NCBI RefSeq assembly: GCF_024125425.1
Contig: NZ_JAMXWN010000001.1
Coordinates: 124,001 to 188,000 of the forward strand
DNA length: 64,000 bases
From: Sporolactobacillus kofuensis
GTDB taxonomy: Bacteria; Bacillota; Bacilli; Bacillales; Sporolactobacillaceae
Direction: 5' to 3'
The translations under genes and the position numbers were made by a program. A model generated the notes under the pieces. That model did no database searches, was not told the origin of the DNA, and worked only from the letters and a program-made list of their open reading frames with translations. Below, one piece after another: positions 1 through 64,000 of this stretch (position 1 is its first letter; every line of letters begins with the position of its first letter).

Positions 1-72
1 ATACTGAGAAACAAGAATCATGGCACTTTTCGATCATTTGTTGTATATTTTAATAGAACTGGAGGTGGCCAA

Positions 73-516
73 ATGATTGCAACACTTGAGAATGCCTCAT
101 TATTGGATGAGGCAGATGAACTCGCTTCAATGGTGATTCAGTCTGAGATCTATGCCGAATACATGCTTAGCAAACAAAGGTTTGAACAAGATAAAGAGGC
201 CCAGCGCTTAGTGGGAATTTTTCTTAAAGTTAGAGAAAAGTATGATGAAGTGCAACGCTTTGGAAGGTATCATCCTGATTATAAACCAGTCATCAAGGAA
301 ATGATGGAGAGCAAACGCGAACTGGATACTTACCCATTAATTGCTGATTACAAAAAAAGTGAAAAGAGACTGAGTGATTTACTTGGTGAGTTGAGTATGG
401 TGCTTGCACACTCAGTATCCGAGTCGATAAAAGTACCAACCGGTGACCCATTCTACGATCGCTCCTGTGGTACAGGATGTGGTTCCGGAGGAAAATGCGG
501 TTGCCACACAAAATAA
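73..516 (+). CDS. ricF: RicF/YlbF, subunit of the RicAFT (YmcA-YlbF-YaaT) complex
   Basis: A 147-residue helical protein of the YlbF/YmcA family. In B. subtilis YlbF joins YmcA and YaaT in a complex that carries Fe-S clusters, works with RNase Y in mRNA maturation, and is needed for competence, sporulation and biofilm formation. The helical body covers about residues 1-120. The tail is rich in Gly and Cys, with cysteines at 132, 136, 142 and 144, which fits Fe-S ligation. The length matches the family (about 149 residues). The ATG follows a strong GGAGGTGG ribosome site. ylbG follows at once, as in B. subtilis. The family is clear; the cluster-binding role of these particular cysteines is taken from the family. 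Confidence 0.93.
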   Translation: MIATLENASLLDEADELASMVIQSEIYAEYMLSKQRFEQDKEAQRLVGIFLKVREKYDEVQRFGRYHPDYKPVIKEMMESKRELDTYPLIADYKKSEKRLSDLLGELSMVLAHSVSESIKVPTGDPFYDRSCGTGCGSGGKCGCHTK

Positions 517-583
517 TGAAGCCGGTTATTATGCGTCACAAAGAGATAGAATGGCTTTTACAGATATAAGGGGTGGTCTGCCG

Positions 584-856
584 GTGGATATACAACAAAG
601 AGATGGATTAGTCGTCTGGTTGTATAATACGAAGTATTTACGTGTCCTCAGACGTTATGGATATGTGCATTATGTATCGAAACGGATGAAATATGCGTTA
701 CTTTATTGCGATCATGATCAAACTGAAGAAACACTGAATCAGCTCGCAAAGCTGAAATTTGTAAAGCAAGTTGATCCGTCACATCTACAAGAAATTCCGA
801 CGGTTTATGAAAAGGGAAAATCGAAATTCGAAATTAAAGATGAAATCTATAATTAA
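584..856 (+). CDS. ylbG: YlbG family protein (DUF2129)
   Basis: A 90-residue protein with the YlbG core, including the HYVSKRMKYALLYCD stretch. The function of this family is not established. I chose GTG 584 over the longer in-frame ATG at 551, because AAGGGGTGG at 568-576 sits at a good distance from the GTG and the resulting 90 residues equal the usual YlbG length. The open frame continues upstream into ricF, but no ribosome site supports an earlier start. It lies between ricF and the csfG locus, the same order as in B. subtilis, and is probably cotranscribed with ricF. Confidence 0.88.
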   Translation: MDIQQRDGLVVWLYNTKYLRVLRRYGYVHYVSKRMKYALLYCDHDQTEETLNQLAKLKFVKQVDPSHLQEIPTVYEKGKSKFEIKDEIYN

Positions 857-962
857 GCCAAAAGTGGCAGACAGGTAATATATTACATCTTTATCTCCAA
901 ATTCAAACTTTTTATTGCTCATTTTGGACAAGCACTTAAGTAGTGACAAAATATTTTCATAT

Positions 963-989
963 AAAAAAAACCCGCAGTCAAACTGCGGG
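963..989 (-). terminator. Terminator of the csfG-like RNA
   Basis: CCCGCAGT (971-978) pairs with ACTGCGGG (982-989). On the minus strand the hairpin is followed by eight T residues (963-970). The plus side has no comparable T-run, so the terminator serves minus-strand transcription. Confidence 0.8.
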
Positions 990-1103
990 CTGTCTTTACG
1001 CATCACATCACAGATGCAAGACAATGGGAGAGGAGAAACCGGCGGATACTTATGGGGAAACGTAAGCATCCGCGGTTGGGCCAACATCGCGAAGGATGTT
1101 GCC
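963..1103 (-). ncRNA. csfG: CsfG-like sporulation small RNA
   Basis: The ylbG-rsmD gap has no credible gene on the plus strand, but on the minus strand it has the layout of a small RNA of about 140 nt. It has three parts: a hairpin with CAACATC/GATGTTG arms (1081-1103); a longer hairpin pairing GCGGATGCTTA with TAAGTATCCGC that exposes a TTTCCCC loop; and a second C-rich segment (CTCCTCTCCC). It ends in a perfect 8-bp terminator hairpin at 971-989 followed by eight U residues. B. subtilis csfG, a forespore sRNA with C-rich single-stranded motifs conserved in endospore formers, lies in this same ylbG-ylbH gap. Identity is inferred from position and architecture, not from an alignment. The transcript start is estimated from the promoter. 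Confidence 0.72.
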
Positions 1104-1109
1104 AAAGAT

Positions 1110-1140
1110 TATTATTTACAAGTTTATGGAAATCTATACA
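1110..1140 (-). promoter_or_regulatory. Sigma-F/sigma-G-type promoter for csfG
   Basis: On the minus strand TGTATA (1135-1140) is followed after 18 bases by AATAATA (1110-1116). This fits forespore sigma-factor promoters (TGMATA, then a CATWWTA-like -10). It points straight into the hairpins of the csfG-like RNA, about 7 bases before the presumed start. Confidence 0.5.
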
Positions 1141-1271
1141 TTAAAAGCTATGTGTTCATCATAATCTTTGATTAAGAATTAGGTGCCTATTTCAGATTGA
1201 CCAGAAGTATAAAAAAATAGGGAAACCTATGAAGATTATAGTGAAGGATAGTTCATGTAGGAGGAAACATC

Positions 1272-1856
1272 GTGAGGGTAATCTCCGGAGAAAACAAAGG
1301 TCGGAAATTAAAGGCCGTTAGCGGGAGAATGACCAGACCAACCACAGATAAAGTTAAAGAAACAATTTTTAATATGATTGGTCCTTTCTTTGAAGCTGGA
1401 ATGGCCTTGGATCTTTATGGAGGAAGTGGAGGACTAGGTATCGAAGCACTTAGCCGAGGTGTTCATCATACGGTTTTTGTAGACCGGGCAGGCGGTGCAT
1501 GTCAAGTCATTCACGAAAATTTGAAACTCTGCGGTTATGAAGCACGTTCGACAGTTTTACAAATGGACTCCAGTCGAGCACTCGAGAAGTTATCGAATGA
1601 TCAAAGGTCTTTTGATCTTGTTTTTCTTGACCCACCTTACGCGAAGCAACATCTGCGTCAGGATCTTGACACTTTAATTATGAAAAATATGCTGGCACAG
1701 GATGCAACTGTAGTAGTTGAACACGAGGAAACAGTCCCTCTGCCCGACGTCATTGATGACCGGCTTGTTCGGGTGAAATACCGGACCTATCAAGGACAAA
1801 CAGCTGTTTCAATCTATAACTTTCATCCTGATCAAGGAAGTGAGCATGTTGAGTAA
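1272..1856 (+). CDS. rsmD: 16S rRNA (guanine(966)-N2)-methyltransferase RsmD
   Basis: A 194-residue Rossmann-fold methyltransferase that uses S-adenosylmethionine to methylate G966 of 16S rRNA in the small subunit. Visible signatures are the N-terminal [12 protein letters not shown] stretch, the SAM-binding [14 protein letters not shown] loop (about 47-60) and the catalytic DPPY motif at 120-123. The length is normal. The start is GTG 1272 behind GTAGGAGGAAAC. The end overlaps the start of coaD, so the two are translationally coupled, as in B. subtilis (ylbH-ylbI). Confidence 0.95.
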
Positions 1857-2331
1857 TCGTATCGCTGTTTACCCGGGAAGCTTTGATCCGGTTACGTTTG
1901 GCCATTTGGATATTCTGCAACGAGGGCTCTCCGTTTTTGATCATATTATTATCGCAGTGCTAAATAATTCCCGAAAAGATCCGCTCTTTAGCGTGGAAGA
2001 ACGTGTTGATTTTTTGAGGCAAGCAACGGCCCACTTAGAGTCTGTCACTGTTGACTCGTTTGATGGATTACTTGTTGACTATGTCCAAAAGAAGAAAGCG
2101 AATATTGTGCTTAGAGGATTGAGGGCGATCTCTGATTTTGAGTATGAATTACAGATCTCAGCAATTAATAAGCACTTGAATCCTGAAATCGAAACCTGTT
2201 TTATGATGACGAGTAATCATTATTCATTCCTTAGTTCAAGTATGGTGAAAGAGGCAGCCATGTATGGCGGTTCGGTTCATGAATTAGTACCTGAACCGGT
2301 TGAGAAAGCTCTTAATCAAAAGTTTAAATAA
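1846..2331 (+). CDS. coaD: Phosphopantetheine adenylyltransferase CoaD
   Basis: Catalyses the fourth step of coenzyme A synthesis, transferring AMP from ATP to 4'-phosphopantetheine. From ATG 1846 the protein is 161 residues, equal to the B. subtilis enzyme. It has the nucleotidyltransferase motif [12 protein letters not shown] (TFGH at 17-20), the conserved SDFEYELQ stretch and the SSSMVKE loop. GTG 1840 is also in frame, but AAGGAAG (1834-1840) is better placed for 1846. It overlaps the 3' end of rsmD. Confidence 0.95.
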
Positions 2332-2338
2332 GGCTGGA

Positions 2339-3541
2339 TTACTTCATCAATTTATTCACCTTTCGGATTCTTCTTAACATAAGAAGGATGAATATGATTA
2401 GTGATGTGAAGGTTATCCATGGACCGTACGTCAACGTCTGCTGGGAAAAATGTTCAAGAGCAGGCCCGGCTGCAAAAGTTGAAATTGATGTTAGTCCTGA
2501 TTCAATCTTGAAAAGATGAAAAAGAAAATAAGCGGCTATCGACGAGAAAATCATTTGAAAAAAACGGCCGACAAAGAAAAGCTTGGGACTTAATCCTGCT
2601 TGTGAAAGGATGCTCATTGCTTGAGCTTGAATAGAAAAGCCACAAAAACCAAGGAGTCCGCTGACAAGCACGACCCGCTCAATGAGTGGTGCCGAAGTTT
2701 CGGCAACTGCGTGATCACCGATCGTTAATTCAAAGAGTCCGGGAATGGCAGCAGGTCCTAGTGATGCTGAAAATCCGCATAGCTTTAAAAAGGAGCTAAA
2801 TAGGTGATTTAATAGGTTGATTATGCCAATTTGGAGCAGGAGTTGGTAGAGCATCGAAAATAATGCGATAAAGCCTCCAATGGCGAGTAGTGTGTTCACT
2901 GAAGCGATCACAGCATCACCTAATTTTTTTCCGAATGGCTGGTCATGGGCGATGCGCTCCTGATGCATACTCATCAAAGCACCCGATATTAGGTGTCGGC
3001 GTGAACCTTTTTTCTCAAAAGTAATTTTCGGTCCGTTAAATCGCATCATAAGTCCAACACCGATGTTTCCGATGTAGTGTGCGAGTGCGAACACAATACC
3101 TAGAGATGCTTGATGAAAAAACGAAACGGCGGTTACACTAAAAAGAAAAAGCGGGTTGCTAAAGTTAGTAAAACTGGCAAGTCGCTCCGCTTCAGATTTA
3201 CTGAGCCTATTCTCCTTGTAGAGCTGTGCGGTGATTCTCGCACCGGCAGGAAAACCTGAGACTAATCCCATCATAAAAACGAATCCTCCAATTCCGGGGA
3301 GTCGAAAGATTGGTCGCATGATCGGTTCCATAAGGACACCTGCAAAACTGACAACGCCAAAAGCGATCATCAGTTCAGCCAACACAAAAAATGGAAATAA
3401 GGCTGGGAAAACCTTATCCCACCAAATGGTCAAGCCTTGAACCGAACCGTGAATGGCAACATCCGGATAACGAATCATCAGGAATGCTGTAGTCACTGAA
3501 CCGGCGGCTAACAGATAAGTGAAACTTTTTGAGCGATTCAT
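2339..3541 (-). CDS. ylbJ: Sporulation integral membrane protein YlbJ (SpoVV), dipicolinate transport
   Basis: A 400-residue polytopic membrane protein with many hydrophobic segments and Gly-rich turns such as GLVSGFPAGAR. It belongs to the YlbJ family. In B. subtilis the mother-cell protein SpoVV (YlbJ) is needed to move dipicolinic acid toward the forespore. I start at ATG 3541, which has AGGTGA eight bases upstream; an ATG at 3559 in the same frame has a weaker site. The gene is convergent with coaD, leaving only 7 bases between stop codons. ylbK, its usual neighbour, is absent. No sigma-E promoter stood out clearly upstream. Confidence 0.9.
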   Translation of the reverse strand: MNRSKSFTYLLAAGSVTTAFLMIRYPDVAIHGSVQGLTIWWDKVFPALFPFFVLAELMIAFGVVSFAGVLMEPIMRPIFRLPGIGGFVFMMGLVSGFPAGARITAQLYKENRLSKSEAERLASFTNFSNPLFLFSVTAVSFFHQASLGIVFALAHYIGNIGVGLMMRFNGPKITFEKKGSRRHLISGALMSMHQERIAHDQPFGKKLGDAVIASVNTLLAIGGFIALFSMLYQLLLQIGIINLLNHLFSSFLKLCGFSASLGPAAIPGLFELTIGDHAVAETSAPLIERVVLVSGLLGFCGFSIQAQAMSILSQAGLSPKLFFVGRFFQMIFSSIAAYFLFHLFKIESGLTSISTFAAGPALEHFSQQTLTYGPWITFTSLIIFILLMLRRIRKVNKLMK

Positions 3542-3772
3542 AAATAGGTTCACCTGCATTTTCGGTCAAATCAAAAGACCTGTCCACTTCATTCAATATA
3601 CGGAATGGAATCATAAGTTAGACCATCTACCATGTAAAAAATTGGGTCACCCATTGATGGTTATGAAAACAAAAAGCATATATTCCGTCTATATCAAAGG
3701 TTTGAACATTTTTTTCATCCCTAGATTAATTCCTTTATAATGAAATTACATCAGATGACATAGTTATAAGTA

Positions 3773-4819
3773 ATGAGCGCAAAGGGGCGTAAGGTTTTGC
3801 AAAAACGAAAAAAAATCATTCAGTGGGTACTGATTATTCTCGGAATTGTGCTCATTGCTTTAAACTTTTACCAAACACCGTATTTTGTTCAGCGTCCGGG
3901 CAAGGCAGAATCCATGCATGGAATGATAAAAGTAAAGAATGCCTATCCGATTGATGGCGCATATCGATTAGTTTACATATATCTCGGTCAGGCAAACATC
4001 TATCAATATCTGTGGGCAAAGTTTGATGGGGACAAGTACACGACACTTGTTAAAGAAAATCAAGTGAAAATGCCGAATGAGGATGAGCAGGATTATAATC
4101 TCCGACAAGAAAATTATATGAACAGCGCTCAGCAAACAGCCGCGTATGTTGCTTATCAAGCAGCCGGAAAGAAGCCAAAGTTACTTGAAAAAGGCGTGTT
4201 GATTATCGGGTTGATGAAGTCAATGCCGAATGCGCATGCTCTAAAAGTCGGTGATTTAGTGATTGGTATGGACAATCATCGAATCGCAACAACAACAGAT
4301 ATGGATCGTTTAATAAAAAAGAAAAACGTTGGGGATACCTTTCCTCTGACCATCGTTCGAAAGAATCAGGTAAAGACAGTTACTGTAAAGGTGGCACCTT
4401 TTCCGAAAGCTTATGCAGGCTCAGGTAGGAGCAGGGGTATTGGCATTTATCAAGATAATCATGTAAAAGCTGAGGTTAAGCCATCAGTAAAATTTACGAT
4501 TCATAATATAGGTGGTCCATCAGCAGGACTAATGATGACGCTCGATATTTATGACCAACTAACAAAAGAGAATCTTTCAAAGGGCAGAGATATAGCTGGA
4601 ACAGGAACCATTGAATTGAATGGGGATGTCGGGCCCATTGGTGGAATCTCTGATAAAGTTGTCGGGGCAAGTAAGTCTGGGGCAGATATTTTTTTCGCTC
4701 CATATGCAGATCATGAATATCAGTTAGCGAAAAAAACAGCGAACGAAATAGGTACGAAAATGAAAATTGTTCCGGTTAAACGATTTAGTGACGCTGTAAA
4801 TTATTTAATGCGTGAGTAA
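3773..4819 (+). CDS. ylbL: PDZ/Lon-type membrane protease YlbL
   Basis: A 348-residue secreted-facing protease with an N-terminal membrane anchor (about 15-31), a PDZ domain (about 140-210) and a C-terminal Lon-type S16 domain. The catalytic dyad is visible: Ser250 in GGPSAG and Lys295 in GGISDK. B. subtilis YlbL has the same layout. ATG 3773 has almost no ribosome site; TTG 3797 lies nine bases behind AAAGGGG and gives a shorter N-terminus closer to the family, so the true start may be 3797. It sits alone between two minus-strand genes and ends in a bidirectional terminator. Confidence 0.9.
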   Translation: MSAKGRKVLQKRKKIIQWVLIILGIVLIALNFYQTPYFVQRPGKAESMHGMIKVKNAYPIDGAYRLVYIYLGQANIYQYLWAKFDGDKYTTLVKENQVKMPNEDEQDYNLRQENYMNSAQQTAAYVAYQAAGKKPKLLEKGVLIIGLMKSMPNAHALKVGDLVIGMDNHRIATTTDMDRLIKKKNVGDTFPLTIVRKNQVKTVTVKVAPFPKAYAGSGRSRGIGIYQDNHVKAEVKPSVKFTIHNIGGPSAGLMMTLDIYDQLTKENLSKGRDIAGTGTIELNGDVGPIGGISDKVVGASKSGADIFFAPYADHEYQLAKKTANEIGTKMKIVPVKRFSDAVNYLMRE

Positions 4820-4829
4820 TTTCGTACGG

Positions 4830-4878
4830 AAAAAAGCTTTCTTGACGAGTCAATCTGAATCGCCAAGAAAGCTTTTTT
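4830..4878. terminator. Bidirectional terminator between ylbL and tmcAL
   Basis: AAAAAAGCTTTCTTG (4830-4844) pairs with CAAGAAAGCTTTTTT (4864-4878), giving a T-run on both strands. The tmcAL stop codon lies in the loop, so one hairpin serves both convergent genes. Confidence 0.88.
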
Positions 4879-6103
4879 GATGCGCATCATAGCGCACGGG
4901 TGGATGCCCCGTTTCGGTAAAGGGGTGAGAAGTATGTCCCAGAGCAACTAAATAGTCATAGATTTGAGCAGCTTTTATATCTTGTTCAAGCATTTTAGAA
5001 CGATGATTTCTTATTTTTGATAGGATTGGAATTTCCATTTTTTTTCGAATTAATGCTAAGTATGCCTGTCCATCTCGGTTCATCCCGAGTAATCGAATAG
5101 AATCCGGTTCCTGATTCAGTGCTAACGGTTTCGCTTCGGACTTTAACGTATCGGTCAGAATATGGACGGCAAGTCTTTGGAGACGTGCCCAAGTGTAACG
5201 CTTCGTCTTTACCGAAGTAATAAAATCATGGAAGGAGTGTGCTGAGCGGATACAAGCGAGCAGACGGAATTCAATTCCTTCTTCGATTTCATAAATCTCT
5301 GAGAGACGGTCTGTATTCATTGAGAGAAGCTTGTATTTTAAGAATGGGAAGAAACGTTCCCAACTTGCATAGCCATATGTTTCTTGGGCATTTTTAAGGG
5401 CAGTACATGTAGCGTGTGGAATTTTATTTTTGATGGCCTGCAGTGCAGCACCTTCCAATAAGTGACGACGTATACTTGATGCACTCGCAACGGAAGCATC
5501 TTTTTCAAATGTTCGATCGTTATGCTCAGTCTCGTACCGTTTCATCGTCAGAGGAATCATGGCACTGTTTCGCTGCTCAATCGCTTTTAAGTAGTGAAAC
5601 CCAAGACTATTATTTGGTTGTGCGAGATCCACCAATTCCCTCGGATCATTTTTCGCGATGAAGCGATAGGCAGCTGCGTGCGCATTTGGATAACTCAATC
5701 CTTGACTCATGGCATGGGCTAATTGCATTGAATAGATGTCTTGGTGCCCTTGGATGAGTGACAGCGTATTCTGGAAAGGTTCGATCTGGCCACATTCACT
5801 GCTGAAAAAAAGATGTGTGACTCCGAGCTGATCAAGCAGTGCAACGGCTCCGCGTGCGAAGGTATCTGCCTTGCCAACGGCATAGACAAATGGGAGTTCG
5901 ACAATCAGATCGATCCCTGATTGTAGGGCCATTTTCGTTCGCGTCCACTTAGAGACGAGTGCGGGTTCCCCACGTTGAAGAAAATCACCACTCATCACAA
6001 CAACAACGAGATCTGGATGAAGTGTTTCGCGAAGCCGGTTTAGTTGATATAAATGTCCATTATGAAAAGGGTTATATTCCGCAATAATTCCGGCAATAAT
6101 CAT
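4850..6103 (-). CDS. tmcAL: tRNA(Met) cytidine acetate ligase TmcAL (YlbM)
   Basis: A 417-residue enzyme that activates acetate with ATP to form N4-acetylcytidine at the wobble position of elongator tRNA-Met. The N-terminal nucleotidyltransferase motif GIIAEYNPFHNGH (HNGH at 14-17) is intact, and the SSIRR and LLGMNRDG stretches typical of this family follow. The length fits the family (about 415). The start ATG 6103 follows AAGGATG. It is transcribed away from the yceD promoter and converges on ylbL. Confidence 0.94.
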   Translation of the reverse strand: MIIAGIIAEYNPFHNGHLYQLNRLRETLHPDLVVVVMSGDFLQRGEPALVSKWTRTKMALQSGIDLIVELPFVYAVGKADTFARGAVALLDQLGVTHLFFSSECGQIEPFQNTLSLIQGHQDIYSMQLAHAMSQGLSYPNAHAAAYRFIAKNDPRELVDLAQPNNSLGFHYLKAIEQRNSAMIPLTMKRYETEHNDRTFEKDASVASASSIRRHLLEGAALQAIKNKIPHATCTALKNAQETYGYASWERFFPFLKYKLLSMNTDRLSEIYEIEEGIEFRLLACIRSAHSFHDFITSVKTKRYTWARLQRLAVHILTDTLKSEAKPLALNQEPDSIRLLGMNRDGQAYLALIRKKMEIPILSKIRNHRSKMLEQDIKAAQIYDYLVALGHTSHPFTETGHPPVRYDAHQKSFLGDSD

Positions 6104-6228
6104 TAAATAATCATCCTTTTGAAACCAAGATCATGAATGCAACCATTTTATCATAGTCTCCCTTAAAAAGAGAAATTGCCAATGGTTAAGCAGCTGTGAT
6201 AATCTTTAAAGAGAAGCAACGTCTCGGA

Positions 6229-6257
6229 TTGACATTCCGATTGACGAGGCTTATAAT
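6229..6257 (+). promoter_or_regulatory. Consensus sigma-A promoter for yceD-rpmF
   Basis: TTGACA (6229-6234), a 17-base spacer, and TATAAT (6252-6257). This is a perfect match to the housekeeping consensus, 28 bases before the yceD start, as expected for a highly expressed ribosomal protein operon. Confidence 0.93.
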
Positions 6258-6285
6258 AACATTTGTTGTCTAGAGGTGGTTCAGT

Positions 6286-6801
6286 ATGTCTTTAGCATGG
6301 TCTATTCCTGAATTGATGCAATTCAGGAATGAAGGTCTGAGTTTTCACAAAGAAGTTGTATTACCTCTGGAATTGTTTCGAGCGGATCCTGAAATACGAA
6401 GCATAACACCTGTTGACGTTAAGGGTGTCGTAGAATTTTCAAAACGGTCGCTAACTTTTCATTTACAGTTACAAGGTCAGTTGATTTTACCTTGTGCTGT
6501 AACTTTGGAAGATGTCGATTATCCCTTTCAGATCAATACCGCAGAGACATTTTTGCTGTCGGCGGGAACTGAAGACGAGACAGAGGGAGAATTCGTTCAT
6601 CCTGTTGAAGGTGAGCAAATCGATCTGATCCCTTATCTCGTTGAAGCTATATTGGTTGAGAAACCAATGCGTGTTGTCAGTGAAAAAGCTCGCGCTCAGT
6701 CTGATCTATCTGGGAAGGGCTGGACGCTTGTTAATGAGGAAACGTCGAAGCAGCAGATTGATCCAAGGTTAGAAAAACTGAAGAAGTTTTTTGACAATTA
6801 A
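6286..6801 (+). CDS. ylbN: YceD/DUF177 family protein (YlbN)
   Basis: A 171-residue acidic protein of the YceD/DUF177 family, almost always encoded just before rpmF. In plants and in E. coli the family has been linked to 23S rRNA accumulation, but its biochemical role in Firmicutes is not settled. A central conserved segment (about 55-115) includes the LPCAVTLEDVDYPF stretch; the LPC cysteine is single, so a metal site is not evident. The start ATG 6286 follows TAGAGGTGG. It is driven by the consensus promoter at 6229 and shares a transcript with rpmF, 24 bases downstream. Confidence 0.9.
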   Translation: MSLAWSIPELMQFRNEGLSFHKEVVLPLELFRADPEIRSITPVDVKGVVEFSKRSLTFHLQLQGQLILPCAVTLEDVDYPFQINTAETFLLSAGTEDETEGEFVHPVEGEQIDLIPYLVEAILVEKPMRVVSEKARAQSDLSGKGWTLVNEETSKQQIDPRLEKLKKFFDN

Positions 6802-6825
6802 TGATTGTCCGAGGAGGTGTCAAAC

Positions 6826-6999
6826 GTGGCAGTACCAAAAAGAAGAACATCAACTACTCGCAAAAACAAACGCCGTACACACTTTAAGCTGGCCGTTCCA
6901 GGCATGGTTAAATGTGATAACTGTGGAGAATATAAATTAGCTCACCGGGTGTGCCCATCATGTGGCTCATACAAAGGTGAAGAAGTTGTTGAAAAATAA
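6826..6999 (+). CDS. rpmF: 50S ribosomal protein L32
   Basis: A 57-residue ribosomal protein of the large subunit. It begins [16 protein letters not shown] and has a complete zinc-ribbon with Cys30, Cys33, Cys43 and Cys46, so it is the zinc-containing form. The start is GTG 6826 behind GAGGAGGTGT; an upstream in-frame start at 6805 would put the ribosome site inside the gene. It ends before a strong terminator at 7016. Confidence 0.97.
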
Positions 7000-7015
7000 T
7001 TTAACGAATGTTTTT

Positions 7016-7043
7016 GAGAAGCCGTAATGGCTTCTCTTTTTTT
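7016..7043 (+). terminator. Terminator after rpmF
   Basis: GAGAAGCC pairs with GGCTTCTC across a five-base loop, followed by seven T residues. Confidence 0.92.
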
Positions 7044-7059
7044 AGCTATGGAAGTATAA

Positions 7060-7242
7060 AACTTTTTGCGTAAAGATGTAGCGAAAAGGCGAGGCGCCTT
7101 CGGAACGTTACTGTTTAGAGCAGGCCAGGTGAGTTCCCGCAGATTGGGGTTACCAAGAAGGCATACGGATCGCCTGCAGCAAGCGAGCAATCGAAGCATA
7201 ATCAATGCAAAGTAAGGACCAGGCGATTTTTGCCTGGTTTTC
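7060..7242 (+). repeat. GC-rich intergenic repeat, copy A
   Basis: A diverged copy of the window's main dispersed repeat. Its 5' edge (TTTTTGCGTAAAGATG) matches copy D, and it keeps the CCCGCAGA, CGGATCGCC and GCAAGCGAGCAATCGAAG blocks. It ends in AAGGACCAGGC, whose ACCAGGC/GCCTGGT arms (7218-7238) and following T-run form a terminator. No gene is read across it with conviction. Confidence 0.75.
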
Positions 7243-7360
7243 TTCCCTCTTTTTTGGGCAAAGAAATAAGCACATTCTCTTCTACCGATCCTATTAGCAG
7301 CATAAGGTATAAAACAAGAGCAATGTTCAAAATTAAATTTGAGAGAAAAGAGGGAAGAGA

Positions 7361-7921
7361 ATGCCATCAAAAAGACAAGATGCATGGACGAAAGCGGAAG
7401 ACTTAACTCTTGCAGATACAATACTTCGCCATATCCGCAGGGGAAGTACTCAACTTGCTGGGTTTACAGAGGCAGGTGGTCTATTGTCTCGAACTCCGGC
7501 GGCATGTGGGTTTCGATGGAATTCAGCAGTGCGAAAAATGTTTGAGAATGAGCTTATGGAAGCTAAGGCAATCCGTAAAGAAAATAAGATGGGGAAAAAG
7601 AAGGGAATTACGCTAGACGAACCTAAATTATTACTTAGCCCCAAACTTTATACTTCCAATTCCGAGGCTCAACCGGTCATTTCTGAATCTATGATTGATC
7701 AGATGATCCTTTTTTTAAATCGGTTAAAGCAAGAGACGGCTTCTTCCGGAACGAAGCAAGCGGATGAACAAGTTAAAAGCTTACAAAGTGAGAAAAAGCT
7801 TTTGGATGAAGCTTATCAAAAATTGCAGAATGAATATATAGGAATTAAAAGCAACTATGAGTCTCTTTTAGAAGTACTTAAAGTGGTTGACCAAGCACGA
7901 AAAGACATTCCTCATGTGTAA
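7361..7921 (+). CDS. gerR: GerR/RsfA-type sporulation transcription factor (YlbO)
   Basis: A 186-residue regulator with an N-terminal Myb/SANT-like helix-turn-helix (about 1-60, with TRAEDL-like WTKAEDLTLADTILRHIR and the diagnostic RTPAACGFRWNSAVRK stretch). A basic linker and a C-terminal coiled coil (about 120-186) follow. The family includes prespore RsfA and mother-cell GerR (YlbO), which adjusts sigma-E-dependent genes. The position after rpmF matches ylbO, so GerR is preferred over RsfA. The start ATG 7361 follows AGAGGGAAGAG. panE and bshC, which lie downstream in B. subtilis, are missing here. Confidence 0.85.
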   Translation: MPSKRQDAWTKAEDLTLADTILRHIRRGSTQLAGFTEAGGLLSRTPAACGFRWNSAVRKMFENELMEAKAIRKENKMGKKKGITLDEPKLLLSPKLYTSNSEAQPVISESMIDQMILFLNRLKQETASSGTKQADEQVKSLQSEKKLLDEAYQKLQNEYIGIKSNYESLLEVLKVVDQARKDIPHV

Positions 7922-7932
7922 AGATGATAGAC

Positions 7933-7956
7933 GTGTCCGAGCGGGCACTTTTTTTT
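7933..7956 (+). terminator. Terminator after gerR
   Basis: GTGTCC pairs with GGGCAC (one G-T pair) across a GAGC loop, followed by eight T residues. Confidence 0.8.
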
Positions 7957-8207
7957 ATGGCTAGAATCACATTGGTGATCTTTTTTTTATTCTTTTAATT
8001 GGAGCAGATGATGGGAGATTCTTGCTGAAGCGGCTAACGAGGTGCGCTATTTGAGCGATGTGAATTGTGGATCGACCACGTAACGCACGTGTGGGTAAAA
8101 ATCAAAAGACAAGTTTAACTGGGAATTATAGATAAAATAATCACTATGGCCTATATCTTTTTTGGATTTTGAAGGATTGTTCATACGTTTGGACGAATCT
8201 TAAAAAT
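7957..8207. other. Gap between gerR and mraZ
   Basis: This is the stretch where panE and bshC would be expected. It has no open frame with family character. A patch at about 8018-8095 is locally GC-rich and contains short inverted pieces (CCACGT...ACGCACGTG), but it does not align convincingly to the repeat family. I see no other signal until the mraZ control region. Confidence 0.5.
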
Positions 8208-8239
8208 AAAGTGGTGGAAAGTGGGGGATTGTGGTAAAG
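8208..8239 (+). promoter_or_regulatory. mraZ promoter with three MraZ-type operator repeats
   Basis: Three direct repeats with an exact 10-base period: AAAGTGGTGG (8208-8217), AAAGTGGGGG (8218-8227) and ATTGTGGTAA (8228-8237). MraZ binds GTGG-containing direct repeats of this kind upstream of its own gene, so autoregulation is likely. The last repeat runs into an extended -10 (TG-G-TAAAGT, 8231-8239). No good -35 is visible. Confidence 0.7.
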
Positions 8240-8264
8240 TAAAACAAAAGAGGAGGCGACCTTT

Positions 8265-8696
8265 ATGTTTATGGGCGAATTTAATCACAGCATAGACACA
8301 AAGGGCCGTCTCATCATTCCATCGAAGTTTCGCGACGAACTCGGTGACAGCTTTGTGGTTACCCGTGGTCTTGATCAATGCCTTTTTGTTTATCCAATGG
8401 ATGAATGGCACAGAATAGAAGAAAAGCTTAAGTCACTTCCTTTTACCAAAAAGGACGCACGTGCTTTTACTCGTTTCTTCTTCTCTGGAGCCAGTGAATG
8501 TGTGTTGGACAAGCAAGGACGTGTGTCGATTAGTAATGGCCTTCGTGAGTATGCGAAACTGCTGAAAGATTGTGTGGTTATCGGAGTTTCCACACGCCTC
8601 GAAATATGGGATCAAGAGGCCTGGAGTCAATATTTTGCACAATCTGAAGAATCATTTAATGACATCTCGGAGAGCTTGCTTGATCTTGACCTCTAA
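8265..8696 (+). CDS. mraZ: MraZ, transcriptional regulator of the dcw cluster
   Basis: A 143-residue protein with two AbrB-like MraZ domains, each carrying the DxxGR signature (DTKGRLIIP near 12 and DKQGRVSIS near 84). MraZ forms a ring-shaped oligomer and binds direct repeats upstream of its own gene. The start ATG 8265 lies eight bases behind AGGAGG. It is the first gene of the division and wall cluster and is followed by rsmH after 41 bases. Confidence 0.96.
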
Positions 8697-8737
8697 TTAA
8701 CGGATGATGCAAATCGTTCTTCGAGACGGGAGTCGGT

Positions 8738-9697
8738 ATGATGTTTGAGCATATTACAGTATTGAAGAATGAAGCAATTATGGGACTTAATCTTAACCCT
8801 GACGGAATCTATGTAGACTGTACACTTGGTGGCGGCGGGCATAGTGAACGGATTGCTGAACAACTTAATCATGGACATTTGTATGCTTTCGATCAAGATG
8901 ATGAAGCACTTGAGGCTGCATCACATCGTTTACATCACTTCTCTGACAAGATAACCTTTATCAAGTCAAATTTTCGTCATTTGGAACATGAACTCCATAC
9001 ACGGGGCGTGAATAAGGTTGACGGTATTCTCTTCGACCTTGGCGTGTCATCACCACAATTTGATCACGCGGATCGAGGATTCAGTTATCAGCATAACGGC
9101 CCGCTTGATATGCGTATGGATCGCCGTCAAGAATTGACAGCAGCTACCATCGTCAATCAGTGGCCCTTTGAACGTCTCGCACGTATATTTTTCATGTATG
9201 GTGAGGAAAAGTTCTCAAAAGCAATCGCAAGAAAAATTGAATTGCTTCGAGAAGATCACATGATCGAGACGACCGAGGAACTTTCAGAACTAATAAAAGA
9301 CGCAATACCAGCACCTGCGCGTAGAACAGGTGGACATCCTGCAAAACGTGTTTTTCAAGCATTGCGTATTGCCGTTAATGACGAACTGGGAAGTTTCGAT
9401 GAAGCGCTCAGTCAATCACTCCGAATGCTGACTATTGGTGGACGCGTTGCCGTCATCACATTTCAATCCCTTGAAGACAAGTTATGCAAACAATTTTTTA
9501 AAAAATATAGTGAGCCACCTGAATTACCACCGGGCCTTCCGGTTATTCCTGAAGCATACCAACCGGTATTGAAAAAAATCAGTCGTAAACCAATTGTTCC
9601 GTCAACGGAAGAATTGGCGACAAATAACCGTTCTCGATCGGCCAAACTTAGAATTGCTGAGAAAGTAAGGGAAATTAAGGAGGATGAGGAGCAGTGA
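8738..9697 (+). CDS. rsmH: 16S rRNA (cytosine(1402)-N4)-methyltransferase RsmH
   Basis: A 319-residue SAM-dependent enzyme that methylates C1402 in the decoding centre of 16S rRNA. Motifs seen are [14 protein letters not shown] (SAM binding), [14 protein letters not shown], and the [14 protein letters not shown] block. Either of two adjacent ATGs (8738, 8741) could serve behind GGGAG. The last codons overlap ftsL by four bases. Confidence 0.96.
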
Positions 9698-10050
9698 ATC
9701 AGAGTCAGCAAGCAATCAAGGTGCAAAGACAGGAGTATGTAGAACCAAGACGCCAGGAAGAACAGATTGTCATCACCCGGCGCATTACAAAAGGTGAAAA
9801 AAGTTTATGGGCAATGGCAGCTACGGTCTTATTTATTCTATCCTTTTGTATCGTTGCCAATCAAGCAAGACTATACATGGCTTCACAAGAGATTGCTTCT
9901 CTGCAATCTAAGATTGAAGATCAATCGAAGATAACGCAACAATTAAAAGCTGATTCTGACAGCCTAAGCTCTCCTGAACGGATTGTTCAATTTGCAGAGA
10001 AAGAACTTGGTCTGAAGCTGGATATTGAAAATATCAAGGTACTTCCTTAA
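9694..10050 (+). CDS. ftsL: Cell division protein FtsL
   Basis: A 118-residue bitopic protein with a basic cytoplasmic N-terminus, one transmembrane segment (about 39-57) and an extracytoplasmic leucine-zipper-like coiled coil (about 60-100). FtsL forms the divisome core with DivIB and DivIC and activates septal wall synthesis. The start is GTG 9694 behind GAGGAGC, overlapping the rsmH stop. The sequence is divergent, as usual; the call rests on topology and on position between rsmH and pbpB. Confidence 0.92.
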
Positions 10051-10064
10051 GGTGGTTTTCCCCC

Positions 10065-12254
10065 ATGTTTCAAAGAAAAAGAAGATTAATAAGTTTTTGG
10101 GCAGGTCTAGTCGGCGGTATTTTTATGCTGGCTTTTTTTGTCATTATCGGACGTTTCGTCTATATTGCGCAGGGTAAAGAAATTGACGGACATCATTTAA
10201 TACGTATTGGAAAAAGCCAATGGTCTCAATATAAAATCGTTGACGAGAAACGGGGCACCATATACTCGGATAATGGGCGAATCCTTGCAGAAGATGTTCC
10301 CGCATACACACTGTATGCAATTCTAAATAAGAGCAGCGACAACTATGTGAAAGATAAGCAAAAAACGGCTGAAGAATTGGCACCGATTCTTGGGATGAAG
10401 GTATCGGATGTTTTATCGATTCTCAATCGAAAAGCCTATCAGGTCGAATTTGGCACCAAAGGCAAAATGTTAAGCTCCGCCAAGAAAAAAGAAATTGATC
10501 GTCTAAAATTGCCTGGTATTGGCTATTTGACCGAATCGAAACGTTATTACCCAGATCAATCAAGTGCTGCGTATACCTTAGGGTTTACTCAAATAAATCC
10601 GGTGAATAATCAGCAAAAAGGTGTTTTTGGTATTGAACAATCTTTGGATAATTATCTTACGGAGAAAGATGGTTCGATCCGCTATTACCGTAGCCTGTCT
10701 GGGGTGCCTATTCCTGATGAACGAGAGAAGATAAAAAAATCGTCACCTGGAAAAGACGTCTATTTGACACTGAATTCGCGCATCCAGACGGTACTGGAAC
10801 AAGCGATGACAAGAGTAGATAATGAATATAAACCGGAGAGTATGATCGGGATCGCAGCAGACCCAAAGACGGGTAAAATTCTTGCGATGTCAACGTTACC
10901 CGGTTTTAACCCCAATAAACGCGATATTAAGAACTTTAGTAATGCCGCAATATCTGAACCATACGAACCGGGTTCCGTAATGAAGACTTTTACAGTTGCC
11001 TCAGCAATGGATGCAGGCGTTTATAAGGGATCCAACACCTATGCCTCCGGTGAGTACAAAACGGCCGGGGGAACGATTCATGATTGGAACCGTCAAGGTT
11101 GGGGGACAATTAGTTTCAATCAAGGCTTTGAACTTTCGTCAAATGTTGGTATGTCTGTTCTAACAGACAAATATTTAGGGGTAAATAAATTATACGATTA
11201 TTACCGGAAATTCGGTTTTATGCAGAAGACAGGGATAGACCTTCCTGGGGAACGTTCAAGTCTTGTGAACTGGCAATGGAAACTTGATAAACTTGAAGCT
11301 TCATTTGGACAGGGTTCAGCGTTTACAGCGATACAGATTGTCCAAGCAGCGACAGCCATAGGAAATAACGGCAAAATGATGCAGCCCTATGTCGTCGATA
11401 AAATCATTAACCCTGAAACAAAAAAGATTATTATGCAACACCATCCCAAAGTCGCGGGTCATCCGGTTTCTGCAGCTGCAGCAGAACAGACACGAGCACT
11501 TATGCGCAAAGTCGTAACGAATAAAAACGTAGTTAACGGAGCAGGTGCAACGGGTCTTGACTATGACCTGCCGGGTTATGATGTAATCGGCAAAACAGGT
11601 ACAGCTCAAATCTCTCAGAACGGTCAATATCTGCTCGGAAAGAACAATTATGTGTACTCATTTCTCGGGATGGCACCTGAGAAGGATCCGAAACTAATTG
11701 TTTATGTTGCCGTCAAACAGCCGCACTTGAAACCTACTGATCTAGGATCTGAACCTGTTGTTGATATTGTTCGCCCTGTCATGACGAGTGCCTTGCAATA
11801 TTTGCAAGTCGATAAGAAAACGAGTGAATCTGGCGAGAAGAAACAGCTCCCATCTATCAAATTTAACTCATATATTGGCGATGATATGGCGGAGGCGGCA
11901 CAGACCCTAACAAGTCAAGGTGTTGTTCCAATTACTCTTGGTTCGGGAACGATCAGAAAACAGATGCCTTATCCAGGGGAAATTTTGTATTCGGGTAGTA
12001 AAGTTATCTTATCCGGGGATGGGACAAAAAAAATACCCGACCTTACAGGATGGTCTCTTGCAGATCTCATGAAACTGGCAGATATGGAAGATTTGAAGTT
12101 AGTGACTAAGGGAGACGGATTTGTCGTTACCCAAAAACCAGCGCGCGGAACCCCGATTAAATCGGGGAGTGTGCTCACTGTTCAATTGCAATCTGAGAAG
12201 ACTAATTCTAGTACAGATGGATCATCCGTTGTAAAACAACCAAGTAATCCATAA
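10065..12254 (+). CDS. pbpB: Penicillin-binding protein 2B, septal transpeptidase
   Basis: A 729-residue class B penicillin-binding protein for septal peptidoglycan cross-linking. It has one N-terminal membrane anchor (about 11-33), a dimerization domain, and a transpeptidase domain with Ser304-x-x-Lys307, Ser358-Ser-Asn360 and Lys510-Thr-Gly512. Two PASTA domains follow (about 590-710), then a Ser-rich tail. The start ATG 10065 lies 14 bases after ftsL. This is the vegetative division enzyme; the adjacent paralogue SpoVD serves the spore cortex. Confidence 0.95.
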   Translation: MFQRKRRLISFWAGLVGGIFMLAFFVIIGRFVYIAQGKEIDGHHLIRIGKSQWSQYKIVDEKRGTIYSDNGRILAEDVPAYTLYAILNKSSDNYVKDKQKTAEELAPILGMKVSDVLSILNRKAYQVEFGTKGKMLSSAKKKEIDRLKLPGIGYLTESKRYYPDQSSAAYTLGFTQINPVNNQQKGVFGIEQSLDNYLTEKDGSIRYYRSLSGVPIPDEREKIKKSSPGKDVYLTLNSRIQTVLEQAMTRVDNEYKPESMIGIAADPKTGKILAMSTLPGFNPNKRDIKNFSNAAISEPYEPGSVMKTFTVASAMDAGVYKGSNTYASGEYKTAGGTIHDWNRQGWGTISFNQGFELSSNVGMSVLTDKYLGVNKLYDYYRKFGFMQKTGIDLPGERSSLVNWQWKLDKLEASFGQGSAFTAIQIVQAATAIGNNGKMMQPYVVDKIINPETKKIIMQHHPKVAGHPVSAAAAEQTRALMRKVVTNKNVVNGAGATGLDYDLPGYDVIGKTGTAQISQNGQYLLGKNNYVYSFLGMAPEKDPKLIVYVAVKQPHLKPTDLGSEPVVDIVRPVMTSALQYLQVDKKTSESGEKKQLPSIKFNSYIGDDMAEAAQTLTSQGVVPITLGSGTIRKQMPYPGEILYSGSKVILSGDGTKKIPDLTGWSLADLMKLADMEDLKLVTKGDGFVVTQKPARGTPIKSGSVLTVQLQSEKTNSSTDGSSVVKQPSNP

Positions 12255-12350
12255 TGTACAATTCTTAATTGAGAACTACACGAGAGCTCGTTCTATTTTT
12301 CCTTGACTGTTCATATGGGTAGGACAAGGAAAGATGAGAGGGGGCTTATT

Positions 12351-14291
12351 GTGCGTGTATCAAAAGTTACGGTAAAGAGGCGGCTGCTGTTCTTCTTATC
12401 TGTAGGATTATTTGTTTTCGCAGTCTTTATCGTTAGACTCGCTTATGTGCAACTCTTTGAGAATAATCAATTAACCAAGATCGCACTTGATTTGTGGAGC
12501 CGTAGAATACCTTATGAGGCCGAACGTGGAAAAATCCTGGATAGCCGTGGGAAGATTCTTGCCACAAATGTGAGCAGTCCTTCAATTCTAGTTGTTCCTC
12601 GGCAGGTAAAAGATAAAAAAGAAACAGCGGAGAAACTCGCATCGGTGCTCAATATGAGTCCAAAAAGAGCTTATGAAAAAGTAACAAAGAGTGAATCAAT
12701 CGTTCGTATTACACCTGAGGGTAGAAAAATTTCGAATGAAAAAGCCTCTCAAGTTAAAGCACTTGGTCTACCGGGTGTCTTTGTTGCAGAAGACTTCAAA
12801 CGTGATTACCCTAAAGGAAACTACTTAGCACATGTTTTAGGTTTTGCTGGAATTGACAATCAGGGACTCACCGGTTTGGAATCCTATTATAATGATGGGC
12901 TAAAAGGTAAGAATGGTCATGTCGCCTTTTTCTCTGATGTTCATGGCAATCGAATGTCAAGCCTAAAAGATCAGTATATCCCTCCGACTAGTGGTTCTAG
13001 TCTACAACTTACCATTGACTCGCGCGTTCAATCGATTATCGAACGTGAGTTGAATAATACGGTTGCTCAGTATCATCCGGACAGCGCAATGGCGATTGCT
13101 ATGGATCCCAATACAGGGGCAATACTAGGGATGTCCTCGAAACCGGACTTTAATCCCGAAAACTATAAAAAAGTATCTCCAGATGTCTATAATCATAATC
13201 TGCCGATTTGGAAAACTTATGAGCCGGGTTCAACATTTAAGGTTATCACCTTAGCAGCGGCACTTCAGGAAAAGGCTGTGAACTTAAATAAGGATCACTT
13301 CTTTGATTCAGGATCTGTTGAAGTATCCGGAGCGAATTTACATTGCTGGAAAAGAGGAGGACATGGGGAGGAAACATTTCTTCAAGTGGTTCAGAATTCA
13401 TGTAATCCCGGTTTTGTCGCGCTTGGTGAAAGGGTAGGAAAAGATAAACTTTTTTCTTACATTCATAAATTTGGATTTGGCGAGAAGACCGGAATTGATC
13501 TTCAAGGAGAGGCTAAGGGCATCCTTTTTAACGCAGATAAGATTGGTCCGCTTGAAGCTGCAACAACTGCGTTCGGGCAAGGCGTTTCAGTTACCCCAAT
13601 TCAACAGATTGCAGCTGTTTCAGCAGCAGTTAATGGGGGCTATCTCTACCAGCCTCAATTAGCAAAAGCTTGGATCGATACAGATACTGGAAAGACGATA
13701 AATCGTGTTGAGCCGGTCATGAAGAGACGCGTCATATCGGAACAAACTTCAAAAGAGGTCCGAAGTGCGCTTGAAAGTGTGGTTGCACAAGGAACCGGTC
13801 GAAATGCCTATGTACAAGGGTATAGGATCGGAGGCAAGACTGGAACGGCTCAAAAGGTAGATCCCAAAACGGGTCGATACATGAGCAATAATTATATTGT
13901 ATCGTTTATGGGTTTTGCTCCCGCAAACAATCCGAAAATTGTTGTCTACGTTGCAGTTGATAATCCAAAAGGTGTTTTACAATTCGGTGGTACCGTATCC
14001 GCTCCGATCGCCGGACGGATTATTGGGGATAGTCTTAGTGCGATGGGGATTAAAAAACAAACCGGCGGATTGGAAAAAGAGCTCCGTTGGCCTGATCAAC
14101 CATTGATAAAGATACCGGATTTAAGAGGCATGGATAAGAATGATTTGAGAAATGCGCTCTTTGACCTAAAACTCAAGTCTGAAGGTAAAGGGGATATTGT
14201 AACGATGCAATCGCCAAAGCCGGGAATTAAGGTCAAACAAGGTTCAACAATAATGATATACTTAGGTGACAAAAAGAAAGCAGACGATTAA
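12351..14291 (+). CDS. spoVD: Stage V sporulation penicillin-binding protein SpoVD
   Basis: A 646-residue class B penicillin-binding protein needed for spore cortex synthesis, the same length as B. subtilis SpoVD. It has a membrane anchor (about 10-33), a transpeptidase domain with Ser294-x-x-Lys297, Ser350-Cys-Asn352 and Lys496-Thr-Gly498, and one C-terminal PASTA domain. I start at GTG 12351, directly behind GAGGGGG, giving the typical MRVSKVTVKRR N-terminus; the open frame runs 16 codons further upstream without a ribosome site. The partner SpoVE is encoded at 19916. Confidence 0.95.
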   Translation: MRVSKVTVKRRLLFFLSVGLFVFAVFIVRLAYVQLFENNQLTKIALDLWSRRIPYEAERGKILDSRGKILATNVSSPSILVVPRQVKDKKETAEKLASVLNMSPKRAYEKVTKSESIVRITPEGRKISNEKASQVKALGLPGVFVAEDFKRDYPKGNYLAHVLGFAGIDNQGLTGLESYYNDGLKGKNGHVAFFSDVHGNRMSSLKDQYIPPTSGSSLQLTIDSRVQSIIERELNNTVAQYHPDSAMAIAMDPNTGAILGMSSKPDFNPENYKKVSPDVYNHNLPIWKTYEPGSTFKVITLAAALQEKAVNLNKDHFFDSGSVEVSGANLHCWKRGGHGEETFLQVVQNSCNPGFVALGERVGKDKLFSYIHKFGFGEKTGIDLQGEAKGILFNADKIGPLEAATTAFGQGVSVTPIQQIAAVSAAVNGGYLYQPQLAKAWIDTDTGKTINRVEPVMKRRVISEQTSKEVRSALESVVAQGTGRNAYVQGYRIGGKTGTAQKVDPKTGRYMSNNYIVSFMGFAPANNPKIVVYVAVDNPKGVLQFGGTVSAPIAGRIIGDSLSAMGIKKQTGGLEKELRWPDQPLIKIPDLRGMDKNDLRNALFDLKLKSEGKGDIVTMQSPKPGIKVKQGSTIMIYLGDKKKADD

Positions 14292-14365
14292 AATAAGCAA
14301 TGGACGCAAGGGGTCAGGTGTCTCTAAGTAGACCCCTGGGTATACATAAAGAATTAGAAAATTTT

Positions 14366-14397
14366 CCAGATGTATTTTCCCATCTGGTATCTTTTTT
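14366..14397 (+). terminator. Terminator after spoVD
   Basis: CCAGATG (14366-14372) pairs with CATCTGG (14381-14387), followed by a T-rich run. It separates spoVD from the mur genes, so murE may have its own promoter in 14400-14540; none was clear to me. Confidence 0.72.
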
Positions 14398-14548
14398 CTT
14401 TGCTCTTGTGTTCAAGAATGTCAACTCTGCGTCACCTAATGAGCAAAATGTACGTAGATTATTTATTTGACGATTAAATAGATAACTTGCGATGATCATT
14501 GGCGATGCATGGGGTTCACTATTACGAAGATGAAGGACGTGTCAAGAA

Positions 14549-16018
14549 ATGAAACTTGCGGATTGCCTAGAGGCTCTCGTTGATTTTCAACAAGTAGGAG
14601 AGGGAAATCCGGATATCAGCGAAATTATTATTGATTCGCGGAAGGTAAAGCCGGGATCTTTGTTTTTCTGTATTAAAGGGCATCATGTGGACGGTCATCG
14701 CTTTGCTGCTCAAGCGGAGGCTTGTGGTGCAGCTGCTTTAGTCGCACAGGATAAAGTTGATGTGTCGATTCCTGTCATCTATGTTGGTGATACGCATCGC
14801 GCATTGGCGATGATCTCCGATCACTTTTACGGTCATCCGAGCCAGGCGCTTCATTTGATAGGCGTGACCGGTACAAACGGAAAAACAACCATCACTTATC
14901 TCGTACAATCGATTCAGGAAGCCGCAGGCATTAATACCGGATTAATCGGAACTATGGGTATGCGTTATAAAGATGAACGGATTCCCGTACAAAATACAAC
15001 CCCTGAAGTGCATCTCATCCATAAAAATTTGGCTGAGATGAAAGCACAAGGTGCAACTTCTGTGGTCATGGAAACTTCATCGAATGCACTGTATGACGGA
15101 AGGGTTCATGGCTGTGATATTAATGTCGGTATTTTTACCAATTTGACAGAAGATCATCTTGACTTACATGGAACGATGAAAGACTATATGTATGCGAAAA
15201 GCCTTCTTTTTTCGCAGCTTGGAAATAGTTATAGGAGCGGGCAAATTAAAGCGGCAGTTTTGAATAATGATGATCCCGCATCTGAGGTATATAAACATAT
15301 GACTGCGGCACATGTGATCACTTATGGAATTAATTCCCTCGCAGATTATCGTGCGACAGCGATTAAAATTACACCAACAGGAACAACATTCCGTTTGGAA
15401 ATCAAAGGCAAAAGCTACCCGGTCGCTATGAAATTAATCGGTAAATTCAGTGTCTACAATGTATTGGCAGCATTGGCTGCATGTTCACTTAGCGGAATCA
15501 AAGTAGAAGATATGATTCACACGGTTGAACAAATCAATGGTGTTGCGGGACGTTTTGAACCCGTCGTGGCCGGTCAAGATTTTACGGTAATCGTTGACTA
15601 TTCGCACACTCCGGACAGCCTGGAGAATGCATTGAGCACGATAAAGGAATTTGCAAAGAAACGCATTATTGCTCTTGTCGGATGCGGTGGCGATCGTGAA
15701 CGAGGAAAGCGACCGATTATGGCCAAGATAGCGGTTGATGAGAGTGATTTGGCAATTTTGACTTCTGATAATCCACGTACGGAGGACCCTGAAGAAATTC
15801 TCGCGGAAATGGAAGCCGGAGTAACAGGACGCTCTTATGTGAAAATTACAGACCGCCGTGAAGCGATCCGTTATGCAATGGAACACGCTGAGCGTGGCGA
15901 TATCGTGCTGATTGCCGGTAAGGGACATGAAGATTATCAGATTATCGGTTCGACGAAGCATCACTTTGATGACCGTGAAGAGGCACGTACAGCGATTGTC
16001 GCGCGAATAAACAAATAA
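14549..16018 (+). CDS. murE: UDP-MurNAc-tripeptide synthetase MurE (meso-diaminopimelate adding)
   Basis: A 489-residue Mur ligase that adds the third amino acid to UDP-MurNAc-L-Ala-D-Glu. The ATP loop TGTNGKTT is at 107-114 and the carbamylated lysine is Lys217 in YAKSLLF. The specificity motif DNPR is at 407-410 and marks meso-diaminopimelate use, as in B. subtilis and unlike the L-lysine enzymes of cocci. murF follows after 40 bases that contain a small ACAGC/GCTGT hairpin without a T-run. Confidence 0.96.
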   Translation: MKLADCLEALVDFQQVGEGNPDISEIIIDSRKVKPGSLFFCIKGHHVDGHRFAAQAEACGAAALVAQDKVDVSIPVIYVGDTHRALAMISDHFYGHPSQALHLIGVTGTNGKTTITYLVQSIQEAAGINTGLIGTMGMRYKDERIPVQNTTPEVHLIHKNLAEMKAQGATSVVMETSSNALYDGRVHGCDINVGIFTNLTEDHLDLHGTMKDYMYAKSLLFSQLGNSYRSGQIKAAVLNNDDPASEVYKHMTAAHVITYGINSLADYRATAIKITPTGTTFRLEIKGKSYPVAMKLIGKFSVYNVLAALAACSLSGIKVEDMIHTVEQINGVAGRFEPVVAGQDFTVIVDYSHTPDSLENALSTIKEFAKKRIIALVGCGGDRERGKRPIMAKIAVDESDLAILTSDNPRTEDPEEILAEMEAGVTGRSYVKITDRREAIRYAMEHAERGDIVLIAGKGHEDYQIIGSTKHHFDDREEARTAIVARINK

Positions 16019-16058
16019 ACGGACAGCTTTCGCTGTACCAATTGAGGGAGAACAATAA

Positions 16059-17432
16059 ATGAGTATCGGAGTAGATATAGTCAGAGGCCAGGCTATTCAA
16101 ATGATCGGCAATTCTGCACACATCAACCGGCTGAACATTATGACGGACAGTCGCAAGCCCGTAGAGAAAGGTCTTTTTGTACCTCTAGTTGGTGATCATT
16201 TTAATGGGCACCAATTCTTGAATCAAGCAATTGAGCACGGCGCCGTTGCGGCAATCTGGATGGAGAGAGAACCCGTTCCGGAGGATCTCCCAGAAGATTT
16301 TCCATTATTTTTTGTGCGAGACTCGCTCTCTGCTCTGCAAAGCATGGCAAAAAGTTATCTGAATCAAATTTGTCCTAAAATTATCGCTGTAACTGGATCA
16401 AATGGAAAAACAACAACGAAAGATATGTTATACGGCATTCTTCATCAATCATTCAAAACGTATAAGACTCAAGGAAACTACAACAATCATCTTGGTGTTC
16501 CAATTACGGTACTGTCTATGCCACAGGACACTGAAGTGCTTGTTGTGGAAATGGGAATGAATCATTTCGGTGAACTGACTTCTCTTAGTCAAATGGTTAA
16601 ACCGGATATTGCAATAATCACGAATATTGGTGAATCTCATATTGAGTATCTGGGCAGTCGAGAAGGAATTGCAAAAGCGAAACTCGAAATTGTCAATGGA
16701 CTGAAGAAAAGAGGAACATTGATTTTAGATGGCGATGAACCGCTTCTTTCAAATATTCAAACATACGCTTTTCAGATTGTGCGCTGTGGTTTTGGTAATC
16801 AGAACAATTGGCGTATTACTGACGTCGTTGAGTCCGTATCAGGAAGCCAATTCTCATTAAATAAGCAAGAGGAACACTATCACGTTCCTGTGCTCGGCAG
16901 GCATAATGTGAAAAACGCGGTGCTTAGTGTAACGGCCGCTCGAATCTTGGGCATGGATATGGAAAGAATTCGAGAAGGCTTGGAACAATTGAAATTGACC
17001 AAATTACGTTTTGAAAAGGTTAGCGGGATTCACGGATCCGTATTAATCAATGATTGCTATAATGCCAGTCCAACATCCATGAAAGCTTCATTGGAAACAT
17101 TAAAGACTTTACCAGGATTTAACAGACGTGTTGCGGTACTTGGGGACATGTATGAACTCGGAAGCAACGAAGAAGACTTGCACAAAAGTGTAGCGGATGT
17201 TCTGAACGCACCGCTTACCCATCTCGTCACCATTGGCAGCAAAGGAGCTTGGATTGCTGATGGGATACGAGAAAAAGGCGACGATCAAAAAATAGAAGTG
17301 CGTTCATTCGCTACAAAAAATGAAGCGGAGCCCTACCTTGCTTCATTACTTAATGATCAAACGGTAATGTTGTTCAAAGCATCAAGGTTACTTGAATTGG
17401 AAAAATTATCGAGTAAATTTGTTGTAAAGTAA
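16059..17432 (+). CDS. murF: UDP-MurNAc-tripeptide-D-alanyl-D-alanine ligase MurF
   Basis: A 457-residue Mur ligase that adds D-Ala-D-Ala to complete the pentapeptide precursor. It has the ATP loop TGSNGKTTTK (about 111-120), the EMGMNHFGE motif and the NDCYNASPTSM block characteristic of MurF. The start ATG 16059 follows GAGGGAGAAC. In B. subtilis murF sits with ddl elsewhere; here it lies between murE and mraY, the more ancestral dcw order. Confidence 0.95.
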   Translation: MSIGVDIVRGQAIQMIGNSAHINRLNIMTDSRKPVEKGLFVPLVGDHFNGHQFLNQAIEHGAVAAIWMEREPVPEDLPEDFPLFFVRDSLSALQSMAKSYLNQICPKIIAVTGSNGKTTTKDMLYGILHQSFKTYKTQGNYNNHLGVPITVLSMPQDTEVLVVEMGMNHFGELTSLSQMVKPDIAIITNIGESHIEYLGSREGIAKAKLEIVNGLKKRGTLILDGDEPLLSNIQTYAFQIVRCGFGNQNNWRITDVVESVSGSQFSLNKQEEHYHVPVLGRHNVKNAVLSVTAARILGMDMERIREGLEQLKLTKLRFEKVSGIHGSVLINDCYNASPTSMKASLETLKTLPGFNRRVAVLGDMYELGSNEEDLHKSVADVLNAPLTHLVTIGSKGAWIADGIREKGDDQKIEVRSFATKNEAEPYLASLLNDQTVMLFKASRLLELEKLSSKFVVK

Positions 17433-17513
17433 TCGTAAATTAAGTCATACCGTACGTGGAAAGTCATTAAGATTAGTTATTTTGGCCTCGCAATTAAAGG
17501 AGCGAAAGGATTT

Positions 17514-18491
17514 ATGACATTGACATTATTATTTGGTTTAGCCATTTCTTTTTTAGTTACACTTGTAGTTGCACCTTTTTTCATACCACTTTTGCGTCGA
17601 TTACACTTTGGACAATACATTCGGGAAGAAGGTCCGAAAAGTCATCAAAAAAAAGCGGGAACTCCGACAATGGGAGGCGTCATTTTCCTCTTTGGTCTAA
17701 TTGTCGGTATTCTTGTTATGGCGTTGAAATACCATATGACCACCCAGGACACCTACATGCTTCTCTTTGTCACGTTAGGCTTTGGACTTATCGGTTTACT
17801 TGATGATTTCATCAAAATATCGATGAAACGAAATATGGGTTTGACCTCGAAACAAAAAATGGCGGCTCAGCTCATCATTTCAATTGTTTTCTTATTCATC
17901 ATGACACGCTATGATTATTCAACCTATCTTTCTTTTCCCGGAACGGATTTTATGGTAAACATGCATTGGTTCTATCCGTTGTTTGTTATTTTTCTTCTTA
18001 TTGGCGTTCCAAATGCCACAAATCTTACGGATGGGATGGATGGACTGCTGTCCGGACTCGCGGCCATTGCATTTGCTGCTTATGCAGTTATTGCTTGGGT
18101 CTCTATGAATCTTGGCGTTGCGGTGTTTGCGACCGTAATGCTTGGCGGGTTACTCGGTTTTCTTATTTTTAATGCACATCCTGCTCGAGTATTTATGGGG
18201 GATACTGGGTCGCTGGCGATTGGTGGCGGTCTTGCAGGCATGGCGATTCTTACAAATTCTGAGATCCTACTTGCGATTATCGGCGGTGTCTTTGCACTAG
18301 AAACTCTATCCGTGATTATCCAAGTAATCTCTTTTAAGACGACAGGTCGACGCGTCTTTAAAATGAGTCCGATTCATCATCATTTTGAATTGTCCGGCTG
18401 GTCAGAGTGGAAAGTTGTTACTGTATTCTGGATCGTCGGTCTGATTCTTGCTGTTCTTGGAATATATCTAAAGGTAGGGATCGTAGGTTGA
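17514..18491 (+). CDS. mraY: Phospho-MurNAc-pentapeptide transferase MraY
   Basis: A 325-residue polytopic membrane enzyme that makes lipid I by transferring phospho-MurNAc-pentapeptide to undecaprenyl phosphate. Conserved cytoplasmic motifs are visible: KKAGTPTMGG, LLDDFIK, NATNLTDGMDGL and the late MSPIHHHFE. About ten membrane segments are evident. The stop codon overlaps the TTG start of murD (TTGA), so the two genes are coupled. Confidence 0.96.
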   Translation: MTLTLLFGLAISFLVTLVVAPFFIPLLRRLHFGQYIREEGPKSHQKKAGTPTMGGVIFLFGLIVGILVMALKYHMTTQDTYMLLFVTLGFGLIGLLDDFIKISMKRNMGLTSKQKMAAQLIISIVFLFIMTRYDYSTYLSFPGTDFMVNMHWFYPLFVIFLLIGVPNATNLTDGMDGLLSGLAAIAFAAYAVIAWVSMNLGVAVFATVMLGGLLGFLIFNAHPARVFMGDTGSLAIGGGLAGMAILTNSEILLAIIGGVFALETLSVIIQVISFKTTGRRVFKMSPIHHHFELSGWSEWKVVTVFWIVGLILAVLGIYLKVGIVG

Positions 18492-19852
18492 AATTACTTA
18501 ATGATTATAAAAATAAGAAGGTACTTGTACTTGGATTGGGAAAGAGCGGTTATGCTGCTGCAAAACTACTACAGAGTATGGGCGCAATCGTAACAGTAAA
18601 TGACCGTGGAGATTTAAGTACCAATGAACATGCTAAGGATCTCAAAGCGAGTGGTGTGCATGTGGTTGACGGTGGGCATCCACTAGACTTAATCGATCAA
18701 AGCGTTGCGTTAATGATCAAGAATCCAGGCATTCCGTATACAAATCCGCTCATTGTTAAAGCTGAGGAAATTGGCGTACCGGTTGTTACGGAAGTTGAAA
18801 TCGCCGGTCGTTTATCGGAAGCTCCATTTATCGGTATAACCGGTTCTAATGGGAAAACGACAACGACAATGTTAATTGGCGAAATGATGAAAGGCTCGAA
18901 TTTCAAGCCAATTGTTGCCGGTAACATTGGTACGGCACTAACATCTGTAGTTCAAAAAGCAACAAATCAAAATGTAATTGTTGCAGAACTATCGAGCTTC
19001 CAATTGCTAGGTACAAGACAGTTCCATCCGCATGTAGCAGTTGTCTTGAATATTTTCGACCATCATTTGGACTACCATGGCACGGTTGAAAAATACGCAG
19101 CAGCCAAAGCACGCATTACAAAAAATCAGACATCCGAAGATGCGCTTGTATTTAATGCGGACAGTGAACGTGTCCTTCGATTTATTGCGGACCAATCGAA
19201 TGCAACAAAAGTGCCTTTTTCATTGAAAGGCCGGGTTGAGAACGGAGCGTATGTCGCAGATGGGACGATTTATTACAGAGATGAACCGATCCTGAAATGT
19301 GAGGAAATGGGTCTACCCGGAGAACATAATTTAATGAATGCATTAGCAGCCGTGGCTGCTGCCGGGGTGTACGGCGTTCCAGCGAAGTACATTGCGGATG
19401 TGTTGCGTTCCTTCAAAGGAGTTCGTCATCGTCTAGAATATGTGGATATCATTCAAGGGCGAACGGTGTATAACGATTCAAAAGCAACGAACATTATTGC
19501 CACTTCAAAAGCTTTGCATGCTTTTCCAGGAAAATCGATTGTTCTCCTCGCAGGTGGACTTGACCGTGGAAATACCTTTGATGCTTTGATCCCGGATTTG
19601 AAAAAGGCTCCAATAAAAGCGGTGCTTCTTTTTGGACAAACACAAAAGAAATTGTTGGATGCGTGTCAGAAAGCGGCTATTCCGGTGATTAAAGAAGTAG
19701 CGAATGTGGAAGAGGCCGTACCAGAAGCCTTTGCTCTATCCAAACCAGGGGATGTAATTTTACTTTCCCCGGCGTGTGCAAGTTGGGATCAATATAAATC
19801 TTTTGAACAACGCGGTGACATTTTTATTGAAGAAGTGAATAAGTTTAGATAA
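18488..19852 (+). CDS. murD: UDP-MurNAc-L-alanine-D-glutamate ligase MurD
   Basis: A 454-residue Mur ligase adding D-glutamate to UDP-MurNAc-L-Ala. It has a Rossmann N-terminus (VLVLGLGKSGYAAA), the ATP loop TGSNGKTTT (about 116-124) and the late LSPACASWDQ motif. I start at TTG 18488, behind GGTAGGGATCGTAGG and overlapping the mraY stop. The frame stays open 27 codons upstream inside mraY, but that extension has no MurD similarity. Confidence 0.94.
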   Translation: MKLLNDYKNKKVLVLGLGKSGYAAAKLLQSMGAIVTVNDRGDLSTNEHAKDLKASGVHVVDGGHPLDLIDQSVALMIKNPGIPYTNPLIVKAEEIGVPVVTEVEIAGRLSEAPFIGITGSNGKTTTTMLIGEMMKGSNFKPIVAGNIGTALTSVVQKATNQNVIVAELSSFQLLGTRQFHPHVAVVLNIFDHHLDYHGTVEKYAAAKARITKNQTSEDALVFNADSERVLRFIADQSNATKVPFSLKGRVENGAYVADGTIYYRDEPILKCEEMGLPGEHNLMNALAAVAAAGVYGVPAKYIADVLRSFKGVRHRLEYVDIIQGRTVYNDSKATNIIATSKALHAFPGKSIVLLAGGLDRGNTFDALIPDLKKAPIKAVLLFGQTQKKLLDACQKAAIPVIKEVANVEEAVPEAFALSKPGDVILLSPACASWDQYKSFEQRGDIFIEEVNKFR

Positions 19853-19915
19853 GGGACAGGCCGGCTAAACCAATTCTCCGGCGAAACAGGTCTCAATCTG
19901 AACGGAGTGTTGGTT

Positions 19916-21013
19916 ATGTATACGGATCGTCGCTCACCTGATCTTTTTTTGCTCGTTGTTACTTTTCTATTACTTTCAATCGGGCTCATGATGGTATATA
20001 GTGCGAGTGCGGTTTTAGCTGCCAATCGGTTTGGTGATTCCCTATACTTTCTGAAGCGGCAACTTCTCTTCGCAGTTGTAGGTATTGGTCTCATGTTTGC
20101 AGTGATGCGTATTGATTATCATTTCTGGAAGGCTTGGGCGAAAATTGCTTTGGTCGGGTGTTATCTGTTGCTCGTGCTCGTGCTCATACCTGGCGTTGGT
20201 TTAACACGTGGCGGTGCAAGTAGCTGGTTAGGAGTCGGTGCCTTTTCCATCCAGCCTTCCGAATTTATGAAGGTGGCACTTATACTCTTTTTGGCAAGTT
20301 ATTTGTCTGAACATCAATCCCTGTTGCCTTCATTTAGAAAAGGATTGATTCCATCGTTTCTCCCTGTTCTTCTTGCCTTTGGATTAATCATGCTTCAGCC
20401 GGATCTTGGAACAGGGATGGTGCTTGTACTGACATGCGTAATTATGATTTTTATCGCAGGCGCACGTATTAAGCACTTTGCAGTGATGGGATCTATTGGG
20501 GTTATTGGTGTCGTTGGATTAATTTTGTCTGCGCCATATCGATTGAAGCGTCTAACTTCTTTTGTTGACCCTTGGCAGGATCCTAGAGGAAGTGGATTTC
20601 AAATAATCCAATCTCTACTTGCCATCGGACCAGGCGGATTACTCGGTTTTGGTTTAGGACAGAGCAGACAAAAATATCAATATCTTCCGGAACCACAAAC
20701 GGATTTTATTTTCTCAATTGTTTCAGAAGAATTAGGATTCATTGGTGCATCGTTTGTGTTGATCCTTTTCTGCCTGTTACTCTGGCGTGGCATATTAGTC
20801 GCGATAAAAGCACCCGATCTTTTCGGTACGTTGCTTGCTGTTGGGATCACAGGTATGATCGCCATTCAAATAATGATTAATATCGCTGTTGTGACCGGTT
20901 TAATCCCGGTGACTGGTATCACATTACCATTTCTGAGCTATGGAGGATCTTCCTTGACCTTAATGCTTGTGTCGATCGGTATCCTCTTAAATGTCAGCAA
21001 ATCCGTTCATTAA
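19916..21013 (+). CDS. spoVE: SpoVE, SEDS-family glycosyltransferase for spore cortex
   Basis: A 365-residue SEDS protein (FtsW/RodA family) with about ten membrane segments. Conserved motifs include the YSASAV start, the GGASSWLG and QPSEFMK loops, and the late LPFLSYGGSS motif. The length (B. subtilis SpoVE 366) and position directly after murD identify it as SpoVE, the polymerase partner of SpoVD. It might double as the divisional FtsW if no other copy exists. The start ATG 19916 follows AACGGAG. A strong terminator follows, where murG would normally be. Confidence 0.88.
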   Translation: MYTDRRSPDLFLLVVTFLLLSIGLMMVYSASAVLAANRFGDSLYFLKRQLLFAVVGIGLMFAVMRIDYHFWKAWAKIALVGCYLLLVLVLIPGVGLTRGGASSWLGVGAFSIQPSEFMKVALILFLASYLSEHQSLLPSFRKGLIPSFLPVLLAFGLIMLQPDLGTGMVLVLTCVIMIFIAGARIKHFAVMGSIGVIGVVGLILSAPYRLKRLTSFVDPWQDPRGSGFQIIQSLLAIGPGGLLGFGLGQSRQKYQYLPEPQTDFIFSIVSEELGFIGASFVLILFCLLLWRGILVAIKAPDLFGTLLAVGITGMIAIQIMINIAVVTGLIPVTGITLPFLSYGGSSLTLMLVSIGILLNVSKSVH

Positions 21014-21040
21014 TTGTTAAAGGCTTAATTAGTCTCTTTT

Positions 21041-21076
21041 GCAAACCCTGTTTGTTAAACAGGGTTTGCTGTTTTT
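21041..21076 (+). terminator. Strong terminator after spoVE
   Basis: A perfect 13-bp stem, GCAAACCCTGTTT (21041-21053) with AAACAGGGTTTGC (21057-21069), followed by TGTTTTTT. It closes the first dcw transcript at the place where murG and murB are missing. Confidence 0.94.
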
Positions 21077-21238
21077 TAGAAAAATAATACAATAGAGTAG
21101 ATTGGTGAAGTGAAACCCTTTTTGAAAGGCTTTTGAAGAGCTTTTGTACAGGTATCCGTTACAGTTTTTGAAATGCCTGACTTCATAAACGTACATATAT
21201 TATTTGGGTGAAAAATACTGCAAGAGGAGGATTACGGC

Positions 21239-22018
21239 ATGGACAGGAAGAAAGTCATTGCTCTTGAAGATCGCCTGCCTCAATTGAAGCAGGAACGAAA
21301 ACAAAAAGCAAATCGACGTTTTGTTTTTTATGCGTGTATCTTTTTTCTTCTGATTTTTGTGGTTGTTTATTTCCAGTCACCACTAAGCAAGGTACACACC
21401 ATTACGGTTTCGGGTGAACAGATTGTGAGCAGTGAGAAAGTCATAAAAGCAAGCGGCATTACGAATAACACTCATATATGGGACATTAGAAAGAATGCTG
21501 TACAGCAAAAAATCGAACGTTTGCCAACGGTGCAATCTGTTTTGATTGAGAAAAGCTTCCCGAACGAAGTAACGATCAGAATAAAAGAATATTCGCGCAA
21601 AGCATATCTTTGGAAAAATGGAAATTACTATCCAATCCTGCAGAATGGCACCATGATGAAAAAGCTTCGGGATGGGAAAATGCCTGTTGATGCGCCTGTA
21701 CTCTTTGGTTTCTCGAAGTCTGCTGCCTTGAAGAAAGTAGCAGAAGGACTCGGGACAATTTCCAAACAAATGAAGCATAATATCTCAGATATTCACTACA
21801 TAGGGCACTCAGGGAGTGGTGATGATCTTGTACTATATATGAATGATGGAAATAAGGTAGTCGCCAGTACACGTACGTTTGCGCAAAACATCAACCTCTA
21901 TCCTGAAGTTGCGGCAAACCTTCCTAAAGGAAAACATGGTACGATCCATCTGAGTGTCGGCATTTATTTTATTCCAGACAAGTCCGGACAAACTTCAGAT
22001 CAAGTAAAGGGTAATTAA
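21239..22018 (+). CDS. divIB: Cell division protein DivIB (FtsQ)
   Basis: A 259-residue bitopic protein: basic cytoplasmic N-terminus, one transmembrane helix (about 28-45), a POTRA domain beginning at VHTITVSG (about 52-120), and a beta domain with a short tail. DivIB works with FtsL and DivIC in the divisome. The start ATG 21239 follows AAGAGGAGG. It lies behind the spoVE terminator, so it needs its own promoter in 21080-21230. An AT-rich TATATTATT there (about 21196-21204) could be a -10, but no convincing -35 goes with it. Confidence 0.93.
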   Translation: MDRKKVIALEDRLPQLKQERKQKANRRFVFYACIFFLLIFVVVYFQSPLSKVHTITVSGEQIVSSEKVIKASGITNNTHIWDIRKNAVQQKIERLPTVQSVLIEKSFPNEVTIRIKEYSRKAYLWKNGNYYPILQNGTMMKKLRDGKMPVDAPVLFGFSKSAALKKVAEGLGTISKQMKHNISDIHYIGHSGSGDDLVLYMNDGNKVVASTRTFAQNINLYPEVAANLPKGKHGTIHLSVGIYFIPDKSGQTSDQVKGN

Positions 22019-22235
22019 TCGTTGCTCTGTTTTCGCCTCACTTCTTTAAGATCTAGTAATTTTAATCTTTTCTAGTGATTCAACTTGGTGTAGACTATTA
22101 TTTAGATACATAGCTTACAACACGGTTACTCTCGACATTTTTTTTGAATAGGTCAATTTGTCTATTCATTTATTGGAAATTTTGCCGATGTAATAATGAA
22201 GTAAGATCAGTTCTTATAGGATTGAAATTTTTAAA

Positions 22236-22260
22236 AGGGAAATGCTCCATTTTGTAGAAT
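22236..22260 (+). promoter_or_regulatory. Candidate sigma-H promoter for ftsA-ftsZ
   Basis: AGGGAAAT (22236-22243) and GTAGAAT (22254-22260) fit the sigma-H pattern (AGGAWWT-like -35, RnnGAAT -10) with proper spacing. In B. subtilis one ftsAZ promoter is sigma-H dependent, raising FtsZ at the onset of sporulation. The rest of the 22019-22424 gap is AT-rich and holds nothing else I can name apart from the small frame at 22318. Confidence 0.5.
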
Positions 22261-22317
22261 ACAATCATTAGGTGTGTTTCTATCAATTGGAACAGAGAAA
22301 GAGTTGGGTTGAAAATA

Positions 22318-22428
22318 ATGAAACTTAAAAAGTATCTTAGATATTTAATAAGCAATCGTTCGATCCTAACATCCCTCAATAGAGAAGTCATCAAAGATTA
22401 TCAAGATAAAGGGGGTGCCACAAAATGA
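22318..22428 (+). CDS. Possible small basic peptide ahead of ftsA (36 codons)
   Basis: An ATG-started frame of 36 codons whose stop overlaps the ftsA start (ATGA). The predicted peptide is basic, starting MKLKKYLRYLISNRS. It has no clear ribosome site (a weak GGGTTGA lies upstream), and I recognise no family. In B. subtilis a small basic protein gene (sbp) lies just upstream of ftsA, but this frame is far shorter and the resemblance is only in position and charge. It could equally be a chance frame in the ftsA leader. Confidence 0.25.
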   Translation: MKLKKYLRYLISNRSILTSLNREVIKDYQDKGGATK

Positions 22429-23711
22429 ATAGTGAGGATGTATTTGTCAGCTTGGACATAGGCACGTCCAGTATAAAAACTGTCATTGGCGAAATGACGG
22501 GAGATCGACTTAACGTTGTTGGTGTTGGCGAAGCCGTTTCCCGTGGAATTAAAAAAGGTTCAATCGTTGATATCGATGCAACGGTACGCTCAATCAGCGA
22601 GGCAGTACAACAGGCTGAGCGTATGGTCGGTATTGCGATTAAAAGTGTGATTGTTGGTATTTCTGGCAACCACATCCAACTTAGACGTTGTCATGGTGTT
22701 GTGGCAGTCTCTAGTGAAACTCATGAAATTGGTAATGAAGATATTGCCAGAGTCATTGATGCAGCACAAGTGATGTCGATCCCTCCTGAGCGAGAAATTA
22801 TTGATGTAATACCAGAACAATTCATTGTTGATGGTGTCGATGAAATTCATGATCCGAGAGGAATGATTGGCGTACGGCTAGAAATGGAAGGAACGTTGAT
22901 CACGGGCTCGAAAACATTGCTTCACAATCTGCTGCGATGTGTTGAACGTGCTGGTCTGTCGATTTCGGACGTTTGCCTCCAACCCCTTGCTTTAGGATCA
23001 GTTGCTTTGTCCGAAGATGAGAAAAATTTAGGCGTAGCATTAGTTGATATTGGCGGTGGATCAACAAGTGTGGCAGTATTTGATCAGGGTTCACTCGTGT
23101 CGACATTTGAATTGCCAATTGGTGGAAATCATATTACGAAAGATATTTCAATTATTCAACGAATACCACTTGATGAAGCTGAACAGCTGAAAGTAAAGCA
23201 TGGCGTTGCTTATCTCAATGTGGCATCAGATGAAGATACATTCTCTGTATCGCAGATTGGCAGTGCTCAGAAGCAGACAATGAATCAGGAAGATCTTGCC
23301 GAAATCATTCAGGCACGCATGGAAGAAATGTTTGAGATTATTCACGGAGAATTACAACGCATTGGCATATATGATTTGCCGGGAGGATACGTGCTTACAG
23401 GTGGAGTCACTGCAATGCCAGGTGTCGTAGAACTTGCAGCACATCATTTAGATTCTAATGTTCGCATCGCAGCTCCGGATTATATCGGTGTTCGTGAGCC
23501 AAAGTATACTGCTTGCATTGGGTTGATTCAGTTTGCATACTACAATGTGAAGGTACAAGGAAAAGAAGTCGCAGTTTCCATCGCTCCTGAACAAGAACAT
23601 TATGAAGCTGTACAGAAACAGCATAAACAGAAAAAATCAAAACAGAGCCCGAAAACTCACGAAGGTGTTTCTGCAAAGGTTAAGAATTGGTTTAATCTGT
23701 TCTTCGATTAA
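22425..23711 (+). CDS. ftsA: Cell division protein FtsA
   Basis: A 428-residue actin-like ATPase that anchors FtsZ to the membrane and recruits later divisome proteins. It has the phosphate loop LDIGTSSIK near the N-terminus, the second phosphate motif DIGGGSTS, the adenosine motif GGVTAMPG, and a C-terminal amphipathic helix (VKNWFNLFFD) that serves as the membrane anchor. The start ATG 22425 follows AAAGGGGGTG. ftsZ follows 37 bases later in one transcript. Confidence 0.96.
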   Translation: MNSEDVFVSLDIGTSSIKTVIGEMTGDRLNVVGVGEAVSRGIKKGSIVDIDATVRSISEAVQQAERMVGIAIKSVIVGISGNHIQLRRCHGVVAVSSETHEIGNEDIARVIDAAQVMSIPPEREIIDVIPEQFIVDGVDEIHDPRGMIGVRLEMEGTLITGSKTLLHNLLRCVERAGLSISDVCLQPLALGSVALSEDEKNLGVALVDIGGGSTSVAVFDQGSLVSTFELPIGGNHITKDISIIQRIPLDEAEQLKVKHGVAYLNVASDEDTFSVSQIGSAQKQTMNQEDLAEIIQARMEEMFEIIHGELQRIGIYDLPGGYVLTGGVTAMPGVVELAAHHLDSNVRIAAPDYIGVREPKYTACIGLIQFAYYNVKVQGKEVAVSIAPEQEHYEAVQKQHKQKKSKQSPKTHEGVSAKVKNWFNLFFD

Positions 23712-23748
23712 TCGGGTGGCGGAATGATTAAATGGGAGGAAATGAACA

Positions 23749-24918
23749 ATGTATGATCACGATATGGACATGGAACCTCTAGCCAAGATCAAAGTTATTG
23801 GCGTCGGCGGCGGAGGTAATAATGCAGTCAACCGAATGATTGAGAGTGGAATCCAAGGTGTAGAATTTGTTTGTGCCAATACTGATGCACAGGCACTGAA
23901 ACTTTCAAAAGCTGATGTAAAGCTCCAGCTTGGTGAAAAGTTGACTCGTGGATTGGGAGCAGGGGCAAATCCGGAAGTTGGGAAGAAAGCTGCTGAAGAA
24001 AGTCACGATCAAGTCGAAGAAATTCTTAAAGGCGCAGATATGGTCTTCGTTACTGCTGGAATGGGTGGCGGAACGGGCACAGGCGCAGCCCCTGTTATTG
24101 CTGAGATCGCAAAAGAGGTTGGTGCACTAACCGTAGGGGTAGTGACGCGTCCATTCACTTTTGAAGGTAGAAAACGTGCGAAACAAGCACAAAGTGGAAT
24201 CGCAAATTTGAAAGAAAAAGTGGATACGCTTATTGTCATTCCAAATGATCGCTTGCTTGAAATTGTTGATAAAAACACACCGATGCTTGATGCATTCCGT
24301 GAAGCAGACAATGTTCTTCGCCAAGGTGTTCAAGGCATCTCCGACCTAATTTCTGTCCCAGGGTTAATTAACCTTGATTTTGCAGATGTGAAAACGATAA
24401 TGACAGAAGGCGGTTCAGCACTGATGGCAATTGGTGTTGCTTCTGGAGAAAATCGTGCTGCAGAGGCAGCAAAAAAAGCAATCTCAAGCCCGTTGCTTGA
24501 AAAATCAATTGATGGTGCAAAAGGTGTCCTGATGAACATTACCGGAGGGACAAATCTGAGCCTATATGAAGTAAATGAAGCTGCAGATATTGTCGCAACC
24601 GCAGCGGATGAAGAGGTAAATATGATCTTCGGATCCGTTATAAGAGAAGAGTTGGAAGATGAAATTGTCGTGACCGTGATTGCTACTGGGTTTGAAGAAA
24701 AAGGTAAAGCGGAAAATGCTGCGCCGGATCAGGATCTTATTATGCGTCGCAGACAATCTACTGAATCGATAAATTCTGTGAAATCACGTGAACACCATCG
24801 TGAGGAAACAGTGACACCGATTCCTCAGACATCACGCAGATCACACAGTATTGTTGATGACGAGGATACACTGGATATACCAACTTTTCTGCGTAATCGA
24901 AGAAGAAAAAATGATTAA
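23749..24918 (+). CDS. ftsZ: Cell division protein FtsZ
   Basis: A 389-residue tubulin-like GTPase that polymerises into the division ring. The nucleotide-binding GGGTGTG motif is at 106-112, the T7 synergy loop is [11 protein letters not shown] (about 205-215), and after a variable linker comes the conserved tail [13 protein letters not shown], which binds FtsA and SepF. The start ATG 23749 follows GGGAGGAAATG. Transcription ends at 24983-25024. Confidence 0.98.
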
Positions 24919-24982
24919 TCCATTCTTTCTTTAATGAAACTACGTGCATAAATTTTTCTCCCTATCATAACCTTAAAAAAAT

Positions 24983-25024
24983 GTTCCGGAATCAGGAGTT
25001 TTGTCCTGTTTCCGGACTTTTTTT
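24983..25024 (+). terminator. Terminator after ftsZ
   Basis: TCCGGAATCAGGA pairs with TCCTGTTTCCGGA across a six-base loop, followed by seven T residues. Confidence 0.92.
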
Positions 25025-25044
25025 ATTGAAAAAAAATCAACTAG

Positions 25045-25204
25045 TATTTTCGTGAAAATGGAGCGAAAATGTGAGACGCCAGCGGGATGAGCGTGCCAGA
25101 GAGACCCCACAGATACTTGCTTTTCGAGGAGGCTCGCGGTGCGCCCGCGGCAAGCGAACAATCAAAGCGCTTAATACAAGATAAGGACAGGGCAGTTTTT
25201 TTTT
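25045..25204 (+). repeat. GC-rich intergenic repeat, copy B
   Basis: Begins with CGTGAAAATGGAGCGAAAATG. It then has the conserved GAGACGCC, AGCGGGA, GAGACCCC, CGAGGAGGCTCGCGG and CGCCCGCGGCAAGCGAAC blocks and ends AATACAAGATAAGGACAGGGC plus a T-run. It lies directly behind the ftsZ terminator and is nearly identical to copy C over its central 110 bases. Confidence 0.9.
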
Positions 25205-25219
25205 CAAAAAGTGAGTCCA

Positions 25220-25358
25220 AGCTTTTGGTGAAAAATGGAGCGAAGATGTGAGACGCCAGCGGGATGAGCGTGCCAGAGAGACCCCGCAGATACTTGTTTG
25301 TTCGAGGAGGCTCGCGGTGCGCCCGCGGCAAGCGAACAATCAAAGCGCAATACTTATA
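25220..25358 (+). repeat. GC-rich intergenic repeat, copy C
   Basis: A second copy in direct orientation 16 bases after copy B, nearly identical to it from ATGGAGCG through AACAATCAAAGCGC. It lacks the AAGGAC-T-run end and instead runs into the second repeat family (CTTATAAGTGCAACTAA). The close pairing suggests local duplication. Confidence 0.9.
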
Positions 25359-25516
25359 AGTGCAACTAAAGCTCATCCATCGCAAAAGCTCGGTTTCGCC
25401 AAGTTTTCTAATACTCGTTAAATATTAAATAAAAGAACAAAGATTAGAGGAAACAAGTATAAGTGCAACTAAGGCTCATCCGTCGCAAAAGCTCGGCTTC
25501 GCCAAGTTTTCTAATA
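25354..25516. repeat. Two tandem copies of a short second repeat
   Basis: A block reading ATAAGTGCAACTAA, then GCTCATC, CGCAAAAGCTCGG, a TTCGCCAAG piece and TTTTCTAATA occurs at about 25354-25412 and again at about 25459-25516, roughly 104 bases apart. CTCGG and CCAAG can pair across TTTCG. A rearranged copy is at about 33225-33262. Function unknown. The remaining stretch 25517-25578 shows no feature. Confidence 0.7.
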
Positions 25517-25578
25517 TTTTGAAAAACATTGAGTTCGTGCGAAGAATCAATAGTTTGCAACAAAACCCTCTCAGGTAA

Positions 25579-25655
25579 TGTGACAAAAGCAGCCAAAATA
25601 ACACTGAAAATCCTCCCACAGTGCGACAGACTTTCACTTCCATGGCCCGTATACT
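25579..25655 (+). promoter_or_regulatory. Candidate Spo0A-controlled promoter of spoIIGA
   Basis: TGTGACAAA (25579-25587) and TGCGACA (25622-25628) read on the other strand as Spo0A-box-like TTTGTCACA and TGTCGCA, 43 bases apart. GCGACA (25623-25628) can act as a -35 with the unusual 21-base gap to TATACT (25650-25655). The B. subtilis spoIIG promoter likewise has an over-long spacer and a Spo0A box overlapping its -35. The boxes are imperfect. Confidence 0.5.
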
Positions 25656-25684
25656 TATCCTAAACATGCAAGGAAGGTGAGACG

Positions 25685-26608
25685 GTGGTCGTCTATTTGG
25701 ATGCTGTTTGGGTACTGAATCTGTTGATTGATGCCTGTTTGTTAAAATTAACTGCAATCATGCTAAAACGTCACACCAGTCGAATTCGACTTTGGTTGGG
25801 AGCATTGGTAGCTTCCGCCGTTGTTCTCCTGCTCTTCACACCTGCAGCATTCCTTGTCGATCACCCACTTGGAAAGTTGATCTATTCCGCCGTGATCATT
25901 TTCGTCACATTCGGTTTTCGAAAGCTTTCGGTTTTCTTACAAAACCTAGCTGCTTTCTATTTCACTGCTTTTGCAATTGGCGGAGGATTATTCGCAGTTC
26001 ACTATTTCTTCCAGGACGCTTCATTTTATGCAGACAGCCACTTTTTAAACACAATGAATTTTGGTGATCCAATCAGTTGGTTGACAGTACTCGCTGGATT
26101 TCCAATTTTGTGGTATTTCTCAAAAAAACGATTGGATCAAACGGCAACACGAAAATGGCAACAATCTACATTAGCAGGGGTAACTGTTCAACTTTTTGAT
26201 GTCACCATTGATGCAAAAGCAATTATTGATAGCGGAAACAAATTATCAGAGCCTCTCACCGGAGCGCCGGTAATGTTTCTCAATGCTGAACTTTGTCAAG
26301 ACAAGATCCCGGAAGCTTTGGTTCACGTTGAGAACGGTGTGCCCAGTTCGCTGATCATCGATGAACTTCCAAGCACTTGGCAGAAACGTGTGGCATGGAT
26401 CCCGTACAGAGCCGTGGATGGAACACATTGTATGACGCTTGCAATTCGTCCGGATCGAATCCTGATTTTTGTTGAAGGATCGCAAATTGAATGTAAGAAA
26501 GCCTATGTTGTGTTTGTTGACCATGAACTTAGTTCATCAGGAGACTTCAATTGCATCTTGCACCCGGACATGCTGCTCCATGGGAAAAAAATTGAGACCG
26601 CTTCGTGA
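25685..26608 (+). CDS. spoIIGA: Sigma-E processing peptidase SpoIIGA
   Basis: A 307-residue membrane-embedded aspartic protease that cleaves the pro-sequence of sigma-E in the mother cell after a signal from SpoIIR. About five hydrophobic segments fill residues 1-150. A soluble domain follows with the catalytic motif DSGN ([17 protein letters not shown], about 180-196). The start GTG 25685 follows AAGGAAGGTGAG. sigE follows 28 bases later in the same transcript. Confidence 0.95.
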
Positions 26609-26636
26609 TCATCTAAATAAAGGAGGTTATCCAAGA

Positions 26637-27347
26637 ATGAAGAAGATTTTTTTAAACGTTTGGCATTGGATTCTGATTAAACTTGGCGTGAAACCAGAAG
26701 AAATTTACTATATCGGTGGAAGTGACGGATTACCTTCGCCATTGTCGAAGGAGGAAGAAGCCGAATTAATGAAAAAGCTTCCGACAGGTGATCAACACGT
26801 CCGTGCAACACTCATTGAGCGCAATTTAAGACTGGTTGTATACATTGCTCGTAAGTTTGATAATACACGAATTAATATTGAAGATTTGATAAGCATTGGA
26901 ACAATTGGTCTGATAAAAGCGGTAAATACGTTTAACCCTGAGAAGAATATTAAGCTCGCAACATATGCTTCACGTTGTATTGAAAACGAGATCTTGATGT
27001 ACTTGAGGAGAAACAGTAGGACACGATCTGAGGTTTCGTTAGATGAACCGCTGAACGTGGACTGGGATGGAAATGAATTACTCTTGTCTGATGTTTTGGG
27101 TACAGAAAATGATGTGACGACTAAGAATATGGAACGCAAAGTCGAACGAACTTTATTGAAAAAGGCGATGTTGATGTTGAATGATCGTGAGAAGGAAATT
27201 ATGACGCTTCGATTCGGATTAGCAGGTGGAAAAGAGAAAACGCAAAAAGATGTTGCTGATGAATTGGGCATTTCTCAATCTTATATATCACGGTTGGAGA
27301 AAAGGATTATCAAACGATTAAAGAAAGAATTCAGTAAAATGGCGTAA
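26637..27347 (+). CDS. sigE: RNA polymerase sigma-E (pro-sigma-E)
   Basis: A 236-residue sporulation sigma factor for early mother-cell genes. It is made as a precursor: a hydrophobic, amphipathic N-terminus ([17 protein letters not shown]) precedes the EEIYYIGG stretch where SpoIIGA cleaves (near 22-24). Region 2 has [15 protein letters not shown] and [15 protein letters not shown]. Region 4 ends in a helix-turn-helix with [17 protein letters not shown]. The start ATG 26637 follows AAGGAGGTTATCC; a longer upstream frame inside spoIIGA is not used. Confidence 0.97.
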
Positions 27348-27382
27348 TTGAATGTTTTCCATTTCGGCCATCATTTTGGTGT

Positions 27383-27410
27383 GCATAAAATGGTTTCCTA
27401 CGGAGATACT
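27383..27410 (+). promoter_or_regulatory. Sigma-F-type promoter of sigG
   Basis: GCATA (27383-27387), a 14-base spacer, then GGAGATACT (27402-27410). The -10 fits the sigma-F pattern GGnnAnAmT at every fixed position. sigG (spoIIIG) transcription in B. subtilis starts in the forespore under sigma-F, so site and gene agree. Confidence 0.65.
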
Positions 27411-27511
27411 TGACCATATAGCAGTGGTTAAAAAGAGATGCTGTTTTGAAGGAAATGCATCTTTTTCATAAGCCCGCTAACGCAAGTTTTCGACAATGGG
27501 AGGTCATCCGT

Positions 27512-28291
27512 ATGGCACGGCACAAAGTGGAAATCTGCGGAGTGGACACATCAAAACTACCGGTCCTGACTAACGTAGAAATGCGACGGCTATTTACTGA
27601 ACTACAGTCAGGCAAGATCGAAGCCAGAGAAAAGTTGGTGAACGGAAACCTGCGATTGGTTTTAAGTGTTATCCAGCGCTTTAATCATCGAGGCGAGTCT
27701 GTCGATGATTTATTTCAAGTTGGTTGTATTGGTTTAATGAAATCCATCGATAATTTTGATCTCAGTCAGAATGTTCGTTTTTCAACTTATGCGGTTCCTA
27801 TGATTATTGGTGAAATACGTCGCTATTTAAGGGACAATAATCCGATCCGCGTTTCCCGATCACTGAGAGATATGGCTTACAAAGCACTTCAGGCAAAAGA
27901 GCGCTACATAGCGAAGCATTCAACTGAACCAACAACAGCAGAGCTTGCAAAGATCCTTGATTTACCTGTTGAAGATGTTGTCTTCGCAATGGATGCCATT
28001 CAGGATCCGGTTTCCCTATTTGAACCCATATACAGTGATGGGGGTGATCCTATTTTTATTATGGATCAGATCAGCGATGACAAGCACAAGGACAGAGAAT
28101 GGGTGGATAACATTGCATTAAAAGAAGCGATGAGCAAACTTCATGAGCGCGAGAAACGTATCGTCGCCATGCGTTTTTTCTATGGGAAAACACAAATGGA
28201 AGTTGCGCAGGAAATTGGTATTTCACAAGCTCAAGTCTCAAGGTTGGAGAAGATGGCAATCAAAGAAATGAATCAAGAAATTGGCCCTTAA
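27512..28291 (+). CDS. sigG: RNA polymerase sigma-G
   Basis: A 259-residue late forespore sigma factor. It starts MARHKVEICGVDTSKLPVL, a hallmark of sigma-G. Region 2 has NLRLVLSVIQRF and DDLFQVGCIGLMKSIDNF; region 4 has the ISQAQVSRLEKMAIK helix-turn-helix. The start ATG 27512 follows GGGAGGTC; a longer frame from 27446 has no support. It lies behind its own sigma-F-type promoter, but read-through from sigE is possible because no terminator separates them. A strong terminator follows. Confidence 0.97.
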   Translation: MARHKVEICGVDTSKLPVLTNVEMRRLFTELQSGKIEAREKLVNGNLRLVLSVIQRFNHRGESVDDLFQVGCIGLMKSIDNFDLSQNVRFSTYAVPMIIGEIRRYLRDNNPIRVSRSLRDMAYKALQAKERYIAKHSTEPTTAELAKILDLPVEDVVFAMDAIQDPVSLFEPIYSDGGDPIFIMDQISDDKHKDREWVDNIALKEAMSKLHEREKRIVAMRFFYGKTQMEVAQEIGISQAQVSRLEKMAIKEMNQEIGP

Positions 28292-28297
28292 AAGTTT

Positions 28298-28333
28298 AAC
28301 GCTTGCTTAGCAAGCGTTTTTTTTTTTTTTTTT
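28298..28333 (+). terminator. Terminator after sigG
   Basis: AACGCTTGC pairs with GCAAGCGTT across TTA, followed by about 15 further T residues. Confidence 0.95.
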
Positions 28334-28349
28334 GAAAGAAAAGAAAGAT

Positions 28350-28533
28350 AAATTTTTGCGTAAAAATGGAGCAAAGATGCAAGATGTCTAAGGAGCGTTC
28401 CTGTTGATTGCGAGCCAAGTGAGCCCCCCAGACAAATGGGTTCACCGAGGAGACTCAAGGATCGCCCGCGGCAAGCGAGTAATTGAAGGAAATGAATACA
28501 AATAAGGACCGGGTGTTTTTTTGCCCGGTTTTT
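28350..28533 (+). repeat. GC-rich intergenic repeat, copy D
   Basis: Shares the 5' edge TTTTTGCGTAAAAATGGAGC with copy A and carries the GCGAGCCAAGTGAG, ACCGAGGAGACTCA, GGATCGCCCGCGGCAAGCGAG and AATACAAATAAGGAC blocks. The end forms a terminator: ACCGGG (28508-28513) pairs with CCCGGT (28524-28529) before a T-run. It lies directly after the sigG terminator. 28534-28664 shows no further feature. Confidence 0.85.
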
Positions 28534-28664
28534 CTTAACGAATAAGAAAGTATAACCCTAGGTACGATTGAACTATTTCCTAGGCAATGAACAATTGGAT
28601 TTTCTACTTCTCAATACTGTTCAATCCCCATATATATTAGGGACAATGCAGAGGAGGGTTATCT

Positions 28665-28931
28665 ATGCCAAGAATATCTGATTTTCAAACAAAGGAAGTC
28701 GTCAATGTTGAAAATGGTAAACGATTAGGTCATATAGGTGATTTGGACGTGAATCTATCCTCAGGGAAAATTGACAATTTAATTATTCCTGGATCAGGAA
28801 AGATTATGGGTTTATTTGGAAAGGAGAACGATATTGTTGTTCCTTGGAATAATATTGTACGTATTGGCGCAGATGTGATTCTCGTTCGTTTTTATTCTGA
28901 TCATCATTCGACGATAAAAAGTGAAGAATAG
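28665..28931 (+). CDS. ylmC: PRC-barrel sporulation protein YlmC/YmxH
   Basis: An 88-residue PRC-barrel protein of the YlmC/YmxH family, which is nearly restricted to spore formers. The family pattern RISDFQTKEVVNVENGKRLGHIGDLD and the later VVPWNNIVRIGADVILVR are both present. Its molecular function is unknown. The start ATG 28665 follows GAGGAGGGTT. The position after sigG matches B. subtilis ylmC. Confidence 0.9.
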   Translation: MPRISDFQTKEVVNVENGKRLGHIGDLDVNLSSGKIDNLIIPGSGKIMGLFGKENDIVVPWNNIVRIGADVILVRFYSDHHSTIKSEE

Positions 28932-28989
28932 TAGGAGTAAAAGTTTCTCGGAGGTTCATGTGCGAAAAGATCTAACGGTTTGAGAAGAG

Positions 28990-29110
28990 CTTGGAGCGAG
29001 ACACCTGCAGGATCGTCCCTGATGATCGCAGGGCCAAGTGAAGCCCCGCAGATTACTCATATGTTTGAGAAGGCTCATGGATCACCCGCGGCAAACGCGC
29101 ACTAACAGAG
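28990..29110 (+). repeat. GC-rich intergenic repeat, copy E (diverged, shortened)
   Basis: Contains GGAGCGAGACACCTGCAGGA, GGGCCAAGTGAAGCCCCGCAGA, GAGAAGGCTCATGGATC and ACCCGCGGCAAACGCGC, in the order of the family. Both outer ends of the element are missing or too decayed to see. Confidence 0.75.
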
Positions 29111-29213
29111 AAAAAGCTAACATACGAAGAATAAAGAGTTAAGCGATCGTTTGATGAATATGGTAAAATAAAAAGAAAATGATACGGTCCTTTTTTCATG
29201 AGAGGTGAAAAAA

Positions 29214-30032
29214 ATGGATGAGCCTTTTTCATTTCGTAACGGTTCATTGTTAATGATGAACGCCCTGAAAACGTCTGCTCATGAGATCTGCTCAGGTTTT
29301 ACGATGAGAAATGGAGGTACGAGCACGGCTCCATTCTCATCAATGAATCTGGGTCTTCATGTTGGGGATGATCCGGAGCATGTTCTGGAAAATCGTCAGA
29401 GAATCGCGGATCAAACAAGTTTTCCGTTAGACCACTGGATTTGTGCGGAACAAGTGCATGGGACGAACATTGCCCGTGTAACAAAAGAACACGCAGGTGC
29501 AGGCAGTCAGAGCCTTGAAACCACAATAAAAGGCGTTGATGGATTGTTCACTACTGAGCCCGGATTATTTCTCGCTCTATGTTTTGCTGACTGCGTGCCC
29601 ATCTATTATTGGGCATCGAACCCCGACGTGATTGCGATTATGCACGCAGGCTGGCGAGGAACAGTAGCTGGCGGTGCGGTTCGAATGGTTGAGAAAGTCA
29701 AACAAGAACTGGCTCTTTCGCCTGAGTCCCTACATGTCGTGATTGGTCCGTCCATTGGAGCGAGTGATTACGAAGTGGATCAAAAAGTCATTAATGAAGT
29801 CAGCAAGTTGGATCAATCCTTGTGGAAACAATCAGTTAAAGATGTAGGCGATGGTCACTATTTGTTAAATTTGCAAATGTTGAATAAGAATATTCTTATT
29901 GCAGGTGGCGTACCCGAAAAGCAAATTCAAGTAACCCGATACCGTACGTTTGATCATCCGGATCTATTTTTTTCTTTCAGACAGGATCAAGGTAAGACTG
30001 GTCGAATGATGGGCTATATTGGTATGAAGTAA
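29214..30032 (+). CDS. pgeF: PgeF/YlmD, multicopper-polyphenol-oxidase-like (DUF152) enzyme
   Basis: A 272-residue protein of the YfiH/YlmD family. E. coli PgeF corrects a wrong L-Ser in UDP-MurNAc peptide, and other family members act as purine nucleoside phosphorylases, so the exact role here is open. The metal-binding and catalytic residues are visible: His in EQVHGTNIA, Cys in ALCFADCVPI, and His in AIMHAGWRGTV. I start at ATG 29214 behind AGAGGTGA; GTG 29205 lies inside that ribosome site. An extended -10 (TGG-TAAAAT, near 29161-29169) may be its promoter. yggS follows after 16 bases. Confidence 0.88.
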   Translation: MDEPFSFRNGSLLMMNALKTSAHEICSGFTMRNGGTSTAPFSSMNLGLHVGDDPEHVLENRQRIADQTSFPLDHWICAEQVHGTNIARVTKEHAGAGSQSLETTIKGVDGLFTTEPGLFLALCFADCVPIYYWASNPDVIAIMHAGWRGTVAGGAVRMVEKVKQELALSPESLHVVIGPSIGASDYEVDQKVINEVSKLDQSLWKQSVKDVGDGHYLLNLQMLNKNILIAGGVPEKQIQVTRYRTFDHPDLFFSFRQDQGKTGRMMGYIGMK

Positions 30033-30048
30033 AGGAGTTAAATGAATC

Positions 30049-30729
30049 ATGGAAGTTAAGGAGAATCTTCAACACATTCAGACAAAGATTGAACGTGCAT
30101 GTGCACGTTCAGGGCGACGCCCAGATGAGGTAACAATCATAGCCGTCACGAAATATGTAAGCAATGCGCGTGCACAAGAGGCAGTTGACTGCGGTATTCT
30201 TCATCTGGCGGAGAATCGAAAAGAAGGTTTGCTTGAAAAACAGAGCCTGATACAGGACCCAAAAGTAACTTGGCATTTAATCGGGACACTCCAAACACGA
30301 AAAGTGAAAGATATTGTAGGAAAAGTTGATTTTTTTCATGCGCTTGACAGAATAAAATTAGCAACAGAGCTGAATAAGCGAATACCTGAAGGACAATTAA
30401 ATTGTTTTGTCGAAATGAATATCTCAGGTGAAGAATCAAAACATGGCATTACCGAAGCCGACTTGGATAAATTTATTGATGCACTTGCTGGATTTGAACA
30501 TCTTCGTGTGGTCGGCCTGATGACTATGGCGCCTAATACCGAAGACACCGATGTTATTCGCCAGGTTTTTCATCGACTAAGAATATTGCGTGATCGCATT
30601 CGTGAGCGTCATATCCCTTATGCTCCTTGTACAGAATTATCAATGGGGATGTCACACGATTATGAGATTGCTGTTGAAGAAGGCGCAACGTTTGTAAGAA
30701 TAGGTACGTCTCTTGTTGGCAATGAATGA
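30049..30729 (+). CDS. yggS: Pyridoxal phosphate homeostasis protein YggS (YlmE)
   Basis: A 226-residue single-domain TIM-barrel PLP-binding protein (PLPBP/PROSC family) that controls the pool of free PLP and amino-acid balance. The PLP lysine is Lys35 in AVTKYVS. Other conserved blocks are WHLIGTLQTRK, MNISGEESKHG, GLMTMAP and LSMGMSHDYEIAVEEGATFVRIG. The start is ATG 30049. It lies next to sepF, an association common in Gram-positive bacteria and cyanobacteria. Confidence 0.95.
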   Translation: MEVKENLQHIQTKIERACARSGRRPDEVTIIAVTKYVSNARAQEAVDCGILHLAENRKEGLLEKQSLIQDPKVTWHLIGTLQTRKVKDIVGKVDFFHALDRIKLATELNKRIPEGQLNCFVEMNISGEESKHGITEADLDKFIDALAGFEHLRVVGLMTMAPNTEDTDVIRQVFHRLRILRDRIRERHIPYAPCTELSMGMSHDYEIAVEEGATFVRIGTSLVGNE

Positions 30730-30744
30730 AAGGAGAAAGGAATC

Positions 30745-31170
30745 ATGGGTCTGAAAGGCACATTTAAAAGATTCTTTGATCTTGAGGAAACAGTGGACAG
30801 CCCAGACGAACTTCGTTCAACAGATCAAGAAGTTGCAGAACGGAAACCGGTTCAGGAGACACGGAAACTGGAGAAGAACGGCAGAATTGTTGCCATTCAA
30901 AATATTCACCAGCAAAATAAGATGGTCCTTGTCGAGCCAAAACGCTTTGAAGAAGTTGAGGAAATTGTCGGCTATCTCAAGAATAAACAAACAATTATTT
31001 GCAGTCTTCAAGGGACGAGTAAAGAACAGGGACAAAGAATCCTTGATTTCATCGGCGGTACTGCCTTTGCGCTAAATGCACAAATACGCAAAATAGGAAA
31101 AAATACATTTCTTTTTGCCCCTGAGCAGGTTGATATTTCAGGGATGATTAGTAACTGGCCAGAAGAATAA
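30745..31170 (+). CDS. sepF: Cell division protein SepF
   Basis: A 141-residue protein that bundles FtsZ filaments and anchors them to the membrane. It has a short N-terminal amphipathic helix (MGLKGTFKRFFDL), a charged linker (about 14-60) and the C-terminal SepF fold (about 62-141) with KRFEEVEEIVGYLKNKQTII and RILDFIGGTAFALNAQIRKIG. The start ATG 30745 follows AAAGGAGAAAGG. It shares the pgeF-yggS-ylmG-ylmH-divIVA cluster. Confidence 0.95.
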   Translation: MGLKGTFKRFFDLEETVDSPDELRSTDQEVAERKPVQETRKLEKNGRIVAIQNIHQQNKMVLVEPKRFEEVEEIVGYLKNKQTIICSLQGTSKEQGQRILDFIGGTAFALNAQIRKIGKNTFLFAPEQVDISGMISNWPEE

Positions 31171-31189
31171 TTTCAATGAGGTGAATCTG

Positions 31190-31453
31190 TTGGTTATTGC
31201 CTATTATTTAGCACAAATAATTCAAGTGTACTCATGGATATTAATTATCTACATCTTGATGTCTTGGCTCCCGAGTTTGCAGGCATCATCGATTGGACAA
31301 TTATTCGCAAGGGTATGTGAGCCCTTTTTATCGCCATTTCGACGAATTATTCCACCGATTGGCGGCGTGATTGATCTTTCACCAATTGTTGCCTTCTTTG
31401 TACTGCAGCTGGCGACGCGGGGAATCTATTATATCGCTTATTTGTTTGCGTGA
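31190..31453 (+). CDS. ylmG: YggT family membrane protein YlmG
   Basis: An 87-residue membrane protein with two hydrophobic segments, the first ending in YILMSWLP and the second ending IVAFFVLQLATRG. The family lies near division genes and is thought to help division or membrane organisation, but no biochemical role is proven. I start at TTG 31190 because TGAGGTGA (31177-31184) fits it; GTG 31181 lies inside that site. sepF ends 19 bases upstream. Confidence 0.9.
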   Translation: MVIAYYLAQIIQVYSWILIIYILMSWLPSLQASSIGQLFARVCEPFLSPFRRIIPPIGGVIDLSPIVAFFVLQLATRGIYYIAYLFA

Positions 31454-31468
31454 GAATAAGGACTAAAC

Positions 31469-32242
31469 ATGTCAATCTATGAACATTTTCGTCCGGATGA
31501 ACGTCCACTTATCGATCATTTTCTTGATCTAAAAGATCAGGTGCTTGATCATTATGTACCAAAACTCACTGATTTTCTTGACCCCCGTCAGCAAACAATC
31601 TTGAAGTCAGTGATTGGCAGTGAAGACGCCATCCAACTTTCGGTGTTTGGTGGTTATAATCAGGCAGAACGAACACGTGCCCAATTACTTCCCCCTTACA
31701 GTGAATCGGGAGAGAATCCTTTTGACCTTGCTTATATGGAAGTACGCTATCCGGCGAAATTCGGATCCGTTTCTCACCCTCAATTACTTGGTGCATTAAT
31801 TGGAACCGGGATTTCACGCAATAAGATCGGTGATTTGTTGATCGATGGTTCTCGTGCACAATTTATTTGTTCAAAGGAACTTGAGTCTTATTTTATGCTT
31901 CATTTGACATCAGTCGGCAGAATGAAGGTCAACTGTGTACCGATTGATCATGAGGCATTACTACATAGTGATGATGAATGGCAAATGCATGAAGGTACGG
32001 TTTCCTCACTCAGACTGGATACTGTATTATCAGAAATTTATCGATTGCCCCGTGCAAAAGCATCTGAAGCTATTTCTAAGGGCCTTGCAAAAGTTAACTG
32101 GGAAATGATCGAAAAAAGAGATTATGCTATCGGTGAAGGTGACTGCATCTCGTTGCGTGGCTTTGGTCGGAGCAGAATAATATCTGCAGGTGGGTTGACA
32201 AAAAAGAACAAAATACGTGTTCAATATGGTACACTAAAATAA
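31469..32242 (+). CDS. ylmH: S4-domain RNA-binding protein YlmH
   Basis: A 257-residue protein with an N-terminal YlmH domain (about 1-175) and a C-terminal S4 RNA-binding domain (about 180-250, LRLDTVLSEIYRLPRAKASEAI). B. subtilis YlmH has been linked to rescue of stalled large ribosomal subunits in an RqcH-independent manner, so it may complement RqcH encoded at 48367. The start ATG 31469 has a weak AATAAGGAC site. divIVA follows closely. Confidence 0.92.
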   Translation: MSIYEHFRPDERPLIDHFLDLKDQVLDHYVPKLTDFLDPRQQTILKSVIGSEDAIQLSVFGGYNQAERTRAQLLPPYSESGENPFDLAYMEVRYPAKFGSVSHPQLLGALIGTGISRNKIGDLLIDGSRAQFICSKELESYFMLHLTSVGRMKVNCVPIDHEALLHSDDEWQMHEGTVSSLRLDTVLSEIYRLPRAKASEAISKGLAKVNWEMIEKRDYAIGEGDCISLRGFGRSRIISAGGLTKKNKIRVQYGTLK

Positions 32243-32278
32243 ACGAATTGTTTGTATAATGACTTGGAGGTGAACGGG

Positions 32279-32794
32279 TTGTCACTTACACCCTTGGATA
32301 TTCATAATAAAGCTTTCTCCCGAGGTTTTCGCGGGTATGATGAAGATGAGGTCAACGATTTTTTAGATCAAATTATCAAGGATTATGAGACTCTGATCCG
32401 TGAAAAAAAAGATCTTGAACAGCAGATTAAGAATTCAAATGAAAAACTTAGTCATTTTTCAAACATTGAAACGACATTAAATAAGAGTATTCTTGTCGCA
32501 CAGGAAACGGCTGAAGATGTGAAACAGAATGCAAATAAAGAAGCAAAATTAATCGTTATGGAAGCAAAGAAAAATGCAGATCGAATCATTAATGAAGCAC
32601 TCGAAAAATCACGGAAAGTAACATTAAATATCGAAGAATTGAAAAAAGAAGCTAACGTTTATCGGACACGTTTCCAAATGCTTATTGAAGCACAGCTTGA
32701 ATTGTTGAAGAGCGATGATTGGAAGAGTATGACGCCTGATACGGAAACAGTAGAAAATGGGTCTGATGACAGTCTGGCGAACACACAAGCTTGA
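32279..32794 (+). CDS. divIVA: Cell division/polarity protein DivIVA
   Basis: A 171-residue coiled-coil protein that senses negative membrane curvature at poles and septa and recruits the Min system and, in sporulation, chromosome-anchoring factors. The membrane-binding N-terminus SLTPLDIHNKAFSRGFRGYD is conserved, followed by DEDEVNDFLDQI and long coiled coils (about 25-60 and 75-155). I start at TTG 32279, behind TTGGAGGTGA. A TATAAT at 32255-32260 could be part of a local promoter, but it lacks a good -35. Confidence 0.94.
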   Translation: MSLTPLDIHNKAFSRGFRGYDEDEVNDFLDQIIKDYETLIREKKDLEQQIKNSNEKLSHFSNIETTLNKSILVAQETAEDVKQNANKEAKLIVMEAKKNADRIINEALEKSRKVTLNIEELKKEANVYRTRFQMLIEAQLELLKSDDWKSMTPDTETVENGSDDSLANTQA

Positions 32795-32884
32795 CGCAGA
32801 GTTATTATTTGCATATACTGTGCATACATCAATGTACACCGATATGCGTCTTTTCGTAAGATGTGTACAGCAATTTTTTCATTT

Positions 32885-32913
32885 TTATCAAGAAGCACAC
32901 ATTTTTATATAAT
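32885..32913 (+). promoter_or_regulatory. Sigma-A promoter of the ileS T-box operon
   Basis: TTATCA (32885-32890), a 17-base spacer and TATAAT (32908-32913), directly before the T-box leader. 32795-32884 before it shows no gene and no clear divIVA terminator. Confidence 0.72.
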
Positions 32914-32919
32914 TGAAAC

Positions 32920-33159
32920 ACTGTGACAGGGAGAGTAGTCGTTGCAAGGTCACTCAGCGAGCTGGGGATTGGTGAAAGCCTAGCGCGGACAGTAACGATG
33001 AACATCACCCTTGAGTTTGGATATGAAAGGCCATGAAAACCCGTTGGCCAATTAATTTCCAACGTTTATTCGCGTTAAGAAGATAATGAGTGGCAGAGTT
33101 TTCTGCTATTAGGGTGGTACCGCGGTCCTTCCGTCCCTTTGGGATGGAAGGACTTTTTT
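32920..33159 (+). promoter_or_regulatory. Isoleucine T-box riboswitch upstream of ileS
   Basis: The stem I region has the GAGAGTAGTCGTTGC start and the GGTGAAAGCC distal element, then the specifier loop GAACATCACC with the isoleucine codon ATC at 33004-33006. The T-box sequence AGGGTGGTACCGCGG is at 33111-33125. The terminator pairs GTCCTTCCGTCCC (33125-33137) with GGGATGGAAGGAC (33141-33153) before six T residues. Uncharged tRNA-Ile should favour the antiterminator and allow ileS transcription. Confidence 0.97.
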
Positions 33160-33224
33160 ATTGGTGAGAAATGAGTAAAGTTCACCAATACGGATGGTGT
33201 GTCAGAACAACGAAGGTTTTGGCT

Positions 33225-33262
33225 GTGCTCATAAGTTTGGCGAAACCGAGTTTTCTAATATT
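33225..33262. repeat. Rearranged copy of the short second repeat in the ileS leader
   Basis: GCTCATAAG, TTTGGCGAAACCGAG and TTTTCTAATA match the blocks at 25354-25516, but the central CTCGGTTTCGCCAAG is present as its reverse complement while both flanks keep their orientation. It lies between the T-box terminator and the ileS ribosome site. Just upstream, ATTGGTGA (33160) and TTCACCAAT (33181) form a further hairpin. Confidence 0.55.
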
Positions 33263-33296
33263 TTTTGTGAACAGAGAAAAATGGAGGCGTTTGGCA

Positions 33297-36068
33297 ATGG
33301 ATTACAAGAAGACATTATTGATGCCCAAAACAAAATTCAAAATGCGTGGCGGTCTTCCGACAAAAGAACCATTGATGCAAAAACAGTGGGCGGATGATCA
33401 TGTTTATGAACAGTCATTGAAAGTAAATGAGGGAAAACCAACCTTCATTCTTCACGATGGTCCTCCTTATGCGAATGGAAATATTCATATCGGTCATGCG
33501 GAAAATAAAGTGTTAAAAGATATGATTGTGCGCTATAAATCGATGAGTGGATATCAAGCACCTTACGTTCCGGGTTGGGATACACATGGTCTCCCAATTG
33601 AACAACAGCTTGCCAAACAGGGTATAGACCGAAAGAAAATGTCGGTTGCTGATCTTCGCGAAAAATGTAAAGAATATGCATTGGGTCAAGTAGAAAGGCA
33701 GAAAGAACAATTTAAACGACTTGGCGTTCGAGGCGATTGGGATCATCCGTATCTGACTCTTCATAAAGAGTTCGAAGCAGAGCAAATCAAAGTTTTTGGT
33801 GAAATGGCAAAGAAAGGGTACATCTATAAGGATAAAAAGACGGTCTACTGGTCTCCATCCTCGGAATCAGCATTGGCTGAGGCAGAAATCGAATATAAAG
33901 ATGTTAAGTCTTATTCAATTTTTGTCGCTTTTCATGTAACAGACGGGAAAGGTGTATTAAATAATGATGAAGAAGTGGTGATCTGGACGACCACACCATG
34001 GACAATGCCATCAAACCTAGCGATTGCTGTCAATCCAAAATTTGACTACAGTGTTGTTCAGGTGAACGATCGCAAGTTTGTCGTTGCTACAGATTTGGTT
34101 GAATCTTTAACTAAAAAATTCGAATGGGAAAACCCGCAGGTACTCCGTACTGTTGCCGGAAAATCCTTGGAATATGTCGTTTGCCGTCATCCTTTCTATG
34201 ATCGTCCTTCAGTAATGATTCTTGGTGATCACGTAACATTGGATGCTGGTACAGGGTGCGTGCATACAGCTCCAGGTTTTGGTGCTGATGACTTCTATGT
34301 AGGTAAAAAATACGGACTAGATATCCTATGTCCGGTTGATGACCGTGGCTGCATGACTGAAGAAGCACCAGGATTTGAAGGGCTGTTCTACGAAAAGGCT
34401 AATGAACCGGTTCTCGAAAAATTAAAAGAAGTTCATGCACTGCTTAAGGTCGGAACGTTTACACACTCGTATCCGCATGACTGGCGTACGAAGAAACCCG
34501 TGATTTGGAGAGCAACGAAACAATGGTTCGCCTCGATCAAGGCGTATCGTGAGGACATCCTGAACGCGATTCATGAAGTACGCTGGATTCCGACATGGGG
34601 TGACGTGCGTATGACAAATATGATTAAAGATCGTGAAGATTGGTGTATCTCTCGTCAGCGTGCCTGGGGCGTGCCGATTCCAGTATTCTATGGTGAAGAC
34701 GGCGAACCAATCATCACAGATGAAACGATCAAACGTGTTTCCGATTTGTTCCGTGAACACGGGTCAAATATCTGGTTTCAATGGGATGCAAAAGATTTAC
34801 TTCCAGAAGGATTTACTTCGGAGCATAGTCCAAATGGCATCTTTAAGAAGGAAACAGATATCATGGATGTTTGGTTTGATTCAGGCTCATCACATCAAGG
34901 GGTATTGACGACACGTGATGGATTACGCCGCCCGGCAGATCTGTATCTCGAAGGATCAGACCAATATCGTGGCTGGTTTAATTCTTCACTTGCTACCGCT
35001 GTTGCTGTGACCGGCCATGCCCCATACAAACAAGTACTAAGCCATGGTTTTACCCTTGATGGCAAAGGCTTAAAGATGAGTAAATCAGTCGGCAACGTCA
35101 TTGATCCAATGAAAGTGATGCAACAATATGGTGCAGATATTATCCGCCTATGGGTAGCATCTGTTGATTATCAGGCTGATGCAAGAGTATCCAACGAAAT
35201 TCTTGGTCAGGTCGCAGAGGTGTACCGCAAGATTCGGAATACTGTCCGCTTTATGCTTGGCAACCTTCAGGACTTCACTGGAGAAAATGTTGTTCCAACT
35301 GAGGATATGCCTGGACTCGAAAAATATATGCTCGTAAAATTAAACCATTTTATTGATACCTGCATGGAAGGTTTTGAAGGCTATCAATTTTTGAATGTGT
35401 ACAAAGCACTGCAAAATTATTGCTCGCTAGATCTGAGCGCATTCTATATGGATATTGCCAAAGATGCCTTATATGTTCAGCCAAAGGATTCATTGGTACG
35501 TCGATCAGCACAAACAGTTCTTTATAAGACCGTATGTGCAATGACGAAGATTCTCTCACCAATCATCCCCCACACAGCTGAAGAAATCTGGCAATTCATT
35601 CCTGAATCAGATCAGGTTTCGGCTTACGTGCAATTAACAGAGATGCCTGAACGCGAATCGATTGCCAATGCCGATCAAATCGAAGAAAATTGGAAAGCAT
35701 TGCTGGCTGTTCGTGATGATGTCTTGAAATCGTTGGAAAAAGCGCGTGTTGATAAGTTGATTGGTGGTTCACTTGAAGCTTCGGTTACGCTTTACGTGAC
35801 TGACGAAACAGCATTCCTAAAGAACACATCGGATTTGGATAAACTGTTCATTGTTTCGCATGTGACTCTCGAAGACAACAGTCTTGCACCAGCAGATGCG
35901 GATCGTTATGGGCAACTTGCTGTTAAGGTGAACAAAGCAGAAGGTGAAAAATGTGAACGTTGTTGGGCAATCCTTCCAACGGTTGGTACAGATGCTGAAC
36001 ATCCGACACTCTGTGCTCATTGTGCAGACACCGTCCGTCATGATTATGCGGATATGCAACTCGATTAA
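33297..36068 (+). CDS. ileS: Isoleucyl-tRNA synthetase
   Basis: A 923-residue class I synthetase charging tRNA-Ile. HIGH is at 64-67 and KMSKS at 593-597; the editing domain lies between. The C-terminal zinc-binding module has CERCW and CAHC pairs. The start ATG 33297 follows ATGGAGGCG and gives the usual [13 protein letters not shown]-terminus; the frame is open 42 codons further up across the leader repeat, but that part is not conserved. Controlled by the T-box. A hairpin ends the transcript or attenuates into ylyA. Confidence 0.97.
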
Positions 36069-36132
36069 AGGAAACGATTTAAGAGCAAGTGAATGTTTCC
36101 CATTCTGAGCAAAAATTACGTGGTCTAAAAAA

Positions 36133-36180
36133 CCTCCTTTTCCTCACACTAAGAATGTGTGCGAGAGAAAGGGGGTTTTA
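36133..36180 (+). terminator. Terminator-like hairpin that includes the ylyA ribosome site
   Basis: CCTCCTTT (36133-36140) pairs with AAAGGGGG (36168-36175), and CACAC with TGTGTG nearer the loop. A TTTTATTATT tract follows. AAAGGGGG is also the only ribosome-binding sequence before ylyA. Confidence 0.65.
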
Positions 36181-36186
36181 TTATTC

Positions 36187-36873
36187 ATGTTTGGTTACAA
36201 CAAAATAAAAAAGCAGCTCATGAAACGCAAGCTGGAACTCGAACATAAATTAATAAGTGATATGGAAACAGCGAGTGAGTTAGGATCGATTACAGATTTT
36301 GCTTCAGGAGAACTTTCAACGTATGATAACCATCCGGCTGAATCGGCAACACAGCTCTATGAACGTGAAAAAGACCTCGCTTTTCATAAAATGGAGCAAA
36401 AAGAATTAAAAGAAATTAATCATGCGTTAAAAAAGATTCATGAGGGAACCTATGGGTATGATGAGAAAACCGGTGAGAAAATACCTCGTGCGCGACTCAA
36501 GGCTCTACCAACAGCAAGAACAACGGTTGCTCATTCTGAAATAGATCATCATCATAAGGTGCGTCCGGTGGAGGAATCAGTCATACTTGATATGGAAGAA
36601 AGTGGATTTACTAATTTTGAAAGTAATGGGTTCGATGAACAAAATGCATATGATTTGGTATCACAATATAACGATCAAGAAGGCATCTATGAAGATGCTC
36701 CTTATAGCGATGATGAAGAGGGCATGGGGTTTGTTGAAGAACTTGAAGCTTTTGCAGCAACGGGAATTGGGGGCTTCTCAGGTGACGATGAAATTCAAGT
36801 GCTAAAAAATCATCATTACGATCATTGGTCTTCTAGATATGAGGATGAATACACCGATCCTAATGAAAATTAA
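36187..36873 (+). CDS. ylyA: YlyA/YteA-type DksA-like regulator
   Basis: A 228-residue protein of the YteA family with a TraR/DksA-like C-terminal segment in the first half (about 75-115). In B. subtilis ylyA also lies between ileS and lspA, and YlyA binds RNA polymerase and adjusts sigma-G genes. The DksA zinc-finger positions are occupied by non-cysteines (GTYGYDEKTGEKIP... PTARTTV), so no zinc site is expected. A long acidic tail (130-228) follows. ATG 36187 is preferred; the AAAGGGGG site is about 11 bases upstream, slightly far, and lies inside a hairpin. Confidence 0.85.
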   Translation: MFGYNKIKKQLMKRKLELEHKLISDMETASELGSITDFASGELSTYDNHPAESATQLYEREKDLAFHKMEQKELKEINHALKKIHEGTYGYDEKTGEKIPRARLKALPTARTTVAHSEIDHHHKVRPVEESVILDMEESGFTNFESNGFDEQNAYDLVSQYNDQEGIYEDAPYSDDEEGMGFVEELEAFAATGIGGFSGDDEIQVLKNHHYDHWSSRYEDEYTDPNEN

Positions 36874-36895
36874 TCTGTAGATAGTGTTTGGATGT

Positions 36896-36930
36896 TGTCT
36901 CAAAAGTCATGGACTTTGGGACATTTTTTT
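36896..36930 (+). terminator. Terminator after ylyA
   Basis: TGTCTCAAAAGTC pairs with GGACTTTGGGACA (one bulge), followed by seven T residues. Confidence 0.88.
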
Positions 36931-36944
36931 ATAAGGTGCGTAAT

Positions 36945-37040
36945 GAATTAAGGCGCGTAGGTGAGCGACTGTTGCGGGATCAGCGAGTCAGGGAAGACTC
37001 TGCAGCCTTTTATGAGCTACCGGGATCGCTTTACACATAT
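36945..37040 (+). repeat. Decayed copy of the GC-rich intergenic repeat
   Basis: TTGCGGGATCAGCGAGTCAG, then AAGACTCTGCAG, a GAGCTACCGGGATCGC piece and surrounding bases follow the order of the repeat core (GCGGGA, GCGAGCCAAG, GACCCCGCAG, GAGGCTC, GGATCGCC). The last third is lost. Confidence 0.5.
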
Positions 37041-37147
37041 CTCTTTTGGAAGAATTATGCTAAAATTTAAGAATAAATGGGGATGACCGAGCTGGTTTAT
37101 GTCACCAGTATGCATCGTTCCTTATGAATTTTTGGAGGAATTTGTAG

Positions 37148-37603
37148 ATGATTTATTATGCACTTGCAGGCCTTGTTCTTCTTATTGATCAAATTTCCAA
37201 GTGGATGATCGTACAAAATATGGCTCTTGGACAGAGTATAGCGATTATTCCCGGATTATTTTATTTGACGTCAATTCGTAATAATGGAGCGGCTTGGAGT
37301 ATATTGGAAGGTCAATTTATTTTCTTCTTTATAATAACCATTATTGTTTTGGTGGCCGTTGTTTATTACATGCAGAAGATCGGTCGAAAGCAGCCACTTC
37401 TAGGGACTTCGCTGGGACTGATTATCGGCGGAACACTCGGAAATTTTTTGGATCGAATGTTACGTGGTGAAGTTGTCGACTTTATCCATGTTTATATCAT
37501 TCATTATAGTTTCCCGGTGTTTAATATCGCGGATTCTTCGCTATGTATTGGCGTAATCTTGCTGATCATGTATCTGTTCCTTGATGGAAAGAAGGAGCAG
37601 TAA
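37148..37603 (+). CDS. lspA: Lipoprotein signal peptidase (signal peptidase II)
   Basis: A 151-residue membrane aspartic protease that removes signal peptides from prolipoproteins after lipid attachment. Four membrane segments are evident. The catalytic aspartates lie in [15 protein letters not shown] and in [21 protein letters not shown] is also conserved. The start ATG 37148 follows TTGGAGGAATTTG. The pseudouridine synthase gene starts directly after the stop codon. Confidence 0.96.
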
Positions 37604-38524
37604 ATGTCAGATCACGTAAAATATGTCGATGTTAGGGACGAAGGAACGAGGGTTGACGCTTGGATGAGCCGTGAAATTCCCGGAGAGTCAAGATCTCGAT
37701 TGCAGCAACTAATTAAGGATAAATGCATCTTAGTGAATGGTTCAGCAGTAAAGACAAGTTATCGCATGAAGACTGATGATGAAGTCACGATACACTTGCC
37801 GGAACCAGAACCTCTTAATGTCGAACCGGAAGATATTCCACTTGATATTGTCTATGAGGATCACTCAGTAATTGTTGTGAACAAGCCAAGAGGGATGGTC
37901 GTTCATCCGGCACCTGGAAACATGAGCGGCACCTTAGTCAATGCGCTGCTTGGGCATTGTCATGATTTATCGGGAATTAACGGGGTAATGCGACCTGGAA
38001 TTGTTCATCGGATCGATAAAGAAACTTCAGGGTTGTTAATGGTCGCAAAAACGGATACAGCACACCGATCTTTGGCTGCCCAGTTAAAAGACAAAACAAC
38101 GAAACGGGAATATCTTGCTCTTGTTCACGGATGTTTGCCTCATGATGAGGGGACCATTGATGCACCGATCGGCCGGTCGGATAAAGATCGGAAAAAAATG
38201 ATGGTGACGGATAAAAACAGTAAACATGCGGTGACGCATTTCAAAGTTATTGAACGTTTCTCAAAGTATACTTATGTCTCATGCCGATTAGAGACAGGCC
38301 GGACACATCAGATCAGGGTGCATATGGCGTATATTGGTCATCCGTTGGCGGGTGATCCGAAATATGGGCCGCGTAAAACGCTCCCAATTCATGGTCAGGC
38401 ATTACATGCTGCTGAACTGGGGTTTGTACATCCTGAAACCAATCAATTCATGCTTTTTCACGCACCACTTCCAGAGGATATGAACCAGTTGCTCATACGA
38501 TTGAGAAACCATGAATGGGATTGA
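37604..38524 (+). CDS. ylyB: RluA-family pseudouridine synthase (YlyB, RluD-type)
   Basis: A 306-residue enzyme that converts uridine to pseudouridine in rRNA. It has an N-terminal S4 domain (about 14-75), followed by the catalytic domain with VVNKPRGMVVHPAPG and the catalytic Asp in the HRIDKETSGL motif. RTHQIRVHMAYIGHPLAGDPKYG completes the signature. Its exact target is not known from sequence; RluD-type modification of 23S rRNA helix 69 is likely. The start ATG is preceded by AAGGAGC at the end of lspA. Confidence 0.93.
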   Translation: MSDHVKYVDVRDEGTRVDAWMSREIPGESRSRLQQLIKDKCILVNGSAVKTSYRMKTDDEVTIHLPEPEPLNVEPEDIPLDIVYEDHSVIVVNKPRGMVVHPAPGNMSGTLVNALLGHCHDLSGINGVMRPGIVHRIDKETSGLLMVAKTDTAHRSLAAQLKDKTTKREYLALVHGCLPHDEGTIDAPIGRSDKDRKKMMVTDKNSKHAVTHFKVIERFSKYTYVSCRLETGRTHQIRVHMAYIGHPLAGDPKYGPRKTLPIHGQALHAAELGFVHPETNQFMLFHAPLPEDMNQLLIRLRNHEWD

Positions 38525-38562
38525 ACCGTGCAAAAAAATTTTTTACAGGTAAAGAAAGAATA

Positions 38563-38731
38563 TGATTTTTGACGAAGCAGTGTTATGTGACCGAATGCGC
38601 GCGACGCTTGAGTGATTAGGTGCCAGCGGATACCCCACAAGCATTTGTCTTTCGAGGAGGTTCGCGTTGCGCCCGCGGTAAGCGAACAATCGGAGAAAAT
38701 TGATGCAAAGTCAAGGACTGGGCGGTTTTCC
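38563..38731 (+). repeat. GC-rich intergenic repeat, copy F
   Basis: Diverged 5' half; good match in the 3' half: CCAGCGGATACCCCAC, TTTCGAGGAGGTTCGCG, TTGCGCCCGCGGTAAGCGAACAATCGGAG and TCAAGGACTGGGCGGTTTTCC. It lies between the ylyB stop and the pyr promoter. Confidence 0.8.
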
Positions 38732-38748
38732 TTAATACCATCTAACCA

Positions 38749-38777
38749 TTGACAATTCTGTCCATGTTTGGCATACT
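38749..38777 (+). promoter_or_regulatory. Promoter of the pyr operon
   Basis: TTGACA (38749-38754), a 17-base spacer and CATACT (38772-38777) with an upstream TG extension (TGG-CATACT). Confidence 0.8.
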
Positions 38778-38788
38778 ATCTGTAGTTA

Positions 38789-39494
<706 letters not shown>

Positions 39495-39513
39495 TAATAG
39501 AAGCGAAACGTAG

Positions 39514-39616
39514 AACACCTTTTAAAGGCAGTCCTGTGAGACTGATAAAGAGTGATTGAGCGCAAAACGGTTTTTTACACAACCTCTTTGTCAGATTCTG
39601 ACGAAGAGGTTTTTTT
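39514..39616 (+). promoter_or_regulatory. Second PyrR-type attenuator, between pyrR and pyrB
   Basis: CAGTC and GACTG enclose CTGTGA (39529-39544), and the lower stem pairs CACCTTT with AAAGAGTG, the shape of a PyrR-binding hairpin. The terminator is strong: CCTCTTTGTCAG (39583-39594) with CTGACGAAGAGG (39598-39609), then seven T residues. Confidence 0.78.
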
Positions 39617-39688
39617 AATGGTCGATGGTGTAAAAATGCAAGCTCAGGTGAAAGAAAGCACACATTAAAACAAGAGGGGGATTATGTG

Positions 39689-40591
39689 ATGGCGAATCTG
39701 CTTAGCTTAAATAAACTTTCGATAACGGAAATCAATCATATTTTAGATCGTGCAGATCAACTCCATGAGTTAAGTGATGAAGGCTGGTTCCAACCCAATC
39801 ATACACTGGTTGCCAATCTTTTTTACGAACCAAGTACACGTACTCGCTTCAGTTTTGAAACAGCAGAAAAGAGATTGGGTTATCAAATATTGAACTTTAG
39901 CAGCAAAACATCGAGTGCACAAAAAGGCGAAACACTTTACGATACGGTGAAAACGATGGAAGCACTTGGTACAAAAGCTGTTGTGGTTCGCCATCAGGAT
40001 ACCGGCTACTATAGAGAACTCGGTAATGTTGGTATTTCGGTACTTAATGCAGGGGACGGGTGCGGGGATCATCCGACACAGGCTTTGCTGGATCTACTGA
40101 CCATCCGCCAAGAGTTCGAGAAGTTTTCAGGATTAACGGTTGCCATTATCGGTGACCTAAGATATAGCAGGGTTGCAAAATCTGATGCTGAAGTGTTCAC
40201 ACGCTTAGGTTGCCGCGTCTTACTTTCTGGTCCAGAAGAGTGGCAAAATAGAGATTTACCTGGAACCTATGTACCTGTTGAGGAAGCCATTGAAACCGCT
40301 GATGCTGTGATCATGCTTCGCATTCAACATGAACGTCATGAACAATCGATGAAAATGACTAAGCAAGCTTACCACGAACGCTACGGTTTGACTATTGAAC
40401 GTGCCTATCGAATGAAACCGGATAGCATTATTATGCACCCCGGACCAATTAATCGTGGTGTTGAGCTGGATAATGCACTCGTTGAGTGTCCGCGTTCTCG
40501 CTATTTCAAACAAATTAAGAATGGTGTTATCGCAAGAATGGCTGCATTGGAGTGGGCACTTGATTCACTACCCGTGCACGCGATCGGATAA
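39689..40591 (+). CDS. pyrB: Aspartate carbamoyltransferase, catalytic subunit
   Basis: A 300-residue enzyme joining carbamoyl phosphate and aspartate, the committed step of de novo pyrimidine synthesis. Carbamoyl-phosphate binding motifs FEPSTRTRFSFE and GDGCGDHPTQALLD are intact, and IMHPGPINRGVE near the C-terminus binds aspartate. Start ATG 39689 or GTG 39686, both behind AAGAGGGGG. In B. subtilis pyrC follows; here carA follows after 55 bases. Confidence 0.96.
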   Translation: MANLLSLNKLSITEINHILDRADQLHELSDEGWFQPNHTLVANLFYEPSTRTRFSFETAEKRLGYQILNFSSKTSSAQKGETLYDTVKTMEALGTKAVVVRHQDTGYYRELGNVGISVLNAGDGCGDHPTQALLDLLTIRQEFEKFSGLTVAIIGDLRYSRVAKSDAEVFTRLGCRVLLSGPEEWQNRDLPGTYVPVEEAIETADAVIMLRIQHERHEQSMKMTKQAYHERYGLTIERAYRMKPDSIIMHPGPINRGVELDNALVECPRSRYFKQIKNGVIARMAALEWALDSLPVHAIG

Positions 40592-40646
40592 TACATTTGA
40601 TCATAAAGAGAAAATAAACCGCATTAAAAAAAGGAGTGGCAATCGA

Positions 40647-41738
40647 TTGAAAAGACAGCTTGTTTTAGAAAATGGCGCATCCTTCATTGGTGAAGGCTTT
40701 GGTAGCAACTCGGATATGAAAGGTGAAGTTGTTTTTAACACAGGGATGACCGGTTATCAGGAATTGATTACCGATCCATCATATTGTGGGCAAATTGTGA
40801 CGATGACGTACCCACTCATTGGAAACTATGGAATCAACCGTTCAGATAATGAATCCGGACAGCCAAGTATTTCCGGATTAATCGTAAAAGAAATCGCAAA
40901 AAAGCCTTCTCACTGGCAGAAAGATAAGACAATCAGTGAATGGCTGGAAGAGTATGATGTTCCTGGCATTGAAGGGATCGACACGCGCAAACTAACAAAA
41001 ATTATTCGAGAATATGGCACGCTCAGAGGAAAAATTGTCTCAGCAGATGCGGATCCAAATGAAGTTGCAGAAGAACTAAAAAAATGGCCGTTACCAACCG
41101 ATCAGATCAGTCGTGTTTCGACGAAATCTGTTTATGTGACTCCTGGTTCTGGTCCTCGGGTCGTTCTGGTCGATTTTGGTGCAAAACAAGGGATTCTTCG
41201 CGAGTGCATTAAGCGAAATTTAGATGTCGTTATTGTCCCTTATCAGACAACAGCAGAAGATATCGCCAAACTTCATCCAGATGGTGTGTTGCTCAGCAAT
41301 GGACCTGGTGATCCAAAAGAAGTTCCTGAGGCTGTAGAGATGGTACGAGATATACTCGGAAAAATCCCGGTTTTCGGCATTTGTCTCGGTCATCAATTGT
41401 TCGCGCTTGCTGCAGGGGCGAATACAGTGAAAATGCGCTTTGGTCACCGCGGCGTGAATCATCCAGTAAAAAATCTGCGCTCCGGTAAATTTGTGATTAC
41501 TTCCCAAAACCATGGATTTACGGTTGAAAAAGAGTCACTTAAAGGGACAGACCTCGAAGTCACTCATATAGCGATAAACGATGGAACGATTGAAGGTCTC
41601 CGTCATACGAAATATCCGGCATTCAGTGTTCAGTATCACCCGGAAGCATCACCAGGACCGGATGACAGCCAGGATTTGTTTGATGAATTCCTCAGCATGA
41701 TTGAAACAAACAAAAAGGAAGGTGCACAGCTTGCCTAA
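40647..41738 (+). CDS. pyrAA: Carbamoyl-phosphate synthase small subunit (pyrimidine-specific)
   Basis: A 363-residue glutaminase subunit that passes ammonia to the large subunit. The class I amidotransferase triad is visible: Cys in FGICLGHQL and His-x-Glu in YHPEASPGP. The start is TTG 40647 behind AAGGAGTGG and gives [18 protein letters not shown]; the frame is open 64 codons upstream inside pyrB, which is not meaningful. The stop overlaps the large-subunit start by eight bases. Confidence 0.95.
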
Positions 41739-44700
41739 GAGAACAGATATTAATAAGATTTTGGTCATCGGATCTGGACCAATTATTATTGGACAGGCTG
41801 CAGAATTTGATTATTCCGGCACACAAGCTTGCCAATCACTAAGAGAAGAAGGCTATGAAGTTGTCCTTGTGAATTCAAACCCTGCAACGATTATGACGGA
41901 TACGGATATTGCTGATCGTGTCTACATCGAGCCACTGACTGTCGAATTTGTCAGCAAGATTATTCGTAAAGAACATCCGGATGGACTTCTCGCAACACTG
42001 GGTGGACAAACAGGATTGAACCTTGCTGTTCAGTTGCATCATACAGGAATTCTTGATGAACTAAATGTGCAATTTCTAGGAACCAACCTTGATAGCATTG
42101 AAAAAGCAGAAGACCGCGAAAAATTTCGTGATTTGATGATTGAATTGGGTGAACCAGTTCCGCCGAGTGAGATCGTAACCACGCTAGAAGCGGCACGTAA
42201 CTTTGTAGACAACGTTCATTTGCCCGTAATCATCCGCCCTGCTTTTACATTAGGTGGGACAGGGGGAGGCATTGCCTCAACAGCAGAAGAATTGGATACG
42301 ATTGCTGAGAATGGCTTGAAATTAAGCCCAGTACACCAAGTTCTTATTGAAAAAAGTATCGCTGGTTTCAAGGAAATTGAATTTGAAGTCATGCGTGATG
42401 CGAATGATGGTGCGATTGCGGTTTGTCACATGGAAAATATCGATCCGGTTGGTATCCACACGGGTGATTCAATTGTTACGGCACCTTGCCAAACATTGAG
42501 TGATCGTGATTTGCAGCATCTACGCAGCGTCTCGTTAAAAATTGTTCGTGCGCTAAAAATTGAAGGCGGCTGTAACGTTCAGCTTGCTCAAGATCCTCAT
42601 AGTGATCGTTATTACATTATCGAGGTAAATCCACGTGTCAGCCGGTCCTCGGCACTTGCGTCAAAAGCAACAGGTTACCCAATCGCAAAGGTTGCTGCGA
42701 AGATTGCAGTCGGCTACCATTTGGACGAAATAAAGAATGCCGTAACCGGAACGACCTACGCAAGCTTTGAACCAACGTTGGACTATGTGGTTACGAAAAT
42801 CCCGCGTTGGCCATTTGATAAATTCGATGATGCGAAGCGAACACTCGGCACTCAGATGAAAGCAACCGGTGAAGTATTGGCAATCGGACGCAACTTTGAA
42901 GAGTCGATTCTAAAAGCTGTCCGATCTCTTGAAAATGGAACCTTACACCTCGAACTGAAAGAAACAGCAGAGATGAGTATGGAAGACCTCTTCAATATTA
43001 TTAAGAAGAAAGACGACCGAAGACTATTTCTGATTGCAGAAACGCTTAGAAGAGGCGCAAGCATTGAAGACATCTGGTCGTGCACACAAATTGATCGTTT
43101 CTTCCTTACTAAAATCGCGAATATTGTTGCGATCGAAAAAGCACTTGAAGCAGCACCGAAAGATGAACAGGTGCTGATGAATGCGAAAAAACATGGCTTT
43201 TCCGATTGGAAGATTGCCCAATGCTGGAACAGTACGGAAACAGAAGTTACAGCATGGCGTAAAGAACGCGGGATTCATCCGGTTTATAAGATGGTTGATA
43301 CGTGTGCAGGAGAATTTGAATCGGAAACACCTTATTATTACAGCAGTTATGAAGATGAAAATGAATCGGTTGTTTCCAAACGAGAAAGTGTCATTGTTCT
43401 CGGCTCAGGACCGATTCGAATTGGTCAAGGCGTCGAATTTGACTATGCCACAGTTCATGCAGTCTGGGCAATTAAGAATCAGGGCTACGAAGCAATTATG
43501 ATTAATAACAATCCGGAAACAGTATCGACGGACTTTAGTGTCTCTGATAAATTGTATGTTGAGCCGCTAACGCTCGAAGATGTGATGCATGTTATCGATC
43601 TTGAGAAACCGAAAGGTGTTGTCGTACAGTTTGGTGGACAGACAGCCATTAATCTTGCTTCAGGTCTTGCAGCTCATGGAGTGAACATTCTCGGTACAAC
43701 TTTGGATGCGATGGATCAAGCAGAGGATCGTGATCGCTTCGAACAACTCTTGCTCAAACTTCATGTTGATCATCCGGCGGGTGACACAGCATTCTCAACT
43801 GAGGAAGCGGTAAAAATCGCAAATAAATTGGATTATCCTGTTCTCGTTCGCCCTTCGTATGTACTCGGAGGACGCGCAATGGAGATTGTCTATAATGAAG
43901 CATCACTCAAACATTATATGGATCACGCCGTTTTGATCAATCCGGACCACCCCGTATTGGTGGACCGATATCTCGTCGGCACTGAAATTGAACTGGATGC
44001 ACTTTCAGATGGGGAAAATGTGTACATCCCAGGTATTATGGAACATATTGAACGCTCAGGAGTCCACTCTGGTGATTCCATTGCTGTCTATCCGACACAA
44101 ACACTTAGTGATCAAGTAAAGCAGGAAGTTGTCGATACAGCGATAAAAATTGCTCGCGGTCTTCACGTCGTCGGCATGCTGAACATTCAGTTCGTCATCC
44201 ATCAACAGCATGTCTATGTCATTGAAGTGAATCCTCGTGCCAGCAGAACCGTTCCGTTCCTCAGCAAAATCACGGGAGTACCGATGGCTAAAGTTGCAAC
44301 ACAGCTGATTCTTGGTGAGAAGTTGGAGAAGCTTGGTTATGAGACCGGTATCCATCCGGAACCGAATCGCGGTGTGTATGTCAAAGTTCCAGTATTCTCC
44401 TTTGCGAAGCTGCGTCGAGTCGATGTCACACTCGGACCGGAGATGAAGTCAACCGGTGAAGTTATGGGACAAGATGTGACTTTGGAAAAGGCTTTATATA
44501 AAGGCCTACTTGCTAGCGGAATGACAATTCCTGCACATGGATCAGTACTCTTCACTATTGCAGACAAGGATAAAGAAGAAGCACTTGCACTCGTGAAAAG
44601 ATTCTATGATATCGGCTATAACATTCTGGCTACGGAAGGAACAGCTGCGATGATCGCGGAGCGCAACATACCAGTTACAGTCGTAAATAAAATTGGAGGA

Positions 44701-44969
44701 AGCACACCAAATCTACTTGATGTCATCCGACACGGTGGTGCACAATTTGTTGTCAACACGCTAACAAAGGGACAGCGTCCCGCACGTGATGGATTCAGAA
44801 TCCGGCGTGAGTCCGTAGAGAATGGTGTAGTCTGCCTCACATCATTAGATACAACGGAAGCGTTGCTCACAGTTCTTGAATCTCTTGCATTTCAAACGGA
44901 GTGCATGCCTCAGATGGATGATCGCTCGATTGATCGGAAGGTTGCAAATCTTGAAGCGGGTGTAAGCCG

Positions 44970-44973
<4 letters not shown>
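41731..44973 (+). CDS. pyrAB: Carbamoyl-phosphate synthase large subunit (pyrimidine-specific)
   Basis: A 1080-residue synthetase with two homologous ATP-grasp halves, seen from the repeated start motifs ([21 protein letters not shown] and [20 protein letters not shown]). The first half makes carboxyphosphate, the second carbamoyl phosphate. A C-terminal MGS-like regulatory domain (about 930-1060) may bind effectors such as UMP and PRPP. The start is TTG 41731 behind AAGGAAGGTG. It overlaps pyrK by four bases (ATGA). Confidence 0.96.
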
Positions 44974-47359
<2,386 letters not shown>

Positions 47360-47378
<19 letters not shown>

Positions 47379-48001
47379 TTGCAAACCATTTATTACAAAT
47401 CAATGCGGTTGTCCTTAGTCCTGAAGATCCTTTTACTTGGGCATCAGGAATTAAATCCCCAGTATATTGCGACAATCGTTTAATTCTCGCTTATCCTGAA
47501 GTACGTAAAGATGTGGTTAATGCATTTGTTACATTAATTCAAAAGAATTATCCGGAGGCTGAGGTTATCGCGGGTACGGCAACGGCAGGTATACCTCATG
47601 CAGCCTTAATCGCTGAAGCAATGGGCCTACCCATGGCTTATATTCGCTCATCAGCTAAGTCTCACGGACGGAAGAAGCAAATAGAAGGGATTATTAAACC
47701 AGGCCAGAAAGTTGTTGTGATTGATGATCTGATTTCAACCGGTGGCAGCGTATTGACTGCTGTACATGCTGTTGAGGCGGTAGGAGCAGAAATTCTTGGT
47801 GTCGCAGCTATATTTACATATCAACTCCCTAAGGCGGATACAAATTTTGCTGAAGCGAAAGTGTCGCTTCATACACTAACAAATTTCGAAACGCTCATCC
47901 ATTTGGCAGTGGAGAAGGGCACCATTAATCATGCACAACGCCAACAGCTAAAAAAATGGTATGCTGATCCAACGTCTGATGCATGGCAGATTCAACAGTA
48001 A
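47360..48001 (+). CDS. pyrE: Orotate phosphoribosyltransferase
   Basis: A 213-residue enzyme making OMP from orotate and PRPP. The PRPP-binding motif [15 protein letters not shown] is clear, and the [17 protein letters not shown] catalytic loop with its lysines is intact. It is the last gene of the operon and overlaps pyrF by 19 bases. A terminator follows. Confidence 0.96.
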
Positions 48002-48036
48002 ACAGGAAATGGAAGAATAGAATAACCAATTGATGA

Positions 48037-48060
48037 GGATCCCTTATAGGGATTCTTTTT
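48037..48060 (+). terminator. Terminator of the pyr operon
   Basis: GGATCCC pairs with GGGATTC (one G-T pair) across TTATA, followed by five T residues. Confidence 0.75.
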
Positions 48061-48317
48061 CATTAATAAAAAAATAGATCAACGAAATTTACGTGTTCTT
48101 GCGGATCAGCAACCGTTAAGTATTTATAACCAATGGCGTACGTATTACCCATTCAATAATGAGACGATGATTAAATGGATGAATTAGTGGTCAATTCATC
48201 TATGGAAATGAATGCTGCTTCGCCTATACAGTGTATTCTGCTAATCTGAGTCGGCTTCTTCTTGACGCAGGGCTTCAACGAGTGAGACAATAGAACTCGG
48301 TATTTAATCGGAAGTTG
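48061..48317. other. Gap between pyrE and rqcH
   Basis: No named gene. A plus-strand frame is open from about 48074 to a stop at 48187 (37 codons, containing LRVLADQQPLSIYNQW) but has no good start or ribosome site. It could be a gene remnant or chance. A TTGCGGATCAGCAACCG stretch faintly recalls the repeat core. Nothing else stands out. Confidence 0.4.
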
Positions 48318-48348
48318 AAAAAGCGAGCAGCATATGCCCGCTTTTTTT
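48318..48348 (+). terminator. Terminator-like hairpin before rqcH
   Basis: AAAAGCG and CGCTTTT enclose a GCA/TGC inner pair, followed by seven T residues. No gene is evident just upstream, so it may end pyr read-through or an unseen small transcript, or it may attenuate rqcH. Confidence 0.7.
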
Positions 48349-48366
48349 GGAAGTGAGGGATGTGCA

Positions 48367-50091
48367 ATGTCTTATGACGGCATTGTCACCCATGCCGCTG
48401 TTCAAAGTTTGCAAGACTTTGTCGGCGGACGGGTTGCAAAAATATATCAGCCAACACCAACGGATCTTGTTTTTCATCTTCGTTCGCGCAGTGCACGAGG
48501 AAAATTGTTGGTTTCAATAAATGCTGCATTTGCTCGGCTTCATCTAACGGAGCAATCAGAAGGTAACCCTCAAGAACCGCCTATGTTTTGCATGCTGTTG
48601 CGCAAACATCTTGAAGGAAGCGTTATCGATAGAATTGAACAAGTTGGATTTGAACGCATTGTCCACATTGACTTTCGTTCACGAAATGAACTTGGAGATC
48701 TGACTGAGAAACAGTTGATCATTGAGCTGATGGGACGACATAGTAATGTGATTTTGACGGATAAAGCAAGTGGACGAATCATCGATAGCATGAAGCATCT
48801 GACGCCTGCAGTTAACAGGTACCGGACAGTGCTCCCGGGTGAAACGTATGTTTCACCACCTGATCAGGGAAAACTGAATGTCTTGGAAATGACTGCTCAA
48901 GACTTAATTCGGCGCATTGAATGGAATTCAGGTCGAATTGATCGACAGATTGTTGGTGTGGTTAGTGGTTTTTCACCACAAATCGGTGCTGAAATTCTGC
49001 ATCGTGCCGGACTTCCTCATCAAGAAGCGATTGCACATGCCTTTGAAGAGATCCAATCGGAGATAAGCCATCACGATTATCATCCCATGATTGTTTTTAA
49101 TCCAAAAGGGAAAGATGATTTTCATGTGCTGAGGCTTACTCATGAGTCAGGAAAGACGGAGACATTTGCCAGCGTTCATCAGATGCTTGACCGTTTTTAT
49201 GCGGTGAAAGCACAAACGGATGCGGTGAAGCAAAAAGCAGGAGATCTCAGTCATTTTATTGCACTTGAGCTGAAGAAGTACAAGTTAAAAGTGAAGAAAC
49301 TTGAAAAAACGCTTAAGGATGCAGAGGATGCGGATAAATATCGCTTATATGGGGAGCTATTGACGGCAAGCATGCATCAATTTAAGCGTGGCGATCAATC
49401 AGTTACGGTCATTAACTACTATGATGAGAATCAAGCCAAGGTGACGATTGCACTTAATCCGAATCGCACACCATCGGACAACGCACAAGCCTATTTTAAG
49501 AAATACAATAAGGCGAAAACAGCGAAACGGGTAGTGTCGGACCAGATTGATCAGGCTCAAAAAGAAATTGCCTATTTCGACAGTTTGACTCAACAAGTAG
49601 ATTCCGCTTCATTAAAAGATATAGAGGAAATACGCGAAGAACTAGAAGACGGCGGTTATTTAAGGAAGAAACATTCGAGAAAAGAACGCAAGAAAAATAA
49701 GAAACCGGTTATTGACAAGTACTACGCGTCGGACGGAACATTAATTCTCGTTGGGAAAAATAACAAGCAAAATGATTATTTAACGACAAAAGTCGCAGGT
49801 CGAAATGAAATCTGGCTGCATACAAAGAATATCCCGGGTTCGCACGTGATTATCCATTCAGAAGATCCAAGCGAAGATACTGTAAAGGAAGCCGCCCTTT
49901 TGTCTGCATTTTTTAGTAAATCACGGTTGGGGAGTAGCGTACCGGTAGATTACACAAAAGTTAAATATGTAAAGAAGCCGAGTGGTGCGAAACCTGGTTT
50001 TGTCATTTATACAGATCAGAAGACACTATTTGTCACACCTGATGAATCTCAAGTGCTCAAGATGCGGGAAAAGCCGCAGCAAGCACACTAA
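48367..50091 (+). CDS. rqcH: RqcH, ribosome quality-control factor (YloA, NFACT family)
   Basis: A 574-residue NEMF/Rqc2-type protein. In B. subtilis RqcH binds obstructed 50S subunits and directs alanine tailing of stalled chains. It has NFACT-N (about 1-180), a helical coiled-coil middle (about 270-430) and the NFACT-R domain (about 445-560, with EIWLHTKNIPGSHVII). The motif aligning with the functionally important Asp-Arg pair of NFACT-N reads Glu-Arg here (FERI, 96-98). The start ATG 48367 follows GTGAGGGATG; an ATG at 48334 lies in the hairpin. Confidence 0.93.
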   Translation: MSYDGIVTHAAVQSLQDFVGGRVAKIYQPTPTDLVFHLRSRSARGKLLVSINAAFARLHLTEQSEGNPQEPPMFCMLLRKHLEGSVIDRIEQVGFERIVHIDFRSRNELGDLTEKQLIIELMGRHSNVILTDKASGRIIDSMKHLTPAVNRYRTVLPGETYVSPPDQGKLNVLEMTAQDLIRRIEWNSGRIDRQIVGVVSGFSPQIGAEILHRAGLPHQEAIAHAFEEIQSEISHHDYHPMIVFNPKGKDDFHVLRLTHESGKTETFASVHQMLDRFYAVKAQTDAVKQKAGDLSHFIALELKKYKLKVKKLEKTLKDAEDADKYRLYGELLTASMHQFKRGDQSVTVINYYDENQAKVTIALNPNRTPSDNAQAYFKKYNKAKTAKRVVSDQIDQAQKEIAYFDSLTQQVDSASLKDIEEIREELEDGGYLRKKHSRKERKKNKKPVIDKYYASDGTLILVGKNNKQNDYLTTKVAGRNEIWLHTKNIPGSHVIIHSEDPSEDTVKEAALLSAFFSKSRLGSSVPVDYTKVKYVKKPSGAKPGFVIYTDQKTLFVTPDESQVLKMREKPQQAH

Positions 50092-50178
50092 TACGATCGT
50101 CCACGTAACTTATTTGTACGATAACTTGATTCGCTTGTATCATTTTGTATAAAATGGGAGAAGAGTGGAAGTGATTGG

Positions 50179-51069
50179 ATGATTCGAAGTATGACCGGTT
50201 TCGGCATGTGCACGAAAAATGAAGGAAAGACACAGGTGCGCGTTGAAGTGAAATCCGTCAATCATCGCTTTTTTGATTTCTCTATTAATGGACCAATACC
50301 GATGTTCTCCCTTGAAGATCAAGTCAGAAAAATGGTTCATTCAGTGGCAAAAAGAGGCGCGATTACACTCTTCCTTGCGGTTGATGGTGCTGAGGAACGT
50401 ACTCAGCGCGTTGAGACGAATTGGTCGGTTGTTGATCAGTATATTGAGGCTGCTAAAGAAATTCAGAGACGTAGCGGCACACCATCATTGGATCTCGGTG
50501 CTGTACTGCAGTTCCCCGGCATTTTTTCACTGCATGAAACGGACAGCCATTTAACTAAAGATACTGAGCTGGTTATCCTTGATACCGTCCGAGAGGCTTG
50601 TGCTCAATTAGTGACGATGCGTGAAAGGGAAGGCCATGCACTGAAAGGCGATCTGATCGAAAAAACCGAGACGATTCAACAGCAAGTCGATGATTTGGCT
50701 CACTTTATCCCAATAATAAGACAACACTATGAGCAAAAACTACGTGAAACAGTCAACGCTTTCCTAAATGATCATCAGATGATTGATGAAGATCGCTTGA
50801 TGAATGAGATTGCGCTTTATGCAAATAGAACGGCAATCGACGAAGAATTGACGAGGATGAAGAGTCATATGCATCAATTTTTGGGGCTTCTAAATGATGA
50901 AACAGTGGATGCGCCGATTGGTCGTAGGCTAGACTTCTTCATTCAAGAAATGAACAGAGAAATAAACACGATCGGTTCAAAAGGTAATCATGTAGAAATC
51001 AGTCAAATTGTGGTATCCATTAAGAGTGATCTTGAAAAACTTCGTGAACAAGTGCAAAATGTAGAATAG
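50179..51069 (+). CDS. yloC: YicC/YloC family endoribonuclease
   Basis: A 296-residue protein with the N-terminal YicC domain (MIRSMTGFGM, VEVKSVNHRFFD) and the C-terminal DUF1732 domain ending in EMNREINTIGSKGN and VSIKSDLEKLREQVQNVE. E. coli YicC is a ring-shaped endoribonuclease; the B. subtilis orthologue is less studied. The start ATG 50179 follows GGGAGAAGAGTGGAAGTG. gmk follows 38 bases later, so remA, which separates the two in B. subtilis, is missing. Confidence 0.92.
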   Translation: MIRSMTGFGMCTKNEGKTQVRVEVKSVNHRFFDFSINGPIPMFSLEDQVRKMVHSVAKRGAITLFLAVDGAEERTQRVETNWSVVDQYIEAAKEIQRRSGTPSLDLGAVLQFPGIFSLHETDSHLTKDTELVILDTVREACAQLVTMREREGHALKGDLIEKTETIQQQVDDLAHFIPIIRQHYEQKLRETVNAFLNDHQMIDEDRLMNEIALYANRTAIDEELTRMKSHMHQFLGLLNDETVDAPIGRRLDFFIQEMNREINTIGSKGNHVEISQIVVSIKSDLEKLREQVQNVE

Positions 51070-51107
51070 ATGACTGCTGTGTTGAATGAACAGTTGGAGG
51101 CAAAGGA

Positions 51108-51731
51108 ATGAGCTTTAAGGAAAAAGGGTTGCTGGTTGTCTTGTCCGGGCCATCAGGCGTTGGCAAGGGAACGGTCTGCAAGGCGTTGAGAAAAAGAGGT
51201 ACGGATTTGCAGTACTCAATCTCGGCTACGACAAGAAAACCTCGCGAAGGCGAAATTGACGGCGTGCATTATTTCTTTAAAACACGAGATCAATTTCAAC
51301 AAATGATTGATCAGGACAAACTTTTGGAATGGGCCGAGTATGTAGGCAATTGCTATGGCACACCTGTTGATTATGTGAGAGACACCATAAACGCAGGTAA
51401 GGATGTTATACTGGAAATTGAGGTACAAGGTGCACTTCAAATCAAACAACGTTTTCCAGAAGCATGTTTCATTTTTCTCGCTCCGCCAAACCTGAGAGAG
51501 CTGAAAAATCGTATTATGGGACGCGGAACCGAGACAGCTGCGCTTATTGAGAGCCGCATGACAGTTGCTAAGTCCGAAATGGAATTAATGCAGAATTACA
51601 ATTATGTTGTTGAAAACGATCAGGTTGATAAGGCTTGCGATCGGATCGAAGCGATTGTGCGTGCCGAGCATTGCCGTGTTGACCGTCTGATTGAAAAATA
51701 TAAACATTTGGAAGGAGATGACGGACAATGA
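51108..51731 (+). CDS. gmk: Guanylate kinase
   Basis: A 207-residue kinase converting GMP to GDP. The P-loop GPSGVGKGT is at about 13-21; the GMP-binding residues lie in [21 protein letters not shown]; the lid region follows RIMGRGTE. The start ATG 51108 follows TTGGAGGCAAAGG. In Firmicutes Gmk is also a target of ppGpp. It overlaps rpoZ. Confidence 0.97.
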
Positions 51732-51925
51732 TGATCTATCCGTCTATTGATAATCTGCTTGAAAAAGTTAACTCGACCTATACTTTGGTGACGCTCTCTG
51801 CAAAACGCGCACGCCAACTGCAGGATGGTTCCGGCCATCTTATGGTTGAACATCCACGTTCGGTTAAAGAGGTTGGACAGGCATTGGAAGAAATTAATGC
51901 CGGATTGCTTACTTATAAACATTAA
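51728..51925 (+). CDS. rpoZ: RNA polymerase omega subunit
   Basis: A 65-residue subunit that stabilises the beta-prime subunit. It has the family pattern [26 protein letters not shown] and ends in [13 protein letters not shown]. Two ATGs in tandem (51728, 51731) follow AAGGAGATG. It overlaps gmk and is followed by a strong terminator. Confidence 0.95.
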
Positions 51926-51944
51926 TTTTTGCGCAGACTTGGCA

Positions 51945-51975
51945 GGCAACAACCTTTCATAGGTTGTTGCCTTTT
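51945..51975 (+). terminator. Terminator after rpoZ
   Basis: GGCAACAACCT pairs with AGGTTGTTGCC, an 11-bp perfect stem with a TTCAT loop, followed by four T residues. Confidence 0.88.
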
Positions 51976-52037
51976 CTATACACAAGTCGCGCGCTCAAAA
52001 AGCCAGGGGTTGTTTAGTAAAGAAGGAAGTGAAGATT

Positions 52038-53237
52038 GTGACGGTTAAAGGAAAGAAGATTATTCTCGGGGTCACCGGTGGTATTGCCGCTTACAAAGCA
52101 GCGGATCTCACCAGCCGCTTGGTGAAACTGGGCGCTGATGTGCATGTATTGATGACGGATGCAGCCAAGCAATTTATTGGTCCTGCTACTTTTCAAGCAT
52201 TGACAAGACATCAGGTCTATGATCAAGTCATTATTGATGAGAAAGAAGGACAAATTGCGCATATTGATTTAGCTGATCAAGCGGATCTTTTCCTCATCGC
52301 ACCGGCAACAGCAAATACAATTGCAAAAATGGCATCCGGAATCGCTGATGATATGTTGACAACCGCTGTGCTGGCGACAAAAGCACCTGTTTGGCTAGCT
52401 CCTTCGATGAATGTGAATATGTATGCACATCCCGCACTCCAGAAAAATCTAGGTATCTTGGAAAGTTACGGATATCGGCTAATTGGACCTGAGCAAGGTC
52501 ACCTTGCTTGCGGTTGGACAGGAACCGGGAGAATGACTGAACCGGAAGAAATCGTGCGTAAAGTGACTGATTTCTTTACAGGAGATCAAACACTAAAAGG
52601 GAAAAGGATCTTGGTAACCGCAGGGCCAACAAAAGAAGCACTGGACCCAATTCGCTTCTTCAGCAACCAATCGAGTGGAAAGATGGGCTACGCCATTGCC
52701 GCAGCAGCCCAGCGAGCAGGGGCGGATGTCACTCTCGTGACAGGTGCTCAGCTGGGTGACATCAAAGGCGTGACAACAGTCCATGTGACATCTGCTCGTG
52801 AGATGTATGATGAGGTGATTCGTCGCTACAACGGACTTGATGCGGTAATAAAGGCTGCTGCGGTCGCAGATTATCGTCCGGAAAATGTGAGCGCAAGTAA
52901 GATTAAAAAGTCAGATGGACCCATGATGGTGAAAATGGTTCGCAATCCAGATATTTTGAAAGAATTGGGCAGACAAAAAGTGAAACAAGTATTAGTCGGC
53001 TTTGCCGCAGAAACGGATGACCTTGAAGAAAATGCACTGAAGAAACTGGAATCGAAACATTTGGATTTGCTTATTGCTAACCATGCTTCCGACAGTTTTG
53101 GCAATGATACGAATAAGGTTACCTTTTATTTTGCAAATGGCCGGAAACAAGTGCTTGAACGCATGCCTAAGCCACAAATTGCCGAAGAGATACTGGATGC
53201 ATTATCAGGGTTGTTTGAAATGAGTGATTCAAAGTGA
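52038..53237 (+). CDS. coaBC: Bifunctional phosphopantothenoylcysteine decarboxylase/synthetase CoaBC
   Basis: A 399-residue fusion for two steps of coenzyme A synthesis. The N-terminal flavin-dependent CoaC part (about 1-180) has GGIAAYKA, PATANTIAKMA and the catalytic Cys in ACGWTGTGRM. The C-terminal CoaB part (about 190-395) has VTAGPTKEALDPIRF, NQSSGKMGYA and FAAETDD. I start at GTG 52038 because AAGGAAG fits it; the upstream GTG 52029 lies inside that site. It overlaps priA by four bases. Confidence 0.95.
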   Translation: MTVKGKKIILGVTGGIAAYKAADLTSRLVKLGADVHVLMTDAAKQFIGPATFQALTRHQVYDQVIIDEKEGQIAHIDLADQADLFLIAPATANTIAKMASGIADDMLTTAVLATKAPVWLAPSMNVNMYAHPALQKNLGILESYGYRLIGPEQGHLACGWTGTGRMTEPEEIVRKVTDFFTGDQTLKGKRILVTAGPTKEALDPIRFFSNQSSGKMGYAIAAAAQRAGADVTLVTGAQLGDIKGVTTVHVTSAREMYDEVIRRYNGLDAVIKAAAVADYRPENVSASKIKKSDGPMMVKMVRNPDILKELGRQKVKQVLVGFAAETDDLEENALKKLESKHLDLLIANHASDSFGNDTNKVTFYFANGRKQVLERMPKPQIAEEILDALSGLFEMSDSK

Positions 53238-55654
53238 TTGCGGAAGTATATATTGATATTCCGGCTAATCCAGTAAACAAACCTTTTGATTATCGGATTC
53301 CTGAAGGATTGGAAGAGGTTGTTGAACCGGGAATGCGTGTGACGGTACCATTCGGACGCACACGTCGTCTTGGTTTTGTTACAAAACTGAAGAATGAATC
53401 CTCGTTCAAACAGCTGAAAACGATCGATTCCGTGGAAGATCATCATCCTGTATTGACCCAAGAGCTATTGGAATTGGGAGATTGGTTAGCCAGAACGACA
53501 CTCTGCACCAGAGTGGCAGCATTTCAAGCAATGCTGCCTGCCGCCATGAAAGCTGATTATAAGAAATTGATTGAAGTGGAACAACCAGATCAACTACAAG
53601 CGAGTGATCCGGAACTTGCTTCCTTCTTAAGCAAAGTGAAGAATCCGATGTGGTCGGAAGTCGTGAAACATCACCCTAAATTATCGAATCGAATGAAACG
53701 GGCAATCAGTCAAGGTTTGTTGTCCATTCATCAATTGGTTCAAAATCAAGCACGTGCGAAGAAAGTCATTCATGTATCTGCCGCTGTCTCACGAGAACAA
53801 TTGGAGAATGCGTGTGCGCAAATGACTGCTCGTGCGATTCGTCAAAAAGAAGTTCTTCAATTCTTTGTGCAGCAATCTGATCTCTCTTCTTTTCAACTAC
53901 CGCTCGCTGATTTAGTTAATCAGGGTTTCAGTCGGGATGCGGTGAACAAGCTTGAAGAAAAAGGATTGTTGCATGATGAACAAGTCGATCACTATCGCGA
54001 TCCTTTTCTAAAGAAAGTGGAGAAAACGTATCCTCTAGATTTAACGAGTGAACAAAGTGAGGCGCTTACTCCAATTTTAGAATCGATTGAGCATGAAGAA
54101 CATCGCGTGTTTCTCTGCCACGGTGTCACCGGTAGCGGGAAGACAGAAATCTACCTACAGTCGATTCAGCATGTCATTGCTCAGTCAAAGCAAGCGATTG
54201 TACTTGTTCCTGAAATATCGTTAACGCCACAGATGGTACTTCGATTTAAAGGGCGATTCGGTGAACAGGTGGCTGTCATGCACAGTGGGCTAAGTCGCGG
54301 TGAGAAATACGATGAATGGCGAAAAATTCGTGAGGGAAAGGTGCAAGTAGTAGTTGGGGCGCGTTCAGCAATTTTTGCTCCGTTTAAACATCTTGGCCTG
54401 ATCATTATCGATGAGGAACATGAATCCAGCTATAAACAAGAAGATATTCCACGTTACCATGCACGTGACGTTGCCATCCATCGAGCGAAAACACATCAAT
54501 GCCCCGTTGTCCTTGGGAGTGCAACACCGTCTCTTGAGTCTTTTGCACGCGCAGGCAAACACGTTTATACTTTATTATCATTAAAAAAACGTGTGAATCA
54601 ACGTCCTTTACCCTCTGTAGAAATTGTGGATTTACGTGAAGAAATGCGCGAGGGCAACCATTCGGTTTTTTCAAAAATTCTTCTTGAAAAAATTAGAGAT
54701 CGTCTTGAGAAAAAAGAGCAAACGGTCTTGTTTTTAAACCGGAGGGGCTACTCCACATTTGTCATGTGCCGTTCATGCGGTACAGTTGTCACATGCCCGC
54801 ATTGTGATATCTCATTAACTTATCACCGGGCGCAACATCTATTGAAGTGCCATTATTGCGGTTATGAACAAAAAATGCCGGATACATGTCCCACATGTGC
54901 GAGTGATGCGATGCGCTTTTTCGGAACGGGAACGCAAAAGGTTGAAGCAGAACTTAACCGGTTGCTTCCTGAAGCAAGAGTGATCCGGATGGACGTGGAT
55001 ACAACACGAAAAAAGGGAAGCCATGAGCATTTACTGCGTCAGTTTGGTGAGGAGCAGGCAGATATTTTATTGGGAACACAAATGATTGCTAAAGGGCTAG
55101 ATTTCCCAAAAGTGACACTAGTTGGGGTTCTCGCTGCCGATTCATTGCTTCATTTGCCTGATTTTCGTGCATCGGAGAAGACCTTTCAGTTAATTACTCA
55201 AGTTTCGGGTCGTGCAGGGAGACATGCGTTGCCCGGTGAGGTAGTGATTCAAAGTTATACGCCTGATCATTACGCGGTTATTGATGCTGCACATCATGAC
55301 TATGAAGCTTTTTACCAACAAGAAATGGAACTTCGACATCGAGCGGGCTATCCTCCTTTTTATTATTTGGCATTGATCAGTATGACCCATCCTGAACCTG
55401 CCAAAGTTGCGGAAGCAGCCGAGCGCGTGGCTTCTATTTTGAATAATAATCTGTCGCAATCTTCTCAAGTGTATGGACCTGTTGTACCCGCGATCTCAAA
55501 GATAAATGATAGATATCGCTATCAGTGCATGGTAAAATACAAAAGAGAACCGGCTCTATTGCCTGTTTTACATAAGATCTTGCAACATTTCCAAGAATCA
55601 GGGAAGAACAACTTGCAGATCTCAATTGATCTTAATCCTGTTGTACTTATGTAA
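53234..55654 (+). CDS. priA: Primosomal protein PriA, replication restart helicase
   Basis: An 806-residue superfamily 2 helicase that reloads the replisome at stalled forks. It has an N-terminal DNA 3'-end-binding domain (about 1-105), Walker A GVTGSGKTE (about 297-305) and DEEH (about 393-396). Between the helicase halves is a zinc module with CRSC, CPHC, CHYC and CPTC pairs (about 512-555). The start is GTG 53234, overlapping the coaBC stop. def, which follows in B. subtilis, is absent. Confidence 0.95.
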   Translation: MIAEVYIDIPANPVNKPFDYRIPEGLEEVVEPGMRVTVPFGRTRRLGFVTKLKNESSFKQLKTIDSVEDHHPVLTQELLELGDWLARTTLCTRVAAFQAMLPAAMKADYKKLIEVEQPDQLQASDPELASFLSKVKNPMWSEVVKHHPKLSNRMKRAISQGLLSIHQLVQNQARAKKVIHVSAAVSREQLENACAQMTARAIRQKEVLQFFVQQSDLSSFQLPLADLVNQGFSRDAVNKLEEKGLLHDEQVDHYRDPFLKKVEKTYPLDLTSEQSEALTPILESIEHEEHRVFLCHGVTGSGKTEIYLQSIQHVIAQSKQAIVLVPEISLTPQMVLRFKGRFGEQVAVMHSGLSRGEKYDEWRKIREGKVQVVVGARSAIFAPFKHLGLIIIDEEHESSYKQEDIPRYHARDVAIHRAKTHQCPVVLGSATPSLESFARAGKHVYTLLSLKKRVNQRPLPSVEIVDLREEMREGNHSVFSKILLEKIRDRLEKKEQTVLFLNRRGYSTFVMCRSCGTVVTCPHCDISLTYHRAQHLLKCHYCGYEQKMPDTCPTCASDAMRFFGTGTQKVEAELNRLLPEARVIRMDVDTTRKKGSHEHLLRQFGEEQADILLGTQMIAKGLDFPKVTLVGVLAADSLLHLPDFRASEKTFQLITQVSGRAGRHALPGEVVIQSYTPDHYAVIDAAHHDYEAFYQQEMELRHRAGYPPFYYLALISMTHPEPAKVAEAAERVASILNNNLSQSSQVYGPVVPAISKINDRYRYQCMVKYKREPALLPVLHKILQHFQESGKNNLQISIDLNPVVLM

Positions 55655-55742
55655 TAGAGAGCGGACGAATCCATACGAAAAATTTTTTTCGCTCTGCTTT
55701 CGAGCAGACCCAAGATTTAATTTTGTTAAAGAGGATGATTGA

Positions 55743-56687
55743 ATGAAAATCGCTTTTATGGGCACACCGGATTTTGCGGTACCCGTACTCCAAAATTTGT
55801 TGGATGACCCAGGTTATGAAGTCGTCTGCGTGGTCACACAACCCGACCGTCCAAAGGGGAGAAAACATAAATTAACGCCGCCACCAGTAAAAATACTCGC
55901 TGAAAAATACAACATTCCTGTATTGCAACCTGAAAAAGTACGCCAAGCAGAGGCTGTGCAAGAAATTTTATCATTTGGGGCGGATTTACTTGTAACCGCA
56001 GCATATGGGCAAATATTACCCGAATCTTTGCTTAAAGGACCATCACTCGGTTGTGTCAATGTTCATGCATCATTATTGCCGGCTTACCGCGGTGCTGCAC
56101 CAATACAGCAATCCATCATTGATGGACAAGCAGAGTCTGGCGTAACGATTATGTACATGGTCAAACAATTGGATGCAGGAGATATTCTGTCCCAAGTACG
56201 TGTTCCGATTGAAGATCAAGATACTTTTGGAACACTTCATGACAAATTGAGCACAGCGGGAAGTAAATTATTATTGGAAACATTACCCAAACTCGCTTCT
56301 GGTGACGTGAAGCCACGCGAACAGAACGATGAAGAAGTAACCTTTGCACCAAGTATTCAACATCAAGATGAAGAAATTAAGTGGCAAAAATCTGCGTCTG
56401 ATGTGCGCAATTTAATTAGAGGGTTGAACCCATTTCCAGGTGCTTTTACGTATCTCAATGGAGCGGTATTCAAAGTCTATTCTGCTGAATTAACCAAACT
56501 AAAGACACAAGAAAAACCAGGTACTGTAATCGATCATGACAAAAAAGGATTTTTCGTTGCTACCGGAGAAAACCAAGTGATTTATGTTACGGAATGTCAA
56601 CCGGCAGGAAAGAAAAGGATGCCTGCTTCGGATTTCTTAAGAGGAACTTCGATGAATGAAGGCACAGTTCTCGGAGGTCATTCATGA
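55743..56687 (+). CDS. fmt: Methionyl-tRNA formyltransferase
   Basis: A 314-residue enzyme that formylates initiator Met-tRNA with 10-formyltetrahydrofolate. It has MGTPDFAVPVL at the N-terminus and NVHASLLPAYRGAAPI with the catalytic region, followed by GVTIMYMVKQLDAGDIL, then the C-terminal anticodon-stem domain (about 205-314). The start ATG 55743 follows AAGAGGATG. The matching deformylase gene is not next to it. It overlaps rsmB by four bases. Confidence 0.96.
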   Translation: MKIAFMGTPDFAVPVLQNLLDDPGYEVVCVVTQPDRPKGRKHKLTPPPVKILAEKYNIPVLQPEKVRQAEAVQEILSFGADLLVTAAYGQILPESLLKGPSLGCVNVHASLLPAYRGAAPIQQSIIDGQAESGVTIMYMVKQLDAGDILSQVRVPIEDQDTFGTLHDKLSTAGSKLLLETLPKLASGDVKPREQNDEEVTFAPSIQHQDEEIKWQKSASDVRNLIRGLNPFPGAFTYLNGAVFKVYSAELTKLKTQEKPGTVIDHDKKGFFVATGENQVIYVTECQPAGKKRMPASDFLRGTSMNEGTVLGGHS

Positions 56688-58033
56688 GCCATCCTTCTGT
56701 GCGAGAAACCGCATTAGATCTATTACTTGCAGTCACCAAGAAGCATGCGTATAGTCAGATCGCTCTTAATGAAGCACTCTCGTCGAACCCATTTTCAGAC
56801 AAGGATAAAAGTCTCGTGACAACGCTTTTCTATGGTGTTTTACAGCGTAAGCTGACTTTAGACTTTTATTTATCTGCATTTGTTCATTCTAAGAAGAAAC
56901 TAGATGATTGGGTTGAACTGTTGCTCCTTCTTTCTTTTTATCAAAAGGTGTATCTTGATCGTATACCTGACCATGCCATCGTCAATGAGGCAGTAATGAT
57001 TGCAAAAAAAAGAGGACACCGTGGTATTTCAGGACTTGTGAATGGTGTACTGCGTCACTTTTTACGCGAAGGGATACCCGACATTTCAAAAGTTCAATCT
57101 GAACGAAAACGTCTTTCACTACAATACAGTCATCCGGAGTGGCTAATTGACTTGTGGAAAACGCAGTGGGATCTATCGGATGCATTAAAAATTGCCGAGG
57201 CAAATAATCAACCGCCGAACGTTGTGATCAGGGTTAATCGTATAAAAGCTACGAGAGAGGAACTTGCTGAAAAATTGGCAGTGGAAGGGATTCGGACTAT
57301 TCCCGGACAACTTTCCAAAGACTGTCTGATTGTACAAAACGGAAGTGTCGTCGAGACGCACTTGTTCAAAGAAGGTTTCTTTACCATTCAAGATGAGAGC
57401 TCTATGCTCGTTGCTGATGTTGTTGCACCCGATCAATCGATGACTGTTCTTGATGCCTGTGCCGGACCTGGTGGGAAAACGACACATCTTGCAGAACGAA
57501 TGGGAAATCAGGGGAAAATCATTGCCTTGGACTTGCACCCGCATAAAACGCAATTAATCGATCATGCTGCCGAGCGACTCGGACTATATACTATTGAAAC
57601 GAGAGCTTTGGACGCGCGAACTGCTCATACCGCTTTCAAAGAATCTTCATTTGACAGAGTCTTACTTGATGTACCTTGCTCCGGACTCGGTGTCATTCGT
57701 CGCAAGCCTGAAATCAAGTGGATGAAGTCGGCTAATGAAATCAACGGGCTTATTCCTATTCAACAATCCATTCTAGAAGAAACTGCAACGCTTGTTAAAT
57801 CAGGCGGTTGGTTGATCTACAGCACGTGTACGATTAATAAGGATGAGAATGAAGCCCAAATTCGTCAATTTCTTGCACAGCATTCCGAATTTCATTTGGA
57901 ACCGACTTTTGCTGAAAGACTTCCAAATGTTTTGAGGGACACGCAGTCTCAATCTGGAAAGGGCATGGTTCAATTAATGCCTTTTACATGTCAAACGGAT
58001 GGATTTTTCATCTGTTGTCTTGAACGAAAATGA
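56684..58033 (+). CDS. rsmB: 16S rRNA (cytosine(967)-C5)-methyltransferase RsmB
   Basis: A 449-residue enzyme with an N-terminal NusB-like RNA-binding domain (about 1-140) and a C-terminal SAM methyltransferase. The SAM loop is DACAGPGGKTTHLAE; the two active-site cysteines lie in DVPCSGLGV and STCTINKDENE. The start ATG 56684 overlaps the fmt stop. rlmN, which usually comes next, is missing; prpC follows after 35 bases. Confidence 0.96.
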   Translation: MSHPSVRETALDLLLAVTKKHAYSQIALNEALSSNPFSDKDKSLVTTLFYGVLQRKLTLDFYLSAFVHSKKKLDDWVELLLLLSFYQKVYLDRIPDHAIVNEAVMIAKKRGHRGISGLVNGVLRHFLREGIPDISKVQSERKRLSLQYSHPEWLIDLWKTQWDLSDALKIAEANNQPPNVVIRVNRIKATREELAEKLAVEGIRTIPGQLSKDCLIVQNGSVVETHLFKEGFFTIQDESSMLVADVVAPDQSMTVLDACAGPGGKTTHLAERMGNQGKIIALDLHPHKTQLIDHAAERLGLYTIETRALDARTAHTAFKESSFDRVLLDVPCSGLGVIRRKPEIKWMKSANEINGLIPIQQSILEETATLVKSGGWLIYSTCTINKDENEAQIRQFLAQHSEFHLEPTFAERLPNVLRDTQSQSGKGMVQLMPFTCQTDGFFICCLERK

Positions 58034-58068
58034 TGGACGGCAATGAATTCTCTTAAGGAAGTGAAGAG

Positions 58069-58818
58069 GTGCAAATTGCATATCGTACAGATCCCGGGAA
58101 AGTTAGGAGTAACAACGAAGACAGTATTGGTGTATTCAATGATCATGATTGCTTACTTGCCATAGTTGCTGACGGTATGGGCGGTCATGCTGCAGGTGAA
58201 ATTGCAAGTAAAATGGCTGTCGATTTTTCGTCAGTCAGGTGGACTGAAAGAGAAAAGACACTTTCTAAGGAGGAAGCTGAACTTTGGCTCAATCATCTTG
58301 TGAGAGGCGTCAACTTGAAACTCTATGAGTATGCAGAGACCCACGAAGCTTGTCATGGAATGGGGACAACGTTTGCAGCGGTCTATTGCACTTCAGAATT
58401 TATGATTGTCTCCACTGTTGGGGATAGCAGGGTTTATAAACAGACTAAGAATCATCGTATTGTGCAAATTACAGAAGATCATACTTATGTCAACGAACTG
58501 GTGAAATCCGGGCAAATTACAGAAGAAGAAGCCGAAGTTCATCCGAAAAAAAATATTTTGATGCGTTCTTTGGGTACAGAACCCACGATTGCACTGGATA
58601 CCGTAACTTTGGACTGGTCGGATTGTACGCATCTTCTTCTTTGTTCGGATGGACTAACGAACAAACTTTCTAATGGAAAGTTGAGTGAAATCATGGAACA
58701 TGAAGCAACGCTTCACGAAAAAACGGAAATGATGATTAGAGAAGCCAATAACGCCGGTGGAGAGGACAACATTTCGGTGATCATTATATCCAAAGATGGT
58801 GATGGTGAAAAACAATGA
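58069..58818 (+). CDS. prpC: PP2C-type protein phosphatase PrpC (Stp)
   Basis: A 249-residue metal-dependent Ser/Thr phosphatase that opposes PrkC. Metal-binding and catalytic motifs are intact: VRSNNEDS, VADGMGGHAAGE, GTTFAAVY, STVGDSRVY, SDGLT and GGEDNISVI. The start is GTG 58069 behind AAGGAAGTGAAGAG. It overlaps prkC by four bases, the usual phosphatase-kinase pair. Confidence 0.95.
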   Translation: MQIAYRTDPGKVRSNNEDSIGVFNDHDCLLAIVADGMGGHAAGEIASKMAVDFSSVRWTEREKTLSKEEAELWLNHLVRGVNLKLYEYAETHEACHGMGTTFAAVYCTSEFMIVSTVGDSRVYKQTKNHRIVQITEDHTYVNELVKSGQITEEEAEVHPKKNILMRSLGTEPTIALDTVTLDWSDCTHLLLCSDGLTNKLSNGKLSEIMEHEATLHEKTEMMIREANNAGGEDNISVIIISKDGDGEKQ

Positions 58819-60818
58819 TTGGAAAAAGAGTTGGCGGCAGATACCAAATCTTATCTCGCCTTGGAGAAGGCGGGATGGCCATTGTTTATAAGGCAAAAGA
58901 TCTTATTCTTGATCGCTTGGTCGCGGTGAAGACGCTGAGGCAGGAATTGGCTGATGATGAGGAATTTGTGCGTCGTTTCCGTCGTGAGGCCGAATCGGTT
59001 GCCAGTCTTTCACATCCTAATATCGTCGCAATTTACGATATTGGCGAAGAGGACTGCTATTATATTGTGATGGAATATATTGAAGGCATGACGCTGAAAG
59101 AGTTCATTAAGGACTATTCGCCAATTGCCATTAATGAAACGATACATATTATGAAGCAGATTTTACAGGCGATCGCACATGCACATGATCACGGGATCGT
59201 CCATCGTGACATTAAGCCTCAAAACATTCTCATTAATGAGTCTGAGCAAGTTAAAGTAACAGATTTTGGAATCGCACTGGCCGTGAGCAGTGCAACGATT
59301 ACGTATACACATTCAATTATGGGATCAGCCCATTATCTATCACCTGAGCAAGCAAAAGGTGGAAAAGCAACCATTAAATCGGATATCTACGCTCTTGGAA
59401 TTGTGATGTTTGAACTTTTAACTGGCAAATTACCTTTTCCTGGAACATCACCGGTATCTGTCGCATTAAAACATCTCAGTTCTCCAATGCCTTTTCCACG
59501 CGACTTTCGCAACGACATCCCACAATCCATAGAGAATATTGTCATCCGGGCATTGGCGAAGGATCCAGCTGAGCGTTACGAATATGTAACGGAAATGTAT
59601 GACGATCTGAATACAGCGTTAGATCCAGAACGAGCAAATGAAAAACGACTGATTTTAAATGAACCAAATTCGGATGAAGAGACTGCAGATAATGAAAAAA
59701 CAATTAAAATGACGCCAATTGTTGAGCATGAGATGAATAAGAATGCAGTGAACGCGGAAGCACCGCAATCAGAGAACTCGAAAAAGGAAAAGCAGCCCAA
59801 AAAATCAAAAGCCAAAAAGTGGTTGACCATATCCGGAATATTATTGTTATTAATAACTGCGGGCTTAATTCTTGGCATGACGCTGTTGCCGAAACTTTTC
59901 TATGTGTCCAATGTTCGCGTACCTGATGTCACAGGAAAAACGTATCAAGAGGCAAGAAACGCATTGAATGCTCAGCAGTTGAAAGTTGTGCGCTCTGACC
60001 GTGTCAGTAATTCCATTGCGAAAGGAAAGGTAATCAGCCAAAATCCTGAATCCGGAGAAGAAGTAAAAGAGGGTACCGAAATTAACGTGATCGTAAGCAA
60101 GGGCTCAAAAATGGTCTCTCTAGATAATTATGTTGGCTACAGTCGCGACACGGTTACAAGTGCGATCAAAGATGCTGGCTTTAAGAAAGTTGTCTGGCAT
60201 GAGACGAGCACATCACCAGATACGCCTGAAGGAGAGATTATTCGTCAGAACCCATCAGCAGGAACTAAGGTGGTACCCGCCGATACCATATTGGAATTAA
60301 CGTATAGCCCTGAGAATCAGGAAATCACAGTACCCGATCTTAAAGGGAAAACGAAAAATGATGCACGTAAATTGCTAAAAGCACAAGGATTGAATGCAGA
60401 TTTCTCAAACAGCGATTACTCTGATGATGTTGCAAAAGGGAGTGTTCTCGATCAAGATCCGGCTTCTGGTAGTCAGGTCGAAAAAGGAGCCTCGATCGTT
60501 GTAACGTTGTCCAAGGGCAAGGAACCGAAGCCTAAGGGAATTGATCAACCGATTAAAGTGATCTACCCTGGTGATAAAGGTTCCTCAGCAGCTTCAGGTG
60601 AAAGTAAAACACCGATTCATGTGCAGATTTATTATACAGATGCTAATCATAATAATTCTGTTTTTACTGACGAAGAAATAACTGAAACTAAGACGTATAC
60701 GATTCCATTCATGATTAATCCGAATGAAAAGGGAACCTATCGGGTATTAATTGATGGCACAGAGCGAAAAACAGGCACGGTTGATTATCCGGACGAACAC
60801 GGAGCAAGCCTACATTAA
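58815..60818 (+). CDS. prkC: PASTA-domain Ser/Thr kinase PrkC
   Basis: A 667-residue receptor kinase that senses cell-wall fragments; in B. subtilis it triggers spore germination by muropeptides and phosphorylates translation factors and RsgA. The kinase domain (about 10-270) has the GEGGMAIVYKA loop, VAVKTL with the ATP lysine, His130-Arg-Asp132 and DFGIA. One membrane helix (about 335-358) leads to three PASTA domains (about 369-568) and a C-terminal domain. The start ATG 58815 overlaps prpC. Confidence 0.96.
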   Translation: MIGKRVGGRYQILSRLGEGGMAIVYKAKDLILDRLVAVKTLRQELADDEEFVRRFRREAESVASLSHPNIVAIYDIGEEDCYYIVMEYIEGMTLKEFIKDYSPIAINETIHIMKQILQAIAHAHDHGIVHRDIKPQNILINESEQVKVTDFGIALAVSSATITYTHSIMGSAHYLSPEQAKGGKATIKSDIYALGIVMFELLTGKLPFPGTSPVSVALKHLSSPMPFPRDFRNDIPQSIENIVIRALAKDPAERYEYVTEMYDDLNTALDPERANEKRLILNEPNSDEETADNEKTIKMTPIVEHEMNKNAVNAEAPQSENSKKEKQPKKSKAKKWLTISGILLLLITAGLILGMTLLPKLFYVSNVRVPDVTGKTYQEARNALNAQQLKVVRSDRVSNSIAKGKVISQNPESGEEVKEGTEINVIVSKGSKMVSLDNYVGYSRDTVTSAIKDAGFKKVVWHETSTSPDTPEGEIIRQNPSAGTKVVPADTILELTYSPENQEITVPDLKGKTKNDARKLLKAQGLNADFSNSDYSDDVAKGSVLDQDPASGSQVEKGASIVVTLSKGKEPKPKGIDQPIKVIYPGDKGSSAASGESKTPIHVQIYYTDANHNNSVFTDEEITETKTYTIPFMINPNEKGTYRVLIDGTERKTGTVDYPDEHGASLH

Positions 60819-60829
60819 GGAGTTTTAAC

Positions 60830-61711
60830 ATGTTGGAAGGAACGATTATTAAAGCCCTAAGTGGTTTCTATTATGTCAACGATGGTCAACAACAGATCCA
60901 ATGCCGAGCTCGAGGGGTTTTCAGAAAAAGAGGGCTAAGTCCATTGGTAGGAGATCATGTCGGCTATGAGGCGAAGAAACCGACAGATGGATATATTCTT
61001 TCAATACAGAAGCGAAAAAATGAATTGAAACGCCCGCCGATTGCAAACATCGATCAAGCAATTCTTGTTTTTTCTGTTGCTGAACCCGCATTTGACAGTC
61101 AATTACTTGATCGCTTTCTTGTGCAGATGGAAGCGCAGAATATCGATCCATTGATTTGTCTAACAAAATGGGATTTACTCTCTCAAGTCGAAGCTGAAGC
61201 AATGCGCCTGCGTGTAGACACATACGCGCGCATTGGCTATCCAGTAGTCATTACATCCAGTATGAATAATGAAGGGCTGGATGCGCTACGTAACCAGATG
61301 GAAAATCGAATCAGCGTGATAACTGGACAATCAGGAGTGGGCAAGTCTACTTTGCTCAATCATCTGAATCAATCGTTAAGCATTGATACACAGGCAATTT
61401 CTCAGTCGCTAGGTCGCGGGAAACATACGACCCGGCATGTTGAGCTGATGCCAATAGGTGTAAATGGCTATGTCGCCGATACGCCTGGATTCAGTTCACT
61501 GGAATTGCCAGATATCACAGTTACGGAACTTGAACATTGTTTTCCAGAATTTGACGGATATCGCGACCATTGCCGATTCAGAGGATGTACGCATATTGCA
61601 GAACCAGACTGTATGGTGAAAGAGGCAATCTCAGAAAAGAAGATCGATCAGAAACGCTATGCGCATTACCAAGTCTTTTTTAATGAAATTAACCAGAGAA
61701 AAAAATATTAA
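60830..61711 (+). CDS. rsgA: Ribosome small-subunit GTPase RsgA (CpgA/YloQ)
   Basis: A 293-residue circularly permuted GTPase that helps 30S maturation and is a PrkC substrate in B. subtilis. It has an OB fold (about 1-70), then the GTPase motifs in permuted order: TKWD, the P-loop GQSGVGKST (about 166-174) and DTPGFSS. A C-terminal zinc knuckle has CRFRGCTHIAEPDC with an earlier His. The start ATG 60830 follows AAGGAG. rpe, next in B. subtilis, is absent. Confidence 0.96.
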   Translation: MLEGTIIKALSGFYYVNDGQQQIQCRARGVFRKRGLSPLVGDHVGYEAKKPTDGYILSIQKRKNELKRPPIANIDQAILVFSVAEPAFDSQLLDRFLVQMEAQNIDPLICLTKWDLLSQVEAEAMRLRVDTYARIGYPVVITSSMNNEGLDALRNQMENRISVITGQSGVGKSTLLNHLNQSLSIDTQAISQSLGRGKHTTRHVELMPIGVNGYVADTPGFSSLELPDITVTELEHCFPEFDGYRDHCRFRGCTHIAEPDCMVKEAISEKKIDQKRYAHYQVFFNEINQRKKY

Positions 61712-61755
61712 CTCTGGAGAATGGATTTCAAGGTAGAAAAAGAGGTGAATCCCCG

Positions 61756-62397
61756 ATGAAATTAGCGATTGTAGCCGGCGGTCCTGAATCCCTCATTCCG
61801 GATCTCCAATCCTCTGAATTTCGTGATTATCAATGGGTCGGTGCAGACCATGGTACTATGGTGTTAGTGAATAACAATATTCGTCCGATCCGTGCATTCG
61901 GTGACTTTGATTCTTTGTCTGAAGATGAACGTGCGAAGGTAAATCACAGCGGCTTACAACTCTCCATCTTTCCGCCTGAAAAAGATAAAACTGATCTAGA
62001 ACTTGCCCTTGATTGGGCTCTGAGTCAATCACCGGAGCAGTGTCTTTTGTTAGGGGTAACCGGTGGGCGTCAAGATCATGCGCTCGCAAGTGTACAGTTG
62101 CTGATGAAAGCGGCGCACATGACTACGAAACTGGAAATAATGGATCGTAGAAATTGTATCACTTTACTCACTCCAGGCACATATCATATAAAGAAGAATA
62201 TATTTTACCGTTATCTTTCATTTCTTTCTCTATCCGAAAAAGTGACTGGATTGACTTTAAAGGGTGTTAAATACCCGCTTCAAGAGGCCGATCTACCACT
62301 CGGATCGAGTTTATGCATCAGCAATGAAGCTGAAGCAAATGTATTCACCGTAGCTTTATCACAAGGGTATCTCTTAATGATGCAATGCAGTGATTAA
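61756..62397 (+). CDS. thiN: Thiamine pyrophosphokinase
   Basis: A 213-residue enzyme making thiamine diphosphate from thiamine and ATP. It has IVAGGPES near the N-terminus, GADHGTM, the conserved AFGDFDSLSEDE and the acidic catalytic segment EKDKTDLELALDWA, followed by GVTGGRQDHALAS. The start ATG 61756 follows AAAGAGGTG. It is the last gene of the long rqcH-to-thiN stretch. Some relatives act on thiamine only, so kinase rather than phosphate-kinase activity is expected. Confidence 0.94.
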   Translation: MKLAIVAGGPESLIPDLQSSEFRDYQWVGADHGTMVLVNNNIRPIRAFGDFDSLSEDERAKVNHSGLQLSIFPPEKDKTDLELALDWALSQSPEQCLLLGVTGGRQDHALASVQLLMKAAHMTTKLEIMDRRNCITLLTPGTYHIKKNIFYRYLSFLSLSEKVTGLTLKGVKYPLQEADLPLGSSLCISNEAEANVFTVALSQGYLLMMQCSD

Positions 62398-62416
62398 TCG
62401 CTCTCTATTTCCAGTT

Positions 62417-62443
62417 ATAGTTTCTGCACTTACCTCATATATT
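62417..62443 (+). promoter_or_regulatory. Sigma-E-type promoter of spoVM
   Basis: ATA (62417-62419), a 16-base spacer and CATATATT (62436-62443) fit the sigma-E pattern ATa-N16-18-cATAcanT. It lies about 50 bases before spoVM, a sigma-E gene in B. subtilis. Confidence 0.55.
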
Positions 62444-62494
62444 CTAGAAGCACGTGATAAAGGATGACGGCGCTTGACAAGGAGGAGCAGTGCA

Positions 62495-62575
62495 ATGAAA
62501 TTTTACACAATTAAGTTGCCTCGATTTTTAGCTGGTATTGTGAGAGCACTCCTCGGTTCCTTTCGGAAAGGGTAA
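62495..62575 (+). CDS. spoVM: SpoVM, 26-residue spore coat membrane-anchor peptide
   Basis: A 26-codon gene whose product starts MKFYTIKLPRFLAGIV and ends GSFRKG, nearly the same as B. subtilis SpoVM, which is also 26 residues. SpoVM is an amphipathic helix that recognises the convex forespore surface and anchors the coat ATPase SpoIVA; the helix-breaking proline at position 9 is kept. The ATG follows AAGGAGGAGCAG, a very strong site. It lies between thiN and rpmB, as in B. subtilis, behind a sigma-E-type promoter and before its own terminator. Confidence 0.96.
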   Translation: MKFYTIKLPRFLAGIVRALLGSFRKG

Positions 62576-62592
62576 ACTGCTCACATCATCAG

Positions 62593-62621
62593 AAAGAGTC
62601 TCTCAAGTGGGGACTCTTTTT
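62593..62621 (+). terminator. Terminator after spoVM
   Basis: AAAGAGTC pairs with GACTCTTT across an 11-base loop, followed by further T residues. Confidence 0.82.
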
Positions 62622-62725
62622 GACGTGAGAAAAAGTTGGTTATAATGTGATGGATGTTCTTTCAGGCCGATGCATCGATTGTTTACCTATGTGTTAAATC
62701 ATTTGCCAAATCAACGTTTGAAATG

Positions 62726-62763
62726 AAAAAGTCCAATCCCAGTGCACTGGGATTGGACTTTTT
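62726..62763. terminator. Bidirectional terminator, perfect 38-bp palindrome
   Basis: Two 19-base arms (AAAAAGTCCAATCCCAGTG and its exact reverse complement) meet with no unpaired loop base. T-runs exist on both strands. It ends rpmB on the minus strand and can stop plus-strand read-through. Confidence 0.93.
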
Positions 62764-62806
62764 AAGTACCGGAGCACGATTAATCATGAATGCGCATAAT
62801 TAAACA

Positions 62807-62995
62807 TTAAACGCGTTCAACTTTACCTGCTTTAAGTGCTTTTGTTGATACATAAACGCGTTTTGGTTTTCCATCAACAAGAATGCGTACTTTTTGCAGA
62901 TTTGCTTTAAACGTTCTTTTTGATTTATTTTCAGCAAACGAACGGTTCTGACCGAATTTCGTTGTTTTGCCGGTAACAAAGCATCGACGTCCCAC
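62807..62995 (-). CDS. rpmB: 50S ribosomal protein L28
   Basis: A 62-residue large-subunit protein. It begins [19 protein letters not shown] and ends [17 protein letters not shown], typical of L28. I start at GTG 62995 (minus strand) behind AAGGAGGTCATCCAA; the frame is open 12 codons more, which would place the ribosome site inside. It is convergent with spoVM. The tandem repeat array lies in its 5' upstream region. Confidence 0.96.
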
Positions 62996-63086
62996 TTGGA
63001 TGACCTCCTTGACCATGCAATTCATTAACACAATAGCTTTATAGTAACACGTCAGTCCATTGCTTGCAACCTGTAGGACAGTATTT

Positions 63087-63779
63087 GTATGTATTGGGCA
63101 TCGATTGCTCGCTTGCCGCGGGCGATCCGTGAGCCTCCTCGGTCAACCTTGCTCTCTGCGGGGTCTCACTTGGCTCGCACTCCCGCAGGCGTCTCGCATC
63201 TTCACTGTGTTTTTCTTAGTTTCGAGCAAACTGGGCAAAGAACTAATCCATCCTTATTTTGTATGTATTGGGCATCGATTGCTCGCTTGCCGCGGGCGAT
63301 CCGTGAGCCTCCTCGAACAGGCAAGGGTCTGCGGGGTCTCACTGGTTCGCTGATCCCGCAGGCGTCTCGCATCTTCACTGTGTTTTTCTTAGTTTCGAGC
63401 AAACTGGGCAAAGAACTCATCCATCCTTATTTGTATGAATTGAGCTTCGATTGCTCGCTTGCCGCGGGCGATCCGTGAGCCTGCTCGGTCAACCTTGCTC
63501 TCTGCGGGGTCTCACTTGGCTCGCACTCCCGCAGGCGTCTCGCATCTTCACTGTGTTTTTCTTAGTTTCGAGCAAACTGGGCAAAGAACTAATCCATCTT
63601 TATTTGTATGTATTGAGCTTCGATTGCTGGCTTGCCGCGGGCGTCTCGCATCTTCACTGTGTTTTTCTTAGTTTCGAGCAAACTGGGCAAAGAACTAATC
63701 CATCCTTATTTGTATGAATTGAGCATCGATTGCTCGCTTGCCGCGGGCGATCCATGAGCCTCCTCGGTCAACCTTGCCT
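63087..63779 (-). repeat. Tandem array of the GC-rich intergenic repeat (five units)
   Basis: Five head-to-tail units in minus orientation relative to the dispersed copies. Units start at about 63087, 63261, 63433, 63606 and 63712, giving periods of 174, 172, 173 and 106 bases and a last partial unit of about 68. Full units contain GAGACGCCTGCGGGA, GTGAGACCCCGCAGA, CGAGGAGGCTCACGG and CGCCCGCGGCAAGCGAGC (minus strand). The fourth unit lacks about 67 bases. The array fills the gap between rpmB and yloU; frames read through it only reflect the repeat. Confidence 0.93.
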
Positions 63780-63950
63780 TTTTTGTTACAAAAGTTATGT
63801 ATTATGAAAGGAGTTGCTCTTTACGTTGCTTTAAATTTCAAGGAGGCTAGTGTAAAATAACGATATGCATTCCTATGTAAAATGATTCGTATATTTGGTA
63901 TTTATGCCTATATGTAAAAAAAATAATAAACAGCCTAACAGGAGGGTTCA
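63780..63950. other. AT-rich upstream region of the yloU-type gene
   Basis: Between the repeat array and the partial gene at 63951. It contains AAGGAGG (about 63840) not followed by a useful start, and several TATA-like pieces. I could not pair a -35 and -10 with confidence. Confidence 0.4.
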
Positions 63951-64000
63951 ATGATGACGGTTTCCATGACTAATAATTTCGGACAAATTGATATATCTAT
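63951..64000 (+). CDS. yloU: Start of an Asp23/Gls24 family protein (YloU), cut by the window edge
   Basis: Only the first 16-17 codons lie in the window. They contain TNNFGQIDIS, which matches the start of B. subtilis YloU (TKYGQIDIS), a member of the Asp23/Gls24 envelope-stress family. Two tandem ATGs (63951, 63954) follow AGGAGGG. YloU lies next to rpmB in B. subtilis, which supports the call. The rest of the gene is outside the window. Confidence 0.75.
   Translation, partial: MMTVSMTNNFGQIDIS

Follow-up and report, generated by a model that had tools for sequence, protein, structure and literature searches.

The window is the whole 64,000-nt stretch of DNA analysed here. Near its left end lie ylbF, ylbG and rsmD (also named ylbH), all on the plus strand, and the gap between the ylbG stop at 856 and the rsmD start at 1272 contains a 141-nt element on the minus strand. 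In this Sporolactobacillus-like genome, the element (963-1104) is, with a high degree of confidence, the csfG gene. The locus consists of the following features.

73..516, plus strand: ylbF (Com_YlbF), neighbouring gene (Pfam PF06133).
443..856, plus strand: ylbG (DUF2129), neighbouring gene (Pfam PF09902, residues 53-122); the coordinates are those of the longest open frame, the true start being further downstream.
963..1104, minus strand: the sRNA gene assigned to csfG, predicted transcript of ~141 nt with its 5ʹ end placed from the promoter (RF00516 on the complement; model R1).
963..991, minus strand: Rho-independent terminator and T-run.
1026..1038, minus strand: CU-rich segment UUUCUCCUCUCCC, invariant (44 of 44 aligned sequences) and mostly unpaired, a candidate target-binding site.
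1037..1077, minus strand: central stem, made of outer AACCG/CGGTT pairs and GCGGATGCTTA/TAAGTATCCGC with one G-U, closing a conserved UUUCCCC loop.
1082..1101, minus strand: 5ʹ hairpin CAACATC...GATGTTG, beyond the Rfam model (fold and alignment).
1111..1139, minus strand: sigma-F/sigma-G type promoter, with -35 GTATA at 1139-1135, an 18-nt spacer and -10 AATAAT at 1116-1111.
1272..1856, plus strand: rsmD/ylbH methyltransferase gene, neighbour (Pfam PF03602).

A first-pass annotation of this DNA had proposed a CsfG-like sporulation sRNA in the gap and had named a search with a CsfG model as one check. Such a search recovers the element in two ways. The Rfam family RF00516, termed the ylbH leader (Rfam release 15), matches the complement with 67.3 bits (plus strand 961-1078; cut-off 50) and stops short of the 5ʹ hairpin, and the minus-strand model R1 scores 126.6 bits at 963-1103. 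R1 was built from 44 homologues, and part of its score arises by construction because the window copy is among them. No Rfam family besides RF00516 exceeds its cut-off on either strand of the csfG stretch, where the best minus-strand match has an E value of 0.045 and 19 bits. Elsewhere in the window, Rfam places a T-box leader at 32914-33141 on the plus strand (124.7 bits).

The proposed identity is borne out: CsfG is matched in location and strand, in the type of promoter, in the terminator and in the C-rich loops. The element is indeed located between ylbG and rsmD in minus orientation, on the strand opposite to both. It had also been termed antisense to the flanking genes, which is correct for orientation and incorrect for overlap; the csfG RNA lies inside the gap and touches neither coding region, although it could overlap untranslated RNA of ylbG or rsmD. 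B. subtilis CsfG (Marchais et al. 2011, RNA Biol 8:358) is described here as it appears in excerpts of papers citing that work. To that extent, the two RNAs share the ylbG–ylbH gap, the strand, CU-rich unpaired segments, a sigma-F/G-type promoter and a terminator.

The predicted RNA is structured. Its GCGGATGCTTA/TAAGTATCCGC stem, described earlier as fully paired through a G-T, pairs over 11 positions including this one G-U. The strong terminator that had been noted is present on the minus strand at 991-969 as AGCCCGCAGT-TTG-ACTGCGGGTT followed by a T-run of eight T, and a variable 3ʹ stem is located between this terminator and the CU-rich segment UUUCUCCUCUCCC. Of the 170 columns of the 44-sequence alignment A1, 52 show no variation, and most of these fall within the central stem and the CU-rich segments. 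At least three of the aligned sequences are cut short at the 3ʹ end, as the T-run rule ended them too soon. The exposed C-rich loops of the first-pass annotation correspond to the CU-rich unpaired segments, which do not vary across the 44 sequences. Covariation is modest, with 3 of 19 pairs changing on both sides, all of them in the 5ʹ hairpin (three of its seven pairs). Relative to B. subtilis CsfG, csfG of Sporolactobacillaceae lacks 3 nt after CCGCGG.

Homologues were collected from 80 rsmD loci of named genomes and from further genomes. A string search found the csfG core in 86 of 137 loci, 70 of which were left after the removal of near-duplicates. Promoter conservation and coding potential were tested on these 86 loci (70 non-redundant). 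This search missed true csfG genes of Fictibacillus, Rossellomorea, Lederbergia and others, which were found by R1. The sigma-F/G-like promoter claimed for the window copy (GTATA, an 18-nt spacer and AATAAT) is strongly conserved: the strict pattern is present within the 70 nt ahead of csfG in 60 of 70 homologues versus 0 of 11,856 background windows, drawn at random from the same loci. Even the ten loci that a looser pattern does not match show GTATA, together with a variant -10 element. Lineages differ in the details, in that most Sporolactobacillaceae csfG promoters have an 18-nt spacer and GT before the -10 element, whereas many of those in Bacillaceae have 17 nt and GG. The sigma F consensus features GG ahead of the -10 element and, like the sigma-F/G consensus used for the promoter call, is general background knowledge. 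Judged by this consensus, the promoter of the window csfG looks more sigma-G-like.

A 106-aa open frame at 785-1105 on the minus strand was considered as a small protein and rejected; every frame is interrupted by a stop in at least 44 of the 86 homologues. Furthermore, the spacing between the conserved blocks of csfG shifts by 1 and 2 nt among these homologues. Because of these stops and shifts, csfG is regarded as not protein-coding.

RF00516 covers the same DNA and shares an aligned block with csfG but models the opposite strand, and Rfam types the family as 'Cis-reg; leader'. On that account, the conserved element would be a plus-strand leader RNA that controls rsmD in cis. The family does score on the plus strand, and folding offers this account some support. 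Fold energy is -57.8 kcal/mol for the 141 nt of the minus strand, compared with -33.8 ± 3.5 for shuffled sequences (z -6.9), and -57.4 for the plus strand (z -5.7 versus shuffles); of the 44 homologues, 34 have a slightly lower energy on plus. Moreover, plus-strand RNA would have U-G as the invariant pair at the base of the loop, where minus-strand RNA has A-C. The predicted minus-strand pairs comprise 19 G-U cells versus 3 A-C cells, a count taken over pairs that were chosen on the minus strand. Fold energy and G-U counts therefore fail to decide the strand and partly favour plus, and structure alone is compatible with a leader. The promoter and terminator evidence, however, is asymmetric. 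No conserved promoter was found for rsmD-strand transcription ahead of rsmD: in the 70 homologues, the leader strand carries the F/G motif in none and a sigma-A-like pattern in three, nothing comparable to the very strongly conserved minus-strand promoter. On the plus strand, the terminator hairpin is followed by only a weak CTGTCTTT tail. Additionally, according to an excerpt of PMC3574147, a northern blot in B. subtilis detected no RNA from the 'ylbH leader' strand and only RNA from the opposite strand, which is CsfG. The strand is called minus because of the promoter, the terminator T-run and this northern blot, and a plus-strand leader is correspondingly very improbable.

It has also to be asked whether both strands matter, with forespore csfG pairing in cis with a read-through ylbFG–rsmD mRNA made at other times. 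csfG and the flanking genes are opposed, the gap contains no strong plus-strand terminator, and a B. licheniformis RNA-seq study, in the portion of PMC3871023 drawn on here, tabulates CsfG as antisense to ylbG and ylbH. Conservation across the 44 sequences is nevertheless centred on unpaired CU-rich segments, which perfect antisense pairing would not require, and pairing in cis is likewise given very little credence. The minus-strand sRNA is the preferred reading. RF00516 places csfG on the wrong strand, under the heading of cis-regulatory leaders. The presence of csfG is confirmed in a Sporolactobacillus-like genome, and Rfam-based annotation is shown to misplace it. The recognition of a known spore sRNA in another spore former is ordinary in itself.

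The distribution of csfG closely follows that of the forespore sigma factor SigG. RF00516 detects csfG in all 26 genomes of the family, in 188 of 199 genomes of the order at E ≤ 0.001 (187 over the cut-off) and in 183 of 299 genomes of the class (152 over the cut-off). SigG (TIGR02850) is over its cut-off in 191 of the 199 order genomes and in 186 of the 299 class genomes, with 208 of the latter matching at E ≤ 1e-100. Among the 299 class genomes, 182 have both, one has csfG only, 26 have SigG only and 90 have neither (Fisher 3e-51, a value that ignores shared ancestry). The restriction of csfG to spore formers is evident from the 182 of 183 csfG-bearing class genomes that have SigG; the single csfG-only genome, G420, has a 30-bit match, which is below the cut-off. 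Conversely, csfG is not detectable in 26 of the 208 SigG-bearing class genomes, 17 of which belong to one family (f49). The 11 csfG-negative genomes of the order comprise four in which SigG is missing (best match ~1e-37) and seven with a diverged SigG (E 1e-136 to 1e-141). SigG of the window's own genus, at ~1e-143, is only slightly less diverged, and this genus keeps csfG; the link between diverged SigG and absence of csfG is therefore a tendency and not a rule.

Named genomes show the same pattern. R1 finds csfG in 40 of the 80 named rsmD loci, in every case on the strand opposite to rsmD, and the other 40 are all, by their titles, from Planococcaceae genera or lactic acid bacteria. In whole-genome searches, R1 found csfG in five of five named genomes chosen as positives, in none of 10 Lysinibacillus, Solibacillus and Ureibacillus genomes, in none of three Planococcus genomes and in none of four lactic acid bacteria. 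No SigG at E ≤ 1e-100 was found in the Planococcus or lactic acid bacterial genomes, and the 10 Lysinibacillus, Solibacillus and Ureibacillus genomes (loci L036, L041, L042, L044, L046, L048, L051, L052, L062 and L066) keep a diverged SigG (381-400 bits; curated cut-off 457). This last group forms spores. Genomes without SigG thus have no csfG either, and csfG is likewise missing from the Lysinibacillus/Solibacillus/Ureibacillus group with its diverged SigG; of the sampled genomes whose SigG is intact, nearly all carry csfG. The csfG-free members of this group represent natural experiments, and searches for targets can contrast lineages. A literature search, with most subscription papers outside its range, retrieved no paper joining CsfG with Sporolactobacillus or Lysinibacillus.

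Second csfG copies were also considered and rejected. The 11 weak additional RF00516 matches, spread over 10 genomes, score 28-34 bits, below the cut-off of 50, do not have the two conserved CsfG blocks together and obtain ~21 bits or less, or nothing, from R1. The second match in the window's own genome reaches 16.7 bits. All are treated as chance or partial look-alikes.

CsfG is under the control of sigma F and sigma G in B. subtilis (PMC8216469, in the part consulted), and excerpts of the citing papers further describe CsfG there as transcribed from the minus strand, controlled in the forespore and associated with Hfq. Expression of csfG in the present organism is predicted from the DNA. 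By analogy, forespore RNA polymerase with SigF or SigG would use the minus-strand GTATA...AATAAT promoter, begin transcription near 1104 and end it at the terminator near 963 to yield a structured RNA of ~141 nt. The exposed UUUCUCCUCUCCC segment and the UUUCCCC loop may then pair with G/A-rich Shine-Dalgarno regions of forespore mRNAs, which would block translation or alter mRNA stability. That the CU-rich segments act in this way, by pairing with Shine-Dalgarno regions and changing translation or stability, is the probable mechanism.

Other sRNAs of the Firmicutes offer a precedent. RoxS/RsaE and FsrA have C-rich unpaired segments that are thought to pair with mRNA, as proposed for csfG, and in RoxS the pairing elements are the C-rich regions (PMC8216469 and PMC4409812, in the sections consulted). 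Their control differs from that of csfG, and RsaE gives no Rfam match on the csfG stretch even at an E value of 10. The consulted part of PMC4409812 counts three C-rich regions in CsfG, compared with two clear blocks seen here. The same body of excerpts states that no CsfG target has been identified. UUUCUCCUCUCCC is complementary to G/A-rich ribosome-binding sequence. In the window's own genome, complements of UUUCUCCUCUCCC with at most one mismatch are found in csfG itself and at one other site, and a reversed control gives two; there is no enrichment. The other near-complement (L180, C8:59589-59601) lies at the Shine-Dalgarno site of a 331-aa open frame, a candidate target that, given the control value of two, carries no statistical weight.

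A further connection of csfG is with phages. Two related viral contigs, L159 (41 kb) and L161 (16 kb), carry 34 nt identical to csfG beside a tyrosine integrase gene (behind it, within L161:1366-1700 and L159:5760-6070). The integrase is full-length in L161, and the open frame in L159 represents only its C-terminal 138 aa; the region behind the gene is alike in both contigs. There, the 34-nt core stands between GCGCACAAA-type repeats, which resemble integrase arm sites, and a hairpin with a T-run comes after the core. Because of this layout of integrase and arm-like repeats, L159 and L161 are read as containing a probable attP with a csfG core. That csfG serves as the attachment site (attB) of temperate phages has about an even chance of being correct. 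The phage hairpin and T-run look as if they would supply a replacement 3ʹ end, leaving the sRNA intact after integration. As an alternative, the phages may make a CsfG mimic that acts on host sporulation RNAs; the CU-rich segment is also left unpaired in the fold of the L159/L161 region, which counts toward a phage CsfG-like RNA. If csfG does serve as attB, it could be altered by prophages; either reading, attB or mimic, would, if true, connect a forespore sRNA with the life cycles of phages.

No integrated prophage was seen, and named phages yielded no match to csfG. Close relatives of the integrase occur in two of 398 class genomes, with no csfG core beside them. Its best matches in named phages are from Paenibacillus larvae phages, at 36% identity, and the P. 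larvae phage region L174 has no csfG core either. Among the papers searched, none joins ylbH with a prophage and attB, or CsfG with an integrase. A third viral contig (L162:1-70) opens at its edge with the 3ʹ half of csfG and the terminator, followed by amidase and phage lysis genes, and this start is a possible prophage junction; no repeat was found at the other end of the contig. Matches in the viral contigs L160, L163 and L169-L171 fall within open frames, look like chance and were set aside. On plasmids, csfG occurs in one record, an 807-kb replicon of Bacillus velezensis.
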